Positions 1 to 64,000 of a stretch of DNA of 64,000 nt are shown piece after piece. Both the position numbers and the translations under genes were made by a program. Source of the DNA: Candidatus Sumerlaeota bacterium (lineage in GTDB: Bacteria; Sumerlaeota; Sumerlaeia; MWCT01; JAUWMI01); contig JAUWMI010000015.1 in NCBI GenBank assembly GCA_030613245.1, positions 1 to 64,000 on the forward strand, in the 5' to 3' direction. The notes under the pieces were generated by a model, which did no database searches, was not told where the DNA came from, and saw only the letters and a list, made by a program, of their open reading frames with translations. Numbering within the stretch: the stretch's first letter is position 1; every line of letters begins with the position of its first letter.

Positions 1-669
1 TGAAATCGTTATGGTCACATCATTCGGATCATCTATTTCTGCAGTAAAAGTCCCTTGATCTGCAATAGGCGAATCATTGTAGCCGGTAACATAACCTATA
101 TTGTCCCATATGTTTTCCACGACGATATCATCCTCTATGTGTTTATAAGGAGGATTACCCTCAGGGTCCTCCATGTATGACATCAGGTGTAGTTTCGTCT
201 CCAGTTTTTCAAAAGAAATCACCTTGTACGTATATGGACCCGGAACAAAGCTGGCCTTGTTGATATAAAAGGTGAAGCTATCGTTAACAATGTGCGGGCG
301 AGGCTTGCGCAGATGATGGAAATTGTATGCTGTATCACCATCAACCGGCTTCAGCTGCCACTTCTCATTATAATTAGAGGGTGTAGTCGAATCCAGACAA
401 CGCCACTGCTGCAACTGATACGTTGCATTAAGTGGCTTACCCCGATCAGGATGCCCACGCTCTTCATACTTCAGCTGATTATCCACAGAGCGCAGGTACG
501 CCACCACCGCCTTTACCTTGCCATCCTCAAACTCCGCATCATCTACACTATCTCCACCAACCCACACCTTCGCCTGAAAATTTTGCTCTTCGGTTGGATC
601 TGGATACAATACCCTCATTGCCCCGGGCATCTCCTCCTGCGGCCTTTGGATTTGCAATGGCCTCCACAT
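1..669 (-). CDS. hypothetical protein, 3' end beyond the window
   Basis: This frame is open from an ATG at 669 to the window edge (223 codons) and is not closed. The product is acidic and rich in aromatic residues and turns, with stretches such as YPDPTEEQNFQAKVWVGGD and PFADQG-like loops, as in an extracellular beta-rich protein; I do not recognise a family. No signal peptide is visible. The start is uncertain: a GGAGGAG at 631-637 would serve an ATG at 618 at 12 nt spacing. The neighbouring frame upstream (from ATG 682) also reads like protein (VEAIANPKAAGGD) and would join this one if one base were lost from the G3/C4 run at 621-627. A one-base error or a decayed 5' end is therefore possible. 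Confidence 0.6.
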   Translation of the reverse strand, partial: MWRPLQIQRPQEEMPGAMRVLYPDPTEEQNFQAKVWVGGDSVDDAEFEDGKVKAVVAYLRSVDNQLKYEERGHPDRGKPLNATYQLQQWRCLDSTTPSNYNEKWQLKPVDGDTAYNFHHLRKPRPHIVNDSFTFYINKASFVPGPYTYKVISFEKLETKLHLMSYMEDPEGNPPYKHIEDDIVVENIWDNIGYVTGYNDSPIADQGTFTAEIDDPNDVTITIS

Positions 670-726
670 TATGATTCTTCATCTGTAGTGTCCTGGCTTG
701 GGACAGTCTCCAATTTTTGGCTGGCA

Positions 727-754
727 TGTAGGGGCGTTTAATTAAACGCCCTAC
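727..754. repeat. GTAGGGG-ended palindrome, TTTAATTAAA core
   Basis: A short near-perfect palindrome with ends GTAGGGGCG and CGCCCTAC around the core TTTAATTAAA. The same core recurs at 831-856, 22989-23018 and 34010-34039. It lies upstream of the minus-strand gene that runs off the left edge. Confidence 0.85.
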
Positions 755-830
755 CTCTATCTCCAGGGCGATTCATCTGAAAAAAGCCTCAACATCGCAG
801 GCCGACGAAAAAAAATCTGTGTCCAAACCC

Positions 831-880
831 TAGGGGCGTTTAATTAAACGCCCCTACAATTACCATGAAATCCCAAGAAC
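831..880. repeat. GTAGGGG-family palindrome with extended repeat flank
   Basis: The second TTTAATTAAA-core palindrome (831-856) is followed by AATCCCAAGAACC. That flank is also found beside the copy at 34010, so the repeated unit is longer than the palindrome itself. Confidence 0.8.
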
Positions 881-1101
881 CCACGTTATATTAGACGTAA
901 CAGTCGGCATGCGGGGAACGCAAGATTACTGTTTGGGTGTCAAACTTCATTCCTCTGCATCAATCCAGGGAGCAAAGCTGCTCTTTGCCTTTACAAACAC
1001 GTTTTTAATCCAATTACCGAATGGAAGTCAATCATTTTCTTGAATAAAAGCCTATTTTTCGAGTATTTTTATGAGGATCAGGGACTTCAGAAGACCACTT
1101 T

Positions 1102-1174
1102 TTAGACAGGATTTACAAGATTTACAAGATTCTTAAGATTTTTTCATCCTGTTAATCTTGTTCATCATGTCTAA
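1102..1174. repeat. 73-bp element with ~21-bp terminal inverted repeats
   Basis: The left end (TTAGACAGGAT, then ACAAGATT) pairs with the right end (AATCTTGT, then ATGTCTAA) with a few mismatches, so the whole element folds back on itself. A short direct repeat ACAAGATT lies in the left arm. It sits in the 597-bp space (670-1266) between the first gene and the TPR-like gene, which otherwise shows no coding potential. Confidence 0.7.
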
Positions 1175-1266
1175 TAATTTCTGTCATTTTTTGCTTCTTT
1201 TCAGATAAAGACTTCTGTCTCTTAAGCAAAGGGTTTAAGCAAAGCAGGAAACAATCAAAGGGGTGG

Positions 1267-2448
1267 TTAAATATCGGGAACAGTTGACGGGAAAAACTCA
1301 CCTGTATTGGGATTATAAATCCACTCGCCGCCAAACGGCTCGAGCGATTTAAACTTCTCGCCGTAGAGTTCATCAAGCGTCTTGGGATAAGCGCCGTGCA
1401 GCTCCTTATAGCGGGCAATGTCTGTGCGTACCGCCCGAACTAAAACTTTCACATGGTCAATAATATCGTGGGCATCGCTGATGAAGTCCGAATTCTGACT
1501 CGTGCGCTCAGGCCGAATATAATAAAACAAACCATAGGGCTCCGGAGGTATGCCCTTTATCTCGACAAAACTCTTCTGTACTATCTCCTGAAAATAGGGC
1601 ATCATCCTTTCGCCACGGCGCTCGTACTGATCAATCAGATTCAACAGCCTTGCATGATGTGGCAGCTGAGAACTGCCGAGCACCCCCTCTTTCACAAGGT
1701 CATCCAGTTTCTCAATCTCCTTACCAAATTTTTCCTTATATTTCGCCGCCGCCTCGTTCAGAACCTTAACGTACCACCGGGAGATCACCTCACGCAGTCG
1801 CCTTTTGGTCAATGCAATAATCACATCGTTATTCTGGTCCAGGGCCCGGAGGTAGTCCTCAATATACTTCTCATATGCAATCCTGTACCTTCCCCACTTG
1901 AGCTCTATGTAGCTCAGTATACGATGCACATGATCTGGACAGTCAGGGGACTTCAAGGCCTGGCGGTAGTAGTACTTGGCCCGTTGGTAGTCTTGGATAT
2001 CCCACACGCAGACGTAGCCGGCCCAATAAGGAAGTATGTAATGGCGAGGGTTCTTTAACATTCCTTTGTCAATTAGCGCCAGCCCCTGCTCGTGATTTCT
2101 CCCTTCCTCACCAATCACCATCTGACCAAATGTATAGGCAGGGATAAACTTTGGATCCAGATCCGTAATGACATCAAACAGGTTATAGATCGGCCGATAG
2201 TCGCGATCGGTTGTGAAGTGGGCTCCAAATGACTGGATCGAGCGAAGCCACAGAAAATCCGCAAGAATCATGTCGTAGCCCAGGGCGATCAACTTGACGT
2301 ACTGGGGCGTGGGCAGATACATGCTGTCGCGATACGGAGCATATTTCTGCACCTGCTCGAGCTGTCGGTGTTGGGTTGCGATAACCCCAACCAGCAGGAT
2401 TATGAATATAATACCCCAGATAATTTTTCGCCATTCGTTCATGGGCAC
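1267..2448 (-). CDS. membrane-anchored TPR-like protein of ABC operon
   Basis: A 393-residue protein with one N-terminal membrane helix (about 9-25: IIWGIIFIILLVGVIA), so probably anchored with the bulk in the periplasm. Residues 60-230 are helical and aromatic-rich with TPR-like spacing (AKYYYRQALKSPDCPDHVH). The C-terminus (about 345-390) has the pattern YPKTLDEL followed by GGEWIYNPNTGEF, which resembles the C-terminal part of type II secretion pseudopilin-like proteins. It is the last gene of a minus-strand set behind an ABC ATPase and permease (132-bp gap containing a hairpin repeat). It may be the partner protein of that exporter. The molecular function is unknown. Confidence 0.75.
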   Translation of the reverse strand: MPMNEWRKIIWGIIFIILLVGVIATQHRQLEQVQKYAPYRDSMYLPTPQYVKLIALGYDMILADFLWLRSIQSFGAHFTTDRDYRPIYNLFDVITDLDPKFIPAYTFGQMVIGEEGRNHEQGLALIDKGMLKNPRHYILPYWAGYVCVWDIQDYQRAKYYYRQALKSPDCPDHVHRILSYIELKWGRYRIAYEKYIEDYLRALDQNNDVIIALTKRRLREVISRWYVKVLNEAAAKYKEKFGKEIEKLDDLVKEGVLGSSQLPHHARLLNLIDQYERRGERMMPYFQEIVQKSFVEIKGIPPEPYGLFYYIRPERTSQNSDFISDAHDIIDHVKVLVRAVRTDIARYKELHGAYPKTLDELYGEKFKSLEPFGGEWIYNPNTGEFFPSTVPDI

Positions 2449-2454
2449 TTATTT

Positions 2455-2530
2455 GACGGGTCGGAGAGTTTCTGACCCGTCATCCTGAACCCTTCAGCTT
2501 CGCTCAGGATAAACTCCGTGAAGGATCTCA
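2455..2530. repeat. double hairpin repeat (GACGGGTC and ATCCTGA stems)
   Basis: The first stem is GACGGGTC (2455-2462) with GACCCGTC (2474-2481). Directly after it, ATCCTGA pairs with TCAGGAT across a TTCAGCTTCGC loop, followed by GTGAAGGATCT. Similar CTTCGTTCAGAGT / GTCATTCTGA sequence occurs at 50535-50600. It sits between the ABC permease and the TPR-like gene and could attenuate or stabilise the transcript. Confidence 0.6.
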
Positions 2531-2579
2531 TTAGTCATTATGAGCAGTCGGCATTAAAGAAAACTCCCCGACTGTTCAC

Positions 2580-3524
2580 TTACTTAAAATTCCTCCGCCG
2601 AAAAACAATAATTGCCAGCAGAATAATCATGGCCGAATAGACAATGCCATAGTACACGGCCAGGCCATCCCAGGGTACTTCTTCTTTATAGATCGCTTCG
2701 GAGCGCTTATTAAAGAGTTCCAGGTTTGGCGACACGTGGGCTGCAGCCACGACAAACCAGTATTTTAATTTCCCGCCCAGTGCCACGGTAAGCCCTTTCT
2801 CATTGAGCCGCCAGGCATAGCGAATGATATCCTCGCTCATACGGCCAATAATAAAGGTCAGCACCGTGAAAATGGCACTCAGCGTTGGCGATGACACTGT
2901 GGAGTAGAGAATTGCAAAGGCCGTGATAATGGCCAACTCCAGACAGCTGTAACCCACCACCGCGAGGATATTCGCCGTTAGAGGCGAATGATAGAGTTGC
3001 AAAAGGGTACCCATGGTGCGGCCTGTCGCGACGAAAAACGACTGAATCAGATACATGCCGTACTGAGCAACCGTGGGGGCCTGATAAATGCCTTGTTCAC
3101 TAATCTTGCCAATCGCCGCTGAAACAGTCTCATCACTCACCAGGTCTTGAAAATAGATTACAAAAAGAAAAAACGCGGTCATGATGAGCATCATGACGTA
3201 AACTGTCAGCAGTAGCCCGCCATATTTTCCCAGGACAAACTGGTAGCGGTCAATCGGCTTGGAGATGATCGTGTAAATCGTCTTCTTATCCATCTCATTA
3301 TACACCAGGCCGATACCCACAAAGACGGCGATGAGTAAACCAAAGAAACTAATGCTTGCTAAACCTAGATCTTTAATAAGCTTGTCCTTGGCGGCAATGG
3401 TCAAATCACTGATCACTCCTGAACTGGCCATGATCAGCAGCGCAAAAATGAGCAGGATGTATAAGATTCTATTGCGCACCGCCTCCTTAAACGTATTCCG
3501 GGCTATCGCCAGGATCTTTAGCAT
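2580..3524 (-). CDS. ABC-2 type transporter permease
   Basis: A 314-residue integral membrane protein with about six predicted helices (near 22-40, 57-78, 105-127, 183-205, 212-230, 288-309). The segment DKKTIYTIISKPIDRYQF after the second helix is typical of NosY/ABC-2 permeases. The stop of the upstream ATPase gene and this ATG share one base (TAATG at 3522-3526), so the two are translationally coupled and form one exporter. The substrate is not deducible. The downstream membrane-anchored protein (1267-2448) may complete the system. Confidence 0.88.
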   Translation of the reverse strand: MLKILAIARNTFKEAVRNRILYILLIFALLIMASSGVISDLTIAAKDKLIKDLGLASISFFGLLIAVFVGIGLVYNEMDKKTIYTIISKPIDRYQFVLGKYGGLLLTVYVMMLIMTAFFLFVIYFQDLVSDETVSAAIGKISEQGIYQAPTVAQYGMYLIQSFFVATGRTMGTLLQLYHSPLTANILAVVGYSCLELAIITAFAILYSTVSSPTLSAIFTVLTFIIGRMSEDIIRYAWRLNEKGLTVALGGKLKYWFVVAAAHVSPNLELFNKRSEAIYKEEVPWDGLAVYYGIVYSAMIILLAIIVFRRRNFK

Positions 3525-4489
3525 TACTGTCCTCCTCCTTCAATCTGGCGAATGAAATACTCTTCCAGAGTCTCTTGCCGAGGGATATACGAGACCAGCT
3601 GTGCCGGACTGGCAAGAATGGTTCGGACGATCTTTTCCGCGTCGGCTTTCTGGCGCACGCAGACCATCACGTCCTGCTTGCGTACGATCACGCGCTCGCA
3701 TTTTCCCTCCAGATCTTTCAGCATCTCCTCCTGCAGGTTACTGGCCACGATCTCGTATTCCTTGATCTGGGCCGACAGCAGGTCACGGAGGTAACCAACA
3801 TTGATCAATTTCCCCTTGTAGAGAATGCCGACTCGATCGCAGATCATCTCGGCGTCAGAGAGAATGTGGGACGAGAAGAAGACCGTTTTCCCTTCCTCTT
3901 TCAAGTTCAGGATTATATCGCGCATTTCCTTTCGACCAAATGGATCCAGGCCGGACTGTGGTTCGTCTAGAAACACAATTCGCGGATCGTTCAAAAGCGC
4001 CTGGCCCAGTCCGATACGCTGAAGCATGCCCTTGGAATAGCCCCTGAGCGGGAGGTTTGCCGCGTGGGTTAAGCCGACCATCTCCAGAATTTCGTCAATC
4101 TTCGCTCTGCGTGTCTTTCGAGCCATCCCATAAAGCTGTCCGTAGTAGTCCAGGAATTCCCAGCCCTTCAAGTAATCATAAAAGTAGGGATTCTCCGGCA
4201 AAAAACCGATCTGTGCTTTTACTCTCCTATCACCAAGCGGCTTTCCCATGATCCGGGCGTTGCCCTCGGTTGGAAAAATCAGGCCCATGAAAATCTTGAT
4301 CGCCGTTGTTTTGCCTGCTCCGTTAGGCCCAAGAAGCCCGAAGATTTCACCTTCATTGACCGTCAAATTTAACTCCTGAAGCGCGGCGACCCGGCGTCCC
4401 TTCAAGCGGATTTTTATCCGGCCATACTCTACCCCGATGACATCCTGCACATACACTTTCGTCAGGTCTGTCGTCTCAACGATGGCCAT
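3524..4489 (-). CDS. ABC transporter ATP-binding protein
   Basis: The 321-residue ATPase of an ABC-2 exporter. Visible motifs are Walker [10 protein letters not shown] (about residues 54-62), the Q-loop region [16 protein letters not shown], a signature in degenerate form ([15 protein letters not shown]) and Walker B/D-loop [13 protein letters not shown], then the switch histidine in FFSSHILSD. The C-terminal 90 residues form the accessory domain common in the CcmA/NatA-like group. It is the first gene of the minus-strand exporter operon and is divergent from the glycosidase gene at 4857. Confidence 0.93.
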
Positions 4490-4856
4490 GAGCCATACCT
4501 CCCTGCTGATTCTGCCGGGCCTCCTGGGTCTCGGTTCGCACTAGGCACCGGCTTCTCCTCTCCTTACCTACAGCCTCCAATAACACCATTGACAAGAAAG
4601 CCTGCTAGCACGATTTCGCACACATCCTTATTTTTTCAGCGCATGGCTCCCGCGGGGCTGTCTGAGGAGTAAAACAGTTCTGGATACTACCCATCCGCCT
4701 TTTTATCTGTCAAATAAAAACACCATGGTGAGGACAGCTGCTGGTCTCACGGCGCAGACCCAAAGACGGCCACACCCAAGAGTTTTTCTCTTGCCAATAC
4801 AGGCGCGTTGTGATGTTCTGAGTCAAGTCTATCTCATCAATAAAAGGAGCTGAAAA
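4490..4856. other. divergent intergenic region, no gene seen
   Basis: These 367 bp separate the ABC exporter operon (minus) from the exported glycosidase gene (plus), so promoters for both must lie here. I see no convincing -35/-10 pair, RNA gene or repeat. Only the AGGAG ribosome site just before 4857 is clear. Confidence 0.5.
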
Positions 4857-7172
4857 ATGAAGCGTCTTAGTTTGGTCGCTGCGCTGTGTTTTATTCTTCT
4901 TGCAATACCTCTATCCCATGGCCAGGAAGAACCACAAGTCACCACTCAGCAGAAACAACTTGCCCGGGCTGTACTCAAACAGCTCGACAAACCGCTGGTG
5001 CGCTCTTTTCTCTCGCGGATCGTCCTTCCTGGCGAGGAGAACATTCGACACGAGCGCTTAGTAGGCGAAGGGGTGAAGCACATTTTTGAATTCCACCAGG
5101 ATGGGCCTTACCTGATTAACGTGCTGACCGTTGACCTTACGCAGCCCACGATTCATCTGGAAGCGGAAAAGGGCAAAGACGCCTTGTTTCAAGGCGACAA
5201 AGTGGAAGAAATGGCTGCCCGAGAAAGCTATAAGGGCCATCGCGTGATTGCCGCCGTGAACGCGGATTTCTATAAAGGCAATTTCAGGCCTATCGGCTTC
5301 TTTGTGGACGAAGGGATGATCTTCACCAATCCCCATCCTAATCGTGCCGCCTTTCTTGTTAACAAAAACGGCGAGCCCTATATTCAGACAGTCTCGATGT
5401 CTACAGTAGTGAAAACTGCATCCGGGGAGATCTCCGTGGATGCTATCAATCCTACTGAACACTCCCCGGACACCGTGGAACTCTATACCCCGCCTTTTGG
5501 ATCTTCTACGAGAACCGATGCCGACCGCACAGAGGTAGAGATGGAGATGCTGGGCAAGGAATTTATCCCAAATGTGCCCTGCCAGGCACGCATTGTGGCG
5601 GTCAGAGAAAATCAAGGCAACAGCCCGCTGGCTCCGGGCCGGCTCGTGCTCTCTGGCAGCGGGACAGGTAAAACCATGGTGGAACAGTACTGTGCCCCGG
5701 GCAACGTCGTCACGCTTCTCGCCAGTATCCCCCAAATACCTGGGCCTGTTGTAATGGCTGTTGGTGGCACGCCAAAGATTCTATCCAACGGAGAGGTGGA
5801 CATCAATATCGAGAAAGAACACATCAATAGGAACTTCGCTACAGATAAGCACCCCCGAACTGCAGTCGGCTTTGATAAGGCGAAGACCACATTATACCTC
5901 GTCGCCGTGGATGGCCGCCAACCTCTGGTCAGCGTTGGAATTAATCTCTATAGTCTCGCGGAGTACCTGCGCGAGCTCGGCGCAGATGAGGCGATCAACC
6001 TGGATGGCGGAGGGTCAACGACAATGTGGATTCGTGGCGAGGTTACGAACAAACCTTCTGACCGTGGAGGCCCGCGCACAGTGTCGAACGCCATTCTCGT
6101 GGTCAGCACACAACCAACGGGGCCACTTCATCGCATCGAACTCTTCCCTTCTCTTACCTGTGTGCCACCTAATGTCTCGGTGAAGTTCTCGGTCGAGGGC
6201 TACGATCAATATTATAACCCCGTCACTGTGAAACCTGAAGCAATTCGCTGGTACACAACCAAAGGACTGGGTACGATCAATTCAATGGGTGTCCTTCACA
6301 CATCAACCAGCTCGGCTGAAGGATCAGTCATGGCGCGCATGCCCGAGCGGGGACTCCACGCCTCCAGCGGTACTAAGGTGCGGCCAGCGGCCCGGCTGGA
6401 ATTTGATCCATCTTTGCTTCTCCTGACAACTGGCGAACAGCGATTGCTTAGCTACAAGGCATACGATGCGACTGGCCGCAAACTCTTCGTAACAAATGAC
6501 ATGCTGAATAGTGCAGCGCCTGATTGTGTAAAATGGGAGCCTGACACCCTGACAATTACCGGTTTGGAAAAGGGGAAAGGCGAGCTCATGCTCGCTCTGG
6601 AATGGGCTGGCGCCAAGGTGCCGGTCTACGTTGACATGTACAAGACCGAGGTGATCGAGAGCTTTGATGCGCTGCCCCCAGGCGAGGCGAAAGAGCTCCT
6701 CACCGGCCAGAAGTACGACCCTGATAAAACCCTGCTATCGCTGGATCGCGAGCTGAAGATACAGGGCGAGGCTGCCACGCGGCTGACCTATTCAATGGAA
6801 CATGGTGGAACCACGCTGATTTCGCGCGTGCTCAATGCACCGATTCCGGGCGAGCCACAGAAGCTTGCCCTCTGGGTGTATGGCGATGGAAAGGAGCAGT
6901 GGCTGAGAGGCGAGCTCAAAGATCGCGACGGCGAAGCGTATCTGATAGACTTCACCGAGGGAGCAAAAGGCATTAACTGGAAGGATACGTGGCGGTACAT
7001 CCAGATCAATCGGGACGAGATCGTACCAAAGTGGACCAATCCGGCAGCGCGACTTGACTTCCCGATTACCTTTGTGCGACTCTACCTTGTTCAGGCTCGT
7101 GAAGCAAAGAAGAGCGACGGTTCGATACTGCTCGATTCCCTGGAAGCCATCTATCCGCCTGAGGTGGATTAA
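4857..7172 (+). CDS. exported phosphodiester glycosidase (NAGPA) domain protein
   Basis: A 771-residue secreted protein with a Sec signal peptide (1-22, ending SHG-Q). Residues about 90-405 match the phosphodiester glycosidase/NAGPA family. Visible motifs are NADFYKGNFRPIGFF, RTAVGFDKAKTTLYLVAVDGR (first part about 335), then AINLDGGGSTTMW (about 378-390) and a final SNAILVVS strand. This family removes sugars joined through phosphodiester bonds, as in GlcNAc-phosphate caps and some cell-surface or exopolysaccharide linkages. The remaining 360 residues are beta-rich, probably Ig-like and carbohydrate-binding modules, and end in a region resembling a jelly roll (WVYGDGKEQWLRGELKDRDG). The start has AGGAG at good spacing. 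The substrate is unknown. Confidence 0.88.
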   Translation: MKRLSLVAALCFILLAIPLSHGQEEPQVTTQQKQLARAVLKQLDKPLVRSFLSRIVLPGEENIRHERLVGEGVKHIFEFHQDGPYLINVLTVDLTQPTIHLEAEKGKDALFQGDKVEEMAARESYKGHRVIAAVNADFYKGNFRPIGFFVDEGMIFTNPHPNRAAFLVNKNGEPYIQTVSMSTVVKTASGEISVDAINPTEHSPDTVELYTPPFGSSTRTDADRTEVEMEMLGKEFIPNVPCQARIVAVRENQGNSPLAPGRLVLSGSGTGKTMVEQYCAPGNVVTLLASIPQIPGPVVMAVGGTPKILSNGEVDINIEKEHINRNFATDKHPRTAVGFDKAKTTLYLVAVDGRQPLVSVGINLYSLAEYLRELGADEAINLDGGGSTTMWIRGEVTNKPSDRGGPRTVSNAILVVSTQPTGPLHRIELFPSLTCVPPNVSVKFSVEGYDQYYNPVTVKPEAIRWYTTKGLGTINSMGVLHTSTSSAEGSVMARMPERGLHASSGTKVRPAARLEFDPSLLLLTTGEQRLLSYKAYDATGRKLFVTNDMLNSAAPDCVKWEPDTLTITGLEKGKGELMLALEWAGAKVPVYVDMYKTEVIESFDALPPGEAKELLTGQKYDPDKTLLSLDRELKIQGEAATRLTYSMEHGGTTLISRVLNAPIPGEPQKLALWVYGDGKEQWLRGELKDRDGEAYLIDFTEGAKGINWKDTWRYIQINRDEIVPKWTNPAARLDFPITFVRLYLVQAREAKKSDGSILLDSLEAIYPPEVD

Positions 7173-7224
7173 TCTACACGTCGAGTAAGTACGTGAATAT
7201 ACTAAGGAAAAGGAGGGTGTGAAA

Positions 7225-7977
7225 ATGAGAAGAGGCATTGTAGTCGTAGGGATTGCGGTGATCATGATTCTTAGCGCGATGGCTGCTTTCTCGATGCAAA
7301 CGGAAGAAAAGAAAGCTGTTGAAAAAGCGGCGGCACCACCTGCTGCTGAAGTGCAGCAGCCAGCGCCGACTCCAGCGCAACCGCCGGGGATGAGGGAAAT
7401 GCGGATGAGGAGGCCCGGGATGCCCATGCAACCGGAAATGATGAGCCCCGAAATGATGGAGCGCAGGATGGACCGGACGATGGAGCGGGAACAAATGCAG
7501 ATGCGCATGAAAGAGCACATGAGACGGATGATGAAGATACGCGCACTCCACATGATTCTCACGCATCAGGAGGCGCTGAAGCTGTCTGAGGAGCAAGTAA
7601 AAACCATCAAGCAGGTGCGTATGGATTCCGAAAAAGCGCAGATCAATAACCACTCGGCCTTGAGAAAGGCGGAAATGGACTTTGACGCCCTTGTTGCTGA
7701 AGACGAGCTTGATATGGACGCCATCGAGAAAAAGGCTAAGGAAATCGGCTCGCTTGAGACGGAGGCAAAGCTTATTCCCATTCGCACCGCGCACAAAGTG
7801 ATGAGCGTGCTCTCGCCCGAGCAGAAGGTGAAATTCAAAGAGCTCTCTGCCAGCATGATGCGCGAAATGCAGGCAATACCTGGAGCACGTCCGATGATGG
7901 GGCCCGACATGTCCAGAATGCCACGTCCGGGCCAACCAGTGCCGCCGGAGCCAGAGGACGGCATAGAAGTAAAGTAA
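7225..7977 (+). CDS. Spy/CpxP-like periplasmic protein, Met-rich
   Basis: A 250-residue exported protein with a signal peptide (about 1-24, cleaving near AFS-MQ). Next comes an Ala/Pro-rich linker and a block of Met/Arg/Glu (MRMRRPGMPMQPEMMSPEMM). The helical C-terminal half has the LTxxQ-like pattern of Spy/CpxP and zinc-resistance proteins (LTHQEALKLSEEQVKTIK and LSPEQKVKFKEL). The Met-rich part could bind metal or chaperone envelope proteins; this is inference. The ATG at 7225 is preferred over the GTG at 7219 because AGGAGG (7211-7216) is eight bases upstream. It lies 52 bp after the glycosidase gene, possibly the same transcript. Confidence 0.8.
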   Translation: MRRGIVVVGIAVIMILSAMAAFSMQTEEKKAVEKAAAPPAAEVQQPAPTPAQPPGMREMRMRRPGMPMQPEMMSPEMMERRMDRTMEREQMQMRMKEHMRRMMKIRALHMILTHQEALKLSEEQVKTIKQVRMDSEKAQINNHSALRKAEMDFDALVAEDELDMDAIEKKAKEIGSLETEAKLIPIRTAHKVMSVLSPEQKVKFKELSASMMREMQAIPGARPMMGPDMSRMPRPGQPVPPEPEDGIEVK

Positions 7978-8120
7978 AAGAATTGCAGTATGTCAGCGTG
8001 GTGACGTAGTGGTCATAATGAGTGTGAACCATAACGGCATCACATTTGACAGAATCAAATTCTTATCGTAACAAGCGCTTATTCGAGATTATGCCTTGGT
8101 GGCCGATCTTGACTGAATAC

Positions 8121-8240
8121 TACCACGAAGGTACAGAGGCACAAAGTATTGAATTGCAAAATGGAAATTTAAAATTTGATATTTGCAATTAGTTTTACAA
8201 TCTTCCCCTCCGTGAGTATCTCTATGCCTCCGTGTCTCGC
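8121..8240. repeat. long imperfect inverted repeat (CACGAAGG...CCTCCGTG)
   Basis: The left arm ACCACGAAGGTACAGAGGCA and the right arm CTCTATGCCTCCGTGTCTCG are imperfectly complementary across an AT-rich middle. It fills most of the 332-bp space between the Spy-like gene and the exported oxidoreductase. It resembles the interspersed repeats at 9502 and 43648 in layout but not in exact sequence. Confidence 0.6.
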
Positions 8241-8309
8241 TGGCTCTACTAAAGAGCTGTCACCAATTTCATTCATCGCACGTAGGCCCCTATGAAGGAA
8301 GAGAGAAAA

Positions 8310-9374
8310 ATGTTCGCTCAGCACATGCCTGATGAATCGCGACATCTGAAGCGGTACCGCATCACGAGCGCACTTGCGATCTTACTCATATTCGGCACAT
8401 GTCTGATTCCACTTTACAGTGCGCATGGTGATAACGAGAAGTCCGAGTCCTTCAAACTCGGCATGGTTAAAGTCAGCCTCCACACCTACTGGTTCTGCTG
8501 CTTCTTTAATACTTATGATCCGACACTGCTCGAAAAACATGCTCCCGGAATGCACGCACGAAATCTCCAGGTTAAGGAGGTGACCCTTCCTCTACCAGGT
8601 GTTGAGGTAGTGAAGGTTTGGGATCCTGATCCTGAAAAGGCGCGCCAGATTGCTGCGACATTCAATATCCCCACCGTGGCCACCAGCCTTGACGATATGC
8701 TCTCCGGCATTGATGGTGTTATAATAACCGATACCCGCGGCGATGGTTCAGATCACTACGAGCTGGCCAGGCCATTTCTGGCGAAGGGAATTCCGACGTT
8801 CGTGGATAAGCCGTTTGCTGACTCTATAGCGGCAGCGAGGCGCATTATTGCCCTGGCGCACAAGACAGGCACGCCAATGATGTCAACCTCCATCCTGCGC
8901 TACGTTAAAGGTGTGGAAGAAGTGAAGGCCCATCTCGACGAGGCTGGCGACATCCAGGCAGTGGTGGCGTTAGGCACGGGTCATCCCATTATCTATGGCA
9001 TTCATACCATCGAAATGCTCCATAGCATTATGGGGGCGGGGATCGAATCTGTGCAGAACATCGGCAACCAGAAGAGGGACATTCTCAAGCTGCACTATGC
9101 GGACGGCCGTGATGCGGTAGCTGTGATTGCACACGATGCCAAAACCGTGTTTCGTACGGATGTCCTTGGAAGCGAAAAGCACCTCTCAACCGGCGACATT
9201 GACCGCACAGGATATCAAACTGGCGCCCACGGCACCATGAAGGCCTTCATTCAAATGCTCCGCACGAAAACCCCGTCGGTTCCTCATGATACGACTCTGG
9301 AGGTACTCAAGGTGCTCCACGCAGGCCAGCAGTCGCTCAAAACCGGCGAACCAATCTTCCTCAAGGATCTTTAG
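8310..9374 (+). CDS. exported Gfo/Idh/MocA family oxidoreductase
   Basis: A 354-residue NAD(P)-type oxidoreductase of the Gfo/Idh/MocA family with an N-terminal hydrophobic export signal (about 18-39, ALAILLIFGTCLIPLYSAHG). The family usually has a cofactor fold followed by the EKP motif; here it reads VDKPFADS. Further family marks are WDPDPEKARQIAATFNIP, the ILRY stretch after the cofactor domain and the GIHTIEML helix with a conserved histidine. The normal Gly-rich dinucleotide turn at the very start is replaced by LGMVKVSLHTYW, so cofactor binding is unproven. GGAAG at 8297-8301 supports ATG 8310 over ATG 8292. Export of such an enzyme is less usual and suggests delivery with bound cofactor or a changed role. 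Confidence 0.82.
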   Translation: MFAQHMPDESRHLKRYRITSALAILLIFGTCLIPLYSAHGDNEKSESFKLGMVKVSLHTYWFCCFFNTYDPTLLEKHAPGMHARNLQVKEVTLPLPGVEVVKVWDPDPEKARQIAATFNIPTVATSLDDMLSGIDGVIITDTRGDGSDHYELARPFLAKGIPTFVDKPFADSIAAARRIIALAHKTGTPMMSTSILRYVKGVEEVKAHLDEAGDIQAVVALGTGHPIIYGIHTIEMLHSIMGAGIESVQNIGNQKRDILKLHYADGRDAVAVIAHDAKTVFRTDVLGSEKHLSTGDIDRTGYQTGAHGTMKAFIQMLRTKTPSVPHDTTLEVLKVLHAGQQSLKTGEPIFLKDL

Positions 9375-9501
9375 GAGCGCGTAATGGTACTTAGAGCACA
9401 TAACAGGAGAAATATCAAACCACGACGACAGAAAGTGGATACGCCTTAGGCGCATCAAAAAGTCAGAATAAAAAAGTATACCATCATAAGTTACAGTTAA
9501 A

Positions 9502-9567
9502 TCTCTCGGAAAGACGCTAAGAACACAAAGTTGCTGTTCTCTTTGCGACTTTGCGGCTTTGCGTGAA
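9502..9567. repeat. AAAGACGC...GCGGCTTTGCGT inverted repeat, copy 1
   Basis: The left arm (AAAGACGCTAAGAACACAAAG) pairs imperfectly with the right arm (CTTTGCGACTTTGCGGCTTTGCG). A second copy is at 43648-43706. It begins immediately after the stop of the muramidase gene and may serve as its transcript end. Confidence 0.7.
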
Positions 9568-9570
9568 AAT

Positions 9571-10836
9571 TTAGTAAAGGAGATACTTCCTGCGCATTTT
9601 CTTGAAGCGCTCTAGATCGTCTTGCCAGCTGGCAATGATTGTTTCAGCCGACTTACCTGCCTGAACCATTTTGCGAATCGTGTCTGTTCCATTGGAGAGA
9701 TCAAATCCACGGATCCCGCCTTTGGTCAAAGGATTAGACGTCCACCCAATGTGCTTGCCCCAATATTTCTGAATGGCTACCAGGATATGAAAGCCGGTAT
9801 TGACCGGCTGGAACGTAGTGTAATCGCTAATGATAATCTGAACGCCATGAAGCAGCTGACCTCCGTAATGAAAATAGCGCGGCTGGTAATGCGTTGGAAT
9901 GAAACGTACGCCGGGCAGCTGTTTTGCGTTCAACGCATTAGCCAGCTTGTCTGCATCTATCCACGGTGCACCCACCAGCTTAAACGGCAGAGTGTAGCCT
10001 ACTCCTTCGTTAATCACACGTAATTCGCCGAAGATACCGGTAGTCGGATAGTACCAGCACGTAGAGGCTTCGGGAATTGCCGGTGAAGGCGGAATCCAAG
10101 CGAGTCCCGTATCAGCCCACGTCATCTTACGCTCCCAGCCCTGCATCGGAACCACGGTAAGGTTACACCCGATGTCAAACTCCTTGTTGAACAGCCTCGC
10201 CAGTTCCCCTATGGTCATCCCGTGACAAAATGCAATCGGATACAGCCCAATGAAGGAGGAAAACTTCGGATCAAGCACGTTACCTTCAACCAGAGTGCCG
10301 TTAATTGGATTCGGGCGATCCAGCACCACGAACTTCACCTTGTGTTGTTTGGCCGCCTGCATAGCCAGCGCCATGGTATAGATATATGTGTAGCTGCGGC
10401 TTCCGATGTCCTGAATATCGAAGATAAGCACATCGAGACCCTTTAACATGGCAGCTGTGGGTTTCCGGTGTTTTCCGTACAGGCTGTGAATCGTTGCTCC
10501 GGTTTTTGGATCCTTGAAGCCATCCTGCTTTTCACCACCGGACAGGGTGCCATAAACTCCGTGCTCTGGAGCGAACAGCGCTACCAGATTTACCTGCTGA
10601 TCGCGATGGAGTAAATTGCTGGTCAGCTCAAGCTGGTTATTCATGCCCGTGTGGTTGGTTATGAGGCCGACCCGCTTGCCCTGGATTAAAGATTTCTGTG
10701 ATTCAAACAGAACATCCACACCGAGTTTTACTTTCGAAACAATTGGCTCGGCCGCGAGGCAAGGCGCGAAGAAAACCATGGCGACCATCGCTAGTGCTCC
10801 GGATACTGTGCCAATTTGAAATACCCTCCGATTCAT
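9571..10836 (-). CDS. namZ: NamZ-like exo-beta-N-acetylmuramidase (DUF1343)
   Basis: A 421-residue exported protein with a signal peptide (1-29, ending CLA-AE). It carries the hallmark segments of the DUF1343/NamZ family (glycoside hydrolase GH171): GLITNHTG (about 57-64), LFAPEHGVYG, DIQDIGSRSYTYIYTM, VLDRPNPINGTLVEG and the C-terminal GG.RGFDLSNGTD. Characterised members remove non-reducing-end N-acetylmuramic acid from peptidoglycan fragments, so a role in cell-wall recycling or scavenging is likely. Length agrees with the family. It stands alone on the minus strand between envelope-type genes and cmk. The symbol is by family similarity only. Confidence 0.88.
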   Translation of the reverse strand: MNRRVFQIGTVSGALAMVAMVFFAPCLAAEPIVSKVKLGVDVLFESQKSLIQGKRVGLITNHTGMNNQLELTSNLLHRDQQVNLVALFAPEHGVYGTLSGGEKQDGFKDPKTGATIHSLYGKHRKPTAAMLKGLDVLIFDIQDIGSRSYTYIYTMALAMQAAKQHKVKFVVLDRPNPINGTLVEGNVLDPKFSSFIGLYPIAFCHGMTIGELARLFNKEFDIGCNLTVVPMQGWERKMTWADTGLAWIPPSPAIPEASTCWYYPTTGIFGELRVINEGVGYTLPFKLVGAPWIDADKLANALNAKQLPGVRFIPTHYQPRYFHYGGQLLHGVQIIISDYTTFQPVNTGFHILVAIQKYWGKHIGWTSNPLTKGGIRGFDLSNGTDTIRKMVQAGKSAETIIASWQDDLERFKKMRRKYLLY

Positions 10837-11566
10837 CGGACCCTCCTTCTCTTCTTGTGCTAAGACGCTCTTCGCTGACTTCTCATAATCACCACTATAC
10901 TTTCAAAAGATATGCCGTGCATTCTCTTATGGCGAAGTATCGCGATATTATTAGGCAATGATGTCGGCACGCAACATGTTTGGATACTCTCATCCACTGC
11001 ACCTTCTCACTTCGCGCCGATCTGTTTTGTATTTGACCCTTAAAACTACCCAGACGTTTGAAGCGTGGCCAAAGAATGTCGAGACAAATCTGCTATTAGG
11101 GACAATTTACCAGATAATCAACACATAATTGTCTCATTGAGATACAGTCCGTAAATAGTGTGCAACGAGCGTTTGAGCCCTATCTTTTCTATCCTTAGCA
11201 ACGGTCAGCAATTCACCGTTTCGGGAAAGTATGTCTTGACAGTTCGTTCTACGAAAGGTAAAAAGAGGACATAGTAATCCAGCAATAATACCATTATGAC
11301 TTTAAGCAATCGAAGAAGTTTGTAGAGGAGGATAGCAGGGGAGACATATTTTTTTTGCCTTAATGTACCTCAGGCATATGAATATATGAGATCCATGTAG
11401 CAAGAAGTCCGGTGCTAGGGTATTGGAAATATACCAGCCAAGCTGATCTCTCGGTTGCCATTTCGACAAACTCCCCTGAAGTATTATCCGCCCCCTTTCT
11501 TCTGCCTCTTTGGTGTGCGGATTTTTGTACAACTTTAAGAGAATTTTGACTGTTCGGAGCTGTCAG
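10837..11566. other. 730-bp intergenic region, no gene seen
   Basis: The space between the divergent muramidase and cmk genes must hold both promoters. Short frames in it overlap each other on opposite strands and show no family features. I find no tRNA or clear small-RNA fold and no member of the palindrome families. It is the longest repeat-free gap in the window. Confidence 0.45.
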
Positions 11567-12253
11567 GTGAGCCACGTTACGGTCATTACCATTGATGGCC
11601 CTGTAGGGGTTGGAAAAAGCACGGTTGCCAGGCTGGTGGCGGCGGAGCTCGGATATTTTCACATTGACACTGGCGCTATGTATCGGAGTGTGACGCTGGC
11701 GGCCATGGAGCGCCGTGTGAATGTGGCTGATGAGGCGGCTTTGACCAAGCTGGCACAGTCGCTCAAGATCGAGCTAAAATACACGGACGGCCAGCTGCGC
11801 GTGTATTGCGATGGTCGTGATGTCACTATTGCAATTCGCCAGCCTGATGTGAGCAAGAATACCTCGCCAGTAGCTGACGTCATTGGAGTGAGGCAATGCA
11901 TGGTGGAGCAGCAACGCCAGCTAGGCCTCGCGCAGCCGTCGGTGTGCGAAGGCCGCGATATCGGCACCGTGGTGTTTCCGGATGCCCGATGGAAATTTTA
12001 TCTTGATGCGTCGCTGGAGGAACGCACAAAACGCCATGCCCAGCAGTTGCGCGAACTGGGAAACCAAGTGGAGCTTGAGGAGCTCAAGCAGGCCATTCGC
12101 GCCCGAGACCAACACGACCGCAATCGCCCTTATGGACCATTGCGTGTGGCTCGAGATGCAGTAATTATAGACACGACCGGTATAGGACAAGATGAGATGA
12201 CGCGAATCATCCGGGCCTTCGTTGGTGATGCTTCCCGTAGGGACAGTTCATGA
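11567..12253 (+). CDS. cmk: cytidylate kinase
   Basis: The 228-residue (d)CMP kinase phosphorylates CMP and dCMP in nucleotide salvage. Seen are the P-loop DGPVGVGKST, the substrate segment FHIDTGAMYR, EGRDIGTVVFPDA and the lid region RARDQHDRNRPYGPL ending in AVIIDTTG. The GTG at 11567 is chosen because GGAG at 11556-11559 lies seven bases before it and the family starts about there; the frame is open back to 11510. The last residues and the stop codon fall inside a palindrome (12240-12261), so the natural C-terminus may have been replaced. It heads a cmk-plsC-rpsA run, an order common in bacteria. Confidence 0.95.
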   Translation: MSHVTVITIDGPVGVGKSTVARLVAAELGYFHIDTGAMYRSVTLAAMERRVNVADEAALTKLAQSLKIELKYTDGQLRVYCDGRDVTIAIRQPDVSKNTSPVADVIGVRQCMVEQQRQLGLAQPSVCEGRDIGTVVFPDARWKFYLDASLEERTKRHAQQLRELGNQVELEELKQAIRARDQHDRNRPYGPLRVARDAVIIDTTGIGQDEMTRIIRAFVGDASRRDSS

Positions 12254-12261
12254 ATTGTCCC
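12237..12261. repeat. GTAGGGACAG-type palindrome over the cmk stop
   Basis: GGGACAGTTCA is followed by TGAATTGTCCC, with one mismatch, preceded by GTAG. The cmk stop TGA (12251-12253) lies at the centre. It is related to the palindrome at 44747-44770, which has the same GGGACAG arms. Confidence 0.8.
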
Positions 12262-12415
12262 CTGATTCTCGAGTTAAATGGCCCGGGCCGCTGATGCTCT
12301 CCTTCTCATTATTCCGAGAACGAATGAGGAAGCTTCACGTAAACCCGGTTGAGTTGCAGTAATAGAAGCAGCAGTGAGACGGAGATGCGAAGCGTTCTAG
12401 AGGCTGCGGGCTACC

Positions 12416-13039
12416 ATGTTCTATCGAATTATGCAACTGCTGATCATTCTGGTGAGCAAAGTATACTTCCGCTTCACCAGCGACGGACGTAAGCAGATCC
12501 CCAAAACCGGGGGCGTGCTCCTTGTGGCGAATCACTGTAGTTTTCTTGATCCGCCACTTATTGCCTGCCATCTGCAGCGGGCAGTTCATTATATGACAAA
12601 GGAAGATCTACTCCGAATTCCAGTGCTGGGCTGGTTTCTGCGGCATGTAAACACTATTCCGATTCGACGCGAGGGAATTGACCGGAAGGGATTGGAACGC
12701 GTTGTGGAAGTATTGAAGCGCGGCGAGGTGTTGCTCGTCTTCCCCGAGGGAACGCGGAGTCATGACGGCAAGATACAAAACCCACGTCGAGGAGTAGGAA
12801 TGATTGCCGCGGCATGTGAGAACATTGCTATTGTCCCAGTTTGCATCCGCGGCAGCTTCGAGGCCATGTCGCCCGTGGCACGCTTTCCAAAACCTCATAA
12901 GATTCATGTCTCATTCGGAGAACCGTTTCATATTCGCCATGGTGACAACGCGGCATCGCATAAAGAGCGTTATCAGCAAATTAGCATACTCATGATGGAC
13001 AAAATTCGCGCTGTGCAGAAGCGTCTCTCCGCAGAATAG
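12416..13039 (+). CDS. plsC: 1-acyl-sn-glycerol-3-phosphate acyltransferase
   Basis: A 207-residue PlsC-family acyltransferase that makes phosphatidic acid from lysophosphatidic acid at the inner membrane. Motif I NHCSFLDP (NHxxxxD; about residues 40-47), motif II around PIRREGID, motif III FPEGTRS (about 106-112) and motif IV VPVCIRGS are all present in order. A hydrophobic start (MQLLIILVSKVYF) fits membrane association. It lies between cmk and rpsA, 162 bp after cmk and 114 bp before rpsA. Confidence 0.94.
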   Translation: MFYRIMQLLIILVSKVYFRFTSDGRKQIPKTGGVLLVANHCSFLDPPLIACHLQRAVHYMTKEDLLRIPVLGWFLRHVNTIPIRREGIDRKGLERVVEVLKRGEVLLVFPEGTRSHDGKIQNPRRGVGMIAAACENIAIVPVCIRGSFEAMSPVARFPKPHKIHVSFGEPFHIRHGDNAASHKERYQQISILMMDKIRAVQKRLSAE

Positions 13040-13153
13040 TGTGTGCACTAAGTACGCGGAAGCCGCGATTCTGCACAATGCTCTCAACTAGATCAGATTC
13101 GACTCCGACGACATCGCGTTAGCTGAATAATGCGGTCAAGGAGGAAGGTTCAG

Positions 13154-15157
13154 ATGTCACACGACGAATCCTTGCCGAGCAAAGAGCAGAAGAAAGATCA
13201 GCAGAAAATCAAGGAAGAGCTGGCGGAATTCGAAAAGGAACTCGAGGACGAGCTGAAACCGATTGACGAGAAGGCACTACTCGGGTTTCGTTCGGTGGAG
13301 CCAGCTCAAAAGCCGGTCAAGCCTGTTTCGCCAGAGCGTGAAGCCGTGACACCCGAACTGCCGCAGCAACTTGAGCCAGAGGAAGGTGAGACTGCAGCAG
13401 AAGAGCTCGCAGCCCCCGAGTCCGGTGCTCCACCAGCCTCTGAAACTCTCCAACCTGCCGAAGATAAGGAACAGGAGGAAGAGCCGGCGTTCGACGCCCT
13501 GCTCCAGCAGTACCTTCCCCAGTCGCTCAATCTGGAAGTTGACGACATTATAGAGGTGCCTATTGTGACGGTGCGCCGCGATTACGTCCTTATTGATGTT
13601 GGCGACAAAGCAGAAGGTGTGATTGACATTTGTGAGTTCCTGGATGAAAATGGTGAGATTAATATTGCAGTTGGGGATCTCGTGGAAGTGCTGATTCAGG
13701 GACGCGACGAGGAAAGCGGCCAGGTGATGGTCTCGCACCAATTTGCTGTGCAGCGACTGAGTCTGGAGCGGCTCCAGCGGGCGCACAAAAACAAAACTCC
13801 CATCAGCGGCAAGGTAACAGAAGTGGTGAAGGCCGGTCTAATCGTGAGGGTCGGGATTCCCTGCTTCATGCCCGCTTCCCAGATTGATCGCATGCGTGTT
13901 GACGACCTAACAGCCTGGCTGGGCAAGCAGATTGAGGCCTACGTCATTGATTTTGATTGGTCCCGGCGCCGCGCCATTCTCTCCCGGCGCAAGCTCCTCG
14001 AAGAGGCGGAAGAACAACGCCGTCAGAGTCTGCTGGCGAGCCTGATCCCGGGCGAGAATCTGACGGTCAAGGTCAAGAGAGTGCTGGACTTTGGAGCATT
14101 TGTAGATCTTGGCGGCCTGGATGCCTTGCTGCCCCGCGAAGAAGTCTCGTGGGAACGGGGTGCTCGTCCTTCTACCTTTCTAAAAGAAGGCCAGACGCTC
14201 AAGGTGAAGATTCTCTCGGTTGATCGCGAGACAGGCAAGGTCGCGGTCAGCCGCCGACAGGCGAAAAGCAATCCCTGGGAAACGATCGAACGCAAATATT
14301 CGGTGAATAAAGTTGTACGCGGTACGGTCGTGAACATAACGCGCTACGGCGCCTTCGTCAATCTGGAAGAGGGCCTGACTGGCCTTATCCACATATCCGA
14401 TCTGAGCTGGGCAGGTGGAGCCAAACGTCCGCAGGATTACCTGAAAGAAGGCGACACGGTCAAAGCCGTGATCCTCGGTTTCGATAAGGAGAAACAGCGC
14501 ATGTCGCTGGGCCTTAAGCAGATCAGCCTGGACCCCTGGACCGAGGTAGAAGATAAGTATCCCGTGGGGTCGAGGATTCGCGGCGTTGTCACCGCCTTTA
14601 CAAACTACGGTGCTTTTGTCAAACTCGATGAGAACATCGAAGGCATGATCCACGTCTCTGACCTTTCGTGGGAAAAACCTCCGGCACATCCAGGCAAGGT
14701 GCTGCGGCTGAATCAGGAGGTCGAGGCCGTGGTGCTGAAGACAGATCAGGAAAGTCATCGTATCTCCATTGGCTTGAAGCAGCTTACCACCAGCCCCTTT
14801 GAGCAGTTTGCCAGAACACATAGCGTAGGTGAACGTGTGAAAGGACAGATAGTCCGCCTATTACCATTTGGTGCCTTTGTAGAGCTCGGCGGTGTTGAAG
14901 GGCTGATCCATGTCTCTCAGATTACTCCAGAACGGATCGAATCGCCCGACGACGTGTTAAAGGTCGGCCAGACTGTAGAGCTGAAGATTACTAAAATTGA
15001 TGTGGCAAATCAGAAAATCAGTCTTAGCCGAAAGGAATACCTGCGCGACCTTGAGGCACGGGAAGCAAAGGGATACGTTAATCAGCATATTAAAGGTGGC
15101 GTCAATATAGGCGAGCTCCTGAAAAAGTTGCCGATTGAGCCAAAGCCTGAGGAATAG
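13154..15157 (+). CDS. rpsA: 30S ribosomal protein S1
   Basis: A 667-residue S1 protein that binds mRNA on the small ribosomal subunit. After a long acidic, charged and Pro-rich N-terminal extension (about 1-125), six S1 RNA-binding domains follow. Domains 3-6 carry the classic FGAFVDLGG / YGAFVNLEEG and GLIHISDLSW patterns (about 300, 385, 470 and 555); domains 1 and 2 are more divergent, as in other S1 proteins. The ATG at 13154 is supported by AAGGAGG at 13138-13144, so the earlier in-frame ATG at 13130 is unlikely. The acidic extension of more than 100 residues is longer than in E. coli. Confidence 0.95.
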   Translation: MSHDESLPSKEQKKDQQKIKEELAEFEKELEDELKPIDEKALLGFRSVEPAQKPVKPVSPEREAVTPELPQQLEPEEGETAAEELAAPESGAPPASETLQPAEDKEQEEEPAFDALLQQYLPQSLNLEVDDIIEVPIVTVRRDYVLIDVGDKAEGVIDICEFLDENGEINIAVGDLVEVLIQGRDEESGQVMVSHQFAVQRLSLERLQRAHKNKTPISGKVTEVVKAGLIVRVGIPCFMPASQIDRMRVDDLTAWLGKQIEAYVIDFDWSRRRAILSRRKLLEEAEEQRRQSLLASLIPGENLTVKVKRVLDFGAFVDLGGLDALLPREEVSWERGARPSTFLKEGQTLKVKILSVDRETGKVAVSRRQAKSNPWETIERKYSVNKVVRGTVVNITRYGAFVNLEEGLTGLIHISDLSWAGGAKRPQDYLKEGDTVKAVILGFDKEKQRMSLGLKQISLDPWTEVEDKYPVGSRIRGVVTAFTNYGAFVKLDENIEGMIHVSDLSWEKPPAHPGKVLRLNQEVEAVVLKTDQESHRISIGLKQLTTSPFEQFARTHSVGERVKGQIVRLLPFGAFVELGGVEGLIHVSQITPERIESPDDVLKVGQTVELKITKIDVANQKISLSRKEYLRDLEAREAKGYVNQHIKGGVNIGELLKKLPIEPKPEE

Positions 15158-15182
15158 AGGACGGTTGCCTTTCGGCCGGTAA

Positions 15183-16889
15183 GTGGCAGAGCGTCCAGAT
15201 CTCCCTGGTGCAATCATGACACAGATGGAACTGATAGACGACGAATTCATTGGGATTCGGTTCCAGTTTGACAAATCCCTGGTCAGGGAGATTCGCGCGC
15301 TGGACTGCCGACGCTGGAATCCCGGGAAAAAGCGCTGGGAGGTACACATTGCCCATCTGGCGGAAGTCATCAAGATTTTCTACCTTCATCCAAGAGATAT
15401 CCCGCCCGAAATCGTTAGCGCTTACCAGTGCAAGTGGATCAAAACCTGTCTGGAGGTGAAAATCCAGAATACCCTGACCCAGCTCACTGGCAAGAATATT
15501 CCTGTTGATCAGATTGACGCCGCTTCGTCATTCGCGGTGTATGGCCACCAGTACAGCCCGAAATTCGTCAGTGGCTACTGGGACGGCCGCAAACATCTGT
15601 TTGATAAACGTACCTACTCATTTCCTACCGGACTGCTAAATCCTATGCTCGACATCCTGAGCAAGCAGGGCGTCAGCCATGTCATCACGGATCAGCGCAC
15701 TCCAAGCAAGCCTAGCCTGCCACCCATGACACCTGACGTCAACTTGCGCGATTATCAGGAGGAGGCCATCAGGGCGGCTCTCAGTCAGAAGCGCGGCGTC
15801 CTGGAAATGGCAACCGGATCAGGGAAAACCACTGTTGCTGCCTTCATTATTGCCGCGCTGCAGCGACCTTGTCTCTTTTTCGTACATACGAAGGATCTCC
15901 TGCATCAGACCCGGGACTACTTTGCCACGACGCTTGATCAACGGATCGGCCAGATTGGCGATGGAGTGGTGGATATTCAGCCCATTACCGTGGCCACCAT
16001 TCAAAGCACTGTGCGAGCCCTCGGTAGCGAGTATGGCAAGAACTTAAACGAGGAGAGCGACGAAAAGGACGAAACCGACATCACGCCATATGAGGAGAGC
16101 ATCGTTAGGCAGGTTGAGAAGGTACCACTGGTCTTCTTCGACGAGTGTCATCACGTCCCTGCAGAAACTTGCTATACAGTGGCCATGCGGACGTATTGTG
16201 CAGATTATCGCTTCGGGCTCAGTGCCACGCCCTATCGTGCCGACCGCCATGATCTCTTGCTGGAAGCGGCGCTCGGCGCAAAAATTTACCGGGCTAACGC
16301 CTCAGTGCTCATTGATAAGGGCTATCTCGTCTCGCCAGAAATCGTCTTTCTTGCCGCACCCAATTACAAGTGTACTGTAAAGGGACTGGAGTACCAGCAG
16401 ATCTTCCAGAAGTACATCATCGAGAACCAGAAGCGCAATGAGCTGATCGTAGAAGAGGCGCGCAAATTAAATCAGCAGCGGCTGAGCGTCCTCATCCTGG
16501 TCTCCCAGGTACGCCATGGAGAATGTTTGAAAGCGCTCTTGCCAGAGGCTGAATTCGTGCAGGGGAAAGATTCGTCCACAACTCGAAACGCGGCATTAAA
16601 AAGCCTGCGAGAGAAATCTCTGCTTACGCTGATTGCCACCACACTGGCCGACGAGGGCCTTGACATCCCCACCCTGAATGCAGTTATCCTCGCCAGCGGC
16701 GGAAAGTCAGAAACTAAGGCGTTACAGCGGCTGGGCCGTGCTCTCCGTACTGCGCCAGATAAAGACAAGGCAATCATCATTGACTTCTTCGACCACGCAC
16801 CCTATCTTAAAGTACATAGCATGAGACGAATGGATATTTTTCGCACTGAGCCGCGTTTTAAAATTCGTACCGTGGGCTTCGAAATCTAA
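15183..16889 (+). CDS. superfamily 2 DEAD/DEAH-type helicase
   Basis: A 568-residue SF2 helicase resembling the XPB/RAD25 and UvsW-like group. The first 60 residues contain RRWNPGKKRWEV, which is like the HARP/SMARCAL1 N-terminal module. The motor has the Q-type element LRDYQEEAI, Walker A ATGSGKTT (about 214-221), motif II FFDECHH (about 318), motif III GLSATPYR, and in the second lobe IATTLADEGLDIPTLNAVI and the arginine-finger motif QRLGRALR. Its stop and the sppA ATG overlap (TAATG at 16887-16891). Start choice is uncertain: GTG 15183 or ATG 15216. Likely a DNA repair or recombination helicase; substrate unknown. Confidence 0.88.
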   Translation: MAERPDLPGAIMTQMELIDDEFIGIRFQFDKSLVREIRALDCRRWNPGKKRWEVHIAHLAEVIKIFYLHPRDIPPEIVSAYQCKWIKTCLEVKIQNTLTQLTGKNIPVDQIDAASSFAVYGHQYSPKFVSGYWDGRKHLFDKRTYSFPTGLLNPMLDILSKQGVSHVITDQRTPSKPSLPPMTPDVNLRDYQEEAIRAALSQKRGVLEMATGSGKTTVAAFIIAALQRPCLFFVHTKDLLHQTRDYFATTLDQRIGQIGDGVVDIQPITVATIQSTVRALGSEYGKNLNEESDEKDETDITPYEESIVRQVEKVPLVFFDECHHVPAETCYTVAMRTYCADYRFGLSATPYRADRHDLLLEAALGAKIYRANASVLIDKGYLVSPEIVFLAAPNYKCTVKGLEYQQIFQKYIIENQKRNELIVEEARKLNQQRLSVLILVSQVRHGECLKALLPEAEFVQGKDSSTTRNAALKSLREKSLLTLIATTLADEGLDIPTLNAVILASGGKSETKALQRLGRALRTAPDKDKAIIIDFFDHAPYLKVHSMRRMDIFRTEPRFKIRTVGFEI

Positions 16890-17866
16890 TGGAAGAACGA
16901 ACTCGAGCTAGCAAGAAACGCTTTTCCTTCCTACTTGGCCTTTTTGTCCTCTTTGCCGCCTTCATCATTTTGATTCTGTTAATAACTGGCCTGACAATGC
17001 TGAGAACCGTGCTGCCCGGCTTGGGGGAATCCGTGGCGATTTTGGAAGTGAATGGCCCGATCATTAACACCGAACCGTTAATCAAAATTCTCCACCAATA
17101 CCGCGACAGCGGGGCGATTAAGGCAATCGTTGTACGTATTGACAGCCCGGGAGGCGTGGTGGCGAGCGTCCAGGAATTGTATGCAGAACTGAATAAGCTG
17201 CGCCAACAGCAGACAAAACCGCTTATCACGTCGCTTGGCAACGTCGCTGCATCAGGCGGATACTATGTGGCCTGCGGTACGGATGAGATATTTGCAAATC
17301 CAGGAAGTCTGACCGGCAGCATCGGGGTAATTTTTAATCTCACCAACTGGGAGGAACTGATCCAGAAGATTGGCCTGAAATTTGAAGTGGTGAAAAGCGG
17401 GCCGCACAAGGACATTGGCTCTCCCACGCGGCCCATGACCGAGGAGGAGCGCCGCATTATGCAGGAGATGATTGATGATGTATATTCGCAGTTTTTCGGT
17501 GCAATTCTCGATGCCCGCGCTGATTCCTTACGCGAAGCGCTCCACAACCAACGTCAGGACAAGGGCGATTTCTCTAACCAAGAAGCTACTCAAGAGGAGG
17601 TTGAGGAATATCTCCGTTCGCTCTGCGACGGCCGCGTCTTCAGCGGTCAGCAGGCTTATCGTTTCGGCCTTGTTGACCGGCTAGGCAATCTCCAGGATGC
17701 TATTGACCGCGCTGCGAAATTGGCAGGCATCGTCGGAAAGCCGCGCGTCGTCACCACGCGGCGCAAAACGTCTATTTTCGATCTTTTTACCGGTAGCGTG
17801 AATAAAGTCCTTCAGGACGTTCGGCATCCTGAAGTTTCCCTTGAGTATCGCCTGGTTGCTCGCTAG
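16889..17866 (+). CDS. sppA: signal peptide peptidase SppA, S49 family
   Basis: A 325-residue membrane-anchored serine protease that degrades cleaved signal peptides. One N-terminal helix (about 11-33) is followed by the S49 core: VVRIDSPGGVVA, nucleophile region NVAASGGYYVAC (Ser about 130), GSLTGSIGVIF, and the general base lysine in KSGPHKDIGSPTRPMTEEER. Length matches the short (half-size) SppA form, which works as an octamer. It is translationally coupled to the helicase gene upstream. Confidence 0.93.
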   Translation: MEERTRASKKRFSFLLGLFVLFAAFIILILLITGLTMLRTVLPGLGESVAILEVNGPIINTEPLIKILHQYRDSGAIKAIVVRIDSPGGVVASVQELYAELNKLRQQQTKPLITSLGNVAASGGYYVACGTDEIFANPGSLTGSIGVIFNLTNWEELIQKIGLKFEVVKSGPHKDIGSPTRPMTEEERRIMQEMIDDVYSQFFGAILDARADSLREALHNQRQDKGDFSNQEATQEEVEEYLRSLCDGRVFSGQQAYRFGLVDRLGNLQDAIDRAAKLAGIVGKPRVVTTRRKTSIFDLFTGSVNKVLQDVRHPEVSLEYRLVAR

Positions 17867-17878
17867 CCCACATTCCTA

Positions 17879-17905
17879 TGGGGCGCAACAGTGTTGTGCT
17901 CCTAC
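17879..17905. repeat. GCAACAGTGTTGTGC-core palindrome
   Basis: GGGGCGCAACA faces TGTTGTGCTCCTAC around a single central base. The same core lies at 31711-31731. It sits between the convergent sppA and YhaN-like genes, where a bidirectional transcript end would be useful, though no T-run follows. Confidence 0.8.
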
Positions 17906-17913
17906 ATGAAGCC

Positions 17914-20811
17914 CTATCCCTTATTTAGCCATCGCGCATTCTCACGCTGATACTCATCGAGATCCAGTATGGGCACTTCCCACCTGGCGTATTCGCGCCT
18001 ATGGGTCAGTAAGATCACCTGGTGGGTCTGAGCAATACGTAGCAACATATCCATCAGGCGCTGCAGGCGATCATGATCAAAATTGACGAAGGGGTCATCA
18101 AGGATGAAGGGGAGGTTGACCTGCGCGGCGAGCTCCCCGGCGGTTGCAAGGCGCATGGCAAAATAGAGCTGATCGCGGGTCCCGTGGCTGAGTGAAGAGT
18201 CGGTTATATTATACGCCGCCTCAGATGCTGAAAAGTGGAGACTATCGAAATTCTCCGTAAACTCAAAATCCCGATACCGCCTGCCCACAATCTCTGTGAA
18301 TGCAGACTCAATCTTCTGGGCTAATCCCTGCAGATACTGCTCCTGGTATTCCCCTATGCACTGATCAAGCGTGCGGATGGCGATGGCGATGGCCTTGCTA
18401 CGCTGCTCCAGCCGTACGAGCTTACGCTCGCCCTCCTTTATCTCTTCCTCCAAGCGCTCGACGTCCTTGTCTATGCGTCCACATGCTGCGAGCTCACCCT
18501 TCACCTCAGCCCATCGATTTTGCTTCCTGGTAAACGCCTTTTCGTGGTTTTCATTTTCCTGGACGAGCTGGTCCCGCTCGCGCTGCAGATCGCCTGGCCG
18601 ATCTTTCCATAGGTCGAGCATAGGAAACTGCTGAAAAAACTCGCGCAGCTCACGCTGGATGGAATCGTACTTTATGGTGAGATTGTCTCGCTCGCTTTTT
18701 AAATCACCGAGGTTTTCGTCCCGCGCCAGGAGTTTGCGGAGCTCACCGAGTGTCTCATTATTCTTCTGGTACTCTTCATACGCCCGCTGAACCGTATCGA
18801 GAGGGCGCCCTTTCAGAATCGGCGAGAGCCGTGCTTTGGCCGTAGTAATCTGCTTCTCTGACTCTGCCAGCTCCCTGGCTTTCTCCTCTTCGTGCTGTAG
18901 CAGCACCTTGAGCTCTGAGCCTTTGTTCCGACATGTCTCGCGCAGTTGTTGGTACTCGTCCCACGATGCGCGAAAGACATCATCCACTACCGTTGTTTCG
19001 AATCCCTGGATCTCCTCCAGCGTGCCTTTCAGCGCGCCTCTCAGCTCATCGAGACTTGCGTCTAGAATCTCCTTAACACTCTTGCCTTCGATACCGACGT
19101 CGTCTTCTGTTTTGAGAATGTCTTTTTCGAGCAGGTGCATTTCTTCAAGAATAGGCCGGGCAGTTTGGTACTGCTCAGCCAAACGATGCAGCGCTTCAGA
19201 ATTCTGTGCGACTTCACTGCCAAGCTGCGCCTGAAGTTCCTCTGTCGCACGGCGTGCTTGCTCGCATTCCCCTTCAAGCATCTGCTCGTGATGAGTTAGT
19301 TGTCCCCGCAGCTCCCGCGGCGCAAACCAGAAACTGAGCACGAAGAATAACACGAGCACCAGTACAACTCCCGCCAGGATGCCCACCACAGGGCCAAGCG
19401 TCATGCTTCCGATAACCACGCCTCCTGCAGCAAGCACCAGTGAGAGAACAGCCGCCGTGCGCTGACGCTGGCGAAGTCGCTGTACTTCACGCCGCTTCGC
19501 ATCCAGCCGCATCCGGACATCCTTAGCACCAAGAATTTTCTCCGCGTTTAGCTCCAGCAAACTGAGCGCTGTACTACTCAGATTTAACCAGGCAGGAAAG
19601 ATCTGGTCACATTGCTGAGCCTTCTCATCGAGTCGTTTAATCTGATGCTTAAGAGCATCGCGTTTCTGTAGATTCGCTGCCACGCGGTCAGGAAAATCAT
19701 CTGGCTTGTCACAAAATCGTGCGTACTGCTGGTGCTGCTTCTGCTCTGCCGAAGCCAGAAGTTGCTCCACCTCAGCGCGCTGAGCAGCTATCCGAGCCTG
19801 GTCCTGTTTGAGGTGCTGAGATAGCCCTTCCAAACGCCGTAACTGCTGCAACTGCTCACTCAAGTCTTCCGGTGCCTCAACAAACTCGGGGTACTGTTCT
19901 TGATTTGTCCGCTCAAGACGTTGCTTCTCCTCCTCCATCTCACGAATGCGATCAACGCTCTTCTTGATATCTTTAAGACGTTCTCTCAGTCTCCGCTCTT
20001 CCCGTAGCAGTTCGATCAGTCGGTTCATTTGGCGGAGCTGTTGACGGCATTGGTTGATATCAGATTCAAGGGTCTTGAGTTCTTGCTCCAGCTGATCAAA
20101 TTCCTCTTTGCTCGTGGCGAACCTCTCCAGCTGACTTTTTACCTCACTCACTGACCGCTGCCTCTCCTGTATCTCCTGTTTGAGGAGATCGATCTTGCGA
20201 GGATTCCGTAGCTGTCTGTCCGTCCATGATCGCTTCACAGTCAACTCATCATGCAAATCCTTCAATCGCTTTTGCACCATGAGGTAGTCGCTCTCTGCGG
20301 CCCCTGAGATTAGCTGGCGCAATTTATCCGTCATTCTTACTTGCAGGTCAGCTTGCCGTATTACAGTAGTGGCATAGAAAAGCTCTTTGTCCTGAAAGAT
20401 TGACAGGTCTTTCAGCACACTCAGATATAAATCGTATTGCTTTGCACTTCGGGGGTTTGCCGCATCATTAAATAGCTCTTTTGTCACACGCAGCCTCGTG
20501 GCTGTGATCTGCACATGATTAGTCTGAAAATCGCGAGTGATGTGAACCTCACTATCACCGCTCGTCAGCTCCAGAGTCCCCTTATAAATGCGCCCCCCAT
20601 TATGCCACGGCGCAAGTCGCTGTTCGTCTTCCGTTTTCTCAATTCCGAATAGAACTCCGAATATAGCCCGCACCAGAGTTGACTTGCCTGTCTCGTTCTT
20701 ACCCAGGATTAGATTAAGGCGGCCTGAGACAAAGCTCACCTGCAACGGTTTTGGCCCGAAGCAGCCAAACCCATCAAGCTGCAGCATCTTGAGGGCTAAT
20801 TTAGGACTCAC
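17914..20811 (-). CDS. YhaN-like SMC/Rad50-type AAA ATPase
   Basis: A 965-residue P-loop ATPase with long coiled coils. Walker A GKNETGKST is at about 37-45. Coiled coils span about 180-430 and 510-850. They are interrupted by a hydrophobic stretch of two helices (about 455-500, VLSLVLAAGGVVIGSM...), which distinguishes YhaN from SbcC. The ABC signature region SLSHGTRDQLYFAMRLA and Walker B LPFILDDPFVNFD lie near the end (about 870-915). Its start overlaps the end of the upstream YhaO-like nuclease gene by 11 bases. The pair probably forms an Mre11-Rad50-like complex, here membrane-associated. Confidence 0.9.
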   Translation of the reverse strand: MSPKLALKMLQLDGFGCFGPKPLQVSFVSGRLNLILGKNETGKSTLVRAIFGVLFGIEKTEDEQRLAPWHNGGRIYKGTLELTSGDSEVHITRDFQTNHVQITATRLRVTKELFNDAANPRSAKQYDLYLSVLKDLSIFQDKELFYATTVIRQADLQVRMTDKLRQLISGAAESDYLMVQKRLKDLHDELTVKRSWTDRQLRNPRKIDLLKQEIQERQRSVSEVKSQLERFATSKEEFDQLEQELKTLESDINQCRQQLRQMNRLIELLREERRLRERLKDIKKSVDRIREMEEEKQRLERTNQEQYPEFVEAPEDLSEQLQQLRRLEGLSQHLKQDQARIAAQRAEVEQLLASAEQKQHQQYARFCDKPDDFPDRVAANLQKRDALKHQIKRLDEKAQQCDQIFPAWLNLSSTALSLLELNAEKILGAKDVRMRLDAKRREVQRLRQRQRTAAVLSLVLAAGGVVIGSMTLGPVVGILAGVVLVLVLFFVLSFWFAPRELRGQLTHHEQMLEGECEQARRATEELQAQLGSEVAQNSEALHRLAEQYQTARPILEEMHLLEKDILKTEDDVGIEGKSVKEILDASLDELRGALKGTLEEIQGFETTVVDDVFRASWDEYQQLRETCRNKGSELKVLLQHEEEKARELAESEKQITTAKARLSPILKGRPLDTVQRAYEEYQKNNETLGELRKLLARDENLGDLKSERDNLTIKYDSIQRELREFFQQFPMLDLWKDRPGDLQRERDQLVQENENHEKAFTRKQNRWAEVKGELAACGRIDKDVERLEEEIKEGERKLVRLEQRSKAIAIAIRTLDQCIGEYQEQYLQGLAQKIESAFTEIVGRRYRDFEFTENFDSLHFSASEAAYNITDSSLSHGTRDQLYFAMRLATAGELAAQVNLPFILDDPFVNFDHDRLQRLMDMLLRIAQTHQVILLTHRREYARWEVPILDLDEYQRENARWLNKG

Positions 20812-21931
20812 GGGTGAGAAATTGCTCCAGTCCGATTTTCAAAGCATGTTCGTAGAGCGGACGCTCCTCATCGTTCGCTGCACGAATCTGCTCCTGCATA
20901 CGTCGTACAAAGAGACCGCGGATCGTTCGTTCCTCTTCAAATCGGTGAATCAACGTACTGCCGTACGCCGTTGTCTGATCATCGAGCTCGAGATGAAACA
21001 GTTTCTCCCGCACTCGCTCCCGCAGCGCCTCTTCCTCAATGAAAAATTCGCTCGGCCCATCGAGAACAAGCCGCAAAATCAGGTTTGGCTTCGCTCTCTG
21101 CTCGATTTCGCGAATAAGATCTTCTGGGGTCTGGATATTCTGCAAAGCAAAATTGATCTGCTCCTCCTCCAGTGTTCGCTGATTGAACAGCACCTGTTCT
21201 ACGCGCACGGCATCGCCTTCAATCTCAACGACGACCAGGTGGCGCGGCCCATTCTCACCAAACTTTCGTCCCTCCAGCGTGCCGGGATATACAACCGTGA
21301 CGCCGCCCGGTCGCTCCTTGCGAAAATTATGATAATGCCCCAGTGCCACGTAATGCATGCCTGTCTTCCCGAGCTGCTCGAGTGAGAGCGGGATATCGCG
21401 GCTTTCCAGTTCCCACTCCGGATTGCCTTTGATCGAGCCGTGAATCAGCGCAATGTGGATTCCCGGCAAATCCTGCCGCTTAAATTCATCATAGGGAGGA
21501 CGCGATACGCGAGAATCCCAGCTCATACCGTAAAGATGTACCGGCACATCGCGAACAGTAATGGTGTGCGGCTTAGCTATGTTCGGGTCGGTGAGAAGAT
21601 CCACACCCGGAAAAGTACGCATGCGGTAGATACAATCGGGATACCGATAGGAATCGTGCGTGCCTGCAATCAACACAGCATGTTTCCCTGCTTCAGCAAT
21701 TCTCTGGAATTGTGCCTCTGCCAGGGCGACAAGTCGCGGCTCTGGATTGTGAGAATCAAACAGATCGCCAGCGATCAGCACCAGATCAATTGTCTTCGAC
21801 GGGTCGCATGCAAAATCAACTGCACGTTTGAACGCAGCTTCAAAATCACGCGAACGCTCGTCAGCCCGCACCCCCAAATACGCAGGCCGTGCACCCAGGT
21901 GCAAATCAGCTAGATGTATAAAGCGAACCAT
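20801..21931 (-). CDS. YhaO/SbcD-like metallophosphoesterase nuclease
   Basis: A 376-residue calcineurin-like nuclease. Metal-binding motifs are clear: HLADLHLGA (about 5), LIAGDLFDSHNP (about 54), IAGTHDSYR (about 92), and HGSIKG / GHYHNF further on. The N-terminal phosphoesterase is followed by a beta-rich cap and helices, as in Mre11/SbcD. It overlaps the YhaN-like gene downstream, an arrangement typical of sbcDC and yhaON pairs. Expected role: end processing of DNA or DNA-protein blocks with ATP-driven control by the SMC partner. Confidence 0.9.
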   Translation of the reverse strand: MVRFIHLADLHLGARPAYLGVRADERSRDFEAAFKRAVDFACDPSKTIDLVLIAGDLFDSHNPEPRLVALAEAQFQRIAEAGKHAVLIAGTHDSYRYPDCIYRMRTFPGVDLLTDPNIAKPHTITVRDVPVHLYGMSWDSRVSRPPYDEFKRQDLPGIHIALIHGSIKGNPEWELESRDIPLSLEQLGKTGMHYVALGHYHNFRKERPGGVTVVYPGTLEGRKFGENGPRHLVVVEIEGDAVRVEQVLFNQRTLEEEQINFALQNIQTPEDLIREIEQRAKPNLILRLVLDGPSEFFIEEEALRERVREKLFHLELDDQTTAYGSTLIHRFEEERTIRGLFVRRMQEQIRAANDEERPLYEHALKIGLEQFLTRES

Positions 21932-21954
21932 TGCTGCTCCTTTTCTCTACATGG

Positions 21955-22944
21955 TTAAGCCTCTGCATTTCCCAATACCAGGCACGCAGAGCCTCGAATT
22001 CCGGCAAAGCGCCTGATGCGCGACAGTACAACATCGCGGGCTCGCCGGGCACCATACTCAGATGTTTCGCTAAGACTGTCTCGAACAAGCCGCAGCAACA
22101 ACTGGCCTCCGCCCTCCGTGATACCACCGGTTAACACCACACATTCGGGATCAAGCATGGTAAAAATACCATCAATACCAATTGCCAGATAGCGCGTCAT
22201 TTCCACTATCAGACGCCAGGCCAGCGGGTCTCTATTCCGCGCACACCGGAGAATATGTCTGGCGCTAATGACACGAGTCCTGACGGTTTGCCTTTGCTGA
22301 AACCGGAAAATTGCTGATCGCGGATACCGTGACCTGCGTCGCCTCGCCTGCTGCTCCAAGGCACGGCCTGAAACATACGCCTCCAGACACCCACGCTTCC
22401 CGCAATTACACCGCCGTCCTTCAGCAACAATAATAAGATGACCGATCTCACCACCGTAACCATGCTTGCCTCGCACGAGCTCTCCGTTAATCACAATGCC
22501 ACCGCCCAGCCCTGTGCCGATGCTGAGTAACACGAAGTTGCGCCGCTCACGGCCCCAGCCAAAGCGGCGTTCTGCCAATGCCGCGGCATTTACGTCATTA
22601 TCAACAAACACGGGAAGTGAAGTTTCTCTTTCGAGCATACGCTTCAGATTCACGCCCTTCCAGCTGGGTAGCAGTGGCGTTGCACTCACCACCTCGCCAG
22701 TGCCCACATCCACGCGACCGCCCGTGCCAATTCCAATGCCAACCAGCGGGCCACGAGACGAAAATTTCTCAACCAACCCACGAATCTGGCTAATCACGGC
22801 ATCCCGGCCTTTGTCCACGCGAGTGCTAACGCGCGTTGCCCTGACCACCATGCCGCTCTCGCTCACGATTCCCGCGGCAATCTTGGTGCCTCCAATGTCA
22901 ATGCCCAGCGCCCGGCGCTCCATTCGTTTGCTCGTATGCCTCAC
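21955..22944 (-). CDS. ROK family sugar kinase (glucokinase-like)
   Basis: A 329-residue ROK protein. The N-terminal ATP-binding motif is LGIDIGGTKIAAG (about 14-26), the sugar-binding segment is VFVDNDVNAAALAE, GTGLGGGIV follows, and the zinc site CNCGKRGCLEAYVSG (about 175-189) is intact. There is no N-terminal helix-turn-helix, so it is a kinase rather than a ROK repressor. Glucose or another hexose is the probable substrate. The stop is 23 bp before the nuclease gene, so it may be cotranscribed with the YhaO/YhaN pair. The GTG at 22944 is used; ATG 22923 is an alternative. Confidence 0.9.
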   Translation of the reverse strand: MRHTSKRMERRALGIDIGGTKIAAGIVSESGMVVRATRVSTRVDKGRDAVISQIRGLVEKFSSRGPLVGIGIGTGGRVDVGTGEVVSATPLLPSWKGVNLKRMLERETSLPVFVDNDVNAAALAERRFGWGRERRNFVLLSIGTGLGGGIVINGELVRGKHGYGGEIGHLIIVAEGRRCNCGKRGCLEAYVSGRALEQQARRRRSRYPRSAIFRFQQRQTVRTRVISARHILRCARNRDPLAWRLIVEMTRYLAIGIDGIFTMLDPECVVLTGGITEGGGQLLLRLVRDSLSETSEYGARRARDVVLSRIRRFAGIRGSACLVLGNAEA

Positions 22945-22956
22945 TCCACGCTTGCC

Positions 22957-23042
22957 TTATTGAGATTTGTATAAATAACGGTAGAGCATGTAGGGGCGTT
23001 TAATTAAACGCCTCTACAAAACTATACGTGGCATCCGCCCAG
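22957..23042. repeat. leader repeat with TTTAATTAAA palindrome, copy 1
   Basis: ATTGAGATTTGTATA, ATAACGGTA and AGCATG precede the palindrome at 22989-23018, and CGTGGCATCCGCC follows. All of these blocks recur in order at 33980-34095. Both copies lie just upstream of minus-strand genes (ROK kinase here, MoxR there). Read on the minus strand, TATACAAAT could serve as a -10 region, but no good -35 is seen. Confidence 0.8.
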
Positions 23043-23054
23043 GCGGATGATTCT

Positions 23055-23185
23055 ACACGGGCAAGTTGAAAATGCGCCTGTGGTGTGATGCCCGTGCCAC
23101 GTTGAATGGCACAGTTGAAGGCCAAGCATTCGCACAAAAATAAGGCCTTCAGCGGCTTTGGCTGTTTCTTTATTTATGCGAAAAG
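23055..23185. repeat. CACGGGCA hairpin and MITE-like TTCGCA element
   Basis: A hairpin with CACGGGCA / TGCCCGTG arms spans 23055-23098. Next to it (about 23129-23184) is a short element with ends TTCGCACAAAAATAA and TTATTTATGCGAA that are inverted copies of one another. The latter end is shared with the repeats at 34247-34333 and 35110-35485. The 324-bp space before the phosphatase gene holds nothing else. Confidence 0.6.
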
Positions 23186-23268
23186 CAATAAAATTACTGC
23201 TAAGCAAATGGTCACGCACGATTTTGTATAAACGCATCAGTGCGCAGAAAAAATAGAAAGGCAAAGCG

Positions 23269-24978
23269 TCAACGCTTTGCACTCATCTGAAACGAGTCAA
23301 TCACCGTACCATCAGGTTGCTTTGCCTGAAACTTCAATGTTTTCCCATCAATGTCAACTGTGCAGAAATGATAGCAAGAAGCGTACTGAGTGATGTGCGA
23401 CCAATCTTGCTCGCGGTGATCCAGTGCAGCTCCCCCACCTCCGGTGATGATATACGTCACACCATTTAGCATGCCGCGTTCGTAGTCGTGCGTATGCCCG
23501 GCAAACATGATATCCACACCATGCCGTTCAAACAGCGGCACCAGAGCATCGCGGATATCCCACTCACCGTCGTACAGGGGCGAATCCCATCCCTCACTGT
23601 AAGGCGGTTGATGAGCAAAGACCAGCACCCATGTAGCCTTTCGTGCCTTCTTCGAGCGCAGGTCGTCCTCCAACCATTGATACTGCGCACTTCCCGCCTG
23701 GTATGGTGTGTAGGGATTCGTATCCAGCACTACGAAATGCGTGTTTCCGTAGTCGAACGAATAGTAATTCTCCGGCGGTGGAAACGAGACGTAATCATAA
23801 AACCAATGTGCATTCCGCTCGTGATTGCCAATTGCGATGTAGACCGGCGTCGAGCGCATCAACAGCCGCGCAGGCACAAAGAATTCACGATTCCACTCCT
23901 CGTAGTTCCAACCATTCGTCACGACGTCTCCAACGTTAATTACCAGATCCGCCTTCTCGCGCAGAATGCCTTCCACGACCTTCTCATGCGACGGAACATC
24001 TGTCCGGTTGTCTCCATAGACAACCATGCGGAATGGCGTTTTCACTTTGATTGCAGTCCGAAACGTGCTCCCCTCACTCACTTCCCCATCCGACACAACC
24101 CGGTAATGATACTGCCTCTCCCGCTTGAGCCCTGTGAGGGTTATCTCGTGGATCAGAGTTCTTCTGGATTCGTAGACCGACTTGCCCAGGCTACTCGTCG
24201 AACCATACTCTACCCGTGAATCCGAGGGACGCGCTGTCTCCCACATAATGGTAATTCGATCTGGGCCCACGTTCTGGAGATACGGCCCATTCTTAAAGAA
24301 CGCAACATCCAGTGTCTCGGTTCGGGAAACCGACACGTCATCGAAGCTGTACTTATTCGCCTCAACGCAATACAGCCCGATCTGACCATTCGCAAAAGTA
24401 TCATCCTTCAGTGAACAAATCTCACCTAGCCCGTTCGCCACGCTTATCCTTCCATCTTTTAATGCGACGCGGATCACCTGCTGCGCCGCAAAGTCCGTGG
24501 CCAGCCGATCGTAGCGATCCTGCCAGAGCGTCTTCACCGTACCCCCTACGACTTTCTCGACTTTGCGGTAGGACTTCTTGGGTATCGGGTCTTTATGCAT
24601 AATGTAGCGATAGTGATTCTTCGCATCTTGATAACAAAACAGAACGCCGTAACCTTTGTCTTCGCCCCATGGTCGGGCAGTGACCTGCAGGGTGTAGTTT
24701 GCCCACTCGCTGCTGCCCGCTACAGTCCAGCTCTCGTGCTCTCCAGGATGTGTCAATTCAGGTGTACTCGGCGAAATATACCAGAGTCGTTCCCGGCTCA
24801 CGCGCCAGTTCTCCTCTGCACCTGGCGCTGGATCAACCACAGTCCACCCTGTCATGTTGCCATCCGAAAAATCATCCGCCCAGGAAAACGAGTACTCCTG
24901 CGCGAGCACTGCGGACCACAAGACTATTCCAAGTATAGCCACCAATATTCCTGCACGCCTTCGCTGTAGATGTGCCAT
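23269..24978 (-). CDS. secreted purple-acid-phosphatase-like metallophosphoesterase
   Basis: A 569-residue exported enzyme. Signal peptide 1-26 (ending VLA-QE) is followed by a lectin-like beta-sandwich (about 30-200; DDFSDGNMTGWTVVD, YGVLFCYQDAKNHYRY), a fibronectin-like purple-acid-phosphatase N domain (about 210-310; GPYLQNVGPDRITIMWET) and a calcineurin-type catalytic domain (about 318-520). The last shows MVVYGDNRTD, NVGDVVTNG, IGNHERN, FAHQPPY and FAGHTHDYERG. It probably releases phosphate from organic phosphates outside the cell, with the beta-sandwich binding a glycan or polymer. It stands as a single gene on the minus strand. Confidence 0.9.
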   Translation of the reverse strand: MAHLQRRRAGILVAILGIVLWSAVLAQEYSFSWADDFSDGNMTGWTVVDPAPGAEENWRVSRERLWYISPSTPELTHPGEHESWTVAGSSEWANYTLQVTARPWGEDKGYGVLFCYQDAKNHYRYIMHKDPIPKKSYRKVEKVVGGTVKTLWQDRYDRLATDFAAQQVIRVALKDGRISVANGLGEICSLKDDTFANGQIGLYCVEANKYSFDDVSVSRTETLDVAFFKNGPYLQNVGPDRITIMWETARPSDSRVEYGSTSSLGKSVYESRRTLIHEITLTGLKRERQYHYRVVSDGEVSEGSTFRTAIKVKTPFRMVVYGDNRTDVPSHEKVVEGILREKADLVINVGDVVTNGWNYEEWNREFFVPARLLMRSTPVYIAIGNHERNAHWFYDYVSFPPPENYYSFDYGNTHFVVLDTNPYTPYQAGSAQYQWLEDDLRSKKARKATWVLVFAHQPPYSEGWDSPLYDGEWDIRDALVPLFERHGVDIMFAGHTHDYERGMLNGVTYIITGGGGAALDHREQDWSHITQYASCYHFCTVDIDGKTLKFQAKQPDGTVIDSFQMSAKR

Positions 24979-24997
24979 GAAAATCCTCCGCTATTGC

Positions 24998-25021
24998 CAC
25001 AGGCAATAATGCCTGTGCTAC
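24998..25021. repeat. CACAGGCA/TGCCTGTG palindrome
   Basis: CACAGGCA, then ATAA, then TGCCTGTG followed by CTAC: a member of the GTAG-ended palindrome family with another core. It lies 20 bp upstream of the phosphatase gene, in its leader. Confidence 0.75.
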
Positions 25022-25178
25022 CCAAACAGAATTAATCCTCCACGAACGTATCTGAGCCAAGTGCCGATTCGTCTGGAGGGAAGTTCTAATACGATGTGAT
25101 AATGAAACATACAGGCGGGTATGTCAACAAGGAGGTGAAATTCATTTCAGGACGGCAAGCGTACAAAGGACGAGATGT

Positions 25179-26618
25179 TCACAACCCCAGGCTATTCCAG
25201 AGCTGGTCAATGCGCTGGCGTACCTCATCATTCATCTGGATTTCATCCGGCCACGGCCGCGAAAACCCCTCAGACGTCCATTTCTTCGTTGCATCAATAC
25301 CGACTTTTGACCCAAGATGGGGCAATTCAGAAGCATGATCCAGCGCATCTACCGGGCCGGTAACGAATTCCGCGTCGCGCCGCGGATCTATGTTGTTCAG
25401 TGCTCGCCACACCACTTCGTCGTAGTCACGCAAATTCACTCCCTCATCAAACACCACGATCACTTTGCTGAACATTGCCTGGCCCATGCCCCACAGCGCG
25501 TGCATAACCTTGCGTGCATGACCCGGATACGCCTTCCTGATCGCAACCAGCAGCAGGTTATGGAATACACCAGCAAACGGCATGTGCAGATCCACCAGCT
25601 CGGGCAGCTGCTTTTGAACCAGCGGGAGAAAAAGCTCGCCAATGGCTTCACCCCAGAAGCAATCTTCCATGGGCGGTCGGCCGACCACCGTAGCATGATA
25701 AATTGGGTCACGCCGATGCGTCACCGCAGTCAGATGAAACACCGGATAGTAATCGGGCAGCGAGTAATAGCCCGTATGATCGCCAAAAGGCCCTTCCAGT
25801 CGCTGCTCCTCAGGATCAACGTATCCTTCAAACACAATCTCCGCCTCTGCCGGGACGTAAAGCTCATTGGTCAGGCATTTGACCATGCGCACAGGCTTAC
25901 GACGCAAGATGCCGGCAAACAACATCTCGTCAAGATCCGGCGGAAGCGGCACCGCAGCACTGAACACCACCGCAGGATCACACCCCACGGTTACCGACAC
26001 GGGCATACGCTGCTTGTGGGCCGTGTATTTCCGGAAATGCTCGGCCCCTCCTTTATGGACGTGCCAGTGCATACCTGAAGTCCGGTCGTCGTAAATTTGC
26101 ATTCGGTACATCCCGCAATTCTGAACGCCCGACGCTGGATCGCGGGTAAAGACCATTGGCAGTGTAATATAGGGGCCGCCATCTTGAGGCCAGCACTGGA
26201 GAATCGGAAAAGGTTGAAAAGAAGCCTCCGGCAGTCGGACTTCCTGGCACGGGGCATTCCTGACACGAACGGGGAGAATATCGTGCAAGTCTTTCAGGCG
26301 GGGAAGCAGTTTTAGCTTGTCAAGCAAACCCTTGGGACTGCCTGGTTCAAGGAGAGCCAGGAAATTTTCAGTAATCTCGCCTATGCGCTCAACACCCAGG
26401 GCCATACGGATGCGCTTGCGTGAGCCGAAGCCGTTGGCAAACACTGGAATACGCGAGTTCTTGACTGTTTGAAACAGCACAGCCGGGCCATTGCGTTTAA
26501 CGACCCGGCTGAGAATTTCTGTCATTTCCAGATGGGGATCCACACACTGCTGGATGCGTTTGAGCTCACCTGCCTGGTCCAGATACTCAATGAACTCGCG
26601 CAAATTCTGGAAGGCCAT
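25179..26618 (-). CDS. ubiD: UbiD family decarboxylase
   Basis: A 479-residue prenylated-FMN-dependent decarboxylase. Family marks include the start FREFIEYLDQAGELKRI, NCGMYRMQIYD and GMHWHVHKGGAEHF in the cofactor-binding domain, and EGPFGDHTGYYS (about 280-291). The last belongs to the region with the catalytic Glu-Arg-Glu network. Length matches E. coli UbiD, so a role in ubiquinone or menaquinone biosynthesis is likely, although UbiD paralogues act on many aromatic acids. ATG 26618 is preferred because GAAAGG precedes it at good spacing; the frame is open to 26666. No UbiX prenyltransferase is in the window. It follows the cohesin-like gene by 37 bp. Confidence 0.92.
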   Translation of the reverse strand: MAFQNLREFIEYLDQAGELKRIQQCVDPHLEMTEILSRVVKRNGPAVLFQTVKNSRIPVFANGFGSRKRIRMALGVERIGEITENFLALLEPGSPKGLLDKLKLLPRLKDLHDILPVRVRNAPCQEVRLPEASFQPFPILQCWPQDGGPYITLPMVFTRDPASGVQNCGMYRMQIYDDRTSGMHWHVHKGGAEHFRKYTAHKQRMPVSVTVGCDPAVVFSAAVPLPPDLDEMLFAGILRRKPVRMVKCLTNELYVPAEAEIVFEGYVDPEEQRLEGPFGDHTGYYSLPDYYPVFHLTAVTHRRDPIYHATVVGRPPMEDCFWGEAIGELFLPLVQKQLPELVDLHMPFAGVFHNLLLVAIRKAYPGHARKVMHALWGMGQAMFSKVIVVFDEGVNLRDYDEVVWRALNNIDPRRDAEFVTGPVDALDHASELPHLGSKVGIDATKKWTSEGFSRPWPDEIQMNDEVRQRIDQLWNSLGL

Positions 26619-26655
26619 CGTGAGCCTTTCGTGTGGTTGGAGCCGTATAGGAAGA

Positions 26656-27957
26656 TTAATTGGCAATCTTAATGGCCAGGTTTTCTACCCCGTCCCCTGC
26701 AGTGGTCAAATCGCCCAGCACATTTATTCCCATGCAGGTCACCCGGGTACCGCGTGCGTACAGCCGTGGCGGCGTAAAGAAGGAAATCGAGGTGTTCGCA
26801 GCAGGCCGAATTGCGCGGAACACAATGGTGCCCAATGTCCCGCGGTCTGCCAACAACTGACTCTCCGAGATGCCCATATAGTAATCGATTTCACCTTTAG
26901 CATTGGAGGCCACATTCTTAATATGACGGTCAAACGGAAACTTCTCGTGGTACAGCCCATCGTAGACATTCACCCCGCGCGTAATCCAGTTCTCCTCGTC
27001 ATAGTCCACCACCTGGAGCACCCGAGGATCAAACCGGACGATCACATGAATCATGTCAACCAGCGTCTGCTGGGTATTTTCAAAATCAATGTCAACAAGA
27101 AACTCCTCGCCAAGCCGCACCTTCCGGGTATCACTTCGTAGCGCCAGTTTTACTCCACCTATGGTCACAGGCCCCGTATAGTCCGTTATGGTCGTCCCTG
27201 TCAGAATCTCAGGTTCGTCCTCAGGTGAGAGAGGGAGGACGCGCACCGTGGCCTCGATGGTTCCATCTCCCAGAATCCCGGGGTCACCCAGAATGTCTTC
27301 CCCCCGATGGGCCAGCGTGGTATCGCGCTGGTCAAAGGAGCTAAACGTAACGGCTGAATAACTAGCAGGAGCCAGCGCCCGCCATTTCACCGTAAGCAGA
27401 TTATGCTTACGCAAAGCCAGCTCACTGGCAAACTCCACCTCGTAGGTCAGGAGCCCACGGCTCTCATACACGTGCGCCTTGGCTGGCGTCCGCATGTCAG
27501 CCTGCAGCGCCAGGTCGTTTACTTCCAGTGGCAGCAACACTTCGGGATTGTATTGCAAGGCGAGAAACATCCGCGTAAAGCCACGGCTCTTTGGATTGCT
27601 CAGTCGCACGCTAGTTTTGAATTCCTCACCCACCCTTACAACCATGTCCATCGGTTCAAAATAGAGAACCACGACGTCGAGATTAGCTTGAAACTGAAAT
27701 CGTTGCAGCTTGTAGGAAGACTTAGCCGCACTGCTCGAGGATCGTGCCCGCGAAACCGCGGCCCGTCGGGTGGTTCTGGGCTGTGCACCACGGGTCACGC
27801 GCGTGGCCGGCCTCTTAGGTGTGGGCCTCGGCGGAGTCACCCTTCTAGTCATTTCCCTCCGTGCCTTGTCAGTGACCGATGTGCGGCGCTGGGCCTGCGA
27901 CGTCATTGGCCCCAGCAATATCAACCCCACGATACAATAATAAATTATCCTTTTCAT
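26656..27957 (-). CDS. exported cohesin-like domain protein
   Basis: A 433-residue secreted protein. Signal peptide about 1-22 (ending SQA-QR) is followed by a basic, Thr/Pro/Arg-rich linker (about 24-75). Then come two beta-sandwich modules of cohesin type, each with the pattern VRVGEEF..V.L.N....F....L.YNP.VL (about 95-235) and VRLGEEFLVDIDFENTQ..... I.HVIVRFDPRVL (about 275-420). Cohesins bind dockerins in cellulosomes, but single cohesin-like domains are also widespread in unrelated envelope proteins. I see no dockerin in this window, so a binding or scaffolding role is only inferred. Confidence 0.8.
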   Translation of the reverse strand: MKRIIYYCIVGLILLGPMTSQAQRRTSVTDKARREMTRRVTPPRPTPKRPATRVTRGAQPRTTRRAAVSRARSSSSAAKSSYKLQRFQFQANLDVVVLYFEPMDMVVRVGEEFKTSVRLSNPKSRGFTRMFLALQYNPEVLLPLEVNDLALQADMRTPAKAHVYESRGLLTYEVEFASELALRKHNLLTVKWRALAPASYSAVTFSSFDQRDTTLAHRGEDILGDPGILGDGTIEATVRVLPLSPEDEPEILTGTTITDYTGPVTIGGVKLALRSDTRKVRLGEEFLVDIDFENTQQTLVDMIHVIVRFDPRVLQVVDYDEENWITRGVNVYDGLYHEKFPFDRHIKNVASNAKGEIDYYMGISESQLLADRGTLGTIVFRAIRPAANTSISFFTPPRLYARGTRVTCMGINVLGDLTTAGDGVENLAIKIAN

Positions 27958-28338
27958 TTTATATATACCTCTCTTCCGAAACTATTACCTAAACATAGCA
28001 GAAGTAGAGCACATGATTCAACCTAAAACTGCTAATAAGAACTTCCCTCATTTTACCAGACATTCCTGCAACGGTAGAGGTTTGCTTTGCTTCGCCGCGC
28101 AGCGATTCCTTGCACCTCGCATGCCTTGGCATCTTTCATCCCACGAGCCGAGTATCCTAGACGCATCCCTTAGTTCGCAAATTGGCGCATACCCTCAGGC
28201 AATCTACTTTTTATAGATAGTCGCGTTATTCTATTGACTTTAGATATGGTTTTCGATAAGAGACAACCTCAGTGAATTGTTGATTCAAGCATCCCACGTT
28301 CGTTAATTCTGTTCCATTCCACTTCGGAGGTAGAAACG
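27958..28338. other. divergent intergenic region before the shell gene
   Basis: These 381 bp lie between the minus-strand cohesin-like gene and the plus-strand microcompartment shell gene. Apart from the promoter candidate and ribosome site near the right end I see no gene or repeat. Confidence 0.5.
28234..28262 (+). promoter_or_regulatory. candidate sigma-70 promoter of shell gene
   Basis: TTGACT (28234-28239) is separated by 17 bases from a weak -10, TAAGAG (28257-28262), about 77 bp upstream of the shell-protein ATG. The -35 is good and the -10 is poor. A clean GGAGG ribosome site follows at 28326-28330, eight bases before the start. Confidence 0.3.
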
Positions 28339-28638
28339 ATGAAAGAGGCTCTGGGCATGATTGAAACCAAAGGCTTGGTGCCAATGATTGAGGCATCGGA
28401 TGCGATGGTGAAAGCAGCGAACGTCATCCTGGTGGCGTACGAGAAGATCGGCGGCGGGTACGTGACAGCACTTGTGCGGGGCGATGTGGCCGCTTGTAAA
28501 GCAGCTACTGACGCTGGTGCTGCTGCGGCGCGCAAGGTTGGCGAATTAATCTCTGTCCACGTCATCCCACATCCACACGAGCACTTGGAAGATGTGCTTC
28601 CGATTTCAATTCCGAAAGCCAAGGTGGAGAAGAAATAA
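28339..28638 (+). CDS. bacterial microcompartment shell protein, BMC-H (PduA-like)
   Basis: A 99-residue single-BMC-domain protein, closely similar in pattern to PduA/Eut[28 protein letters not shown], the pore loop KIGGG, then [24 protein letters not shown] and the C-terminal [15 protein letters not shown]. Such proteins form hexamers that tile the facets of protein-bounded organelles. The usual pore serine (KIGSG in PduA) is glycine here, which could alter metabolite passage. No vertex protein, trimeric shell protein, signature enzyme or encapsulation-tagged aldehyde dehydrogenase is nearby. The gene is alone, with its own ribosome site and a terminator at 28749. It may be a satellite gene of a locus elsewhere or a stand-alone assembly. 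Confidence 0.95.
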
Positions 28639-28748
28639 TACTGGCAGCATAAGAGAACGAGACAACGCACTGACGGCCCACAGCCGGCACGTTGTAGATA
28701 CCAACACAGGCCGATAAAGAGCCCAGAGATTCTTCCAGAGTCCCTATC

Positions 28749-28783
28749 AAACGGGTTGCAGCATTTCGCGTAACCCGTTTTTC
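28749..28783 (+). terminator. Rho-independent terminator
   Basis: AAACGGGTT (28749-28757) pairs with AACCCGTTT (28772-28780) across a 14-base loop and runs into further T residues. It lies 110 bp after the shell-protein stop. Confidence 0.75.
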
Positions 28784-28863
28784 GTATTCCTGATACCCTA
28801 CCTTCTATGCAAGGCATGCGCTCATCCGGCTCAATTCCATTGAGGCGCAACCGGTCGTATTAT

Positions 28864-29703
28864 TTAGCCTGAACGTTCGCGTTCTGCCTCGAGCCTGAAG
28901 GCTGCAATTTCCGGACGGCAGAAGAATCGCACAGGTGGCGGAACAAGCCCCACACCCCGGTTCACATACATCGTTCGTCCATCTTTGTAAAAGAAACCGG
29001 AGACATAGCGCCTCCCATAGCGTGACGGCACAAGCAGTGGGCCAATGAGTGGAAGCACTACTTGTCCTCCGTGCGTGTGTCCACAAAGAATGAGATCAAA
29101 AGGATGCTGTACGGCCTCCTCAAATGCGTCCGGGTTATGCATGAGGAGAATCTTTGGACTGGCTGCCTCCGTACCTGCAAGCGCTGCGGAAAAGCTTACC
29201 GTGCCTTCCCACAGATCATCTACCCCGCAGATCACCAGCCGGGCCCCGCTGCGCTCTATCATAACGCTGCAATTGGTGAGAAACCTGACTCCCGCCTTGG
29301 TAACAGCGCGCTCTACCATCTCGATGCTTGGGCAGTAGTCATGATTTCCTCGCACGGCAAACACGCCACCGCGCGCCTTGAGCTCAGTTAGCTGAGCCAA
29401 CGCACCAGGCACTTTACCCGGATCGCGAGAGGTGCCTCGCACAAAGTCCCCGGTAATCACCACGACATCTGGAGACAGGGCATTCACCATCCGCACTACT
29501 CTGCGTAAATAGCCCGCGGAGACATACCTGCTGCAATGCAGGTCACTGAGTTGAACGATCGTGAACCCTTGAAATGCCCCCGGCAAATTCACTACAGGAA
29601 ACCGATACCGGTTCACCTGAACCCAGCGTGGTTCAACGAGCAGACTGTCGAACACAATACCAGCAATTATCACCCCAAGCAGAACAAGTACTATCGAAAG
29701 CAT
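28864..29703 (-). CDS. membrane-anchored metallophosphoesterase (YkuE/YaeI-like)
   Basis: A 279-residue calcineurin-like phosphoesterase with an N-terminal membrane helix (about 3-20). Motifs in order: VQLSDLHCSRYV (about 50), VVITGDFVRG (about 82), VRGNHDYCPS (about 118), LMHNPD, and CGHTHGGQVVLP (about 208-219). The C-terminal SRYGRRYVSGFFYKDGRTMYVNRGVG is typical of YkuE/YaeI proteins, some of which hydrolyse lipid-linked phosphates such as UDP-diacylglucosamine. The substrate is not determined. It is convergent with the shell gene. Confidence 0.9.
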   Translation of the reverse strand: MLSIVLVLLGVIIAGIVFDSLLVEPRWVQVNRYRFPVVNLPGAFQGFTIVQLSDLHCSRYVSAGYLRRVVRMVNALSPDVVVITGDFVRGTSRDPGKVPGALAQLTELKARGGVFAVRGNHDYCPSIEMVERAVTKAGVRFLTNCSVMIERSGARLVICGVDDLWEGTVSFSAALAGTEAASPKILLMHNPDAFEEAVQHPFDLILCGHTHGGQVVLPLIGPLLVPSRYGRRYVSGFFYKDGRTMYVNRGVGLVPPPVRFFCRPEIAAFRLEAERERSG

Positions 29704-29825
29704 TGTCTCTAGCCGTACCTTTTAAAAAATCGAGTCGCTACAATCCTAATAGAAAAGAAGCCGTGCCAGGGCGTTTTCTCCCGGGCACAGAACAGTGCGT
29801 GAGGTTTTAGCAGACTTGATACGTC

Positions 29826-31670
29826 TTACACCAGCACGCGGCGGTGATAGATCAGCCATTCAAGGAAAAGCAACGCCAGACCCAACAGTGCAAACCACCA
29901 CCAGATTTCGCGATTCGTGCGCATGGGGCCAGTGCTCGCATGAATGGTCTTTCCGCGTACCTCCAAGCTGAACCGGGGTGTCAGATTTGACTCCTCGGCA
30001 TCCAGCAAATTTACTCCAAACCCCTGGCTCGGGTTTCCGTCAAAGATCACACTGTAAAATCCTGTGAACCAGGTCTTGTCAAATGGGGCCTGTCCTTGCG
30101 GATTCGGCCGTACGCTCCACTCCTGGCCCTCTGGGTTTCGAACACTCACCATTTGCACGGCTTTCGGCACATCAAGCAGATACACATGGCCTGTTTTCGC
30201 TATAACGCTCTCCACATTTCTGCCGCCTGAAGCAAGATAGTCGAGACAATTCGAGACGAGTATGGGAAAAGCGGCTCTCAGCGGAAGATTTGAATCATAA
30301 AAATCAAACGCAAAGACGACAACACGATGCTCCTCAGTGGAAAGGAGCGAAACCAATGGCGTCTTCTCACCTTCAACCAGCACGAGCGCACTCCTGGGAA
30401 CCCCAACCTGTCGCGCTGTATGAATTCGCACTGCGCTGAGATCTACAAAGCGCGTCAGCGGATGCTCGCGATTCCAATCCACAATCGTTGGCAACCGAAT
30501 CTCACCGAGATCAGTAAATCCGTCGAGTGGTGGTAAGGCATTGATGAATACATAGCGTCCCGGCGCAAGGACAGACGGCGACACGTTGTCAAAGATCACT
30601 ATGTCGTATGCGTCGTTCACCTGCATGTTGACTGAGCTCACTCGGGTGACGATGATGCCCGTGTTCTCACGGAGCGCCTTCTCAAGAAAGTAGTTCCCCT
30701 CTGAAACCAGGAGCACGCGCGTACTCTTTTCCCGGCGAAGGACACAATAGGCGCGATCATCCATGGGAAACGCATCCGTCTCATCTATCTCAAGAACGAT
30801 ATTGCCTTCGCTAAGACGGTGGCTCTGAAATAGCTGCGCCTCTTCGCCATGGGCTGGAATTTGCGTTTCGCGCACGTCAATTAGCTCATCATTACAGGTG
30901 AGAGTCAAATGTCGAACCACGTCCTGATCGCCGAAGTTACTCAGAATGGCGAAGAGCTGATAGTCCTTACTACTCTCCATGCTCGGCCGAATATCCAGAG
31001 CAGTGATGCCGACATTTGGCTGCTGCGAACCTACTCGGACCAGATGAACCTTCACCTGATCCGGCATAGTGGCCTGAAGCGGGCCGATACATCCATCACT
31101 CAAAATGAGAATCTCAGGATTATGGCGATCCCTGGCGAGCGAGACCGCCATAGACAGCGCATCCGCGAGGCGCGTGACAACCTCTCGTCCCTCAATTTCA
31201 CGGATCAATCGTTTTAACTTAGCCTTATCGTTCGTGAACGATACCAGTACCTCAGGAGAATCGGCAAACGTCATGAGCATCATCTCATCGCCCGGAACCA
31301 TGCCATCTACTTGCTTTAAAGCAATCTGCTTTGCTGCATCCAGGCGTGTTCCGGCCGGCTCGCGTGCCAGTATACTGGCTGAACGATCAACAAGAACAAC
31401 GAGCGAGCGCTCCTTTCGCGCTGCCAGACTCAGCAGTGGCCGTGCAAACGCCAGCACGAGCAGCGCGATAATGAGAAGCTGGATCAGTAGCAGCAGATTC
31501 TTGCGCAGGCGCTGAAACGGCGCATTGGCATGAAGGTCTTCAACCGCTTTGTTCCAGAACATGGTGCTGGAAACAATATGGTCCCTGCGCCGCAGCTTTA
31601 GCAGATAGAACAACACGACTACTGGAATCAGGCCGAGCAGGACAAATGCCGCTGGCATGAGAAAACTCAT
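29826..31670 (-). CDS. BatA/VWA domain membrane protein
   Basis: A 614-residue protein beginning with the BatA-type double-helix N-terminus (LIPVVVLFYLLKLRRR and LLLLIQLLIIALLVLAFARPLL). A von Willebrand A domain follows (about 84-250) with the MIDAS start VDRSAS and the later Thr in VVTRLADAL. The middle (about 300-470) looks like a class I glutamine-amidotransferase-like fold seen in this protein group, and a final helix (about 590-607) anchors the C-terminus. It belongs to the MoxR/DUF58/VWA set on the minus strand, which often assists folding or cofactor insertion of other proteins. A palindrome-bearing 176-bp gap separates it from DUF58. Confidence 0.88.
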   Translation of the reverse strand: MSFLMPAAFVLLGLIPVVVLFYLLKLRRRDHIVSSTMFWNKAVEDLHANAPFQRLRKNLLLLIQLLIIALLVLAFARPLLSLAARKERSLVVLVDRSASILAREPAGTRLDAAKQIALKQVDGMVPGDEMMLMTFADSPEVLVSFTNDKAKLKRLIREIEGREVVTRLADALSMAVSLARDRHNPEILILSDGCIGPLQATMPDQVKVHLVRVGSQQPNVGITALDIRPSMESSKDYQLFAILSNFGDQDVVRHLTLTCNDELIDVRETQIPAHGEEAQLFQSHRLSEGNIVLEIDETDAFPMDDRAYCVLRREKSTRVLLVSEGNYFLEKALRENTGIIVTRVSSVNMQVNDAYDIVIFDNVSPSVLAPGRYVFINALPPLDGFTDLGEIRLPTIVDWNREHPLTRFVDLSAVRIHTARQVGVPRSALVLVEGEKTPLVSLLSTEEHRVVVFAFDFYDSNLPLRAAFPILVSNCLDYLASGGRNVESVIAKTGHVYLLDVPKAVQMVSVRNPEGQEWSVRPNPQGQAPFDKTWFTGFYSVIFDGNPSQGFGVNLLDAEESNLTPRFSLEVRGKTIHASTGPMRTNREIWWWFALLGLALLFLEWLIYHRRVLV

Positions 31671-31710
31671 TTATGCTTGCTCCCCCACTGGCTGGTCAGT
31701 TCATAGAGCA

Positions 31711-31732
31711 GGGCACAACAGTGTTGTGCCCC
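31711..31732. repeat. GCACAACAGTGTTGTGC-core palindrome
   Basis: GGGCACAACA and TGTTGTGCCCC surround one central base, a perfect fold. The core matches 17879-17905. It lies between the DUF58 and VWA genes. Confidence 0.85.
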
Positions 31733-31846
31733 CACAGAACAGCCAGCCCTCTACCATCGCATCATTACTGAACCTTGCTTTCGCGTCAAAAAAGATCGGC
31801 TGTCGCCACAAAGATGGCGCTGCTGCGCTCTTTTCTCCGGGCACCG

Positions 31847-32728
31847 TTATTTCAGCAATCCTGCCGTCTTCAGATATTGCAGAATCAGATCTTCAAACCG
31901 CCATCGTGTGGTAACCGCCAGGTAGTTGACGCCGCGTTTCATGCAAAATTCGCGCAGTGACTCACAATAGGATTCCAGCTGCGCCTTGTAGTGCTTGATC
32001 AGCCGATCTGTAACCGTAATCTCCGTTGCGTCCTTTTCCTCACAGTCAATCAAGCGGAGATCGCCTGCTATCGTTGGGTTACGCTCTTCTTCCGCCAGCA
32101 CCTGAATTGCATATACTTCCAGATTCCGTGACAGCAGTACCTTCAGTGTCTCTTCAAAGCCAGCACGATCAAAAAAATCAGAAATTAAAATCAACACTCC
32201 CGGACGCCGATGACGCAATAGATATCTTCGACACGACGCTGCCAGCGCAGTTCGGCCTTCAGGCTCGAGCTTCTCAAGGAATGCAAATAACCGGCGACCC
32301 TGTCCCTTGCCTCGCGTTGGCATAAGATACTCAAGCCTCTCCGACGCAAATGTCCCTACCCCGACACGATCCATATTGATCAAACTGATGTAGCCGAGTG
32401 CAGCGGCAATCCGCTTGGCGTAGAGGAACTTACTCGGGCTCCCAAACGCCATTGACTCGCTCCCATCTACCAGAATGTAGACGGACAAATCCTGCTCCTC
32501 TTGGAACAACTTCAGGAATAACCGCTCCAGCCGGCCGTACATGTTCCAGTCAATAAAGCGCGGATCGTCGCCGCGCACGTAGTCACGGTAATCCGCAAAT
32601 TCCACGCTGGCCCCTTTCTGCCTGGAGCGTCTCTCACCTTTGATCTTGCCCGCAAAGACCTTCTTGGAGATCAGCGTCAATTGCTTTAACTTATTCAAGA
32701 ATTCCGTATCCAGTAGTACCTCGGCCAT
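31847..32728 (-). CDS. DUF58 domain protein
   Basis: A 293-residue soluble protein with the DUF58 signature EFADYRDYVRGDDPRFIDWNMYGR (first part about residue 45), followed by a VWA-like fold: VYILVDGSESMAFG (about 84-97), DRVGVGTFASE, RTALAASCRRYL and LILISDFFD. It is normally encoded beside MoxR ATPases, as here (230 bp downstream of moxR on the minus strand). It is thought to act as substrate adaptor in MoxR-VWA chaperone systems. The start ATG at 32728 matches the usual family start. Confidence 0.92.
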   Translation of the reverse strand: MAEVLLDTEFLNKLKQLTLISKKVFAGKIKGERRSRQKGASVEFADYRDYVRGDDPRFIDWNMYGRLERLFLKLFQEEQDLSVYILVDGSESMAFGSPSKFLYAKRIAAALGYISLINMDRVGVGTFASERLEYLMPTRGKGQGRRLFAFLEKLEPEGRTALAASCRRYLLRHRRPGVLILISDFFDRAGFEETLKVLLSRNLEVYAIQVLAEEERNPTIAGDLRLIDCEEKDATEITVTDRLIKHYKAQLESYCESLREFCMKRGVNYLAVTTRWRFEDLILQYLKTAGLLK

Positions 32729-32957
32729 GACTCATACCTAATTCAGTGTCAAAATAAATGCATCCGACTGTTCTGTTACCTGCCAGCCTGGGCATTCAGT
32801 ATGGATTTGCAGAATGCTTTATCAATTTATCGTGCAAAAGAGGGAAATCCGCTCAACCAGGAGAGCCAGGAACGCAAGCCATTTCCGAAAACGAGCACTC
32901 AAACACATGCTTCAGCGCTACCAACACCTCGCACAAGCCAGGCCAGCGGTTTTTTCT

Positions 32958-33965
32958 TTAACTCCTCGCCGCCTTTTGCCTGGTGTCTCGTCCAGTGTGC
33001 TTGAGCACACTATCCAGAACTGCGTCAGAGGTAATCCCTTCGGCCTCGCCTTCGAAGTTCAGAATAATACGATGCCGCAAGCCTGGATGCACGCTCTTCT
33101 CAATGTCTGCGAAACTCACGTTATACCGCCCATCCAGCAAAGCCCTGGTCTTGCCAGAAAGGATGAGTGTCTGCGCCCCACGGGGACTTGATCCATAGCG
33201 GACATACTTTCTGACCATCTCCGGTGCATCGGCAGCGTCCGGATGCGTGACCATAACAAGACGAAGGGCATACTCCTTCACTGGTGGCGCAATAGGAACT
33301 TCGCGGAGAAACTTCCGCATGGTGAGCAAGGTGCCGCGCTCAACAACTTTGCGAATCTCCGGCAGCTGGTCGCCCGTGGTGCGATCAACGATCATTTCCA
33401 GATCCTTTATGTTCGGGTAGGATATCAGGACTTTGAAAAAGAAGCGATCGATCTGCGCCTCAGGTAGTGGATACGTGCCTTCCATTTCAATCGGGTTCTG
33501 GGTTGCCATCACGAAAAAGGGCTGCTCAAGCGTGCGCAACACGCCAGCTACGGTCACCGTGTACTCCTGCATGGCTTCAAGAAGCGCCGACTGCGTCTTG
33601 GGCGTGGCGCGGTTGATCTCATCCGCCAGAATGATATGGGCAAATATCGGCCCTTTCTGAAATTCAAAGTACTTTCCTCCTCCAGGGCGCTCCATCACCA
33701 GATTCGTCCCAATAATGTCGGCGGGCATAAGATCCGGGGTAAATTGGATGCGTGAGAATTTCAGATCTAACGCCTGGCTCAGCGTTCGCACCAGATACGT
33801 CTTTCCCAAGCCAGGTACCCCTTCCAGCAGTACGTGCCCGCCAATCACCAGAGCAGCCAACACGCTCTCAACAACCTCGTCCTGGCCAACAATGGCTTTG
33901 GCAATTTCGTTCTTTAACTCCTTAAAATGCTCACAGAACGCCTTTGCTTGTTCCTCAACTTCCAT
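32958..33965 (-). CDS. moxR: MoxR family AAA+ ATPase
   Basis: A 335-residue AAA+ protein. Walker A EGVPGLGKT (about 49-57), ATPase core QFTPDLMPADIIG, Walker B ADEINRATPKTQSALLEAMQE, sensor 1 ATQNPIEMEGTYPLPEAQIDRFF and the C-terminal lid with sensor 2 SPRGAQTL are all intact. It presumably works with the DUF58 and VWA proteins encoded downstream. A repeat including a GTAGGGG-family palindrome sits 14-130 bp upstream of its start. Confidence 0.95.
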   Translation of the reverse strand: MEVEEQAKAFCEHFKELKNEIAKAIVGQDEVVESVLAALVIGGHVLLEGVPGLGKTYLVRTLSQALDLKFSRIQFTPDLMPADIIGTNLVMERPGGGKYFEFQKGPIFAHIILADEINRATPKTQSALLEAMQEYTVTVAGVLRTLEQPFFVMATQNPIEMEGTYPLPEAQIDRFFFKVLISYPNIKDLEMIVDRTTGDQLPEIRKVVERGTLLTMRKFLREVPIAPPVKEYALRLVMVTHPDAADAPEMVRKYVRYGSSPRGAQTLILSGKTRALLDGRYNVSFADIEKSVHPGLRHRIILNFEGEAEGITSDAVLDSVLKHTGRDTRQKAARS

Positions 33966-33979
33966 ACGTCTCCGCTCCT

Positions 33980-34095
33980 ATTGAGATTTGTATAGATAAC
34001 GGTACAGCATGTAGGGGCGTTTAATTAAACGCCCCTACAACTACCCACTATGGAATCCCAAGAACCTCTTTTTCTTCTATGCGTGGCATCCGCCT
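33980..34095. repeat. leader repeat with TTTAATTAAA palindrome, copy 2
   Basis: Same ordered blocks as at 22957-23042 (ATTGAGATTTGTATA, ATAACGGTA, the palindrome at 34010-34039, CGTGGCATCCGCC). A further 35 bp includes AATCCCAAGAACC, which is also found at 831-880. It occupies the leader of moxR. Confidence 0.85.
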
Positions 34096-34101
34096 AGATT
34101 A

Positions 34102-34333
34102 ATAAACTTCACGCGCAACTCTTAATTCACCCTCTCCCTATCCCTCCCCCATCAAGGGGGAGGGATATAGTAAATGAACGCTCGCTTTAAGAAATAGACA
34201 AATCAACACTCATCTTAACAAATAACCACACTTATTGATCTTCGCATAAGTTAATGGTAGAATTGAAAGTTCAGCAATCGCGCAGAAATCGGGCTTTCAG
34301 GAACATTGGGCATTACTTTATTTATGCGAAATT
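34102..34333. repeat. DUF559 leader repeat, downstream copy (relic)
   Basis: R1 (34102-34273) and R2 (34274-34333) match the sequence upstream of the DUF559 gene (34913-35141 and 35426-35485). On the minus strand R1 contains a leader, a CCCTCCCCC/GGGGGAGGG hairpin, two 28-bp tandem units (34179-34234) and the TTG start plus the next six codons of a DUF559 gene. Beyond AAT the sequence is unrelated and meets a stop after six more codons, so this is a relic start. R2 ends in TTATGCGAA, inverted relative to TTCGCATAA at 34247. Confidence 0.85.
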
Positions 34334-34404
34334 CGATAAGGAGGAATTTCTTTTTGGCTTTCCCTTCCTTTGATTTCCTTTCTGCCTTTCCCCTTCCCTT
34401 GAAT

Positions 34405-34929
34405 TTATTTCCGATTTTCCCCTTCCTTGGTTTCCTTTGTATCTTTCCCTTTTATTGATTCCCTTTTTACCCTTTCCCCTCCCTTGAATTTATTTCCGCC
34501 CCCCTCCTTGACTTTATTTCTGATTTCCCCCTCACGTGGTTTCCCCTTTACTTTTCCCCCTCCCTTGATGGGAGGGGTTAGGGGAGGGTGATTCAAACAA
34601 CTCCCCATTATCACTTCTAATACCCCTTCTATATTCGCTACCACTTCATTATTCCAAAACCTTAGAACTCTAAAACCTTGCCCTTCAAGCCATTTATCTC
34701 TTTCCTTATCCTTGTCTCTTTCTATGGCATGCTGTCCACCATCTACTTCTATTACTATCTGTTTTTTAAAGCAAACAAAATCCACTATATAATTGCCAAT
34801 GGGCTGTTGTCTCTTAAATTTGAGCCTTTCTAACTGTTTTGCTCGTAAATGCCTCCACAATAAAATCTCTGCATGCGTAGACCTCTTCCTAAGATTCTTG
34901 GCTATTATATTGATAAACTTCACGCGCAA
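34405..34929 (-). CDS. DUF559 domain endonuclease-like protein in repeat cassette
   Basis: A 174-residue protein. Residues about 10-110 are a DUF559 domain of the Vsr-like PD-(D/E)xK nuclease superfamily: AEILLWRHLRAKQLERLKFKRQQPIGNYIVDF, then the catalytic-type VIEVDGGQH (about 57-65) and GFRVLRFWNNEV. The last 60 residues are low complexity (Lys/Gly/Glu/Pro) and are encoded by imperfect repeats of CCTTGAATTTATTTCC-like sequence. The start is TTG at 34927-34929 and lies inside repeat R1. The gene is bracketed by direct copies of R1/R2 and sits between otherwise co-oriented genes of the MoxR set, which suggests a mobile or selfish cassette. Substrate and activity are unknown. Confidence 0.82.
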   Translation of the reverse strand: MRVKFINIIAKNLRKRSTHAEILLWRHLRAKQLERLKFKRQQPIGNYIVDFVCFKKQIVIEVDGGQHAIERDKDKERDKWLEGQGFRVLRFWNNEVVANIEGVLEVIMGSCLNHPPLTPPIKGGGKVKGKPREGEIRNKVKEGGGNKFKGGERVKRESIKGKDTKETKEGENRK

Positions 34930-35141
34930 CTCTTAATTCACCCCCTCCCTAACCCTCCCCCATCAAGGGGGAGGGGATATAGTAAATGAACACTCGTTTT
35001 AAGAAATAGACAAATCAACACTCATTTTAAGACATAACCAGATTAGCACTCGCTTTAAGATATAACCAAATCAACACTCATTTTAACAAATAACCACATT
35101 TATTGATCTCCGCATAAGTTAATGGTAGAATTGAAAGTTCA
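34913..35141. repeat. DUF559 leader repeat R1, upstream copy with 4 tandem units
   Basis: This copy covers the leader and first codons of the DUF559 gene. It contains four tandem 28-bp units starting CACTC (34991-35102), against two in the copy at 34102-34273, and the same CCCTCCCCC hairpin. Confidence 0.85.
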
Positions 35142-35425
35142 CCTTGTGTCCTGTTTTGATTGAAGAATGCCATAGAGAGACTATTCTATATAATCTAAAC
35201 CCAATAATGGCTAATCCATGCGGTCAGGATGTAGGGGCGGGGTTACCCCGCCCATGGGCGGTCCGCCGCGGCGGATCGCCCCTACAAAAACCAACATTCC
35301 AATGAAGTAAAGCAATTCTGCAGCATTTTGGCCAGGCAAAAGTATTAGGAAGGGCGTTAAATGTAACAGCCCTGCAAAAAACAAACAGAACACAACAAAT
35401 CAGATTAGGACACCACTCACGAATC
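35142..35425. mobile_element. ~270-bp insertion with terminal inverted repeats, nested
   Basis: The sequence between R1 and R2 upstream of the DUF559 gene is absent from the downstream R1-R2 copy, where R1 and R2 are contiguous. Near its ends GTGTCCTGTTTTGATT (35146-35161) and AATCAGATTAGGACAC (35398-35413) form a 16-bp inverted repeat with three mismatches. It carries no convincing gene and includes the double palindrome at 35230-35287. I interpret it as a small non-autonomous element. A target duplication is not clear. Confidence 0.5.
35230..35287. repeat. double GTAGGGG palindrome (GGGGTTACCCC and GCCGCGGCGG cores)
   Basis: The outer ends TGTAGGGGC and GCCCCTACA enclose two inner hairpins, one on GGGGTTACCCC and one on GGTCCGCCGCGGCGG. 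This is a compound member of the palindrome family. Confidence 0.8.
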
Positions 35426-35485
35426 GCAATCGCGTAGAAATCGGGCTTTCAGGAACATAGGGCATTACTTTATATATGCGAAATT
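35426..35485. repeat. repeat R2, second copy
   Basis: A 60-bp near-identical copy of 34274-34333 (GCAATCGCG...ATGCGAAATT), 30 bp downstream (on the plus strand) of the stop-proximal end of the coiled-coil gene. Its TATGCGAA end pairs with CCGCATAA at 35111 to give a MITE-like frame around the insertion. Confidence 0.85.
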
Positions 35486-35515
35486 AGACAAAAGCCGCTG
35501 GCAAGCGTATGATGC

Positions 35516-37240
35516 CTATGGATTGACAGTTTCGCCAGCATGTTCAGTATCGCCCTTCTCGGCGGGTTGGGCGACATCCAGTGAATCGAAGTAACGCTTT
35601 ACGTACTCTTTGTATCCCAATGGAATCGGCTCTCTGGAAATCGCATCCTTTTGCGTCTCGCGATAGCTGAGAAACGCCTCCCGCGCCTCGACTGACAGCG
35701 CTTCCCGGCGTGGGGCACCCGGAACATCAATGCTTGCATCTGGAAGGCCCGGGCCGATCTGGCCTGTAACGCGTGTCCCAAACGTCTGCGCCGCTCGTTC
35801 TTTTGGATCGAAACTCTTTATGAATTCTTCGTCCCAACTCGATTCTCGCTGGGAAAGCCGCCGGAGAAGCTCCGCTTCCTGTTGCGCATCGTAGCCCGCT
35901 TGTTCGCTCCTGCTAGTTCCAACACCATACTCCGGCCCGGCTTCTGGGCTCAATGCTGCACCACATATCGAACACTGCGACCCTGCCCCAGGGCCAACCT
36001 GACGCCCACACCCCGGGCAAGTACCAGAACGACTTCTCAAGGCCTGCGCTAGCTCCTCAGCAGACATTCCTGCCATTCTGCCCTCATCAAAACTCCTTTC
36101 GCCAATGCGCTGCTTTGCCTCTTCCAGCGCTGCAATAAGGGCTTCGAGGTTTGCTGCATCCTGAGCCAGGGCCTCCAGTTGTGCCAGCATCTCTGAGCTT
36201 AGCGCAAGATTCTGCAACGCCTCGCTGAGCTGTTGCGCATTCAGCGCCTGGCTTGCCTTGAGCAATGCCTCCTGAAGCTTTGGATTGTCGGCAAGGGCTT
36301 TGCTCAACTGTGCCAGTTCTTTTGCGAGCCGCTCCATCTGCTCTGGCGATAGCGCCCCTGTTTGCAATTTTTCCTGTAACTCCGCCATTGCCTGGAGGGC
36401 TTTCGCATGGTCACCCTTCGCAAGAGCTTGACCCAAGGCTTCAGCCAGCTTGAGCCTCATCTGCGTATTCAAGCGGATCCCGGCGCCCTTGCGTTCTCTG
36501 GCCAGCGCCTCCTTTTCGCGCTTCAGTCGCTCAGTCAAAGAAGAAATTCTTGCCATGGCCTGTTTGGCTTTCGGTGTCTTTTCCCTGAATTCCCGTGTCA
36601 GGCGTTTTAGCTCCTCCGCAGCCTTTCGGGTGTGAACCAGCTTTCGCTCCTTGGCCAGCTGGTCGAGCTGTTCCTGAAGCCGCGATAAGCTCTCGCCCTC
36701 GCGACGTACTGCTTGCTGCTCCTCGGCCTTTGCTAAGGCCCGTCGCTCGCGATGAAGTAAGTCCATCCGCGGAATAAAGAGAGCTGCGCACCCCAGGAGA
36801 AGCAGGGGAATAAGCGACAGAACCGCCAGCCGTGGCACGCGCAATTGCACCACACGTCGCGGATCAACCCGGTCGGCGTGAGAAACCGCATCGCTGTAAA
36901 CGGCCGTGGCAAACGGCTCGTCTCGCTCCCGAAGCCAATAGGCGGTGGTTAGCCGTTCTTTAAGTCCAAAGTGCGAATCAATCTTTCCGGCTGCCTCATA
37001 CTCGCTCCACCTCTGACGCATCAATCGCACCGCACCACTCAGAACAATCGCAGCTCCAATGGCTGCGCCCACAATACGCAGATCAATCTTGTAGGAGAAA
37101 AATCTATCAGCCAGCATTGCTCCCAGTGCCACCAGCGCCCCAAAAAATACGCCCGTCAGTAGCCCCTCGCCAAGCGCCACTGCGTTCAGTCGCCAACGAG
37201 CCTGTTTAAGCACATGTACCAGACGATCCATATTCCTCAC
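35516..37240 (-). CDS. membrane-anchored coiled-coil protein with zinc ribbon
   Basis: A 574-residue protein with three N-terminal or near-N-terminal helices (about 24-42, 53-68, 143-162). A long helical, Ala/Gln/Lys/Leu-rich coiled-coil region follows (about 165-390), then a zinc-ribbon with CPGCG and CSICG (about 415-435) and a charged C-terminal domain (GYKEYVKRYFDSLD). The layout (helices, coiled coil, ribbon) is seen in proteins encoded beside MoxR/VWA operons; function unknown. The GTG at 37240 overlaps the restored stop of the ABC permease (GTGA); an ATG at 37231 is an alternative. It sits upstream of the DUF559 cassette that separates it from moxR. Confidence 0.75.
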   Translation of the reverse strand: MRNMDRLVHVLKQARWRLNAVALGEGLLTGVFFGALVALGAMLADRFFSYKIDLRIVGAAIGAAIVLSGAVRLMRQRWSEYEAAGKIDSHFGLKERLTTAYWLRERDEPFATAVYSDAVSHADRVDPRRVVQLRVPRLAVLSLIPLLLLGCAALFIPRMDLLHRERRALAKAEEQQAVRREGESLSRLQEQLDQLAKERKLVHTRKAAEELKRLTREFREKTPKAKQAMARISSLTERLKREKEALARERKGAGIRLNTQMRLKLAEALGQALAKGDHAKALQAMAELQEKLQTGALSPEQMERLAKELAQLSKALADNPKLQEALLKASQALNAQQLSEALQNLALSSEMLAQLEALAQDAANLEALIAALEEAKQRIGERSFDEGRMAGMSAEELAQALRSRSGTCPGCGRQVGPGAGSQCSICGAALSPEAGPEYGVGTSRSEQAGYDAQQEAELLRRLSQRESSWDEEFIKSFDPKERAAQTFGTRVTGQIGPGLPDASIDVPGAPRREALSVEAREAFLSYRETQKDAISREPIPLGYKEYVKRYFDSLDVAQPAEKGDTEHAGETVNP

Positions 37241-38761
37241 ACCGGGAATTCATAATGAAAGTCACGCTTAGCATTCTTAGCTTTGGTGAAGAAGCCCATC
37301 AGGAGAGCCACGCATAAACCTGCAATCAAGTATATGGCGGTCGTAAATACCCCGGGGGCCAAAAAATATAAGCGACCTGTCCCATCCCCAGATCTGCCGA
37401 TCCCCCATTAACTCAGGAAGAACAAAAAATGGCGAGAGCTGCCGAAGCGCCTCAAGCATGATACTTTCGCTTCCAGTCACCTCCTGAACCATAACAGCTA
37501 CCAAGGGAAGCACGAGAAAAAGCAGGGCCGCGATCCCAAACAGCAAGCGCACGCCAAACCGCCGCGCGGCCACCATTCCTGATATCAGTCGGCCGCACAC
37601 AATTAAAAAGAACAGTGGCGCACAAAAGAGTGCCACGCAAGTGATCGGTTCGAAACGCAGGCTCCGTGTGTGCGCCGCCCCTGCCCATATGGAACTGATC
37701 ACCATCCAGATCGCCAGCAGCCCCAGCAAATACCATACACTCTCGTCCACTCGACGCAACCACAGATACCGCCGTTTCAAGCGCCAGACGTCATCACCAA
37801 TCTCCATCCGGCCAACTGAAAATGTCAACACTGCACCGAACAGTAAAGCAAAAGAAATTACCAGAAACGCCAGAAATGTCCCTTCGTTCAGGTCGCGCCA
37901 GACGGCCCCTAACAGGAGAACCATAGCGATCAGAAACAATATAAAAAATTGCTGGTATGAAAATGCCCGAGCATCGGTATTATATAGTTTGCGCGCAGCA
38001 ATAATCAGAGCAAATGCCGAGAGCAAAAGCACCGCACAGGCCAAGTAAATCCACATCGGTATCCCTATACCGAAAAATGGAACTTGCATACTGAGAAGCG
38101 CAAACGGTGTGCCCCTCATACGGCCTATATAGTAGAATAACCCTCGCAACCCACTCAATCCAAACATAAATACAAACATCACAATGAGAACCGTCTGCCC
38201 CTGTGCTGTACGCGTTTTCTCCCTCGCACTCGAGATCGCTAACCCGATTGACGAGAGGATTAGTGCACCACCTAGCAGGATACCGAAACTCGCCAGCACG
38301 TATTCCAGCCCAATCCCTCCGTATAGAAACGAGATACTAATGACGGGCAGAGCACAGAGCAATGCCAGCAGCACATAGAGCATTGTTGACGCCAAACCCC
38401 CGAGCACGTAGGAACCCGTCCTTATAGGCGTCACCCGCAAAAACTCAAACGTCTTTTTCTCCTTTTCCATCGTAGTCATTCCTGACGTGATCATAGGGGC
38501 AATAATTAACACCAGAAATCCCTGGATGATGACCACGGTGTAAAAAACTGCTTGCCCGATCTCGCTCAACAGCCTCAGCGTCTGCTGAGGCTGTGTTGGA
38601 GATACACCCTTGGTCGTAAAATAAAGAATCAGGTATGCCACCAGACTCATGAGCGCGACATAGATCATCAATCCAAACATCAGAGCCCGACCGCGCATCC
38701 GCCGCCGAAGCTCACGTACCAGAACCGCGTTGTCTAACAGATTGGCTAATCGCTCCATCAT
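37237..38761 (-). CDS. ABC-2 type permease, apparent one-base frameshift near end
   Basis: A membrane protein of about 508 residues with roughly 12 helices and an ABC-2 pattern (MEKEKKTFEFLRVTPIRTGSYVLGG). The frame as given ends at 37277 with an implausible polar tail. Removing one base from the A6 run at 37361-37366 restores a further membrane helix (APGVFTTAIYLIAGLCVALL) and a stop at 37237-37239. That stop overlaps the next gene by GTGA, as expected for coupled genes. So the break is probably a sequencing or assembly error, or a young mutation. ATG 38761 is preferred over TTG 38785. It is the partner of the ATPase at 38840-39766. Confidence 0.82.
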
Positions 38762-38839
38762 CCTGATTCGTAAGACCTCCTGCAATTCCCCTGAATCAGA
38801 TTACTTCCCGAGCATGACACGCTCTGACGACAAACCACC

Positions 38840-39766
38840 CTATTGCACTGCACCCTTAGTAATCTTCATGAAGACGTCCTCAAGATCAGCTGCACTCTCT
38901 TGCACGGCAACTACTTTAATACCATTTCGCACCAGGATTTCCGTGACGAATGACGTGTCCTCAACGCTAAGCGGCACCTCTATTACCAGCTGATTCCCCT
39001 CCCTGTGCACCTTGGTCACTGAGGCGTGCTGAACAAGGACTTCCTCAGCATGCTCCGCATCGTCCCTGACTTTGACTTCCACAATCCGCGCCCCCTGCAA
39101 CTGATCAATGATTGCGTTGACCTCACCGCTGCACAGCAATTCCCCCTGCTCTATGATCCCGATAGTGTTGCAGAAGTCGGAAAGTTCCGTGAGAATGTGC
39201 GACGAGATCATAATGGTCTTGTTCATCCGCTGGAGCTCTTTGAGCAGTTCACGGAATTCAATGCGAGCCCGCGGGTCCAGACCCGAGGCTGGTTCGTCGA
39301 GCAACAGCACCTGGGGATCGTGCACCAGCGTCTTAGCCAGACACAGCCGTTGCTTCATGCCGCGCGACAGCGCATCCACGTATTCATCACGCTTGCCGAT
39401 CAGATCTGTCAGCTCCAGGATGTCGTCAATGACCTTCTTGCGCTTCGATCGCTCTACCTTGTACGCACTGGCGAAAAAGTCCATGTACTCCCAAACCTTC
39501 ATATCGTCATACACGCCAAAAAAGTCGGGCATATAGCCGATGACGCGCTTCACCTTCAATGGCTGCGTGAGAATGTTATAGCCTCCAATGGTTGCATAGC
39601 CTTCGTCAGGCCGAAGCAGGGTCGCCAGCACCCGAATGGTTGTCGTCTTGCCCGCCCCATTTGGGCCAATGTAGCCAAAAATATCACCCTCGCGAACTGT
39701 AAGCTCCAGTTCCTTCACCGCTACAACATGCTTGAATCGCTTGGTGACCCCGTGGATCTCAATCAT
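38840..39766 (-). CDS. ABC transporter ATP-binding protein
   Basis: A 308-residue ABC ATPase with Walker [12 protein letters not shown]-loop region GYMPDFFGVYDDMKVWEY, signature LSRGMKQRL, Walker B VLLLDEPASGLDP and the switch SSHILTEL. ATG 39766 is the start: AGAGG precedes it and the ATG overlaps the end of the upstream gene by eight bases. The next gene encodes the permease. With the GATase-like membrane protein upstream, the arrangement resembles gliding-type (GldA/F/G-like) ABC systems, but function is unknown. Confidence 0.93.
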   Translation of the reverse strand: MIEIHGVTKRFKHVVAVKELELTVREGDIFGYIGPNGAGKTTTIRVLATLLRPDEGYATIGGYNILTQPLKVKRVIGYMPDFFGVYDDMKVWEYMDFFASAYKVERSKRKKVIDDILELTDLIGKRDEYVDALSRGMKQRLCLAKTLVHDPQVLLLDEPASGLDPRARIEFRELLKELQRMNKTIMISSHILTELSDFCNTIGIIEQGELLCSGEVNAIIDQLQGARIVEVKVRDDAEHAEEVLVQHASVTKVHREGNQLVIEVPLSVEDTSFVTEILVRNGIKVVAVQESAADLEDVFMKITKGAVQ

Positions 39767-42272
39767 CGCTCTGCCTCTTGCCAGCTGCGTGCCCCGCGTA
39801 CTCAACCTGGAACTTGTGAATCTTGGATGCGGTAGTCCGAGCGGGTCCCGTGGACGAGGGCGCTTGGGAAGAAATCTGAACGATCAGCTTGCCGGTAATC
39901 GGATTCGCATATTCTTCCGCAGGGGCCAGCGGATACGGCGTACCCGTCGCAAGCGGAAGCGTATCCCATCGAGATTTTGCAATGTTGTAAGCGGAAAACA
40001 CGAGCGTCTGGTTATTCCCGACCATAAAATCGCTTTGCACCCTCACGTCCTGGAGCGTCAGTGAGTGCGGAGCAAAGGGCAGCTGCACCGACACGACATT
40101 GTTTGTATCCCTGATTTGTAGAGGTGAGCCCGGAGAGACCCGCCTGCCAGTATCACCTGTGGCCAGGACTTTCACCGGTGCATATCCAAAGGGGACAGCG
40201 AAGCCAGCCTCTGCGCCCACCACCGAAATCTCTACGATAACCATTGTGTGCTCCGAGTGAATATTAACGTGGCTGTTCAACTTGAGACCGGCTTGAGAAT
40301 CCATTGAGAATGCAATCAGATAAACACGTCCGGACTGGGAGGAAAAGGAGCCCGCAACAGGACCACGATTAACCAGATTTTCCACAGCACTCCAAATCAC
40401 TTCCTCGTGCATGCGCGATGCTGGATTTTTGGGGTCTGGTGCACTCCGCTTTACATGCTCCTTTGCGACTTTGGAGATCAACACTCCAACCCGCTGAAAT
40501 CCGTTACGGCCTTCGATCGCAGCCGCCACATCAGGAATCTCAATATACTGCTTTTCCCCGACTGGAAAGTCGCCCAGCGGATAACCATATTCCCCAATAA
40601 CCAAAAGCACGTCTTCAAGATTCATCCCCGTATTATTCACCAGATTTCCCTCAAGCGACTGTCCCAACCACACCAGTGATCCTCCTATCATCCCGCCAAG
40701 GTCGCGGACATGCTGCGATTCGAAAGAGTCCAGGGTCCACTGGTCCATCCGCTTGTTTTCGAGCCGCATGCGCGACCCTTTCTCGATCACCTCTGTTGGA
40801 GCTTCTGTCTCCGGGCCAATCAAGCCCAATCCGCGCCGTCTGGAACTCCCGGGCCGACGGCCGCCAGCGCTATCCCACGCCGCGAACTCAAGCAGCGTCT
40901 GGATCTTTTCCGGTGTTTGGATCGTATACGTTGCCCGTCTTGGCGAAAACAGGCCTACCAGCGAATCCACCAAGGCATAGCGGGAATTGCAGGTCGTCCG
41001 CACTACATTATACTCGCGCACAATCAGATTGCCGCCTTTTATCATGTAGCCCACGATATAGATGCCCGCGGCAAATAGTATTGCGATAGCTGGCACTGTA
41101 ATCCACGCTAGCTCCAGACGCTTTTTTCGGCTAAGCAGCGCATAATTCACCGGCCCGATTAGCAGAATGTAGAAAATTAAAACAAAGCCGATGACGCCGA
41201 CGTTCGGCAGACGCGCAGCACCGCCAAGCCCGAAATCCACTTGCTGCAAGAATTCCCGCCAGGAGTTCGGGCCCTCATCGTTCAGCGCTTTCGTAGGACA
41301 GATCGCACGCCAGATCACGTTCGCTACATCAACATCGAGCATCTCGCGATTTTGAAGATCCAGCCCGACGTACCAGATCGCACCTCGACCGTGCTGGCCA
41401 TACACTGCCACCGGCGTCTCTTGGGCTTCGCATGCTACAGTGCCCGCCCGTACCTCCACATCATCAACCAGAATTCGAGTGGCAGCAGATGATTCCGTTT
41501 CAACCGCCCGTAACCGGCCTTCCCGAATTTCCATGGGCCGATTCCCGCGTATCACCACTGGCAGCAGAGATTCAAGGAAGCTGCCACGATACGTCGCCGA
41601 ATTCATCCCGCCAAGCACCAACAGCTCTCCCCCGGTTTCCACCCAGCTCCTCAATGCCTTCTCCTGCTCTGGAGAGAACATGTTGGTCTGGTACCGTGGT
41701 ATAACGACCATTCCCACGCCATCGTAGCCGTACCACTGTTCCGGCAGCTCGCCAGGTGCAACGACCACAGTCTGATAGTATGGTGCTTCAGCAATTGTCG
41801 GGAGATAAAGCGGGTCACTGCCGGCGGATGCAATGACCACCAGTGCGATATTAGGCTTCAGCGCCGTGAGCGCGAGATCCTGCTCCAGCACGACTTTATT
41901 GCGTGAAGTACTAAGCTCAAGCTTTTGAACCTGACCGGCACGAGGAAACTTTGCGTACAGCCAGAAATGCTTGCGCGAGTGACGCGGAATGCTAACCTCA
42001 CGAACGAATATCATGGGCGCTTGCGCAGCGTCGCCTGCCCGCACTATTAACCGCCCCTCAAAATCTCTGACTTCCGTCTCGCCCTGCGCCGCATCCGGAA
42101 AATTCTCAACAACCACATGAACAGGTGTCCACGCGCCCGGCGTATAATAACCATCGAACCCTGGCCGTGCCGTCACGCTCAAACCAGCATATACTACCAT
42201 GGGCACGAAACTGAGCACTAGCCCCACAATCGCACATACAATATTACATTTATCTACCAGCTTCACATGCAT
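39759..42272 (-). CDS. large membrane protein with GATase-like domain
   Basis: An 837-residue exported membrane protein. Signal or anchor about 8-28, then a beta-sandwich (about 30-135), a class I glutamine amidotransferase-like domain without obvious catalytic Cys (about 140-310; MVVIPRYQTNMFSPEQEKALRSWVETGGELLVLGG), two membrane helices (about 362-382 and 395-417) and a long C-terminal periplasmic region. Proteins of this layout are encoded with MoxR/DUF58/VWA sets and ABC-2 exporters in many uncultured phyla. It is the first gene of the minus-strand set that continues with the ABC ATPase, permease and coiled-coil proteins. Molecular role unknown. Confidence 0.78.
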   Translation of the reverse strand: MHVKLVDKCNIVCAIVGLVLSFVPMVVYAGLSVTARPGFDGYYTPGAWTPVHVVVENFPDAAQGETEVRDFEGRLIVRAGDAAQAPMIFVREVSIPRHSRKHFWLYAKFPRAGQVQKLELSTSRNKVVLEQDLALTALKPNIALVVIASAGSDPLYLPTIAEAPYYQTVVVAPGELPEQWYGYDGVGMVVIPRYQTNMFSPEQEKALRSWVETGGELLVLGGMNSATYRGSFLESLLPVVIRGNRPMEIREGRLRAVETESSAATRILVDDVEVRAGTVACEAQETPVAVYGQHGRGAIWYVGLDLQNREMLDVDVANVIWRAICPTKALNDEGPNSWREFLQQVDFGLGGAARLPNVGVIGFVLIFYILLIGPVNYALLSRKKRLELAWITVPAIAILFAAGIYIVGYMIKGGNLIVREYNVVRTTCNSRYALVDSLVGLFSPRRATYTIQTPEKIQTLLEFAAWDSAGGRRPGSSRRRGLGLIGPETEAPTEVIEKGSRMRLENKRMDQWTLDSFESQHVRDLGGMIGGSLVWLGQSLEGNLVNNTGMNLEDVLLVIGEYGYPLGDFPVGEKQYIEIPDVAAAIEGRNGFQRVGVLISKVAKEHVKRSAPDPKNPASRMHEEVIWSAVENLVNRGPVAGSFSSQSGRVYLIAFSMDSQAGLKLNSHVNIHSEHTMVIVEISVVGAEAGFAVPFGYAPVKVLATGDTGRRVSPGSPLQIRDTNNVVSVQLPFAPHSLTLQDVRVQSDFMVGNNQTLVFSAYNIAKSRWDTLPLATGTPYPLAPAEEYANPITGKLIVQISSQAPSSTGPARTTASKIHKFQVEYAGHAAGKRQSDD

Positions 42273-42754
42273 CCTCTTACGTTTAACAAAAAAATCGTTC
42301 TCCCCTCATTATATTGGACGCAGAAATACTGCGAAAGAAACACACGCTACGCTAGAGAACATGATCCGAAAAGTCAAAATATAATTAGATATTCCACTGG
42401 CACTTTTTGGCATTCTTGGCGATCTTTAACTGTTAATCAGCCCCAGAGGCTACATCAGGTACAGGAAATGATTGATAGCACATAATAAAAGTAAATGTCA
42501 AACCACGACAGCACGACTTATACTATGTTTAAAATATCGAAATTAGAAAGCTTCGTAGGGGTTCAAAATTTTGAACCCAACAGTCCCGCAATTACGGTGG
42601 AGTACCAGCGCCGCAAAGGGGCTTAATTGTCCCGATAGTATCGTGAAATGGAGTGAGGTGTTATTAGTCGGTATGACTGTCAGGAAAACCTTCTGCAATA
42701 GATCCATCGAATGTCCTTAGGGAGAGTTGATGATTGGTGTGTCAATAGTCTGCT
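42273..42754. other. intergenic region between GATase-like protein and hepT
   Basis: These 482 bp hold one palindrome (42555-42578) and otherwise show no gene or RNA. The promoter of the long minus-strand operon that begins with the gene ending at 42272 must lie at its left end. Confidence 0.5.
42555..42578. repeat. GTAGGGGTTCAAAATTTTGAACCC palindrome, left of hepT
   Basis: GTAGGGGTTCAAAA followed by its inverse TTTTGAACCC. The same core, with the same GCTTC flank, recurs at 43721-43748 on the other side of the MntA/HepT pair. Confidence 0.85.
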
Positions 42755-43102
42755 TTATGAGTTTTTCGCAGGTGGGAGGATTTTTTCAAGCTCGGCAATC
42801 AAAGGCGGAAGGTCTTCGGTTACCGTCTTCCAGAGAATATCAAGATTGATGTCGAAATAAGCATGAATGAGACGATTTCTCATACCAATGATATTTGGCC
42901 AGGGGATTTGCGGCAAATCTTCACGACATTTTTGCGTTACCTTAGCGGCTGCTTCCCCTATGATTTCAATGGACTTGATAAGGGCTAGAACCAGCTTGCG
43001 ATCAGTATCGAGCGATCCTCTAGTTTTGTTTTTAGCAAAGCTCTCAGCTTCCCTGGCGGCATCCAGCATATGGCGTAGACGCACAGCATCATCCTTCTGC
43101 AT
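42755..43102 (-). CDS. hepT: HepT-like HEPN ribonuclease toxin
   Basis: A 115-residue DUF86/HEPN protein with the catalytic Rx4H motif RNRLIHAYF (about 78-86), including the HxY tyrosine that MntA adenylylates in the studied systems. ATG 43102 is the likely start because GGAGG is seven bases before it; it overlaps the end of mntA by 14 bases, the usual gene order mntA-hepT. In characterised pairs the toxin cleaves RNA and is silenced by AMPylation. Confidence 0.92.
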
Positions 43103-43394
43103 ACTGCACCTCCGCTGAGTCAAGAACCTCCTGCCTGAAATAGCGGCTAAGATCTTGAGGTGTTCTTAAATCCACTTTACGCCCCAGCAGTTCTGTCAGC
43201 TCGATTTCCATTCCCGCCAGTTTTATGAGTCCAGGTACATGGTCAGGGTAGAATTCAACAAGGAAATCAATATCGCTATCTGGCCTGACATCACCCTGGA
43301 GGACAGAGCCGAAAAGTGACAATTTGCGAATATGATTTCTCTTGCAAAATTCAGCAATCTTTTCTCTGGGCAGATCAATGCGCACTTTGCTCAT
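43089..43394 (-). CDS. mntA: MntA-type nucleotidyltransferase antitoxin
   Basis: A 101-residue minimal nucleotidyltransferase with the GSx10DxD motif complete: [22 protein letters not shown]. It should transfer AMP to the neighbouring HepT toxin. Start at ATG 43394 is favoured by AAGG seven bases upstream; a frame from 43433 is possible. The pair is flanked by identical-core palindromes (42555 and 43721). Confidence 0.9.
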
Positions 43395-43502
43395 AATAGC
43401 ACCTTCGCGATTTTTAAGTTCTTCAGTCTTCATTCAGCAGTTAGCATAGCCGCTGAATGCATTTTCGCTCAGCAACACTGTCCTGATATTCTTACATTGC
43501 TA

Positions 43503-43516
43503 AGGCAATGTTGCCT
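43503..43516. repeat. AGGCAATGTTGCCT palindrome
   Basis: A short perfect-type palindrome followed by ACTA, so its minus-strand reading is GTAG then the core. It is the shortest member of the GTAG-ended family seen here. Confidence 0.6.
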
Positions 43517-43647
43517 ACTAATCCGCCACTCATATTTTTCACCCATCAATAGTACGATACGAAGGAAGGATGTCAATAAATATACGTAAATTTGCCTGTA
43601 GGATCAATTATGAGAGGAGAAAAAAAACCTGGATTAGGGATGCTAAA

Positions 43648-43706
43648 TCTCGCGCAAAGACGCCAAGAACGGAAATTTTTCGTTCTCTTTGCGGTTTTGC
43701 GTAAAG
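43648..43706. repeat. AAAGACGC...GCGGTTTTGCGT inverted repeat, copy 2
   Basis: Second copy of the repeat at 9502-9567: AAAGACGCCAAGAACGG pairs with CGTTCTCTTTGCGG. It lies in the 670-bp repeat-rich space before the TMTC-like gene. Confidence 0.7.
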
Positions 43707-43720
43707 ATTCAATAGGCTTC

Positions 43721-43748
43721 GTAGGGGTTCAAAATTTTGAACCCCTAC
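43721..43748. repeat. GTAGGGGTTCAAAATTTTGAACCCCTAC palindrome, right of mntA
   Basis: A perfect palindrome whose core and GCTTC left flank match 42555-42578. Confidence 0.88.
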
Positions 43749-43870
43749 AGGCCCGGTGTGTCCGTGATGCGGAAAGTGCTTGAAGACCTGCTCGCCTCTG
43801 ACTAACTATATCCCAGAGATAGAGATTTGCACTTGCATTTTTTGTGTACATCAACGGCTATGCTGAAAAG

Positions 43871-44016
43871 GTAGGGGCAGATTTGAAACCTGCCTCTACT
43901 AAAGCCGCGTGCATCCGCGGTTTCAATAATAAGAAACCACAGATAAACACAGATGAACACAGATAAATACTTAAAGAACAAAAATTTATGATGAACCAAA
44001 ATTTTGAACCCTTACG
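43871..44016. repeat. palindrome, ACACAGAT tandem and half palindrome
   Basis: GTAGGGGCAGATTTGAAACCTGCCTCTAC (43871-43899, imperfect) is followed by a run of AACACAGAT / AGATAAACAC units (43936-43972). An orphan right half AAAATTTTGAACCC (43996-44011) matches the palindrome at 43721. No gene is visible in this stretch. Confidence 0.65.
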
Positions 44017-44063
44017 CTTGTTCCAACGTGGCAATGAGCTGCATGGGGCAAGGGAGCTGTTCT

Positions 44064-46235
44064 ATGAAAGCGCAACGCACGCAATCGAATCAATCATGGT
44101 TTGACCGTCATAAGATTTCGGTAGGCCTGGTTATTCTTTTTGCTGTGGCCGTGCTCTGTTTCGCAAATTCGCTCCAGAGCGAGTTCACGTTTGACGACAA
44201 AGATATGATCGTGAATAATCTGCTGATTCGCGATGTAAAAAACATCGGGCAGATCATGACATCAAGCTGGTGGTGGGGCGGTGCCAAACAGCGCTCTGAT
44301 GAATATCGCCCCCTGACCATCCTCTCCTTTGCGATAAACTATGCCATCCACAAACTTGCGCCTTCGGGCTATCATGCACTCAATGTACTTCTCCACGCTG
44401 TCGTAACCGCACTCGTGTTCCTCTTCTTTAACGCCCTGACCCGGCGCTACTGGCTGGCCCTCGTCGCAGCGCTATTTTACGCCACGCATCCCATACATAC
44501 CGAGCCGGTGAACAACGTTGTGGGCCGCGCGGAGCTTCTTGCAGCCCTCTTTTTCTTTCTGACCGTGTATTGGTACCTGGTGTTTGTAGTTCCCAAACGA
44601 CCACGCTGGCTGCTCTTCTATGGGCTGAGCCTGGCAGCTTATTTCATGGGTCTGCTATCGAAAGAAACCGCCATTACCGCATTCCCAATCGTTATTCTGC
44701 TCGACCTTATGCATGCTCGCACTTCCGACCTCGCCTCGGGAAAAGGAGGGACAGATTATAATCTGTCCCTACATCTGTTAAAAGAGCGCCTTCCACTTTA
44801 TGGAGGATTCGCAGCTGTCATTGTCATCTACATGATCCTCCGGGTAAACGCGCTTGGCGGCATAAAGTCAGACACACTGACGACCACGTTTCTCGACAAC
44901 GTTCTCTACCTGTCTAGGCAAAGCGGCGAGGGCATGGTCGTCTTCCTAACCGCAATAAAGATCATTGGCATGTACTTCTGGCTGCTGCTCTTCCCCCTCA
45001 GACTTTCGGCCGACTATTCCTACAACCAGATTTCCCTTTCGCGAAGCATTGGAGAGCCTGCAGTGCTTGTGACGTTGCTGGTCATGGCTGCGCTGTTTGC
45101 TACTGTTTACATCGCGTGGCGACGCCGTGCCACCATCCCGGCGTTCGCCATTCTCTTGTTTTTCATCACGCTGGCACCGGTCTCAAACCTGTTTATCCTG
45201 ATCGGCACGGACATGGGCGAACGTCTGCTCTACCTGCCGTCTGCTGGATTCTGCCTTCTGCTTGCCTACGTGCTGAATCAGGGGATTCATCTGATGCGAA
45301 AATCCAGAGTTTCAGCGCAATCGGCTGCTATGCCAATCGCTCTGCTGGTTATCGCAGTGCTGCTGAGTGGAGCATATGGTGTCCGCAGCTGGATACGCAA
45401 TTACGATTGGCAAAACGACTTTCGCCTCTTCCTGAGCGCCACCCAGGTGAGCCCCAAGAGCGCCCGTGCCCATTTCAACCTTGGAAATATGTACATGGAG
45501 CGCGGCGACTACCCACTGGCAGATGAACACTATCGTAGGTCCTTTGTGATCGCACCAAATTATGGCGCTCCTCTCAATGGACTCGGCGAAATCCTACGCC
45601 TGCAGGGACGCAACCAGGAGGCGATCGCTGTCTTCAAGCAGGTTGTCCAGATGGAAGATCGCTATTTCCCTGCGCACCACAACCTCGGAACTGCTTACGC
45701 GGAGCTCGGCCAGTGGGAAGACGCGCTGCGCGAATTCCAGCGCACGATTGAACTCAAGCCGACCGTGCCTGAACCATACTATAACATTGGCGACTTGTAC
45801 TTGCAGCAACAGCGCTTTGATCTCGCAGAACAATATTTCCGCAAGGCGTTGAATATCGCCCCTGGACTGTATCCTGCCTACATCAGGCTTGGCGCATTAT
45901 GCCAGCAGACGCAACGTCCTGACGAAGCAGTGCAGCTCTATCAAACAGCTGCTCGGCTCCAGCCAAACAATCCCGAACCGCTCATGCATCTCGCCAATCT
46001 CTACGCCAGCCAGGGGAAAAATGAGGGTGCCAAACAGGCCTTCATGCGCGCTATCGAACTCGCCCCGAGCTGGTCTGAAGGCCACCTCGGCCTCGCGAAA
46101 CTCTACTTGATCGCATACAAGGATCGTGCCAAGGCACGCTATCATTTCTCCAGAGCGCTCGAGTTAGATCCGAAACATCCACTGAGAGAAAAGATTCTGA
46201 AGACGCTCGACGACTTGAAAGACGACGCACCGTAA
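44064..46235 (+). CDS. TMTC-like membrane glycosyltransferase with TPR repeats
   Basis: A 723-residue protein. The N-terminal half has about 10 membrane helices and matches the TMTC/DUF1736-type pattern: FTFDDKDMIVNN (acidic pair about 43-44), EYRPLTILSFAIN, HALNVLLHA, ATHPIHTEPVNNVVGRAELLA and LLSKETAIT. The C-terminal half (about 465-715) has about seven TPR units. Eukaryotic TMTC proteins are O-mannosyltransferases using dolichol-linked mannose, so a polyprenol-linked sugar transferase is a fair inference. ATG 44064 has GGGAG upstream. A 24-bp palindrome (44747-44770) lies inside the gene and is translated in frame (GGTDYNLSLH). Confidence 0.88.
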   Translation: MKAQRTQSNQSWFDRHKISVGLVILFAVAVLCFANSLQSEFTFDDKDMIVNNLLIRDVKNIGQIMTSSWWWGGAKQRSDEYRPLTILSFAINYAIHKLAPSGYHALNVLLHAVVTALVFLFFNALTRRYWLALVAALFYATHPIHTEPVNNVVGRAELLAALFFFLTVYWYLVFVVPKRPRWLLFYGLSLAAYFMGLLSKETAITAFPIVILLDLMHARTSDLASGKGGTDYNLSLHLLKERLPLYGGFAAVIVIYMILRVNALGGIKSDTLTTTFLDNVLYLSRQSGEGMVVFLTAIKIIGMYFWLLLFPLRLSADYSYNQISLSRSIGEPAVLVTLLVMAALFATVYIAWRRRATIPAFAILLFFITLAPVSNLFILIGTDMGERLLYLPSAGFCLLLAYVLNQGIHLMRKSRVSAQSAAMPIALLVIAVLLSGAYGVRSWIRNYDWQNDFRLFLSATQVSPKSARAHFNLGNMYMERGDYPLADEHYRRSFVIAPNYGAPLNGLGEILRLQGRNQEAIAVFKQVVQMEDRYFPAHHNLGTAYAELGQWEDALREFQRTIELKPTVPEPYYNIGDLYLQQQRFDLAEQYFRKALNIAPGLYPAYIRLGALCQQTQRPDEAVQLYQTAARLQPNNPEPLMHLANLYASQGKNEGAKQAFMRAIELAPSWSEGHLGLAKLYLIAYKDRAKARYHFSRALELDPKHPLREKILKTLDDLKDDAP
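44747..44770. repeat. palindrome AGGGACAGATTA/TAATCTGTCCCT inside coding sequence
   Basis: A perfect 24-bp palindrome followed by AC, so it ends CCCTAC like the intergenic members. It is in frame within the TMTC-like gene between two membrane segments, where extra residues are tolerable. The arms match the palindrome at the cmk stop. Confidence 0.9.
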
Positions 46236-46358
46236 TTTCTATTGATCTTTTGCGCGGGGCCTGCCATTGTAGTTACGAATCACGCCTGGAAGGAATAACG
46301 AGCGGGTGACCCATATCGCCTGGCACGCTATGAATCTTCTCACAATTCGTGGCAAACT

Positions 46359-47000
46359 ATGGACGCACAGAAAAAAATGAACGTTGCGGTTCTGGCTTCG
46401 GGCCGCGGGTCAAATCTACAGGCGCTCCTGGATGCAGAAAAGCGTGGCGAACTACCCTGTGCACACATTGCACTGGTGATCTCTGATAACCCTGAGGCGA
46501 AAGCCCTTCAGCGCGCACAGGCCGCAGGCGTGGAAGCCGTGTTTGTTGATCCTACACCTTTCAAGAAAAGGCGCGCCGAGTATGATGGCGAAATTCTCAA
46601 GGTGCTTCGCTCACACCACATCGAGTTTCTCGTGCTCGCAGGCTTCATGCGCATTCTCAGCGACGTCTTGCTCAATGCCTATCCAAACAAAATTATCAAC
46701 ATTCATCCTGCGCTACTGCCTGCTTTTCCAGGTCTGCATGGCCAGCGTCAGGCACTCGAATATGGCGCCAAAGTTTCCGGATGCACGGTCCACTTCGTTG
46801 ACGCGGGAGTTGACACCGGTCCCATTATTCTTCAGGCGGTCGTACCTGTGATGGATGATGATACAGAAGACACTCTGTCGGCTCGCATCTTGCAATACGA
46901 ACATCGGACTTTCCCAAAGGCGCTGGATTTGATCTCACGGGGTCTGGTGCGGGTCGAAGGCCGACGTGTATTTATAGAAGAGGATCCCGAACAAAAATAA
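46359..47000 (+). CDS. purN: phosphoribosylglycinamide formyltransferase
   Basis: The 213-residue PurN transfers a formyl group from 10-formyl-tetrahydrofolate to GAR in purine synthesis. Seen are VLASGRGSNLQAL, VISDNPEAKALQRA, FLVLAGFMRIL, the catalytic Asn/His segment INIHPALLPAFPGLHG (about 112-128), and VHFVDAGVDTGPIILQ with the catalytic Asp. Start could be ATG 46359 or ATG 46377; neither has a strong ribosome site. It is followed by purB after 214 bp. Confidence 0.95.
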   Translation: MDAQKKMNVAVLASGRGSNLQALLDAEKRGELPCAHIALVISDNPEAKALQRAQAAGVEAVFVDPTPFKKRRAEYDGEILKVLRSHHIEFLVLAGFMRILSDVLLNAYPNKIINIHPALLPAFPGLHGQRQALEYGAKVSGCTVHFVDAGVDTGPIILQAVVPVMDDDTEDTLSARILQYEHRTFPKALDLISRGLVRVEGRRVFIEEDPEQK

Positions 47001-47076
47001 ACCCGATTCTTCACAGGCTCTGAAGGGAAAGACAGGCGAATGAAATTGCCCGTAACGAAAGGTTTAGGAGGGGAGC

Positions 47077-47113
47077 GCGAGGGGCAACCCTTTTTCAAAA
47101 GGGGTCCCCTCGC
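47077..47113. repeat. GCGAGGGG...CCCCTCGC hairpin between purN and purB
   Basis: GCGAGGGG (47077-47084) and CCCCTCGC (47106-47113) enclose a second stem ACCC/GGGGT around TTTTTCAAAA. No T-run follows, so it is more likely an interspersed hairpin repeat than a factor-independent terminator. Confidence 0.65.
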
Positions 47114-47214
47114 ATCAGGAAAATATTGTCCAAACACAAAACCCGGTTTAAAAAAGAATACAGTCAGAGCGACGCCAGCATAATAAAACACAAGGAGGGA
47201 AACACCATTCACTC

Positions 47215-48513
47215 ATGATCCCACGCTACACATTACCCGAAATGAACGCCCTCTGGAGCGATCAGACGAAATTTGAAATCTGGCTCGAGATTGAGCTGCT
47301 GGCTTGCGAGGCATGGGCCGAGCAGGGAAAAGTGCCCCGCGACGCCGTTGAGGTCATTCGACGCAAGGCAAAATTTAGCGTCGAACGCATCGAGGAGCTG
47401 GAGCAAACGCTTCGCCACGACGTTGTAGCTTTCACAACCAACCTGGCTGAGAACATCGGCCCGGAGTCGCGCTACGTCCACCTCGGCCTCACTTCATCCG
47501 ACATTGTTGACACTGCACAGAGCGTGCGCATGGTGCGCGCGGCAGATCGCTTGATTGCCGACGTCGAGGCGCTCCGTTCGCAGCTCGAGACCATGGCTCG
47601 CACACACAAAACTACCATCATGATGGGCCGCACACACGGCATGCACTCTGAACCGATCACGTTCGGCCTGAAATGCCTGCTCTGGCATGAAGAGATGAAA
47701 CGCAATGCCGCACGGCTGAGTCAGGCAAAAGAGGCGGTACGCATGGGGAAAATTTCTGGGGCGGTTGGCAACTACGCACATACGGGAGTGGAAATCGAGC
47801 GCTACGTCTGCGAGCGGCTTGGGCTCCGGCCTGCTCCGATCTCCACGCAGATCATCCAGCGCGACCGCTACGGCGAATATCTCAGTGCCGTGGCGATTGC
47901 GGGTGCGACTATCGAAAAAATCGCGCTCGAAATTCGCAATCTCCAGCGCACGGAAATCCGCGAACTCGAAGAACCGTTTGGCAAGGGCCAGAAAGGCTCT
48001 TCCGCAATGCCTCACAAGCGCAATCCCGTGCTCTGCGAACAACTCTGCGGCCTGGCACGTGTGCTGCGCGCCAACCTTATGGCTGCACTCGAGAATGTCG
48101 CACTCTGGCACGAGCGCGACATCAGCCACTCTTCTGTCGAACGCGTCATTCTTCCCGACAGTACCATCCTGCTCGACTATATGCTCAACAATCTCCTATT
48201 TATTCTCACCAACCTGACGATCAACACCGAGCGCATGCGCCAGAACCTCGAGATCACCAAAGGCCTGCTGTTCTCCCAGCGCATCCTCCTCGAACTCGTC
48301 AACAAAGGGCTCATCCGCGAAGACGCCTACTCCATTGTTCAGCGCAATGCAATGAAGACCTGGACCGAAGGCCAACCGTTTCGCGACAACCTCCTGGCTG
48401 ATCCTGAATGTACAAAACATCTCACTGCCGCTGAGCTCGATTCACTCATGGACTACCAGATTTTTCTCCGATACGTTGACACCATCTACAAGCAATGCGG
48501 CGTGGGAGGATGA
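47215..48513 (+). CDS. purB: adenylosuccinate lyase
   Basis: The 432-residue fumarase/aspartase superfamily enzyme performs two fumarate-releasing steps in purine synthesis. It shows the family signature GSSAMPHKRNP (about 262-272), THGMHSEPITFGLK with the catalytic His, and VHLGLTSSDIVDTA. A strong AAGGAGG at 47192-47198 lies 16 bases before the ATG, longer than usual, yet the start agrees with the family (MIPRYTLPEM). A palindrome and a strong terminator follow. Confidence 0.96.
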   Translation: MIPRYTLPEMNALWSDQTKFEIWLEIELLACEAWAEQGKVPRDAVEVIRRKAKFSVERIEELEQTLRHDVVAFTTNLAENIGPESRYVHLGLTSSDIVDTAQSVRMVRAADRLIADVEALRSQLETMARTHKTTIMMGRTHGMHSEPITFGLKCLLWHEEMKRNAARLSQAKEAVRMGKISGAVGNYAHTGVEIERYVCERLGLRPAPISTQIIQRDRYGEYLSAVAIAGATIEKIALEIRNLQRTEIRELEEPFGKGQKGSSAMPHKRNPVLCEQLCGLARVLRANLMAALENVALWHERDISHSSVERVILPDSTILLDYMLNNLLFILTNLTINTERMRQNLEITKGLLFSQRILLELVNKGLIREDAYSIVQRNAMKTWTEGQPFRDNLLADPECTKHLTAAELDSLMDYQIFLRYVDTIYKQCGVGG

Positions 48514-48521
48514 TGTGGAGA

Positions 48522-48549
48522 TGTAGGGGCGTATGCAATACGCCCCTAC
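48522..48549. repeat. GTAGGGGCGTAT/ATACGCCCCTAC palindrome
   Basis: A perfect-type palindrome with centre GCA, nine bases after the purB stop and directly before the terminator hairpin. Confidence 0.88.
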
Positions 48550-48573
48550 TATAAGAAATACCCTGTACAAAAT

Positions 48574-48606
48574 CGGGGACAGCCTCGCTGTCCCCATTTT
48601 TTTTCG
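48574..48606 (+). terminator. Rho-independent terminator of purB
   Basis: GGGGACAGC (48575-48583) and GCTGTCCCC (48587-48595) form a tight hairpin with a three-base loop, followed by A and a long T run (48597 onward). It could also stop the convergent minus-strand gene poorly, since the complementary side lacks a T-run. Confidence 0.92.
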
Positions 48607-48663
48607 TTTTTTTTTTGTCTTTGCCGTTTTTGTTTGTCTGCCTACCTTTTTGCCGCTTTTTCA

Positions 48664-50274
48664 TCAATAAATCACCATATAGTCAATCGCAACACTCTCT
48701 ATATTGATTGTGCCGCCCTTCGTCGAGTCTAAGTCAAGCATATCAATCGATACGATGAACCCATCCTCCACCACGGCTGGTGAGCCAGGCAGAGTTGGCG
48801 TCTCCCAGTACACCTTGTATTCAGTACCACCGACCTCCGGCATTGCGCCTGGGCCACCAGGGCCCTGACTGTTGAGCTCCATCGTCTGCGTCATCTGGTT
48901 ATCTTCATTCTGGCAACGCAGTCTCACCTGTGGCATGTCGTTCCGGGCCGCTTCACTCGTGCAGCTCAGGATGTATGTTGCCCGATAGAGATTATCCGCC
49001 ACATAGGTCAGCTCATTCGCCGTCGAGCCGGACTGCCAGAATCCAAAATTGCTGGAGCCAGCAGTAGTGGACGTAATGGAGAGCGTGCCAGTGCCAGCGC
49101 CGCCGGACGTAACTGGACCGTATGTACCAAGGCCTGTCACGAATTGCCAGTTGGCAAAGTCGGAAGAATCGGTATACGTCTTAACCGCTGTGCCAGCTTC
49201 CGGATCTGGGAACCGCTCCACGGCAACTTCATCCACATAATGCGTGCCATACTGCCGTGTGTCGAAGTCAAGCATATCAAAGGCAACACCTAAGTTGTAG
49301 TTCAGTATTGGCACAAAGTAGCAGGAGTATTCTTGCGTTGTTGGATCAATCGTCAGGGAGTTGCTGTACGAGCCTGACGCGTTCACAACCTGCGTTGCGG
49401 ATTCAAGCGATTGCTCCTGGGTCCATCGCATGCGGAACTGCGGATTCCGAGATGCAGTGGCTTGACTTGAAGCGACTACGAACCTCGCCCTGTATACATT
49501 ATCCGCCACGTAAGCAATCTCGGCTGGGCCGTCCCAGAATCCCACGCGGGCTGTTGAATCATTCGCTGAACTGATGCCCAGCCGGCCACCACTATAGCTG
49601 GACGATGCCCCGGAAAAGTACGGCAGAACACTTAGCCCTAAGAATGACCAACCCTCAAGCGATGTATCAAACGTATATTGCTTTGTGAAAACGACAAAAG
49701 GGCTAACCATGTCATACTCCCCATCAATCGAGAAGACCATCACGTCCTTAGAATCTTCGCTGGTGCCGTCAGACGCATAGAGAAAGATGAGCTTGCTATG
49801 CTGTCCTGACCCCTCCACAATCCCCGTGTAGGGGCCTGGATCCTCAGAATGTGGGCTTGCATAGATGTCCCGCAAACTGGGTGTAAAATCCGTCCCGCCT
49901 AAGGTCAAATCCTTCGCAGTAGGGGGTGGATTGGTATTGCCTACTGTGGTCTGCGTAATCCCGTTGATCTCGAACCAGTTTGCAGGTGTCCCGCCGGGAC
50001 TTGCCTCTTCTATGAACGACCATGTCAGCAACGTCTGCGTAGTATCATGGTCTGTAACGTAGTCGAGAAACGAGAACACCTCAGGGAATTGAAAAAGGTT
50101 GCGATCAATCGTCCAGCCGTCTTCGTCTTCAATATCGCCAATTACGACGTCCGGTATGGGATTGATGATTGGCGGATAGGCATATACGCTGCCACTCAAC
50201 ATGGCAAAAGCAAAAATGGTCAGCATTACGAATAACACCTTCCGCATCGTAACTGTTTTATGCAGACTCTTCAT
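48664..50274 (-). CDS. secreted beta-sandwich protein with duplicated module
   Basis: A 536-residue exported protein with a signal peptide (about 1-33, ending VYA-YP). It begins PPIINPIPDVVIGDIEDEDG with a following cadherin-like region (about 35-180). Two similar modules of about 140 residues follow (about 190-355 and 360-535). Each contains a W.F..L strand, SGG.GTL/GGRLGI strands, FGFW or VGFW, YVADNLYRA or YVADNVYRA and RNDMPQVRLR or RNPQFRMR, then a long strand series ending IDMLDLD or FDMLDFD. The fold is probably jelly-roll, as in carbohydrate-binding modules; ligand unknown. ATG 50274 is favoured by AAGGGG nine bases upstream. Confidence 0.75.
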   Translation of the reverse strand: MKSLHKTVTMRKVLFVMLTIFAFAMLSGSVYAYPPIINPIPDVVIGDIEDEDGWTIDRNLFQFPEVFSFLDYVTDHDTTQTLLTWSFIEEASPGGTPANWFEINGITQTTVGNTNPPPTAKDLTLGGTDFTPSLRDIYASPHSEDPGPYTGIVEGSGQHSKLIFLYASDGTSEDSKDVMVFSIDGEYDMVSPFVVFTKQYTFDTSLEGWSFLGLSVLPYFSGASSSYSGGRLGISSANDSTARVGFWDGPAEIAYVADNVYRARFVVASSQATASRNPQFRMRWTQEQSLESATQVVNASGSYSNSLTIDPTTQEYSCYFVPILNYNLGVAFDMLDFDTRQYGTHYVDEVAVERFPDPEAGTAVKTYTDSSDFANWQFVTGLGTYGPVTSGGAGTGTLSITSTTAGSSNFGFWQSGSTANELTYVADNLYRATYILSCTSEAARNDMPQVRLRCQNEDNQMTQTMELNSQGPGGPGAMPEVGGTEYKVYWETPTLPGSPAVVEDGFIVSIDMLDLDSTKGGTINIESVAIDYMVIY

Positions 50275-50857
50275 AGCCACCATCCCCTTCCCGTTCGATA
50301 TAGAATGGGCATTCTTTAACTAGAAGAGAAACGAGTACGTATGACTTAATAACAAATCCTGAATAGTGAAATCAATAAAAAAATTGCAAAATAATATATA
50401 TCTTGGGCTCAAACCGTGCTCATCCTCTTGAGGTTTTCTGTGTGCGTGGATTCGTCCTGTGATGGGGCGATTAACGAAATAGACCGCTTGGTGCTCTAAT
50501 CCGCAATCATGGTGACATGTTTTAATGCGAATGGTGCTGGGACTCTTCACTTCGTTCAGAGTGACAAGCGACGTCATTCTGACCCGCCGCGGCGAGTTCG
50601 CCGCCCGTCCCTGTTTCGCCTGTTGTGAGAGCTGTGTCCCCAGTGGTGGTGAAACCTTTGCATGATGTAGGGGCAGACCCGTGTGTCTGCCTTGAAAAAG
50701 GGCGAACGCGTAGGTTCGCCCCTACTATGCGTATCGGTAAGGTAAGTCATGAAATAGACTACTTAGCCGTGGTGTCTCTTCCTTGCTGATGCGGCAATCA
50801 CACTGCCCATTTTATCATTGAATTTCCGGCATATCGGGGAATAGTATATTGTCAATT
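50275..50857. other. repeat-rich divergent intergenic region
   Basis: These 583 bp hold a hairpin repeat ACTCTtcacttcgttcAGAGT with GTCATTCTGA (50535-50600), which is related to 2482-2530, and the compound palindrome at 50666-50725. No gene or RNA is recognised. Promoters for the secreted protein (minus) and the TPR operon (plus) must lie within it. Confidence 0.55.
50666..50725. repeat. compound GTAGGGG palindrome (GCAGAC and GCGAAC cores)
   Basis: GTAGGGGCAGACCCGTGTGTCTGCC is followed by a short A-rich link and GGGCGAACGCGTAGGTTCGCCCCTAC. The outer ends pair and each half also folds alone, as at 35230-35287. Confidence 0.85.
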
Positions 50858-52570
50858 ATGAACTCAATAGCGGCCAGAATTCTGTGGGTCTGTTTTTTGG
50901 TCTGGGCAGGCTCAAGCTGCCTCTTCGCCGATGAGCTGATCCTGACCAATAGCAATCGCATCACGGGCATTATTACACTGAAGGACAGCAAGCAGGTGAA
51001 GATTCTCACGGCGGGCGGGGAGCTCACGCTTCGTGTGAAGCAAATTCAAGCCATCCGCAACAGTTCGCCAGCTGAAAACGCGTTGCTGAGCGGCGAGATT
51101 CAGGCGACGAATGGCCAGCTAAGTGATGCTGTACGCGCGTACCAGAGCGCCCTGAGCCAGGGCATCAATCCCCTGCAGGTGCAACGCAGCCTGCTCGAGC
51201 AGCAGGGCCGATTCCTCAGCCGTGTCGCTCATCTCCCGGATCAGGAGCAAGTGGAGCTCGAGCAATTCCTGAGCCAGCTCCTGAGCGACCCTGCAACACA
51301 GGATAACGACTTTCTCTTCTTTTGCGGCTCGCTTCTCTTCGAGCTCGACAAGCGCGATCAGGCCTTCGCCTGTTTGGCAAAGATTCCTCAAAGCTACTAT
51401 CAGCATGATGAGACAAAGAAGGAGTTTGTGCTGAGTTTTATTCACCTGGAGCTAAAAACCTTAATGGCCAGAGAGCGTTTTGAAGATGCAATCCGGAAGA
51501 TTGAGTTCATCAGCATGATTGACAAGTCTGCAGGCTCCTCAAGTTCCATGCTCCTCTATCTCTACTGGGGCGCAGCCGAACGCGATAAAGGACGTTTTCA
51601 GGATGCATTGCAGCTCTATGTGGATCGTCTTCTGCCCGCATCGCCAGTTCTTGCGAAAAACCGAATCTGCTACGTTCTTGAGCAGGTCGCGCGCGACGCA
51701 CGGGGCTCGCATCAATACGCCCATGCTGTTGATCTCTTTCGCACATATGGACTAAAGTATTGTGAGGAAGACTGCAAAGAGCCTTATGCCGACTTGCTTG
51801 AGGAGTATGGGCAATGGCTGCTTGCTCAAAAGCGTGCCAGTGATGCTCGTGAAGTCCTCCAGGAGTTCTGCAGCCTGAGGTCGTCGAGCAGAAACGCGCA
51901 TTATCTGGCGCTATGCGATTATACCGAGGAGGCAGCCGCCCTGGCCTCGGATGATTACTATGGCCACTACCAGCTGGGGAAGATGTGTGTGGAGCGAAAC
52001 TTATTGCCAGAAGCAGTGGAGGAGTTTTCCTTGGCCAGAGAGGCACCCGAGCTCAAGGAAAACGCCGATATGCAGCTGGAGATTCTAGAGCAAAAGAAGG
52101 AGCTTGCGCGCCTGAAAGAGGCATACGACCTCTATGGTGAAGCACACTATTTTGAAGCCATGGAGCACCTCAGTCCCCTTCTGGAGAGAGAAAAGGAGGG
52201 CCAGCTGAAAGCTGATGCCAAGGAGCTGGCTCAGCTCTGCCGAAAAGGGCTGGAAAACGAAAGCTCCCAACGTCCCTATCAAGCGGAAATCTTCCTCCAG
52301 CAAGCCGAACGGAGCTTTTTTTCAATGGACTACGACACTACAATTTCTACACTGTATCGTATTCTCAATGAATATCCTGATACACCGGCAGCCAAACGTG
52401 CCCAGCGCCTCATGAATCAACTTATCAACCGGATTCAGATAGCGCAGCTTGAGGGAAAGGAATTGCCAAGATCTTCGGTGCTTAATGCGCTCCAGATTCC
52501 GAATGTGAATCAAAAAGACGAGCTGAAAGAGGAGATTGCGCGAATTCTTCGCGAAATTCGATCTGAATAA
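50858..52570 (+). CDS. exported TPR protein with SH3-like N-terminal domain
   Basis: A 570-residue exported protein. The signal peptide (about 1-24) is followed by a small beta-barrel module (about 25-70; DELILTNSNRITGIITL, then VKILTAGGELTLRVKQIQAI). About ten degenerate TPR units fill the rest (for example QATNGQLSDAVRAYQSAL, SMDYDTTISTLYRILNEYPDTPAAKRAQ). The same beta-barrel pattern occurs four times in the exported protein at 61059-63362. It heads a four-gene operon with a TonB-like protein, ExbB and ExbD, so it is probably a periplasmic partner of that energised system. TTG 50849 is an alternative start. Confidence 0.78.
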   Translation: MNSIAARILWVCFLVWAGSSCLFADELILTNSNRITGIITLKDSKQVKILTAGGELTLRVKQIQAIRNSSPAENALLSGEIQATNGQLSDAVRAYQSALSQGINPLQVQRSLLEQQGRFLSRVAHLPDQEQVELEQFLSQLLSDPATQDNDFLFFCGSLLFELDKRDQAFACLAKIPQSYYQHDETKKEFVLSFIHLELKTLMARERFEDAIRKIEFISMIDKSAGSSSSMLLYLYWGAAERDKGRFQDALQLYVDRLLPASPVLAKNRICYVLEQVARDARGSHQYAHAVDLFRTYGLKYCEEDCKEPYADLLEEYGQWLLAQKRASDAREVLQEFCSLRSSSRNAHYLALCDYTEEAAALASDDYYGHYQLGKMCVERNLLPEAVEEFSLAREAPELKENADMQLEILEQKKELARLKEAYDLYGEAHYFEAMEHLSPLLEREKEGQLKADAKELAQLCRKGLENESSQRPYQAEIFLQQAERSFFSMDYDTTISTLYRILNEYPDTPAAKRAQRLMNQLINRIQIAQLEGKELPRSSVLNALQIPNVNQKDELKEEIARILREIRSE

Positions 52571-52580
52571 AATCTGACAA

Positions 52581-53471
52581 GTGAACATAATGAATAGAGC
52601 GTCATCATACGAGGATATATTTTACGATCGATGGGGTGGGTTGCTCGTGGCACTTGCATTCCACGTGGCGCTCTTCTCTTTTCTGCTGACCCGGTACATT
52701 GTGCCTCCAGAATCCCTCAGGGAACCCGCGCTGCAAAAAATCTCCATTGTGCTTGCGCCGCCGCAAGAGCCAACATTGCTTGCTTCCACCAGCCCTGCGC
52801 CAGAGCTCTCACCAGCCGTGGAGACCACACCCGACATTGCTGATACCAAAATATCCACCGAGGCACCGGCAACCGAGCCTGAGCCAGCGGAACAAACCTC
52901 CTCACCACCTCCACCCCCGGCGACCAGCGCGCAGCGTCTCCTCTCTGATGAAGTAAGGCATGAATTGGAACGCGATCGCCAGGAGCTCGCGATGATGCGC
53001 AAGGACCTGAACAAGGAACAAACGCTCATGCATACCGAGATACTCAAGGAGTCAATCGCTACGGAAGGACGGAAATTTAAAATCCGCACTACCGGCAACC
53101 CAACAGGCGTATTGCGTACCCTCGAGCTCACCGACTACCCAGAGCCAGCTGTGGATCATGTGCTTCGGAAATACGGTATTCGGATCGTGCGTAAATTTAT
53201 TCGAGACCAGGATTCCCGTTTTACCTACCTTAACAGTGCCGAGACGCGTGAGGGGCTATTTAGCAGTCAGCGCGGCATGGGCGTCTATGATGTCTTCAGT
53301 CTCACACCAAAAGCGATTGCGAAGATGAGCCAGCTGGAGACTGAAGAAATCATTCGGCGAGGCTACGATGCTAACCGCACGCGGGTCATCCAAGTGCGCT
53401 TCGGCATTGTCAAGGCCGGTGACGAATACGACCTCGGAATCATTGAGATGAAGGTGGAGGAGCTCAGGTAG
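52581..53471 (+). CDS. TonB-like periplasm-spanning protein
   Basis: A 296-residue protein with an N-terminal membrane helix (about 22-41, GGLLVALAFHVALFSFLLTRYIV), a Pro/Glu/Ala/Thr-rich linker (about 55-115), a short coiled coil (about 120-165) and a beta-rich C-terminal domain (about 170-296) that is not a canonical TonB box domain. The layout helix, Pro-rich linker, C-terminal domain matches TonB/TolA proteins, and exbB and exbD follow. The histidine in the helix (FHVALF) is like the essential TonB transmembrane His. No outer-membrane receptor is nearby. Start GTG 52581 or ATG 52590. Confidence 0.75.
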   Translation: MNIMNRASSYEDIFYDRWGGLLVALAFHVALFSFLLTRYIVPPESLREPALQKISIVLAPPQEPTLLASTSPAPELSPAVETTPDIADTKISTEAPATEPEPAEQTSSPPPPPATSAQRLLSDEVRHELERDRQELAMMRKDLNKEQTLMHTEILKESIATEGRKFKIRTTGNPTGVLRTLELTDYPEPAVDHVLRKYGIRIVRKFIRDQDSRFTYLNSAETREGLFSSQRGMGVYDVFSLTPKAIAKMSQLETEEIIRRGYDANRTRVIQVRFGIVKAGDEYDLGIIEMKVEELR

Positions 53472-53592
53472 GCCGCAGCGGAACGCGAGATGCACTTCAC
53501 CTGTAAAAGATGCAGGGCGAAACCTTACGCAGCGCGCTACCACAGCGCACGCACAGTCGGCTTAGCTGTGCGTTCCCGATAAAGGAGTGAAT

Positions 53593-54282
53593 ATGGAAAG
53601 CTTCTTCGAGCGTTACGTGTTGAGTGGGGGCATCATCATGGGATTTCTCATCCCCTGCTCATTCCTGGCCTGCTATTTTATCGTACAGGGGCTGATCAAT
53701 CTTCGCCGCCAGCGCATTGCTCCACACGATTTGATTAGCATGGCTAAATCCTGTAACTCCCCTGCGTCGCAGAAGACATTTATCTCGACACTCCGAATGA
53801 GACGGAGCTCCCTTGCCATCATTTTCGAGAAACTACTCGCCCACTTTGCAAAAGCTTCGGAGCTTGAGGACAATGAAGTGGTGCGCGAAGCTGTAGAGGA
53901 AGAGACCACACGTCTCTACCATAAGAACAGCCAGCTGGCGGTCATTTACACCATCTCCCCGCTGCTCGGCCTCCTCGGCACAATCCTCGGTATGATGAGA
54001 AGCTTCTACGAATTCAGCCTATCGGAAACTCGCTCTGTTGCCCAATTGAGCGAAGGAATTAATGAGGCTCTCGTGACCACCATGTGGGGACTCTTCATCG
54101 CTATTCCGTCATTTATCATGCTTAGCATTTTCAAACATCGGTTGTTTTACTACGAAATTGAACTCTTCCCCAGTGTCATCAAGGATCTCTTGCCGAAACT
54201 CAAGCGCATGGCTCAGAGCCTCCAGGGAACTGCTGATGCTGGCCAACCGGACAACCCGGGAGACAGAGGAGATTCCCGATGA
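53593..54282 (+). CDS. exbB: MotA/TolQ/ExbB proton channel protein
   Basis: A 229-residue inner membrane protein with three helices (about 12-33, 120-145, 160-185). The pore helices carry SPLLGLLGTILGMMRSF and LSEGINEALVTTMWGLFIAIP, the family signature. It uses the proton gradient with ExbD to energise the TonB-like protein encoded before it. ATG 53593 has AAGGAG (53582-53587) at correct spacing. Its end overlaps exbD by four bases (ATGA). TolQ or MotA-like assignment is possible; context favours ExbB. Confidence 0.9.
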   Translation: MESFFERYVLSGGIIMGFLIPCSFLACYFIVQGLINLRRQRIAPHDLISMAKSCNSPASQKTFISTLRMRRSSLAIIFEKLLAHFAKASELEDNEVVREAVEEETTRLYHKNSQLAVIYTISPLLGLLGTILGMMRSFYEFSLSETRSVAQLSEGINEALVTTMWGLFIAIPSFIMLSIFKHRLFYYEIELFPSVIKDLLPKLKRMAQSLQGTADAGQPDNPGDRGDSR

Positions 54283-54725
54283 GACATAAGCGCTACCTTA
54301 TCTGGGTTTCGGAAGATTCTATCAACCTGACGCCTTTGCTGGACGTCATCTTCAACATCATCTTTTTCTTCATTCTGGCTACTACGATTCGCGAAGCTAA
54401 AAGCTTTCTGGAAGTACAGCTGCCCAGCTCCTCCGAGGCCGCAGCGCGAGAAGCTGAGACAGCGACGCTCATCATAACAGTCACCGATACGAATAGAATC
54501 TACCTGAACGAGCGGGAAGTCACGCCGAAAGATCTGGAGGCGCTGCTGAAGGAAGAGCATGTAGGGAAGGTGAGGGAAATTATCATTCGCGGTGATGCGA
54601 AGGCGTATAACCAGACGATCGTTGACGTACTGGATGCATGTGCGCGCGCAGGCCGCTATGCCGTATCTATTGAAGTGAAAGGCCGCGAAGGGCTTGATAC
54701 ATACCCGCCAGGCTCCGTGCCCTAG
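54279..54725 (+). CDS. exbD: ExbD/TolR biopolymer transport protein
   Basis: A 148-residue protein with one helix (about 20-40, LTPLLDVIFNIIFFFILATT) that carries the essential membrane Asp in LLDVIF. The periplasmic domain follows (about 45-140; TLIITVTDTNRIYLNEREVTPKDLEALL, IIIRGDAKAYNQTIVDVLDACARAG). It forms the stator channel with ExbB. Confidence 0.92.
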   Translation: MRHKRYLIWVSEDSINLTPLLDVIFNIIFFFILATTIREAKSFLEVQLPSSSEAAAREAETATLIITVTDTNRIYLNEREVTPKDLEALLKEEHVGKVREIIIRGDAKAYNQTIVDVLDACARAGRYAVSIEVKGREGLDTYPPGSVP

Positions 54726-54806
54726 CACTGCCTTTTGAGCAGAAAAACATTCCCCACCGCGTGCGCGATGGGATTGCTTTGCTCTGTTTGCCTGTTGTGT
54801 GTTGCC

Positions 54807-55751
54807 TTATTGCATTCCTTTGAGCAATGGAAGGGCGGATTTCGCCTCCTGGTAATCGTATCCGCCAAATAAAGTAGCACCCTCCCGCACTACCACCAGA
54901 ACTCCATGGTACTTCGTTGGGACCCAGAAATTCTCGTCGCCCAGCTTATTCAGAGCACTCGCCGTCTCTCCTGATGAGACATCCGAGGTTTTCAACTTCT
55001 CAAAAGCCTCGTGCGCAACCCGTGGGTCTTCAAAACTTGTCCAGAAGATCGTGACCGTGTGCTGCGTCTCCCCGGCCTCTAAAATTGCGCAGTCCGCCAG
55101 CCATACCTTGTGCATATACGGCTGGCCCAGAAAATTCCTGTAAATCATCTTTTCGCTATTGAGAATGCGTGAAGCGGGCAAATGCCTGAGCGCTGTAGGA
55201 AAGCCTCTTTGCTCCTTCATACGTCTGGCAACTTCTTTGCCGAATGCCTTAAGCCCCGCCTTCATCTCATCGGAAATCTTAAACGTTGATAGCCTCACGT
55301 AATACGGCCCAGCGTAAAAATTCAACGCCAGGTCGCCAAGGTAGCCTTGCGTGCCTATATCCACGAAGTTATAACCGGGCTGGCGCTCACTACTGTAAAT
55401 GCCAAATCCGCGCTCTCCATCCCCCATGTCGTAGATGTCAACCACCACCGCTGCTTCCGGGTCATGCGGCAATGCATACTCAGCTGTGGCAAGCCGCTGA
55501 AATCCGTAAGAGAGGTAATGTTCGGCTGCGCCATTGATGTATTTCCATAAATTCTCTGGCGTATATAACGTCGGAGTTGTTTTCCGATCCCAGTGGCCTA
55601 CCACGCCGCTCTCCGGCAGGAAGGCAAATAGTTTGGCCGCCTGACTCCCGCACTGAGCCGACTCGGGCGCCTGTTGCGCACAGAGCAGTATCGGAAACCC
55701 TGACAGCAATCCTGCCAGCACGACACCTCTTAATGCTCCCCACATCCTCAC
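54807..55751 (-). CDS. exported DUF6599-like protein
   Basis: A 314-residue secreted protein (signal about 1-25, ending LLCAQQ). The region LFAFLPESGVVGHWDRKTTPTLYTPENLWKYINGAAEHYLSYGFQRL, with VVVDIYDMGDGERGFGIYSSER soon after, matches the DUF6599 family, which occurs in many anaerobic and PVC-type bacteria and has no known biochemical role. It is the last gene of the minus-strand redox cluster. GTG 55751 is chosen for the GGAGG seven bases before it; the frame opens at 55784. Confidence 0.8.
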   Translation of the reverse strand: MRMWGALRGVVLAGLLSGFPILLCAQQAPESAQCGSQAAKLFAFLPESGVVGHWDRKTTPTLYTPENLWKYINGAAEHYLSYGFQRLATAEYALPHDPEAAVVVDIYDMGDGERGFGIYSSERQPGYNFVDIGTQGYLGDLALNFYAGPYYVRLSTFKISDEMKAGLKAFGKEVARRMKEQRGFPTALRHLPASRILNSEKMIYRNFLGQPYMHKVWLADCAILEAGETQHTVTIFWTSFEDPRVAHEAFEKLKTSDVSSGETASALNKLGDENFWVPTKYHGVLVVVREGATLFGGYDYQEAKSALPLLKGMQ

Positions 55752-55813
55752 GGCTATTCCTCCTCTCCGCCACTTGGCGGACAAGTTCTAAACAGCACGC
55801 TCAAGCCTTGCGA

Positions 55814-57067
55814 TTACGCCAACATCAATAGCTCGTGCGCCTCGCGCAATTTCGTCCTGACAGCCAGCCCATAAGGGCACACCGCTTCACAGGGTGCACT
55901 GCATCCGGCACATGTGATTACTGTTTTCGCAGGAAGCAGCTCCCCATACAGCCCCATGGCATGCTTCTCCATGGCATAATACTTAAAGTACATCCGGTAG
56001 CGCAAGATGTTAGAGATTTCAACGCCGTACGGACAGACGCCAGCGCATGTATCGCAAAACCGGCACATCTCGTGCGACTGTTGTGCCAGGTAGCGTCGTA
56101 AAACCTCCTGATCCTCCTTGGTAAACTGCTGGCCAGCCACAGCGCATAGCTCGCGCACGTCATCGAATGTCTTCATCGTAACAATCAGATTACTTACGCC
56201 TGGATTTGACAGCACCCACTTGAGAGCCGCCTGGCGGAACGTCTGGCCCGGGATTGCCTCAATTCCCTCGCGCTTGGCGCCGCCCAGGGTCTTCATCGCC
56301 ACAAATCCAACGTTCTTCTTCTGTGCCAGCGCCACCAGATCGCCAAACCCTGGATGCCCGGCAAAATTATACTTACACAGAATCACGTCATAGTGCCCCT
56401 TATCTATCACCTCTTTCATCAACTCTACCAGATTCCCCGAATGACATGACACGCCGAGAAATCGCGTTTTGCCTTCCTTGCGAAGAGTCATCATGGTCTC
56501 AAGAACGTCCTCACTATGAAAATGCTCCGATGCACTTACGCCGTGGCACATCAATATGTCCACATAATCCGTTTGCAGTGCCTTAAGGCTTTCTTCCGTT
56601 TGCTTGCGAATCGCTTCTTTTGAAAGGCCCCCGCGGCGGTTCCACTTGGTGACGAGATAGACCTTATCGCGCTTTCCCTTGAGGGCTTTGCCCACGGTAA
56701 TCTCGCCTTGCCCACCGATGTAGCTCCGCGCCGTGTCAATGTAATTCACACCCTGATCAATGGCAAATGCAATCACTGCGGGATCACTGACAGCGATTGC
56801 ACCGTAGCTGACTTCCGCAACACGCAGGTTTGTGCGGCCAAGCGTGCGATAGCGCATACCGCCAGGCCCAACTGCCGGAAGTGGCGGCGTCGTTGTACTA
56901 TCTCCGGCCTGGTTTTCTGGCCGTAATGCGGCATGCGCCAGATTTGAGCCAAATTTGCCCAGCGCGAGCCCTGCTCCCAGTGCTCCAAGCGATGACCGCA
57001 TGATAAATACCCGGCGATCAATCCTGGGGGGTTGTTCGGTTTTTGGTGACCTTTCTTTTTCTCGCAC
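55814..57067 (-). CDS. aldo/keto reductase with C-terminal iron-sulfur domain
   Basis: A 417-residue protein. A twin-arginine-like leader RRVFIMRSSLGALGAGLALGKFG (about 18-40) is followed by an aldo/keto reductase barrel (about 70-330; LGRTNLRVAEVSYG, NYIDTARSYIGGQGE, YLVTKWNRR, DILMCHGV). A ferredoxin-like tail has CRFCDTCAGVCPYG and CAGCSAPCEAVCPYG (about 335-400) for two iron-sulfur clusters. Leader and clusters suggest export and electron exchange with the cytochromes encoded upstream. GTG 57067 has GGAGAG before it; an earlier frame opens at 57103. Substrate unknown. Confidence 0.9.
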   Translation of the reverse strand: MREKERSPKTEQPPRIDRRVFIMRSSLGALGAGLALGKFGSNLAHAALRPENQAGDSTTTPPLPAVGPGGMRYRTLGRTNLRVAEVSYGAIAVSDPAVIAFAIDQGVNYIDTARSYIGGQGEITVGKALKGKRDKVYLVTKWNRRGGLSKEAIRKQTEESLKALQTDYVDILMCHGVSASEHFHSEDVLETMMTLRKEGKTRFLGVSCHSGNLVELMKEVIDKGHYDVILCKYNFAGHPGFGDLVALAQKKNVGFVAMKTLGGAKREGIEAIPGQTFRQAALKWVLSNPGVSNLIVTMKTFDDVRELCAVAGQQFTKEDQEVLRRYLAQQSHEMCRFCDTCAGVCPYGVEISNILRYRMYFKYYAMEKHAMGLYGELLPAKTVITCAGCSAPCEAVCPYGLAVRTKLREAHELLMLA

Positions 57068-57113
57068 GTTCTTCTCTCCTTTCCTAGTGAGCCTTATACA
57101 CAAGTAGGTATGC

Positions 57114-58757
57114 CTATTCTTCCATAGCGCTAAGTGTTTTCAACTGCTTGAAACGCTGGCGTGCAGCCTCCAGCTCACGCTGCGCGTTGCGTAAATTGTG
57201 AACTCCAAGCCGCTGGACACGCTCAACTCCATCGTGCGTCTGGCGAAACGTATCGCTCATTTCAGAGAGTGAAATCTGCAGCCTGGTGGGAGCGCTTGCT
57301 GGTGATGCCCTCCCTGCCCATTCCATATTCATGCGCTTCGCCCATGCTGCCAGCCGTTTGAGCAGCTCCCGGCTCTCGCGATCCAGTTTTTCCTCCCAAT
57401 ACGAGAGTAATTGTCCATAAGTTGCGGGGTGACAGACCATGCATCGCTGTCGGACAATGGGCAAACGTGAACCTGGATCTTCCACAGCATGGCAATCCGT
57501 GCATTTGACCACCTTGAGCATCGGGTCTGCAAGGGGACCTGCCTTATCAAAAGCACTCTCCCCAAGACGAAAGGACTGCACATCCCCATGACAGCCTTCA
57601 CAACTCTGGTCGCTCACCATATACGTTCCATCAGGATGGCACGCCGCACAGGCGACATGGCGATGAAGGACCCCAAGCTTATACTCTGTGGCTTTGTCAT
57701 GGTCAAACGCAAGGCCCTCTTGCTCCCAACTCAAGACAGTATGACACTTCATACATTGATCTGACACCTCGTCGCCATGGGGCGAGGCATGACACGAGAC
57801 GCACGCTGCGCTTGCCTCAGCGTAGGTCGAATCACTATGGCAATCCAAGCATGCGAGGCCAGCGTGGCGCCCCTCAAGCGCATAGCCGGTTGCCGTTGTG
57901 TGATCGAACTGCGCTGCGGCATTTGCCCACCGCTGCTCATCATGGCATGAGTCGCACGCTGCTCCCAGCTTGCCTTGATGCACGTCCATGTGGCAGTCAC
58001 TGCAGCGTGTTGATACCTCTTCCCCCCATCCTTTGCGATGGCACTGCACACACTGAACCTCGCTGTGAGCGCCGTGCAAAGGAAAGCCAAAATCCTGGCC
58101 ATGATCGTACGCAACCGCTCGCCCTGTCCATCCTCTGGCTGAGTGACATCTCTCGCACTCGGTTGACACTCTTCCAGAATGCGGCGTCGGATGACAGCCC
58201 ATGCAGGTAACCGGCAGACCAATATATCGAAAGCGAACTTTCTCCTTTTTCTCTCCTTCTTGCAGATGGCAACGCTCACACGGCAGGGAAAGATGCTTCC
58301 CCTCCAGGGGAAATTGCGACAGTGCATGATTGAACTGCACCGCATCCAATTCGATGGGCACGAAATCCACGCCCTGATGATCTGAATGACAGTCAATGCA
58401 TGCGCCTTCGAGAAAGCGGCCATGATACCCCTGCTTCTTCGTTCGCCGCTCCCAGATAAGATCGTGGCACGACAAGCATTTCCTTTCACCCGCTTCCCTG
58501 GCAATCAGATGACAATCCGCACAGTGGTCAAGTCCCTCCAGGTGTGCGTGTGCCGCGCAGAGCGGCCCCGGATTCGCCACTGTAGCAAGCGGGGGATGAA
58601 GCTCCGCGGCTGAGTCCAGAACGTGCTCCTTATCCGTCGCAACGCCCTTGGTTGCAGTGGCAAGGAAAAGCCCGACGAGCATTACGCCACAGCACACCAT
58701 GATCCAGCGTGTAACCCTGCTGCGCTCCAAGGCCATCTGGTTTACCATCCTGTGCAT
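57114..58757 (-). CDS. 16-heme c-type cytochrome
   Basis: A 547-residue exported cytochrome with 16 CxxCH motifs between about residues 65 and 465: CADCH, CLSCH, CIDCH, CERCH, CMGCH, CERCH, CVQCH, CSDCH, CDSCH, CLDCH, CVSCH, CMKCH, CAACH, CEGCH, CTDCH, CMVCH. Repeating FDH / ALEGRH / CxxCH blocks resemble class III or cytochrome c7-type modules. A membrane helix near 20-38 anchors the N-terminus, and the last 85 residues form a helical, basic domain without hemes. The motif count suggests long-range electron transfer across the periplasm. ATG 58757 follows the upstream cytochrome stop by two bases (TGATCATG). Confidence 0.93.
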   Translation of the reverse strand: MHRMVNQMALERSRVTRWIMVCCGVMLVGLFLATATKGVATDKEHVLDSAAELHPPLATVANPGPLCAAHAHLEGLDHCADCHLIAREAGERKCLSCHDLIWERRTKKQGYHGRFLEGACIDCHSDHQGVDFVPIELDAVQFNHALSQFPLEGKHLSLPCERCHLQEGEKKEKVRFRYIGLPVTCMGCHPTPHSGRVSTECERCHSARGWTGRAVAYDHGQDFGFPLHGAHSEVQCVQCHRKGWGEEVSTRCSDCHMDVHQGKLGAACDSCHDEQRWANAAAQFDHTTATGYALEGRHAGLACLDCHSDSTYAEASAACVSCHASPHGDEVSDQCMKCHTVLSWEQEGLAFDHDKATEYKLGVLHRHVACAACHPDGTYMVSDQSCEGCHGDVQSFRLGESAFDKAGPLADPMLKVVKCTDCHAVEDPGSRLPIVRQRCMVCHPATYGQLLSYWEEKLDRESRELLKRLAAWAKRMNMEWAGRASPASAPTRLQISLSEMSDTFRQTHDGVERVQRLGVHNLRNAQRELEAARQRFKQLKTLSAMEE

Positions 58758-58759
58758 GA

Positions 58760-59830
58760 TCAATTTGATTCTTCCTGCTTCTGAGCACTCGAAGGCTGTG
58801 CGTCTAACGGAAAATCCCACGTGCCAATCACAATGCGCTTTTCCCCTTCCAGAGACGAGCGCTCCAGCCTTACCCGGATTTGCCGCACAGAAGCAAGATC
58901 AACACCTTCAAACTGAAACGGAATCTGGCGTTCCTTCAACGGCACAAGCTGCGTCCGTAATTCAATGAAAAAATCCACTGATCGCTCAGCCAGCGTCTTT
59001 TCGTCTTCATCAATTAACTCAGCTGCCAGTGTAGCCTTTCGATATCCATACTCGCCAGTAGGAATTCCGTGAGGTAGCCGATTCGTTACTCGCAGCATTA
59101 CGTGCAGCGTCTGAGTGCCTGCCTGGTCTTGAGTCAGCTCAACGCGCACGGCATCAGGGAAATGCTCAATACTCGCGAGTGTCATTTCATGACTGCGCGT
59201 CTTAACTACGCGCGGTGTTGAAAACAACAGGCGCGACACAAGGCTGGGCTTCGCCATCACGCGGCGCTTCACAGGCGTCATGTGGCAGCCCTGACAAGTG
59301 TTCACGCGTGCGGCAAACGGCGCTGCCTGCCATTCTGAATAAGTCGCCCGATGACATACGCCGCACAATGCGCTGTGCCGGTATCGCTCCTCATTCACCA
59401 CCACGGGATGCGCCTCATAGCGCACGGGCAGCGGCCCCCAGAACGATCCACACTGCAAATGGCATGCCAGGCAATCGACTCCTTCGTTAGCTTGCGTAAC
59501 GCGTGGTGGTGGGCTCTGGCCATCAGTGAAAATAGTTACGGGCTGATGGCATCCCCGACAGCTATCAATCGAACCCCCATCCGAATAGAACTGGTAGTGC
59601 TCATTCTTAACACTGTCGGCATGAGGCGAATGCTGCCATTCGAGAAAAATCTCCTGATGGCAGCGGCGGCAGTCCGCTGAAGACACTTCAACCCCCGAAC
59701 GTGGCATGAACGAAGTGTAACGACCCACGCAGCCCACAAGCCAAAGCACTATCACTCCCGCTGCAATAAGCTTCCAGCGCCTGTAAACAAATCCATGCAC
59801 CAACCAGTCTCGCTTTCCTCCAACGCTCAA
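58760..59830 (-). CDS. 5-heme c-type cytochrome, lipoprotein
   Basis: A 356-residue cytochrome with a lipobox-like LVGC (about 31-34), so probably membrane-lipid anchored. Five CxxCH motifs (CRRCH, CRGCH, CLACH, CGVCH, CQGCH) lie in about 50-180, a pattern like the cytochrome c-554 family, which normally has four. The C-terminal half (about 200-350) is a beta-rich domain lacking hemes. It overlaps the radical SAM gene before it by four bases (TTGA) if TTG 59830 is the start; later TTG/GTG starts exist. It is likely the electron partner of the 16-heme cytochrome. Confidence 0.88.
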   Translation of the reverse strand: MSVGGKRDWLVHGFVYRRWKLIAAGVIVLWLVGCVGRYTSFMPRSGVEVSSADCRRCHQEIFLEWQHSPHADSVKNEHYQFYSDGGSIDSCRGCHQPVTIFTDGQSPPPRVTQANEGVDCLACHLQCGSFWGPLPVRYEAHPVVVNEERYRHSALCGVCHRATYSEWQAAPFAARVNTCQGCHMTPVKRRVMAKPSLVSRLLFSTPRVVKTRSHEMTLASIEHFPDAVRVELTQDQAGTQTLHVMLRVTNRLPHGIPTGEYGYRKATLAAELIDEDEKTLAERSVDFFIELRTQLVPLKERQIPFQFEGVDLASVRQIRVRLERSSLEGEKRIVIGTWDFPLDAQPSSAQKQEESN

Positions 59831-61062
59831 GAATGCCGGTGGACGGTCATTCCTTTACGCTCAAACGCGTGTTGAAAGGACTTGCGGCGTCGCCGCGCCC
59901 TGCCCGAGGCATCAACGCTATGTCCGAGATTTACACAGTGCGTACACGCACATCCAGTACGCCGAATCCACGCCCGTTGCCGCTCTGCCGCCGCCCCCAA
60001 CCATACCGCCTTGAAGTCGTACTCCGTATCCCTAACGTTTCCTACCGGCTCCAATAACTCACACAAGCGCACGTCGCCGTTTGGCTCAATGACCCCGAGT
60101 GCAACACCCGCTTGACACTGCACCATAAGTCTCCCGCGCCGCAACATCTCTGCCTGCAACTGGTACACACTTTTTATATACGAAAGCCGCAGGGCCCGCT
60201 CATCAGTCCAGCGCTTGCCCATCAGCTCGAAATTCGTTTCCAGCATAAGAGGCACAATACCTTCAAATTCATCTGGTGAGGGAGGCTGCAATTTGCTGTC
60301 AGCCGGCACGCCTCGAATTACTTCGAACATCATACCATCAACGTCTGCATGCTGTTTTAGATATTCGATCAGTTGCGGCACTTCGCCAATATTCTGCTGA
60401 GTTAAGACGGTAAGCGTATAGATCTGGAATTTGAATTGCCTGGAGGCGGGGAGGCGTTTCAACACCCTGGAGCGCAGCTCATTCAACTGTTCAAGAGTGC
60501 GAAACACATACTGAAAGTTCCCCTTCACTCCGCGAATCGCATCGTGGGTAGCCTCCATGCCGTCAAGCGAGACTCCGATCGTCAGTAGAATATGAGGGTG
60601 GCTGGTTAGCACCGCTTCGGCAACCGCTGAACAGGGCTCAGGCAATAGAGCGTTAGTAGGAATATCAATACTGGTCAGCCGATTCTGGCGTACGAACACA
60701 TCCAGAACCTGCTCAAGATCGGGCCGAAGAAAAGGTTCGCCGCCAGAAATCAGGAGATGCGGGAAGGCCGGCAACGAGGCAGAGATGCGCTCGATCTCCG
60801 CAAGCGACAACTCATCCTTAGAATCTCTATTCAGCCCCTGCCAGTAAAAGCAAGTGCGGCACCGCGCATTGCATTTCGACGTCACAAAAAACGTTAGCAC
60901 CCGCAGTTGCTCTAGAAGATCTTTCTTTCGACGTCCCATGTCGGCTTGTCCGTTAGTCCGTTTGTCCGTTAGAACGGCAAAAAGCAACTTCCGCGCGTCC
61001 TCGTTCCTAACCATAGAGCGAGGTATGCAATAGTCATAAGTACGGGTGAGGTAAGATGTCAA
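59827..61062 (-). CDS. radical SAM protein with SPASM-like C-terminus
   Basis: A 411-residue radical SAM enzyme. The 4Fe-4S motif CNARCRTC (CxxxCxxC) is at about 64-71, then SGGEPFLRPDL, a barrel with SLDGM and a C-terminal cysteine-rich region (CQAGVALGVIEPNGDVRLCE and CACTHC near 300-385). Such domains modify peptides or carry auxiliary clusters. The stop overlaps the following cytochrome gene. The N-terminal start is uncertain: TTG 61062 overlaps the upstream stop, while ATG 60939 lies after an 8-bp tandem repeat (60948-60971) that would otherwise be translated. The target is unknown. Confidence 0.88.
   Translation of the reverse strand: MTSYLTRTYDYCIPRSMVRNEDARKLLFAVLTDKRTNGQADMGRRKKDLLEQLRVLTFFVTSKCNARCRTCFYWQGLNRDSKDELSLAEIERISASLPAFPHLLISGGEPFLRPDLEQVLDVFVRQNRLTSIDIPTNALLPEPCSAVAEAVLTSHPHILLTIGVSLDGMEATHDAIRGVKGNFQYVFRTLEQLNELRSRVLKRLPASRQFKFQIYTLTVLTQQNIGEVPQLIEYLKQHADVDGMMFEVIRGVPADSKLQPPSPDEFEGIVPLMLETNFELMGKRWTDERALRLSYIKSVYQLQAEMLRRGRLMVQCQAGVALGVIEPNGDVRLCELLEPVGNVRDTEYDFKAVWLGAAAERQRAWIRRTGCACTHCVNLGHSVDASGRARRRRKSFQHAFERKGMTVHRHS
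60948..60971. repeat. three 8-bp tandem units (GTCCGTT[A/T])
   Basis: GTCCGTTA, GTCCGTTT and GTCCGTTA in tandem near the start of the radical SAM frame. A similar octamer run lies at 63404-63435, on the other side of the large exported-protein gene. Confidence 0.7.
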
Positions 61063-63362
61063 TGCTTTTCCAGGACGATTTCGACAATCCGAGGAAGGAG
61101 ATAATCAATCATGGGAGTATCGTGAAAGTGGCTATGTAGCAAGAGATGACTCACATAAAACCCAAATCCACCCGAGAAGGTTTCCTTTGGATAATGAATC
61201 ACTGCCATGGCTGTTCCGTAGGATGTGCCTGCCTGGTCACGCAAGACATAGATGGGAGAAAATGTTGCGCCCTCAGGGGCACTGTTGCCTGTCACCGGCC
61301 GGAAGCGGCAATCCTTCGTTAATGCTAATGGCACCTCATCAGGCAGATAACGGGCATACGGCGATTCCCGGTTCAACACGAAGCGGAACACCCGATTCTC
61401 GTTATCAGGCAGTTCAAAGGGTTTTTGACCTGGCCGTTCATCTCCGGGCAACAGGATATCCATTCCCAGCGCATGGTTTAGCCGAGTGCCCTGGGTTATT
61501 CGCACCCACCGATGCTGTTGCGCCCCAAAGCCGAAATAAAACGGCGTGGCGACAGCCAGATGCGCCAGGTTTCCTCCGTCCTTAACGTACCGTACAATCG
61601 CGGCAAACCCGTCGTCCGGCCGCCTTACTGAATTGTAGTAGCGCTCCTTTTCGTCCACATTGAGCAGCAGTGAAAAATTGCCAGGCGTCAGAGCTTGTGG
61701 CTTCACCATCTCCAGCGCATTCAGCCACTTGGCCTGAATACCTAGATCGTGGAGTACCCGCTGTGCCTGATAATAGAACGACTTCTCAAATCTCGTCTCG
61801 CGATCCACAATGTCGCCGATCAGCCCGATGCGAATCGCGCTCTGACCAGCGCGGCGTCGTGCTTCAAGCAGATCCCGCGTGCGTAACCGCGCATTAAAGG
61901 GAAAGTCAACCGTGAAGATCATCCCATTGCTCACCGTAAGTGCGTCGCTGTATAGCGGTTTCAGGGTAAGGTGCGTCGCGGTCATATTATCAAGTAAGCC
62001 ACTGAGATGATCTCCGTTCACCAGCGTCAGCCGACAGATATAAGGATAACTCTCCGGCATGTAGTGGCGATACCCGGTTACGCCCGGTGGATTAGGGAAA
62101 ACCGTATCAATGCCGCTAAAAGGGACTGCAAACGAGCTACCATAGCGCGGCTTGACAATAAGCGTTTCTTGCCTGTCCTCCAGCAACCTGCCTGCCACGA
62201 ACTCTCCGGTCTTCATGAGCAGCCCGGTCTCCTCCACTTGCATCTGCGGCACCAGCTCTACGGCCTTCGGCTTGTGCGGCTGGGGTTCAAACATCCCAAA
62301 GACCTTTTTCCGGCCCAGCACTCGCTTCAAAATAGACCGCTTTGGCGATCTGGGCAACTGCGCCGGCACCTCGTAGTTCATTACCAGCTGTTCCACCCAA
62401 TCCCGGTCAATCTGCATCTTCCCATACGGTGTCGAAACGTGCACTGTCCGAGGTGTCAAGCCGAACAGCTCCCCTTGTACCATATCCCCATTCTCTATAT
62501 ACGCAATCACCCCAGGCGGCTGTAACTCCTTCAGCCGGCCTGGCCTGCGAAATCCACGAATGTCTATCCTGTAGGCCAGTCCCGCATAACTGATCTTTCC
62601 GCCACCGACGTCTGATGCCCGAACCGCCAATACATTCTTACCCGCAACCAATAGTGGCCCAACCAGGAATTGCGCAACCTGGCCTTTTAACGGCATTGGC
62701 CCCATCTTGATATTCTCGCCATTCAAGTACAGTGCATCCAGTTGATGATCTACTGTTATCGAGAGTATGGCCGCTACAACGTGAAAATCCTCAGGGATTG
62801 TAAATATCTGGCGAAAAAGGGTAGTTTCGCCTTCGGTGTCGGACCATGACCTGGTACTCCAGACCCATGCTGCACCTGGAATATAAAACCAGCTATAATT
62901 CGGATGGGCATACGAAACCGCTTTCCAGTGCGCAGTAATGATCTGCTGGTCGTACCAATCGGGTGGCGCGGGAATCTTCGCCTGCCCTCGTCCTAAGGAA
63001 AAACAGCGCACGGTTCGGTCGCTCACAACCGAAAGCCGCTCTTCGCCACGAAAGTAGATGCGACGAATATGCTGAAGTTGTACGTTGGCCAAGCGCCCCT
63101 GGTCTTTAACCTGCAGGAGAGGCCGTGGCGCGGGTGTGGCAACCATCTCTGCTCGTGGATTGAGCATGCCGATCAGCGTGACACCCCTGGTCTGGTTGTC
63201 GAGCAACTCTAATACCACACCGTCTGGGGATTGAGACGTCAATAGCTCACGACCCCAGGAAGCCGGGCCAAAAAAGACCAGTAGCATCCAGGTCAGCAAG
63301 ACTGCGATTTGCGGCTGCTTTATCGTATGCCTCATGGCTTGCTCTATTTGACCTCTTGCCAT
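61059..63362 (-). CDS. large exported multidomain protein, SH3-like modules
   Basis: A 767-residue secreted protein (signal about 10-38, ending SWG). Four small beta-barrel modules with the pattern L.NGd...G.l....  l.l....g.....i..i are seen at about 45-115, 285-330, 370-420 and 440-490. A galactose-binding-like jelly roll lies between the first two (about 140-275; FIPGAAWVWSTRSW, DHQLDALYLNGENI). The C-terminal part (about 520-760) resembles a class I glutamine amidotransferase-like fold (VRYVKDGGNLAHLAVATPFYFGFG). No catalytic residues are obvious. Its stop overlaps the radical SAM frame by four bases (TTGA), so it heads the cytochrome cluster. ATG 63335 is an alternative start. Confidence 0.72.
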   Translation of the reverse strand: MARGQIEQAMRHTIKQPQIAVLLTWMLLVFFGPASWGRELLTSQSPDGVVLELLDNQTRGVTLIGMLNPRAEMVATPAPRPLLQVKDQGRLANVQLQHIRRIYFRGEERLSVVSDRTVRCFSLGRGQAKIPAPPDWYDQQIITAHWKAVSYAHPNYSWFYIPGAAWVWSTRSWSDTEGETTLFRQIFTIPEDFHVVAAILSITVDHQLDALYLNGENIKMGPMPLKGQVAQFLVGPLLVAGKNVLAVRASDVGGGKISYAGLAYRIDIRGFRRPGRLKELQPPGVIAYIENGDMVQGELFGLTPRTVHVSTPYGKMQIDRDWVEQLVMNYEVPAQLPRSPKRSILKRVLGRKKVFGMFEPQPHKPKAVELVPQMQVEETGLLMKTGEFVAGRLLEDRQETLIVKPRYGSSFAVPFSGIDTVFPNPPGVTGYRHYMPESYPYICRLTLVNGDHLSGLLDNMTATHLTLKPLYSDALTVSNGMIFTVDFPFNARLRTRDLLEARRRAGQSAIRIGLIGDIVDRETRFEKSFYYQAQRVLHDLGIQAKWLNALEMVKPQALTPGNFSLLLNVDEKERYYNSVRRPDDGFAAIVRYVKDGGNLAHLAVATPFYFGFGAQQHRWVRITQGTRLNHALGMDILLPGDERPGQKPFELPDNENRVFRFVLNRESPYARYLPDEVPLALTKDCRFRPVTGNSAPEGATFSPIYVLRDQAGTSYGTAMAVIHYPKETFSGGFGFYVSHLLLHSHFHDTPMIDYLLPRIVEIVLEKH

Positions 63363-63403
63363 CCTGAAATCCTTAGCCTATCATGCCCCGTACGTCTCGT
63401 GTC

Positions 63404-63435
63404 AGCCGGTTGATCGGTTAGCCGGTTAGTCGGTT
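63404..63435. repeat. four 8-bp tandem units (xxYCGGTT)
   Basis: AGCCGGTT, GATCGGTT, AGCCGGTT and AGTCGGTT in tandem, in the gap between the exported-protein and TPR genes. They resemble the octamers at 60948-60971. Confidence 0.75.
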
Positions 63436-63444
63436 TCGATCGCA

Positions 63445-64000
63445 TTATTCTTTTGCTGAAAACCCTCGCTGATACAGTCGGTGGATGCGCTTTTTTGCCA
63501 CCAGCGTGGCCTTGGAATCGGGCGCCGTATTGACCACGTGGATATATTCCAGCAGGGCCTGCTGGTAGTTGTGCAAACGATAGTTGAGAATATCAGCAAT
63601 CCCAAGCTGCACATACGCACGCGGGGGATTCTGCGGCCAGCGCTCCCTGTAGCTCTGAAAGAGTATTATTATCTCCTCCGGCGTCACCGTACCTTCATAT
63701 TGCTCGCCAATTGCGAAACTCGTCAGCGTCTCAATGCAGCTCTGCACTAGCGTACTGTTTGGGTAGGATTCAAGAATCTCCTGATACAAGAGATTGGCAA
63801 CCTCTGGGCTGCTCACGCGAGCGCGATAGTAGAGACGCAACGGCCGCCAGTTGTCTTGGCCATTCTTCGTAAGCAGTTCAATCCGGGAAAGAATAATGTC
63901 TTTCTTCTCATCTGAAATGAAGTGCGTGGGATAGTTCTCCAAACACTTCTCGTAATTCAGGAGAGCACTCTTATAGTCATGCAGAACATTAAAATTGACA
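63445..64000 (-). CDS. TPR-repeat protein, 5' end beyond the window
   Basis: The frame is open from the right edge to a stop at 63445, about 185 codons. Helical TPR-type units are visible, for example FNVLHDYKSALLNYEKCLENYPTHF at the edge and FQSYRERWPQNPPRAYVQLGIADI and LHNYQQALLEYIHVVNTAPDSKATLVAKKRI near the end. The C-terminus is IHRLYQRGFSAKE. It precedes the redox cluster on the same strand and may be part of the same transcript. Its full length and start cannot be seen. Confidence 0.8.
   Translation of the reverse strand, partial: VNFNVLHDYKSALLNYEKCLENYPTHFISDEKKDIILSRIELLTKNGQDNWRPLRLYYRARVSSPEVANLLYQEILESYPNSTLVQSCIETLTSFAIGEQYEGTVTPEEIIILFQSYRERWPQNPPRAYVQLGIADILNYRLHNYQQALLEYIHVVNTAPDSKATLVAKKRIHRLYQRGFSAKE

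Follow-up and report, generated by a model that had tools for sequence, protein, structure and literature searches.

BoxC, PIT and triplex repeats have been catalogued since the 1990s in >260 genomes, where they mark unstable loci (PMC4666352). The E. coli motif, TM_ECO, is present in 23 copies, E. coli K-12 carries five inverted TM pairs, and triplex formation in vitro has been shown for the E. coli sequence (PMC4666352). No mobility gene turned up beside BoxC/PIT/TM_ECO repeats in the study by Holder et al. (2015; PMC4666352). DUF559 proteins come from another context: a profile study tied YcjD of E. coli to Vsr (PMC1189080), and VsrA of Caulobacter, which has a DUF559 domain, causes DNA damage in cells without a cytosine methyltransferase (PMC12907096).

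Here we describe a locus at which the two meet. It lies in a 64-kb stretch of a Candidatus Sumerlaeota bacterium (GCA_030613245.1, contig JAUWMI010000015.1, positions 1-64,000; the window). What is new is DUF559 as a gene tied to the BoxC-type repeat, for which no mover has been known and for which DUF559 may be that mover. No link of DUF559, ycjD, PF04480 or COG2852 to repeats was found in the literature searched, the coverage of which left out preprints and most subscription papers.

The DUF559 locus and its repeats

The DUF559 (PF04480) gene of the window lies at 34405-34929 on the minus strand and encodes 174 aa from a TTG start, with the domain at 34603-34905. The protein matches PF04480 at E 5.5e-42 and PF18741 weakly, and no other profile. 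It is the sole stand-alone DUF559 of the genome, the other match being inside a 1671-aa frame, and the GC content of the gene is 37.6% versus 52.1% for the window.

The original prediction described the gene as a cassette bracketed by direct copies of its own leader, and the repetition itself was borne out. R1 (34095-34345, 251 bp) is a second, gene-less leader copy downstream of the gene. R2, the gene leader, consists of a first part (34906-35141), in which the left terminal motif lies together with a 56-bp internal repeat, and a last part (35426-35491) that is 92% identical to positions 180-245 of R1. R1 matches 34906-35040 (93%), 35049-35141 (94%) and 35426-35491 (92%), all in the same orientation. 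Leaving out a 284-bp insertion that splits R2 (35142-35425) and contains a GTAG-type palindrome (35229-35286), the two share 232 identical positions over ~245 bp, with an alignment score of 302 against a best score of 25 in 200 shuffles. As had been noted, the repeat takes in the TTG start (34927-34929) and the next codons, and the downstream copy leads into a dead-end frame (TTGCGCGTGAAGTTTATTAAT...) that is open for 13 codons and then meets TAG. The 284-bp insertion is absent from two continuous copies on other contigs (C38 and C88), and R2 is the disrupted partner because these other copies of the split part are continuous.

R1 and R2 do not form the ends of the cassette, since the unit common to different phyla stops at two inverted triplex motifs instead. 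These motifs, which tightly bracket the DUF559 gene, are the true cassette ends. The proposal of a Vsr-like nuclease travelling as a cassette thus found support far beyond the window, with its ends misidentified. From motif to motif, the element (a triplex motif, the DUF559 gene and a second, inverted triplex motif) measures 419 bp, at 34557-34975 on the minus strand. Its left, gene-upstream motif (34941-34975, minus strand; CCCTCCCCC-TTGAT-GGGGGAGGG-TTA-GGGAGGGGG) has the hairpin outside and the mirror third block inside. The right, gene-downstream motif (34557-34588, plus strand; CCCCTCCC-TTGAT-GGGAGGGG-TTA-GGGGAGGG) is inverted relative to the left one, has different letters and overlaps the DUF559 coding sequence; the C-terminal tail of the protein is encoded by this motif (NHPPLTPPIKGGG) plus the repeats beyond it. 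At both ends the three blocks (pyrimidine arm, purine arm and mirror purine block) fit perfectly (8/8), and the loops are short. Judged by sequence, the basis on which we liken DUF559 ends to the E. coli triplex, the element termini carry the BoxC/PIT/TM_ECO intrastrand triplex motif.

A third motif, of the left-end type, lies inside R1 (34130-34164, minus strand) with ~25 nt of the element interior, the TTG among them, coming after it. The 64-kb window has no motif outside this locus, where it is found in the two ends and R1, and the fourth copy in the genome stands alone on another contig as a solo left end (C26:41705-41768). With the motif limited to these places, R1 can be read as a left end with leader but no gene, left by local duplication. 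The suggestion of a decaying element is partly right, in that R1 is a left end without a gene and the C26 copy a solo left end. Asked whether the leader accompanies other DUF559 genes, the check proposed with the original prediction was favourable for the motif part of the leader and not for the remainder of R1/R2. The hairpin pattern was absent from 39 other genomes of the same phylum. A search of Rfam gave nothing at gathering score; a weak whalefall-1 match (E 0.054, well below the cut-off) overlaps the R1 motif. The gene does separate the coiled-coil gene from moxR, as had been described, but it lies on the same strand and is co-oriented with the set it was said to interrupt; for an empty site of the window's own copy, no usable homologue of the coiled-coil neighbour was found in the four genomes of the same order.

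The surroundings are rich in other repeats. Degenerate ~28-bp pyrimidine repeats (34346-34556), with the half-motif sequence CCCTTCCCTTGA inside, adjoin the right end; here and at two further loci (L030, L035) the half-motif is expanded in tandem after the right end and encodes in-frame peptides (SHQGSKEKREY...). R1/R2 is a composite of the triplex motif, the 56-bp repeat and a separate, MITE-like family, a 107-bp repeat with terminal inverted repeats TTATTGATCTTCGCATAA...TTATGCGAAATTCGATAA (34232-34340), which also occurs at C38:25763-25869 and C88:59867-59973 and is ~72% similar to the right end of a ~230-bp family. The latter (TTATTGAGATTTGTATAGATAACGG...ATGCGAAAAGCAATAA) has imperfect terminal inverted repeats and internal GTAG-type palindromes and is found at 22958-23191, 33979-34094, C88:14098, C71:43686, C72:20127, C30:45758 and C17:49017. 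R1 adjoins the left half of one of its copies, exactly in the CCGCCTAGGCGG palindrome of that copy. GTAG-type palindromes (TGTAGGGGCGTTTAATTAAACGCCCCTACA and a GTAGGGGTTCAAAATTTTGAACCC form) are also scattered at 724-858, 22986-23018, 34007-34039, 42550-42578 and 43716-43748.

A single-gene unit in many phyla

A contig search across genomes, mostly metagenome-assembled, yielded 80 DUF559 loci from many phyla. When their DNA was compared all against all, similarity began and ended just outside the two motifs, even across phyla; the window element is 82.7% identical over 434 bp to one from Zixibacteria (L065), and the median unit length is 430 bp. Motifs were present on both sides within 400 nt at 85/122 DUF559 loci and at 0/20 Y1_Tnp genes from overlapping genomes, and within 150 nt at 86/130 DUF559 loci versus 0/329 shifted flank pairs. 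A looser hairpin test was positive on both sides of 51/74 DUF559 loci and 5/546 control ORFs. In a Nitrospirota set picked by the DUF559 profile (HMM) only, 38/53 loci had motifs at both ends, and the pattern is therefore not an artefact of the query. CGTC-tagged repeats were rejected as ends, being present at 2/137 DUF559 genes only.

In about one third of DUF559 loci, one end or both are without the motif. One element has ends of different build (L106), and two DUF559 genes of the window's own phylum have no motif at either end (L110, L114). Together with three genomes that carry 7-11 motif copies and in which no DUF559 was found (G148, G152, G154), these exceptions count against a universal claim, although absences weigh little in a survey of mostly metagenome-assembled genomes. 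In a Nitrospirota subgroup (L159, L160, L168, L172, L142) the terminal motifs have the opposite polarity, with the third block outside and the hairpin inside.

Elements differ greatly in their end sequences (CCCTCTCC, CCCCCTTT, TCCCCTCC...). An end-to-end alignment score of at least 36 was reached by 52% of pairs within an element, 5% of pairs between elements and 0/322 shifted flanks. The third block fits its own stem (at least 7/8) in 88% of cases, the stem of another element in 47% and a shuffled one in 26%. Ends that differ between elements and yet match within one indicate that ends and gene travel together, and both controls argue against mere GC-rich composition.

Several observations point to mobility. 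One Gastranaerophilales genome has two copies (L086, L096) with 91.8% identity over 441 bp and unrelated flanks, along with several solo ends that have the same sequence. In-frame elements reside within priA (L074, L085), ileS (L087, L106), a radical-SAM gene (L090, L094, L108), a helicase gene (L082) and an M14 peptidase gene (L072), the host genes being named by reading translations. The occupied radical-SAM frame has 1000 aa, whereas it has 834-889 aa and is insert-free in most relatives with 88-93% identity, and these empty sites hold no motif pair. In ileS, one gene is occupied (L219) and an 82% identical one is empty (L220); a third (L228) carries a gene-less inverted end pair separated by an 18-nt spacer and placed no more than a few codons from the insertion point in L219. 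This ileS loop, in the order of genome G079 (L219-L248), is an insertion hot spot with a DUF559 element, the BoxC pair of L228, a CGTC-tagged repeat pair (L239) and in-frame sequences that seem unrelated (L225, L226, L233).

No target site duplication was found: direct repeats in the flanks averaged 3.75 nt versus 3.59 nt in mismatched controls, and an 8-bp candidate in L228 (TTTAAGCC) was discarded as anecdotal. The elements thus leave no classical insertion signature. Tandem arrays are enriched beside them (32/260 flanks versus 3/239 controls). R1/R2 fits this enrichment and is a secondary local duplication of this kind. One clear case is an array of leader, gene, leader, gene and leader (the gene being DUF559) with near-identical units and a 656-bp period (L167, 1300-2765), which could be a real amplification or partly an assembly effect. 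DUF559 was present in 45/72,556 plasmid records and 3/50,697 phage records, and with carriage so rare we rejected the view that it is typically a plasmid or phage gene. Taken together, a recurrent single-gene unit bounded by inverted repeats, with empty sites and multiple copies, is well supported.

The nuclease, the motif and what may move them

DUF559 is under purifying selection with its catalytic residues kept: ten pairs, the two copies from one genome (L086/L096) among them, gave dN/dS values of 0.02-0.17, and the residues invariant in 54 sequences include D50, E61, D63 and H67. Predicted at pLDDT 88, the structure matches those of NGO0050 (3HRL), the I-Bth0305I catalytic domain (3R3P) and Vsr (1VSR), and the closest functionally characterised fold is that of the homing endonuclease I-Bth0305I. 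The fold, the profile link to Vsr and the activity of VsrA make it likely that the window protein is a nuclease, and the substrate that we propose for it below is a putative one.

Nitrospirota genomes with DUF559 had a mean of 3.97 motif copies versus 1.12 in those without (p=6e-4; reversed pattern as control, p=0.37). Motif number tracks DUF559 presence only loosely. One complete motif lies ~170 nt downstream of E. coli ycjD, within a 51-bp stretch that is found at a median of 4 places per E. coli genome. At one locus (L115, 8408-8761 and downstream), the 3' end of ycjD is partially duplicated behind the gene, where a BoxC motif also lies. We rejected ycjD as a clean empty-site test because ycjD-less strains carry eefRABC(D) between sapF and fabI (PMC12817139), where the two are alternatives.

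DUF559 is probably the only gene carried by a ~430-bp mobile element with intrastrand-triplex terminal inverted repeats, and its presumed nuclease activity would mobilise the BoxC-type ends much as RAYTs mobilise REPs. The Vsr-like nuclease may recognise the hairpin or triplex form of single-stranded ends, for instance during replication, and nick beside them, and the bounded DNA could then be copied to, or joined at, other sites with no target duplication. Whole elements, gene-less end pairs and solo ends could all serve as substrates. Ends would then build up as REP-like repeats, with solo motifs as DUF559 products, and cut ends could give local duplications such as R1/R2. The nuclease is our best candidate for the enzyme that spreads the BoxC/triplex repeat. 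We lean somewhat towards the broader view that the DUF559 family is a further repeat-mobilising nuclease, with a Vsr/homing-endonuclease fold and triplex-forming ends as its substrate, and the source of BoxC/PIT-type repeats including those of E. coli.

DUF559 might instead be a homing endonuclease that parasitises existing BoxC pairs: it would cut a gene-less pair and be copied in by repair on the motif homology arms, the motifs having spread otherwise. The kinship of its fold with I-Bth0305I, the gene-less inverted pairs in ileS (L228) and in E. coli K-12, and the in-frame position within essential genes, which recalls intein and HEG habitats, all speak for such a parasite. We consider it unlikely, since the radical-SAM empty sites lack a motif pair, most sites differ between genomes and the matching of ends within elements shows ends and gene travelling together. 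Alternatively, a host or other transposase could move the element, with DUF559 as cargo or as a host-beneficial repair nuclease for triplex DNA; triplex motifs are tied to genome instability by themselves (PMC4666352), and RAYTs are present in many of these genomes. This is improbable in our view: no gene besides DUF559 is common to the elements, and none of the 20 Y1_Tnp loci has a motif nearby. Y1_Tnp was, moreover, not found in the motif-rich genomes G065, G074, G076 and G147, and the repeats of these genomes are therefore not explained by RAYTs.

We give hardly any credence to an ordinary gene whose strong hairpins act as terminator or attenuator, with R1/R2 as a chance local duplication and no mobility. 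Hairpins are common near gene ends, and R1/R2 alone could come from replication slippage, but hairpins on both sides are as rare among control ORFs as reported above, the element boundary is common to different phyla, and the empty sites in relatives (for elements inside genes) and the copy pairs contradict this reading. Should BoxC/PIT repeats indeed be DUF559 element ends, we would know where an entire class of bacterial repeats comes from, a widespread domain of unknown function would gain a testable job, and a new enzyme fold would join those that mobilise small palindromic DNA. In-frame protein segments such as PPLTPPLKGG or SPSPPARGEG would then be readable as element ends.

Comparison with known systems

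BoxC/PIT/TM_ECO repeats share with the DUF559 ends the three-block structure, the TTA second loop and GGGAGAGGGTTAGGGTGAGG-type sequence, and both occur solo and as inverted pairs. They differ in that BoxC/PIT/TM_ECO were described as intergenic repeats without a mobility gene (PMC4666352), whereas in the present case they form the ends of DUF559 elements. NGO0050 (3HRL) and YcjD belong to the same protein family; BoxC-type termini are unreported for them in the literature searched, and the ends of ycjD are degraded.

I-Bth0305I (3R3P) and Vsr (1VSR) have the same predicted fold as DUF559, with the catalytic residues conserved, and Vsr-like homing endonucleases are likewise small, selfish-looking and located inside essential genes. 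In contrast to these, the DUF559 element brings its own terminal inverted repeats and is thus neither a repeat-free free-standing gene nor one housed in an intron or intein, none of which was recognised around the elements (intein motifs were judged by eye in the inserts); nor do its sites have a target sequence in common. Insertion sequences and MITEs resemble it in having one gene between terminal inverted repeats and gene-less derivatives. Unlike them, the DUF559 element has triplex-motif ends and neither a recognised transposase (DDE, HUH, serine or tyrosine) nor a target duplication.

The likeness is most extensive with REPtrons, the REP/RAYT systems (PMC2817692, PMC3733652). In both, inverted hairpin-with-tag repeats flank one small nuclease gene, the system is chromosomal, the gene is low and the repeat higher in copy number, target duplication is lacking and repeats sometimes lie in frame within genes; inverted hairpin repeats on both sides and dispersed copies were found here as well. 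The enzymes differ, DUF559 being a Vsr/PD-(D/E)XK-type nuclease and RAYT an HUH tyrosine transposase, and so do the tags, which are the mirror third strand of the triplex in the DUF559 element and GTAG in REP. The window protein is not an HUH/Y1 transposase (PF01797), and its brackets are not GTAG-tagged REPs; even a loose GTAG tag within 200 nt accompanied only 20/137 DUF559 genes. Failing the test that defines RAYTs, the DUF559 element is not a member of the REPtrons, though it works like one.
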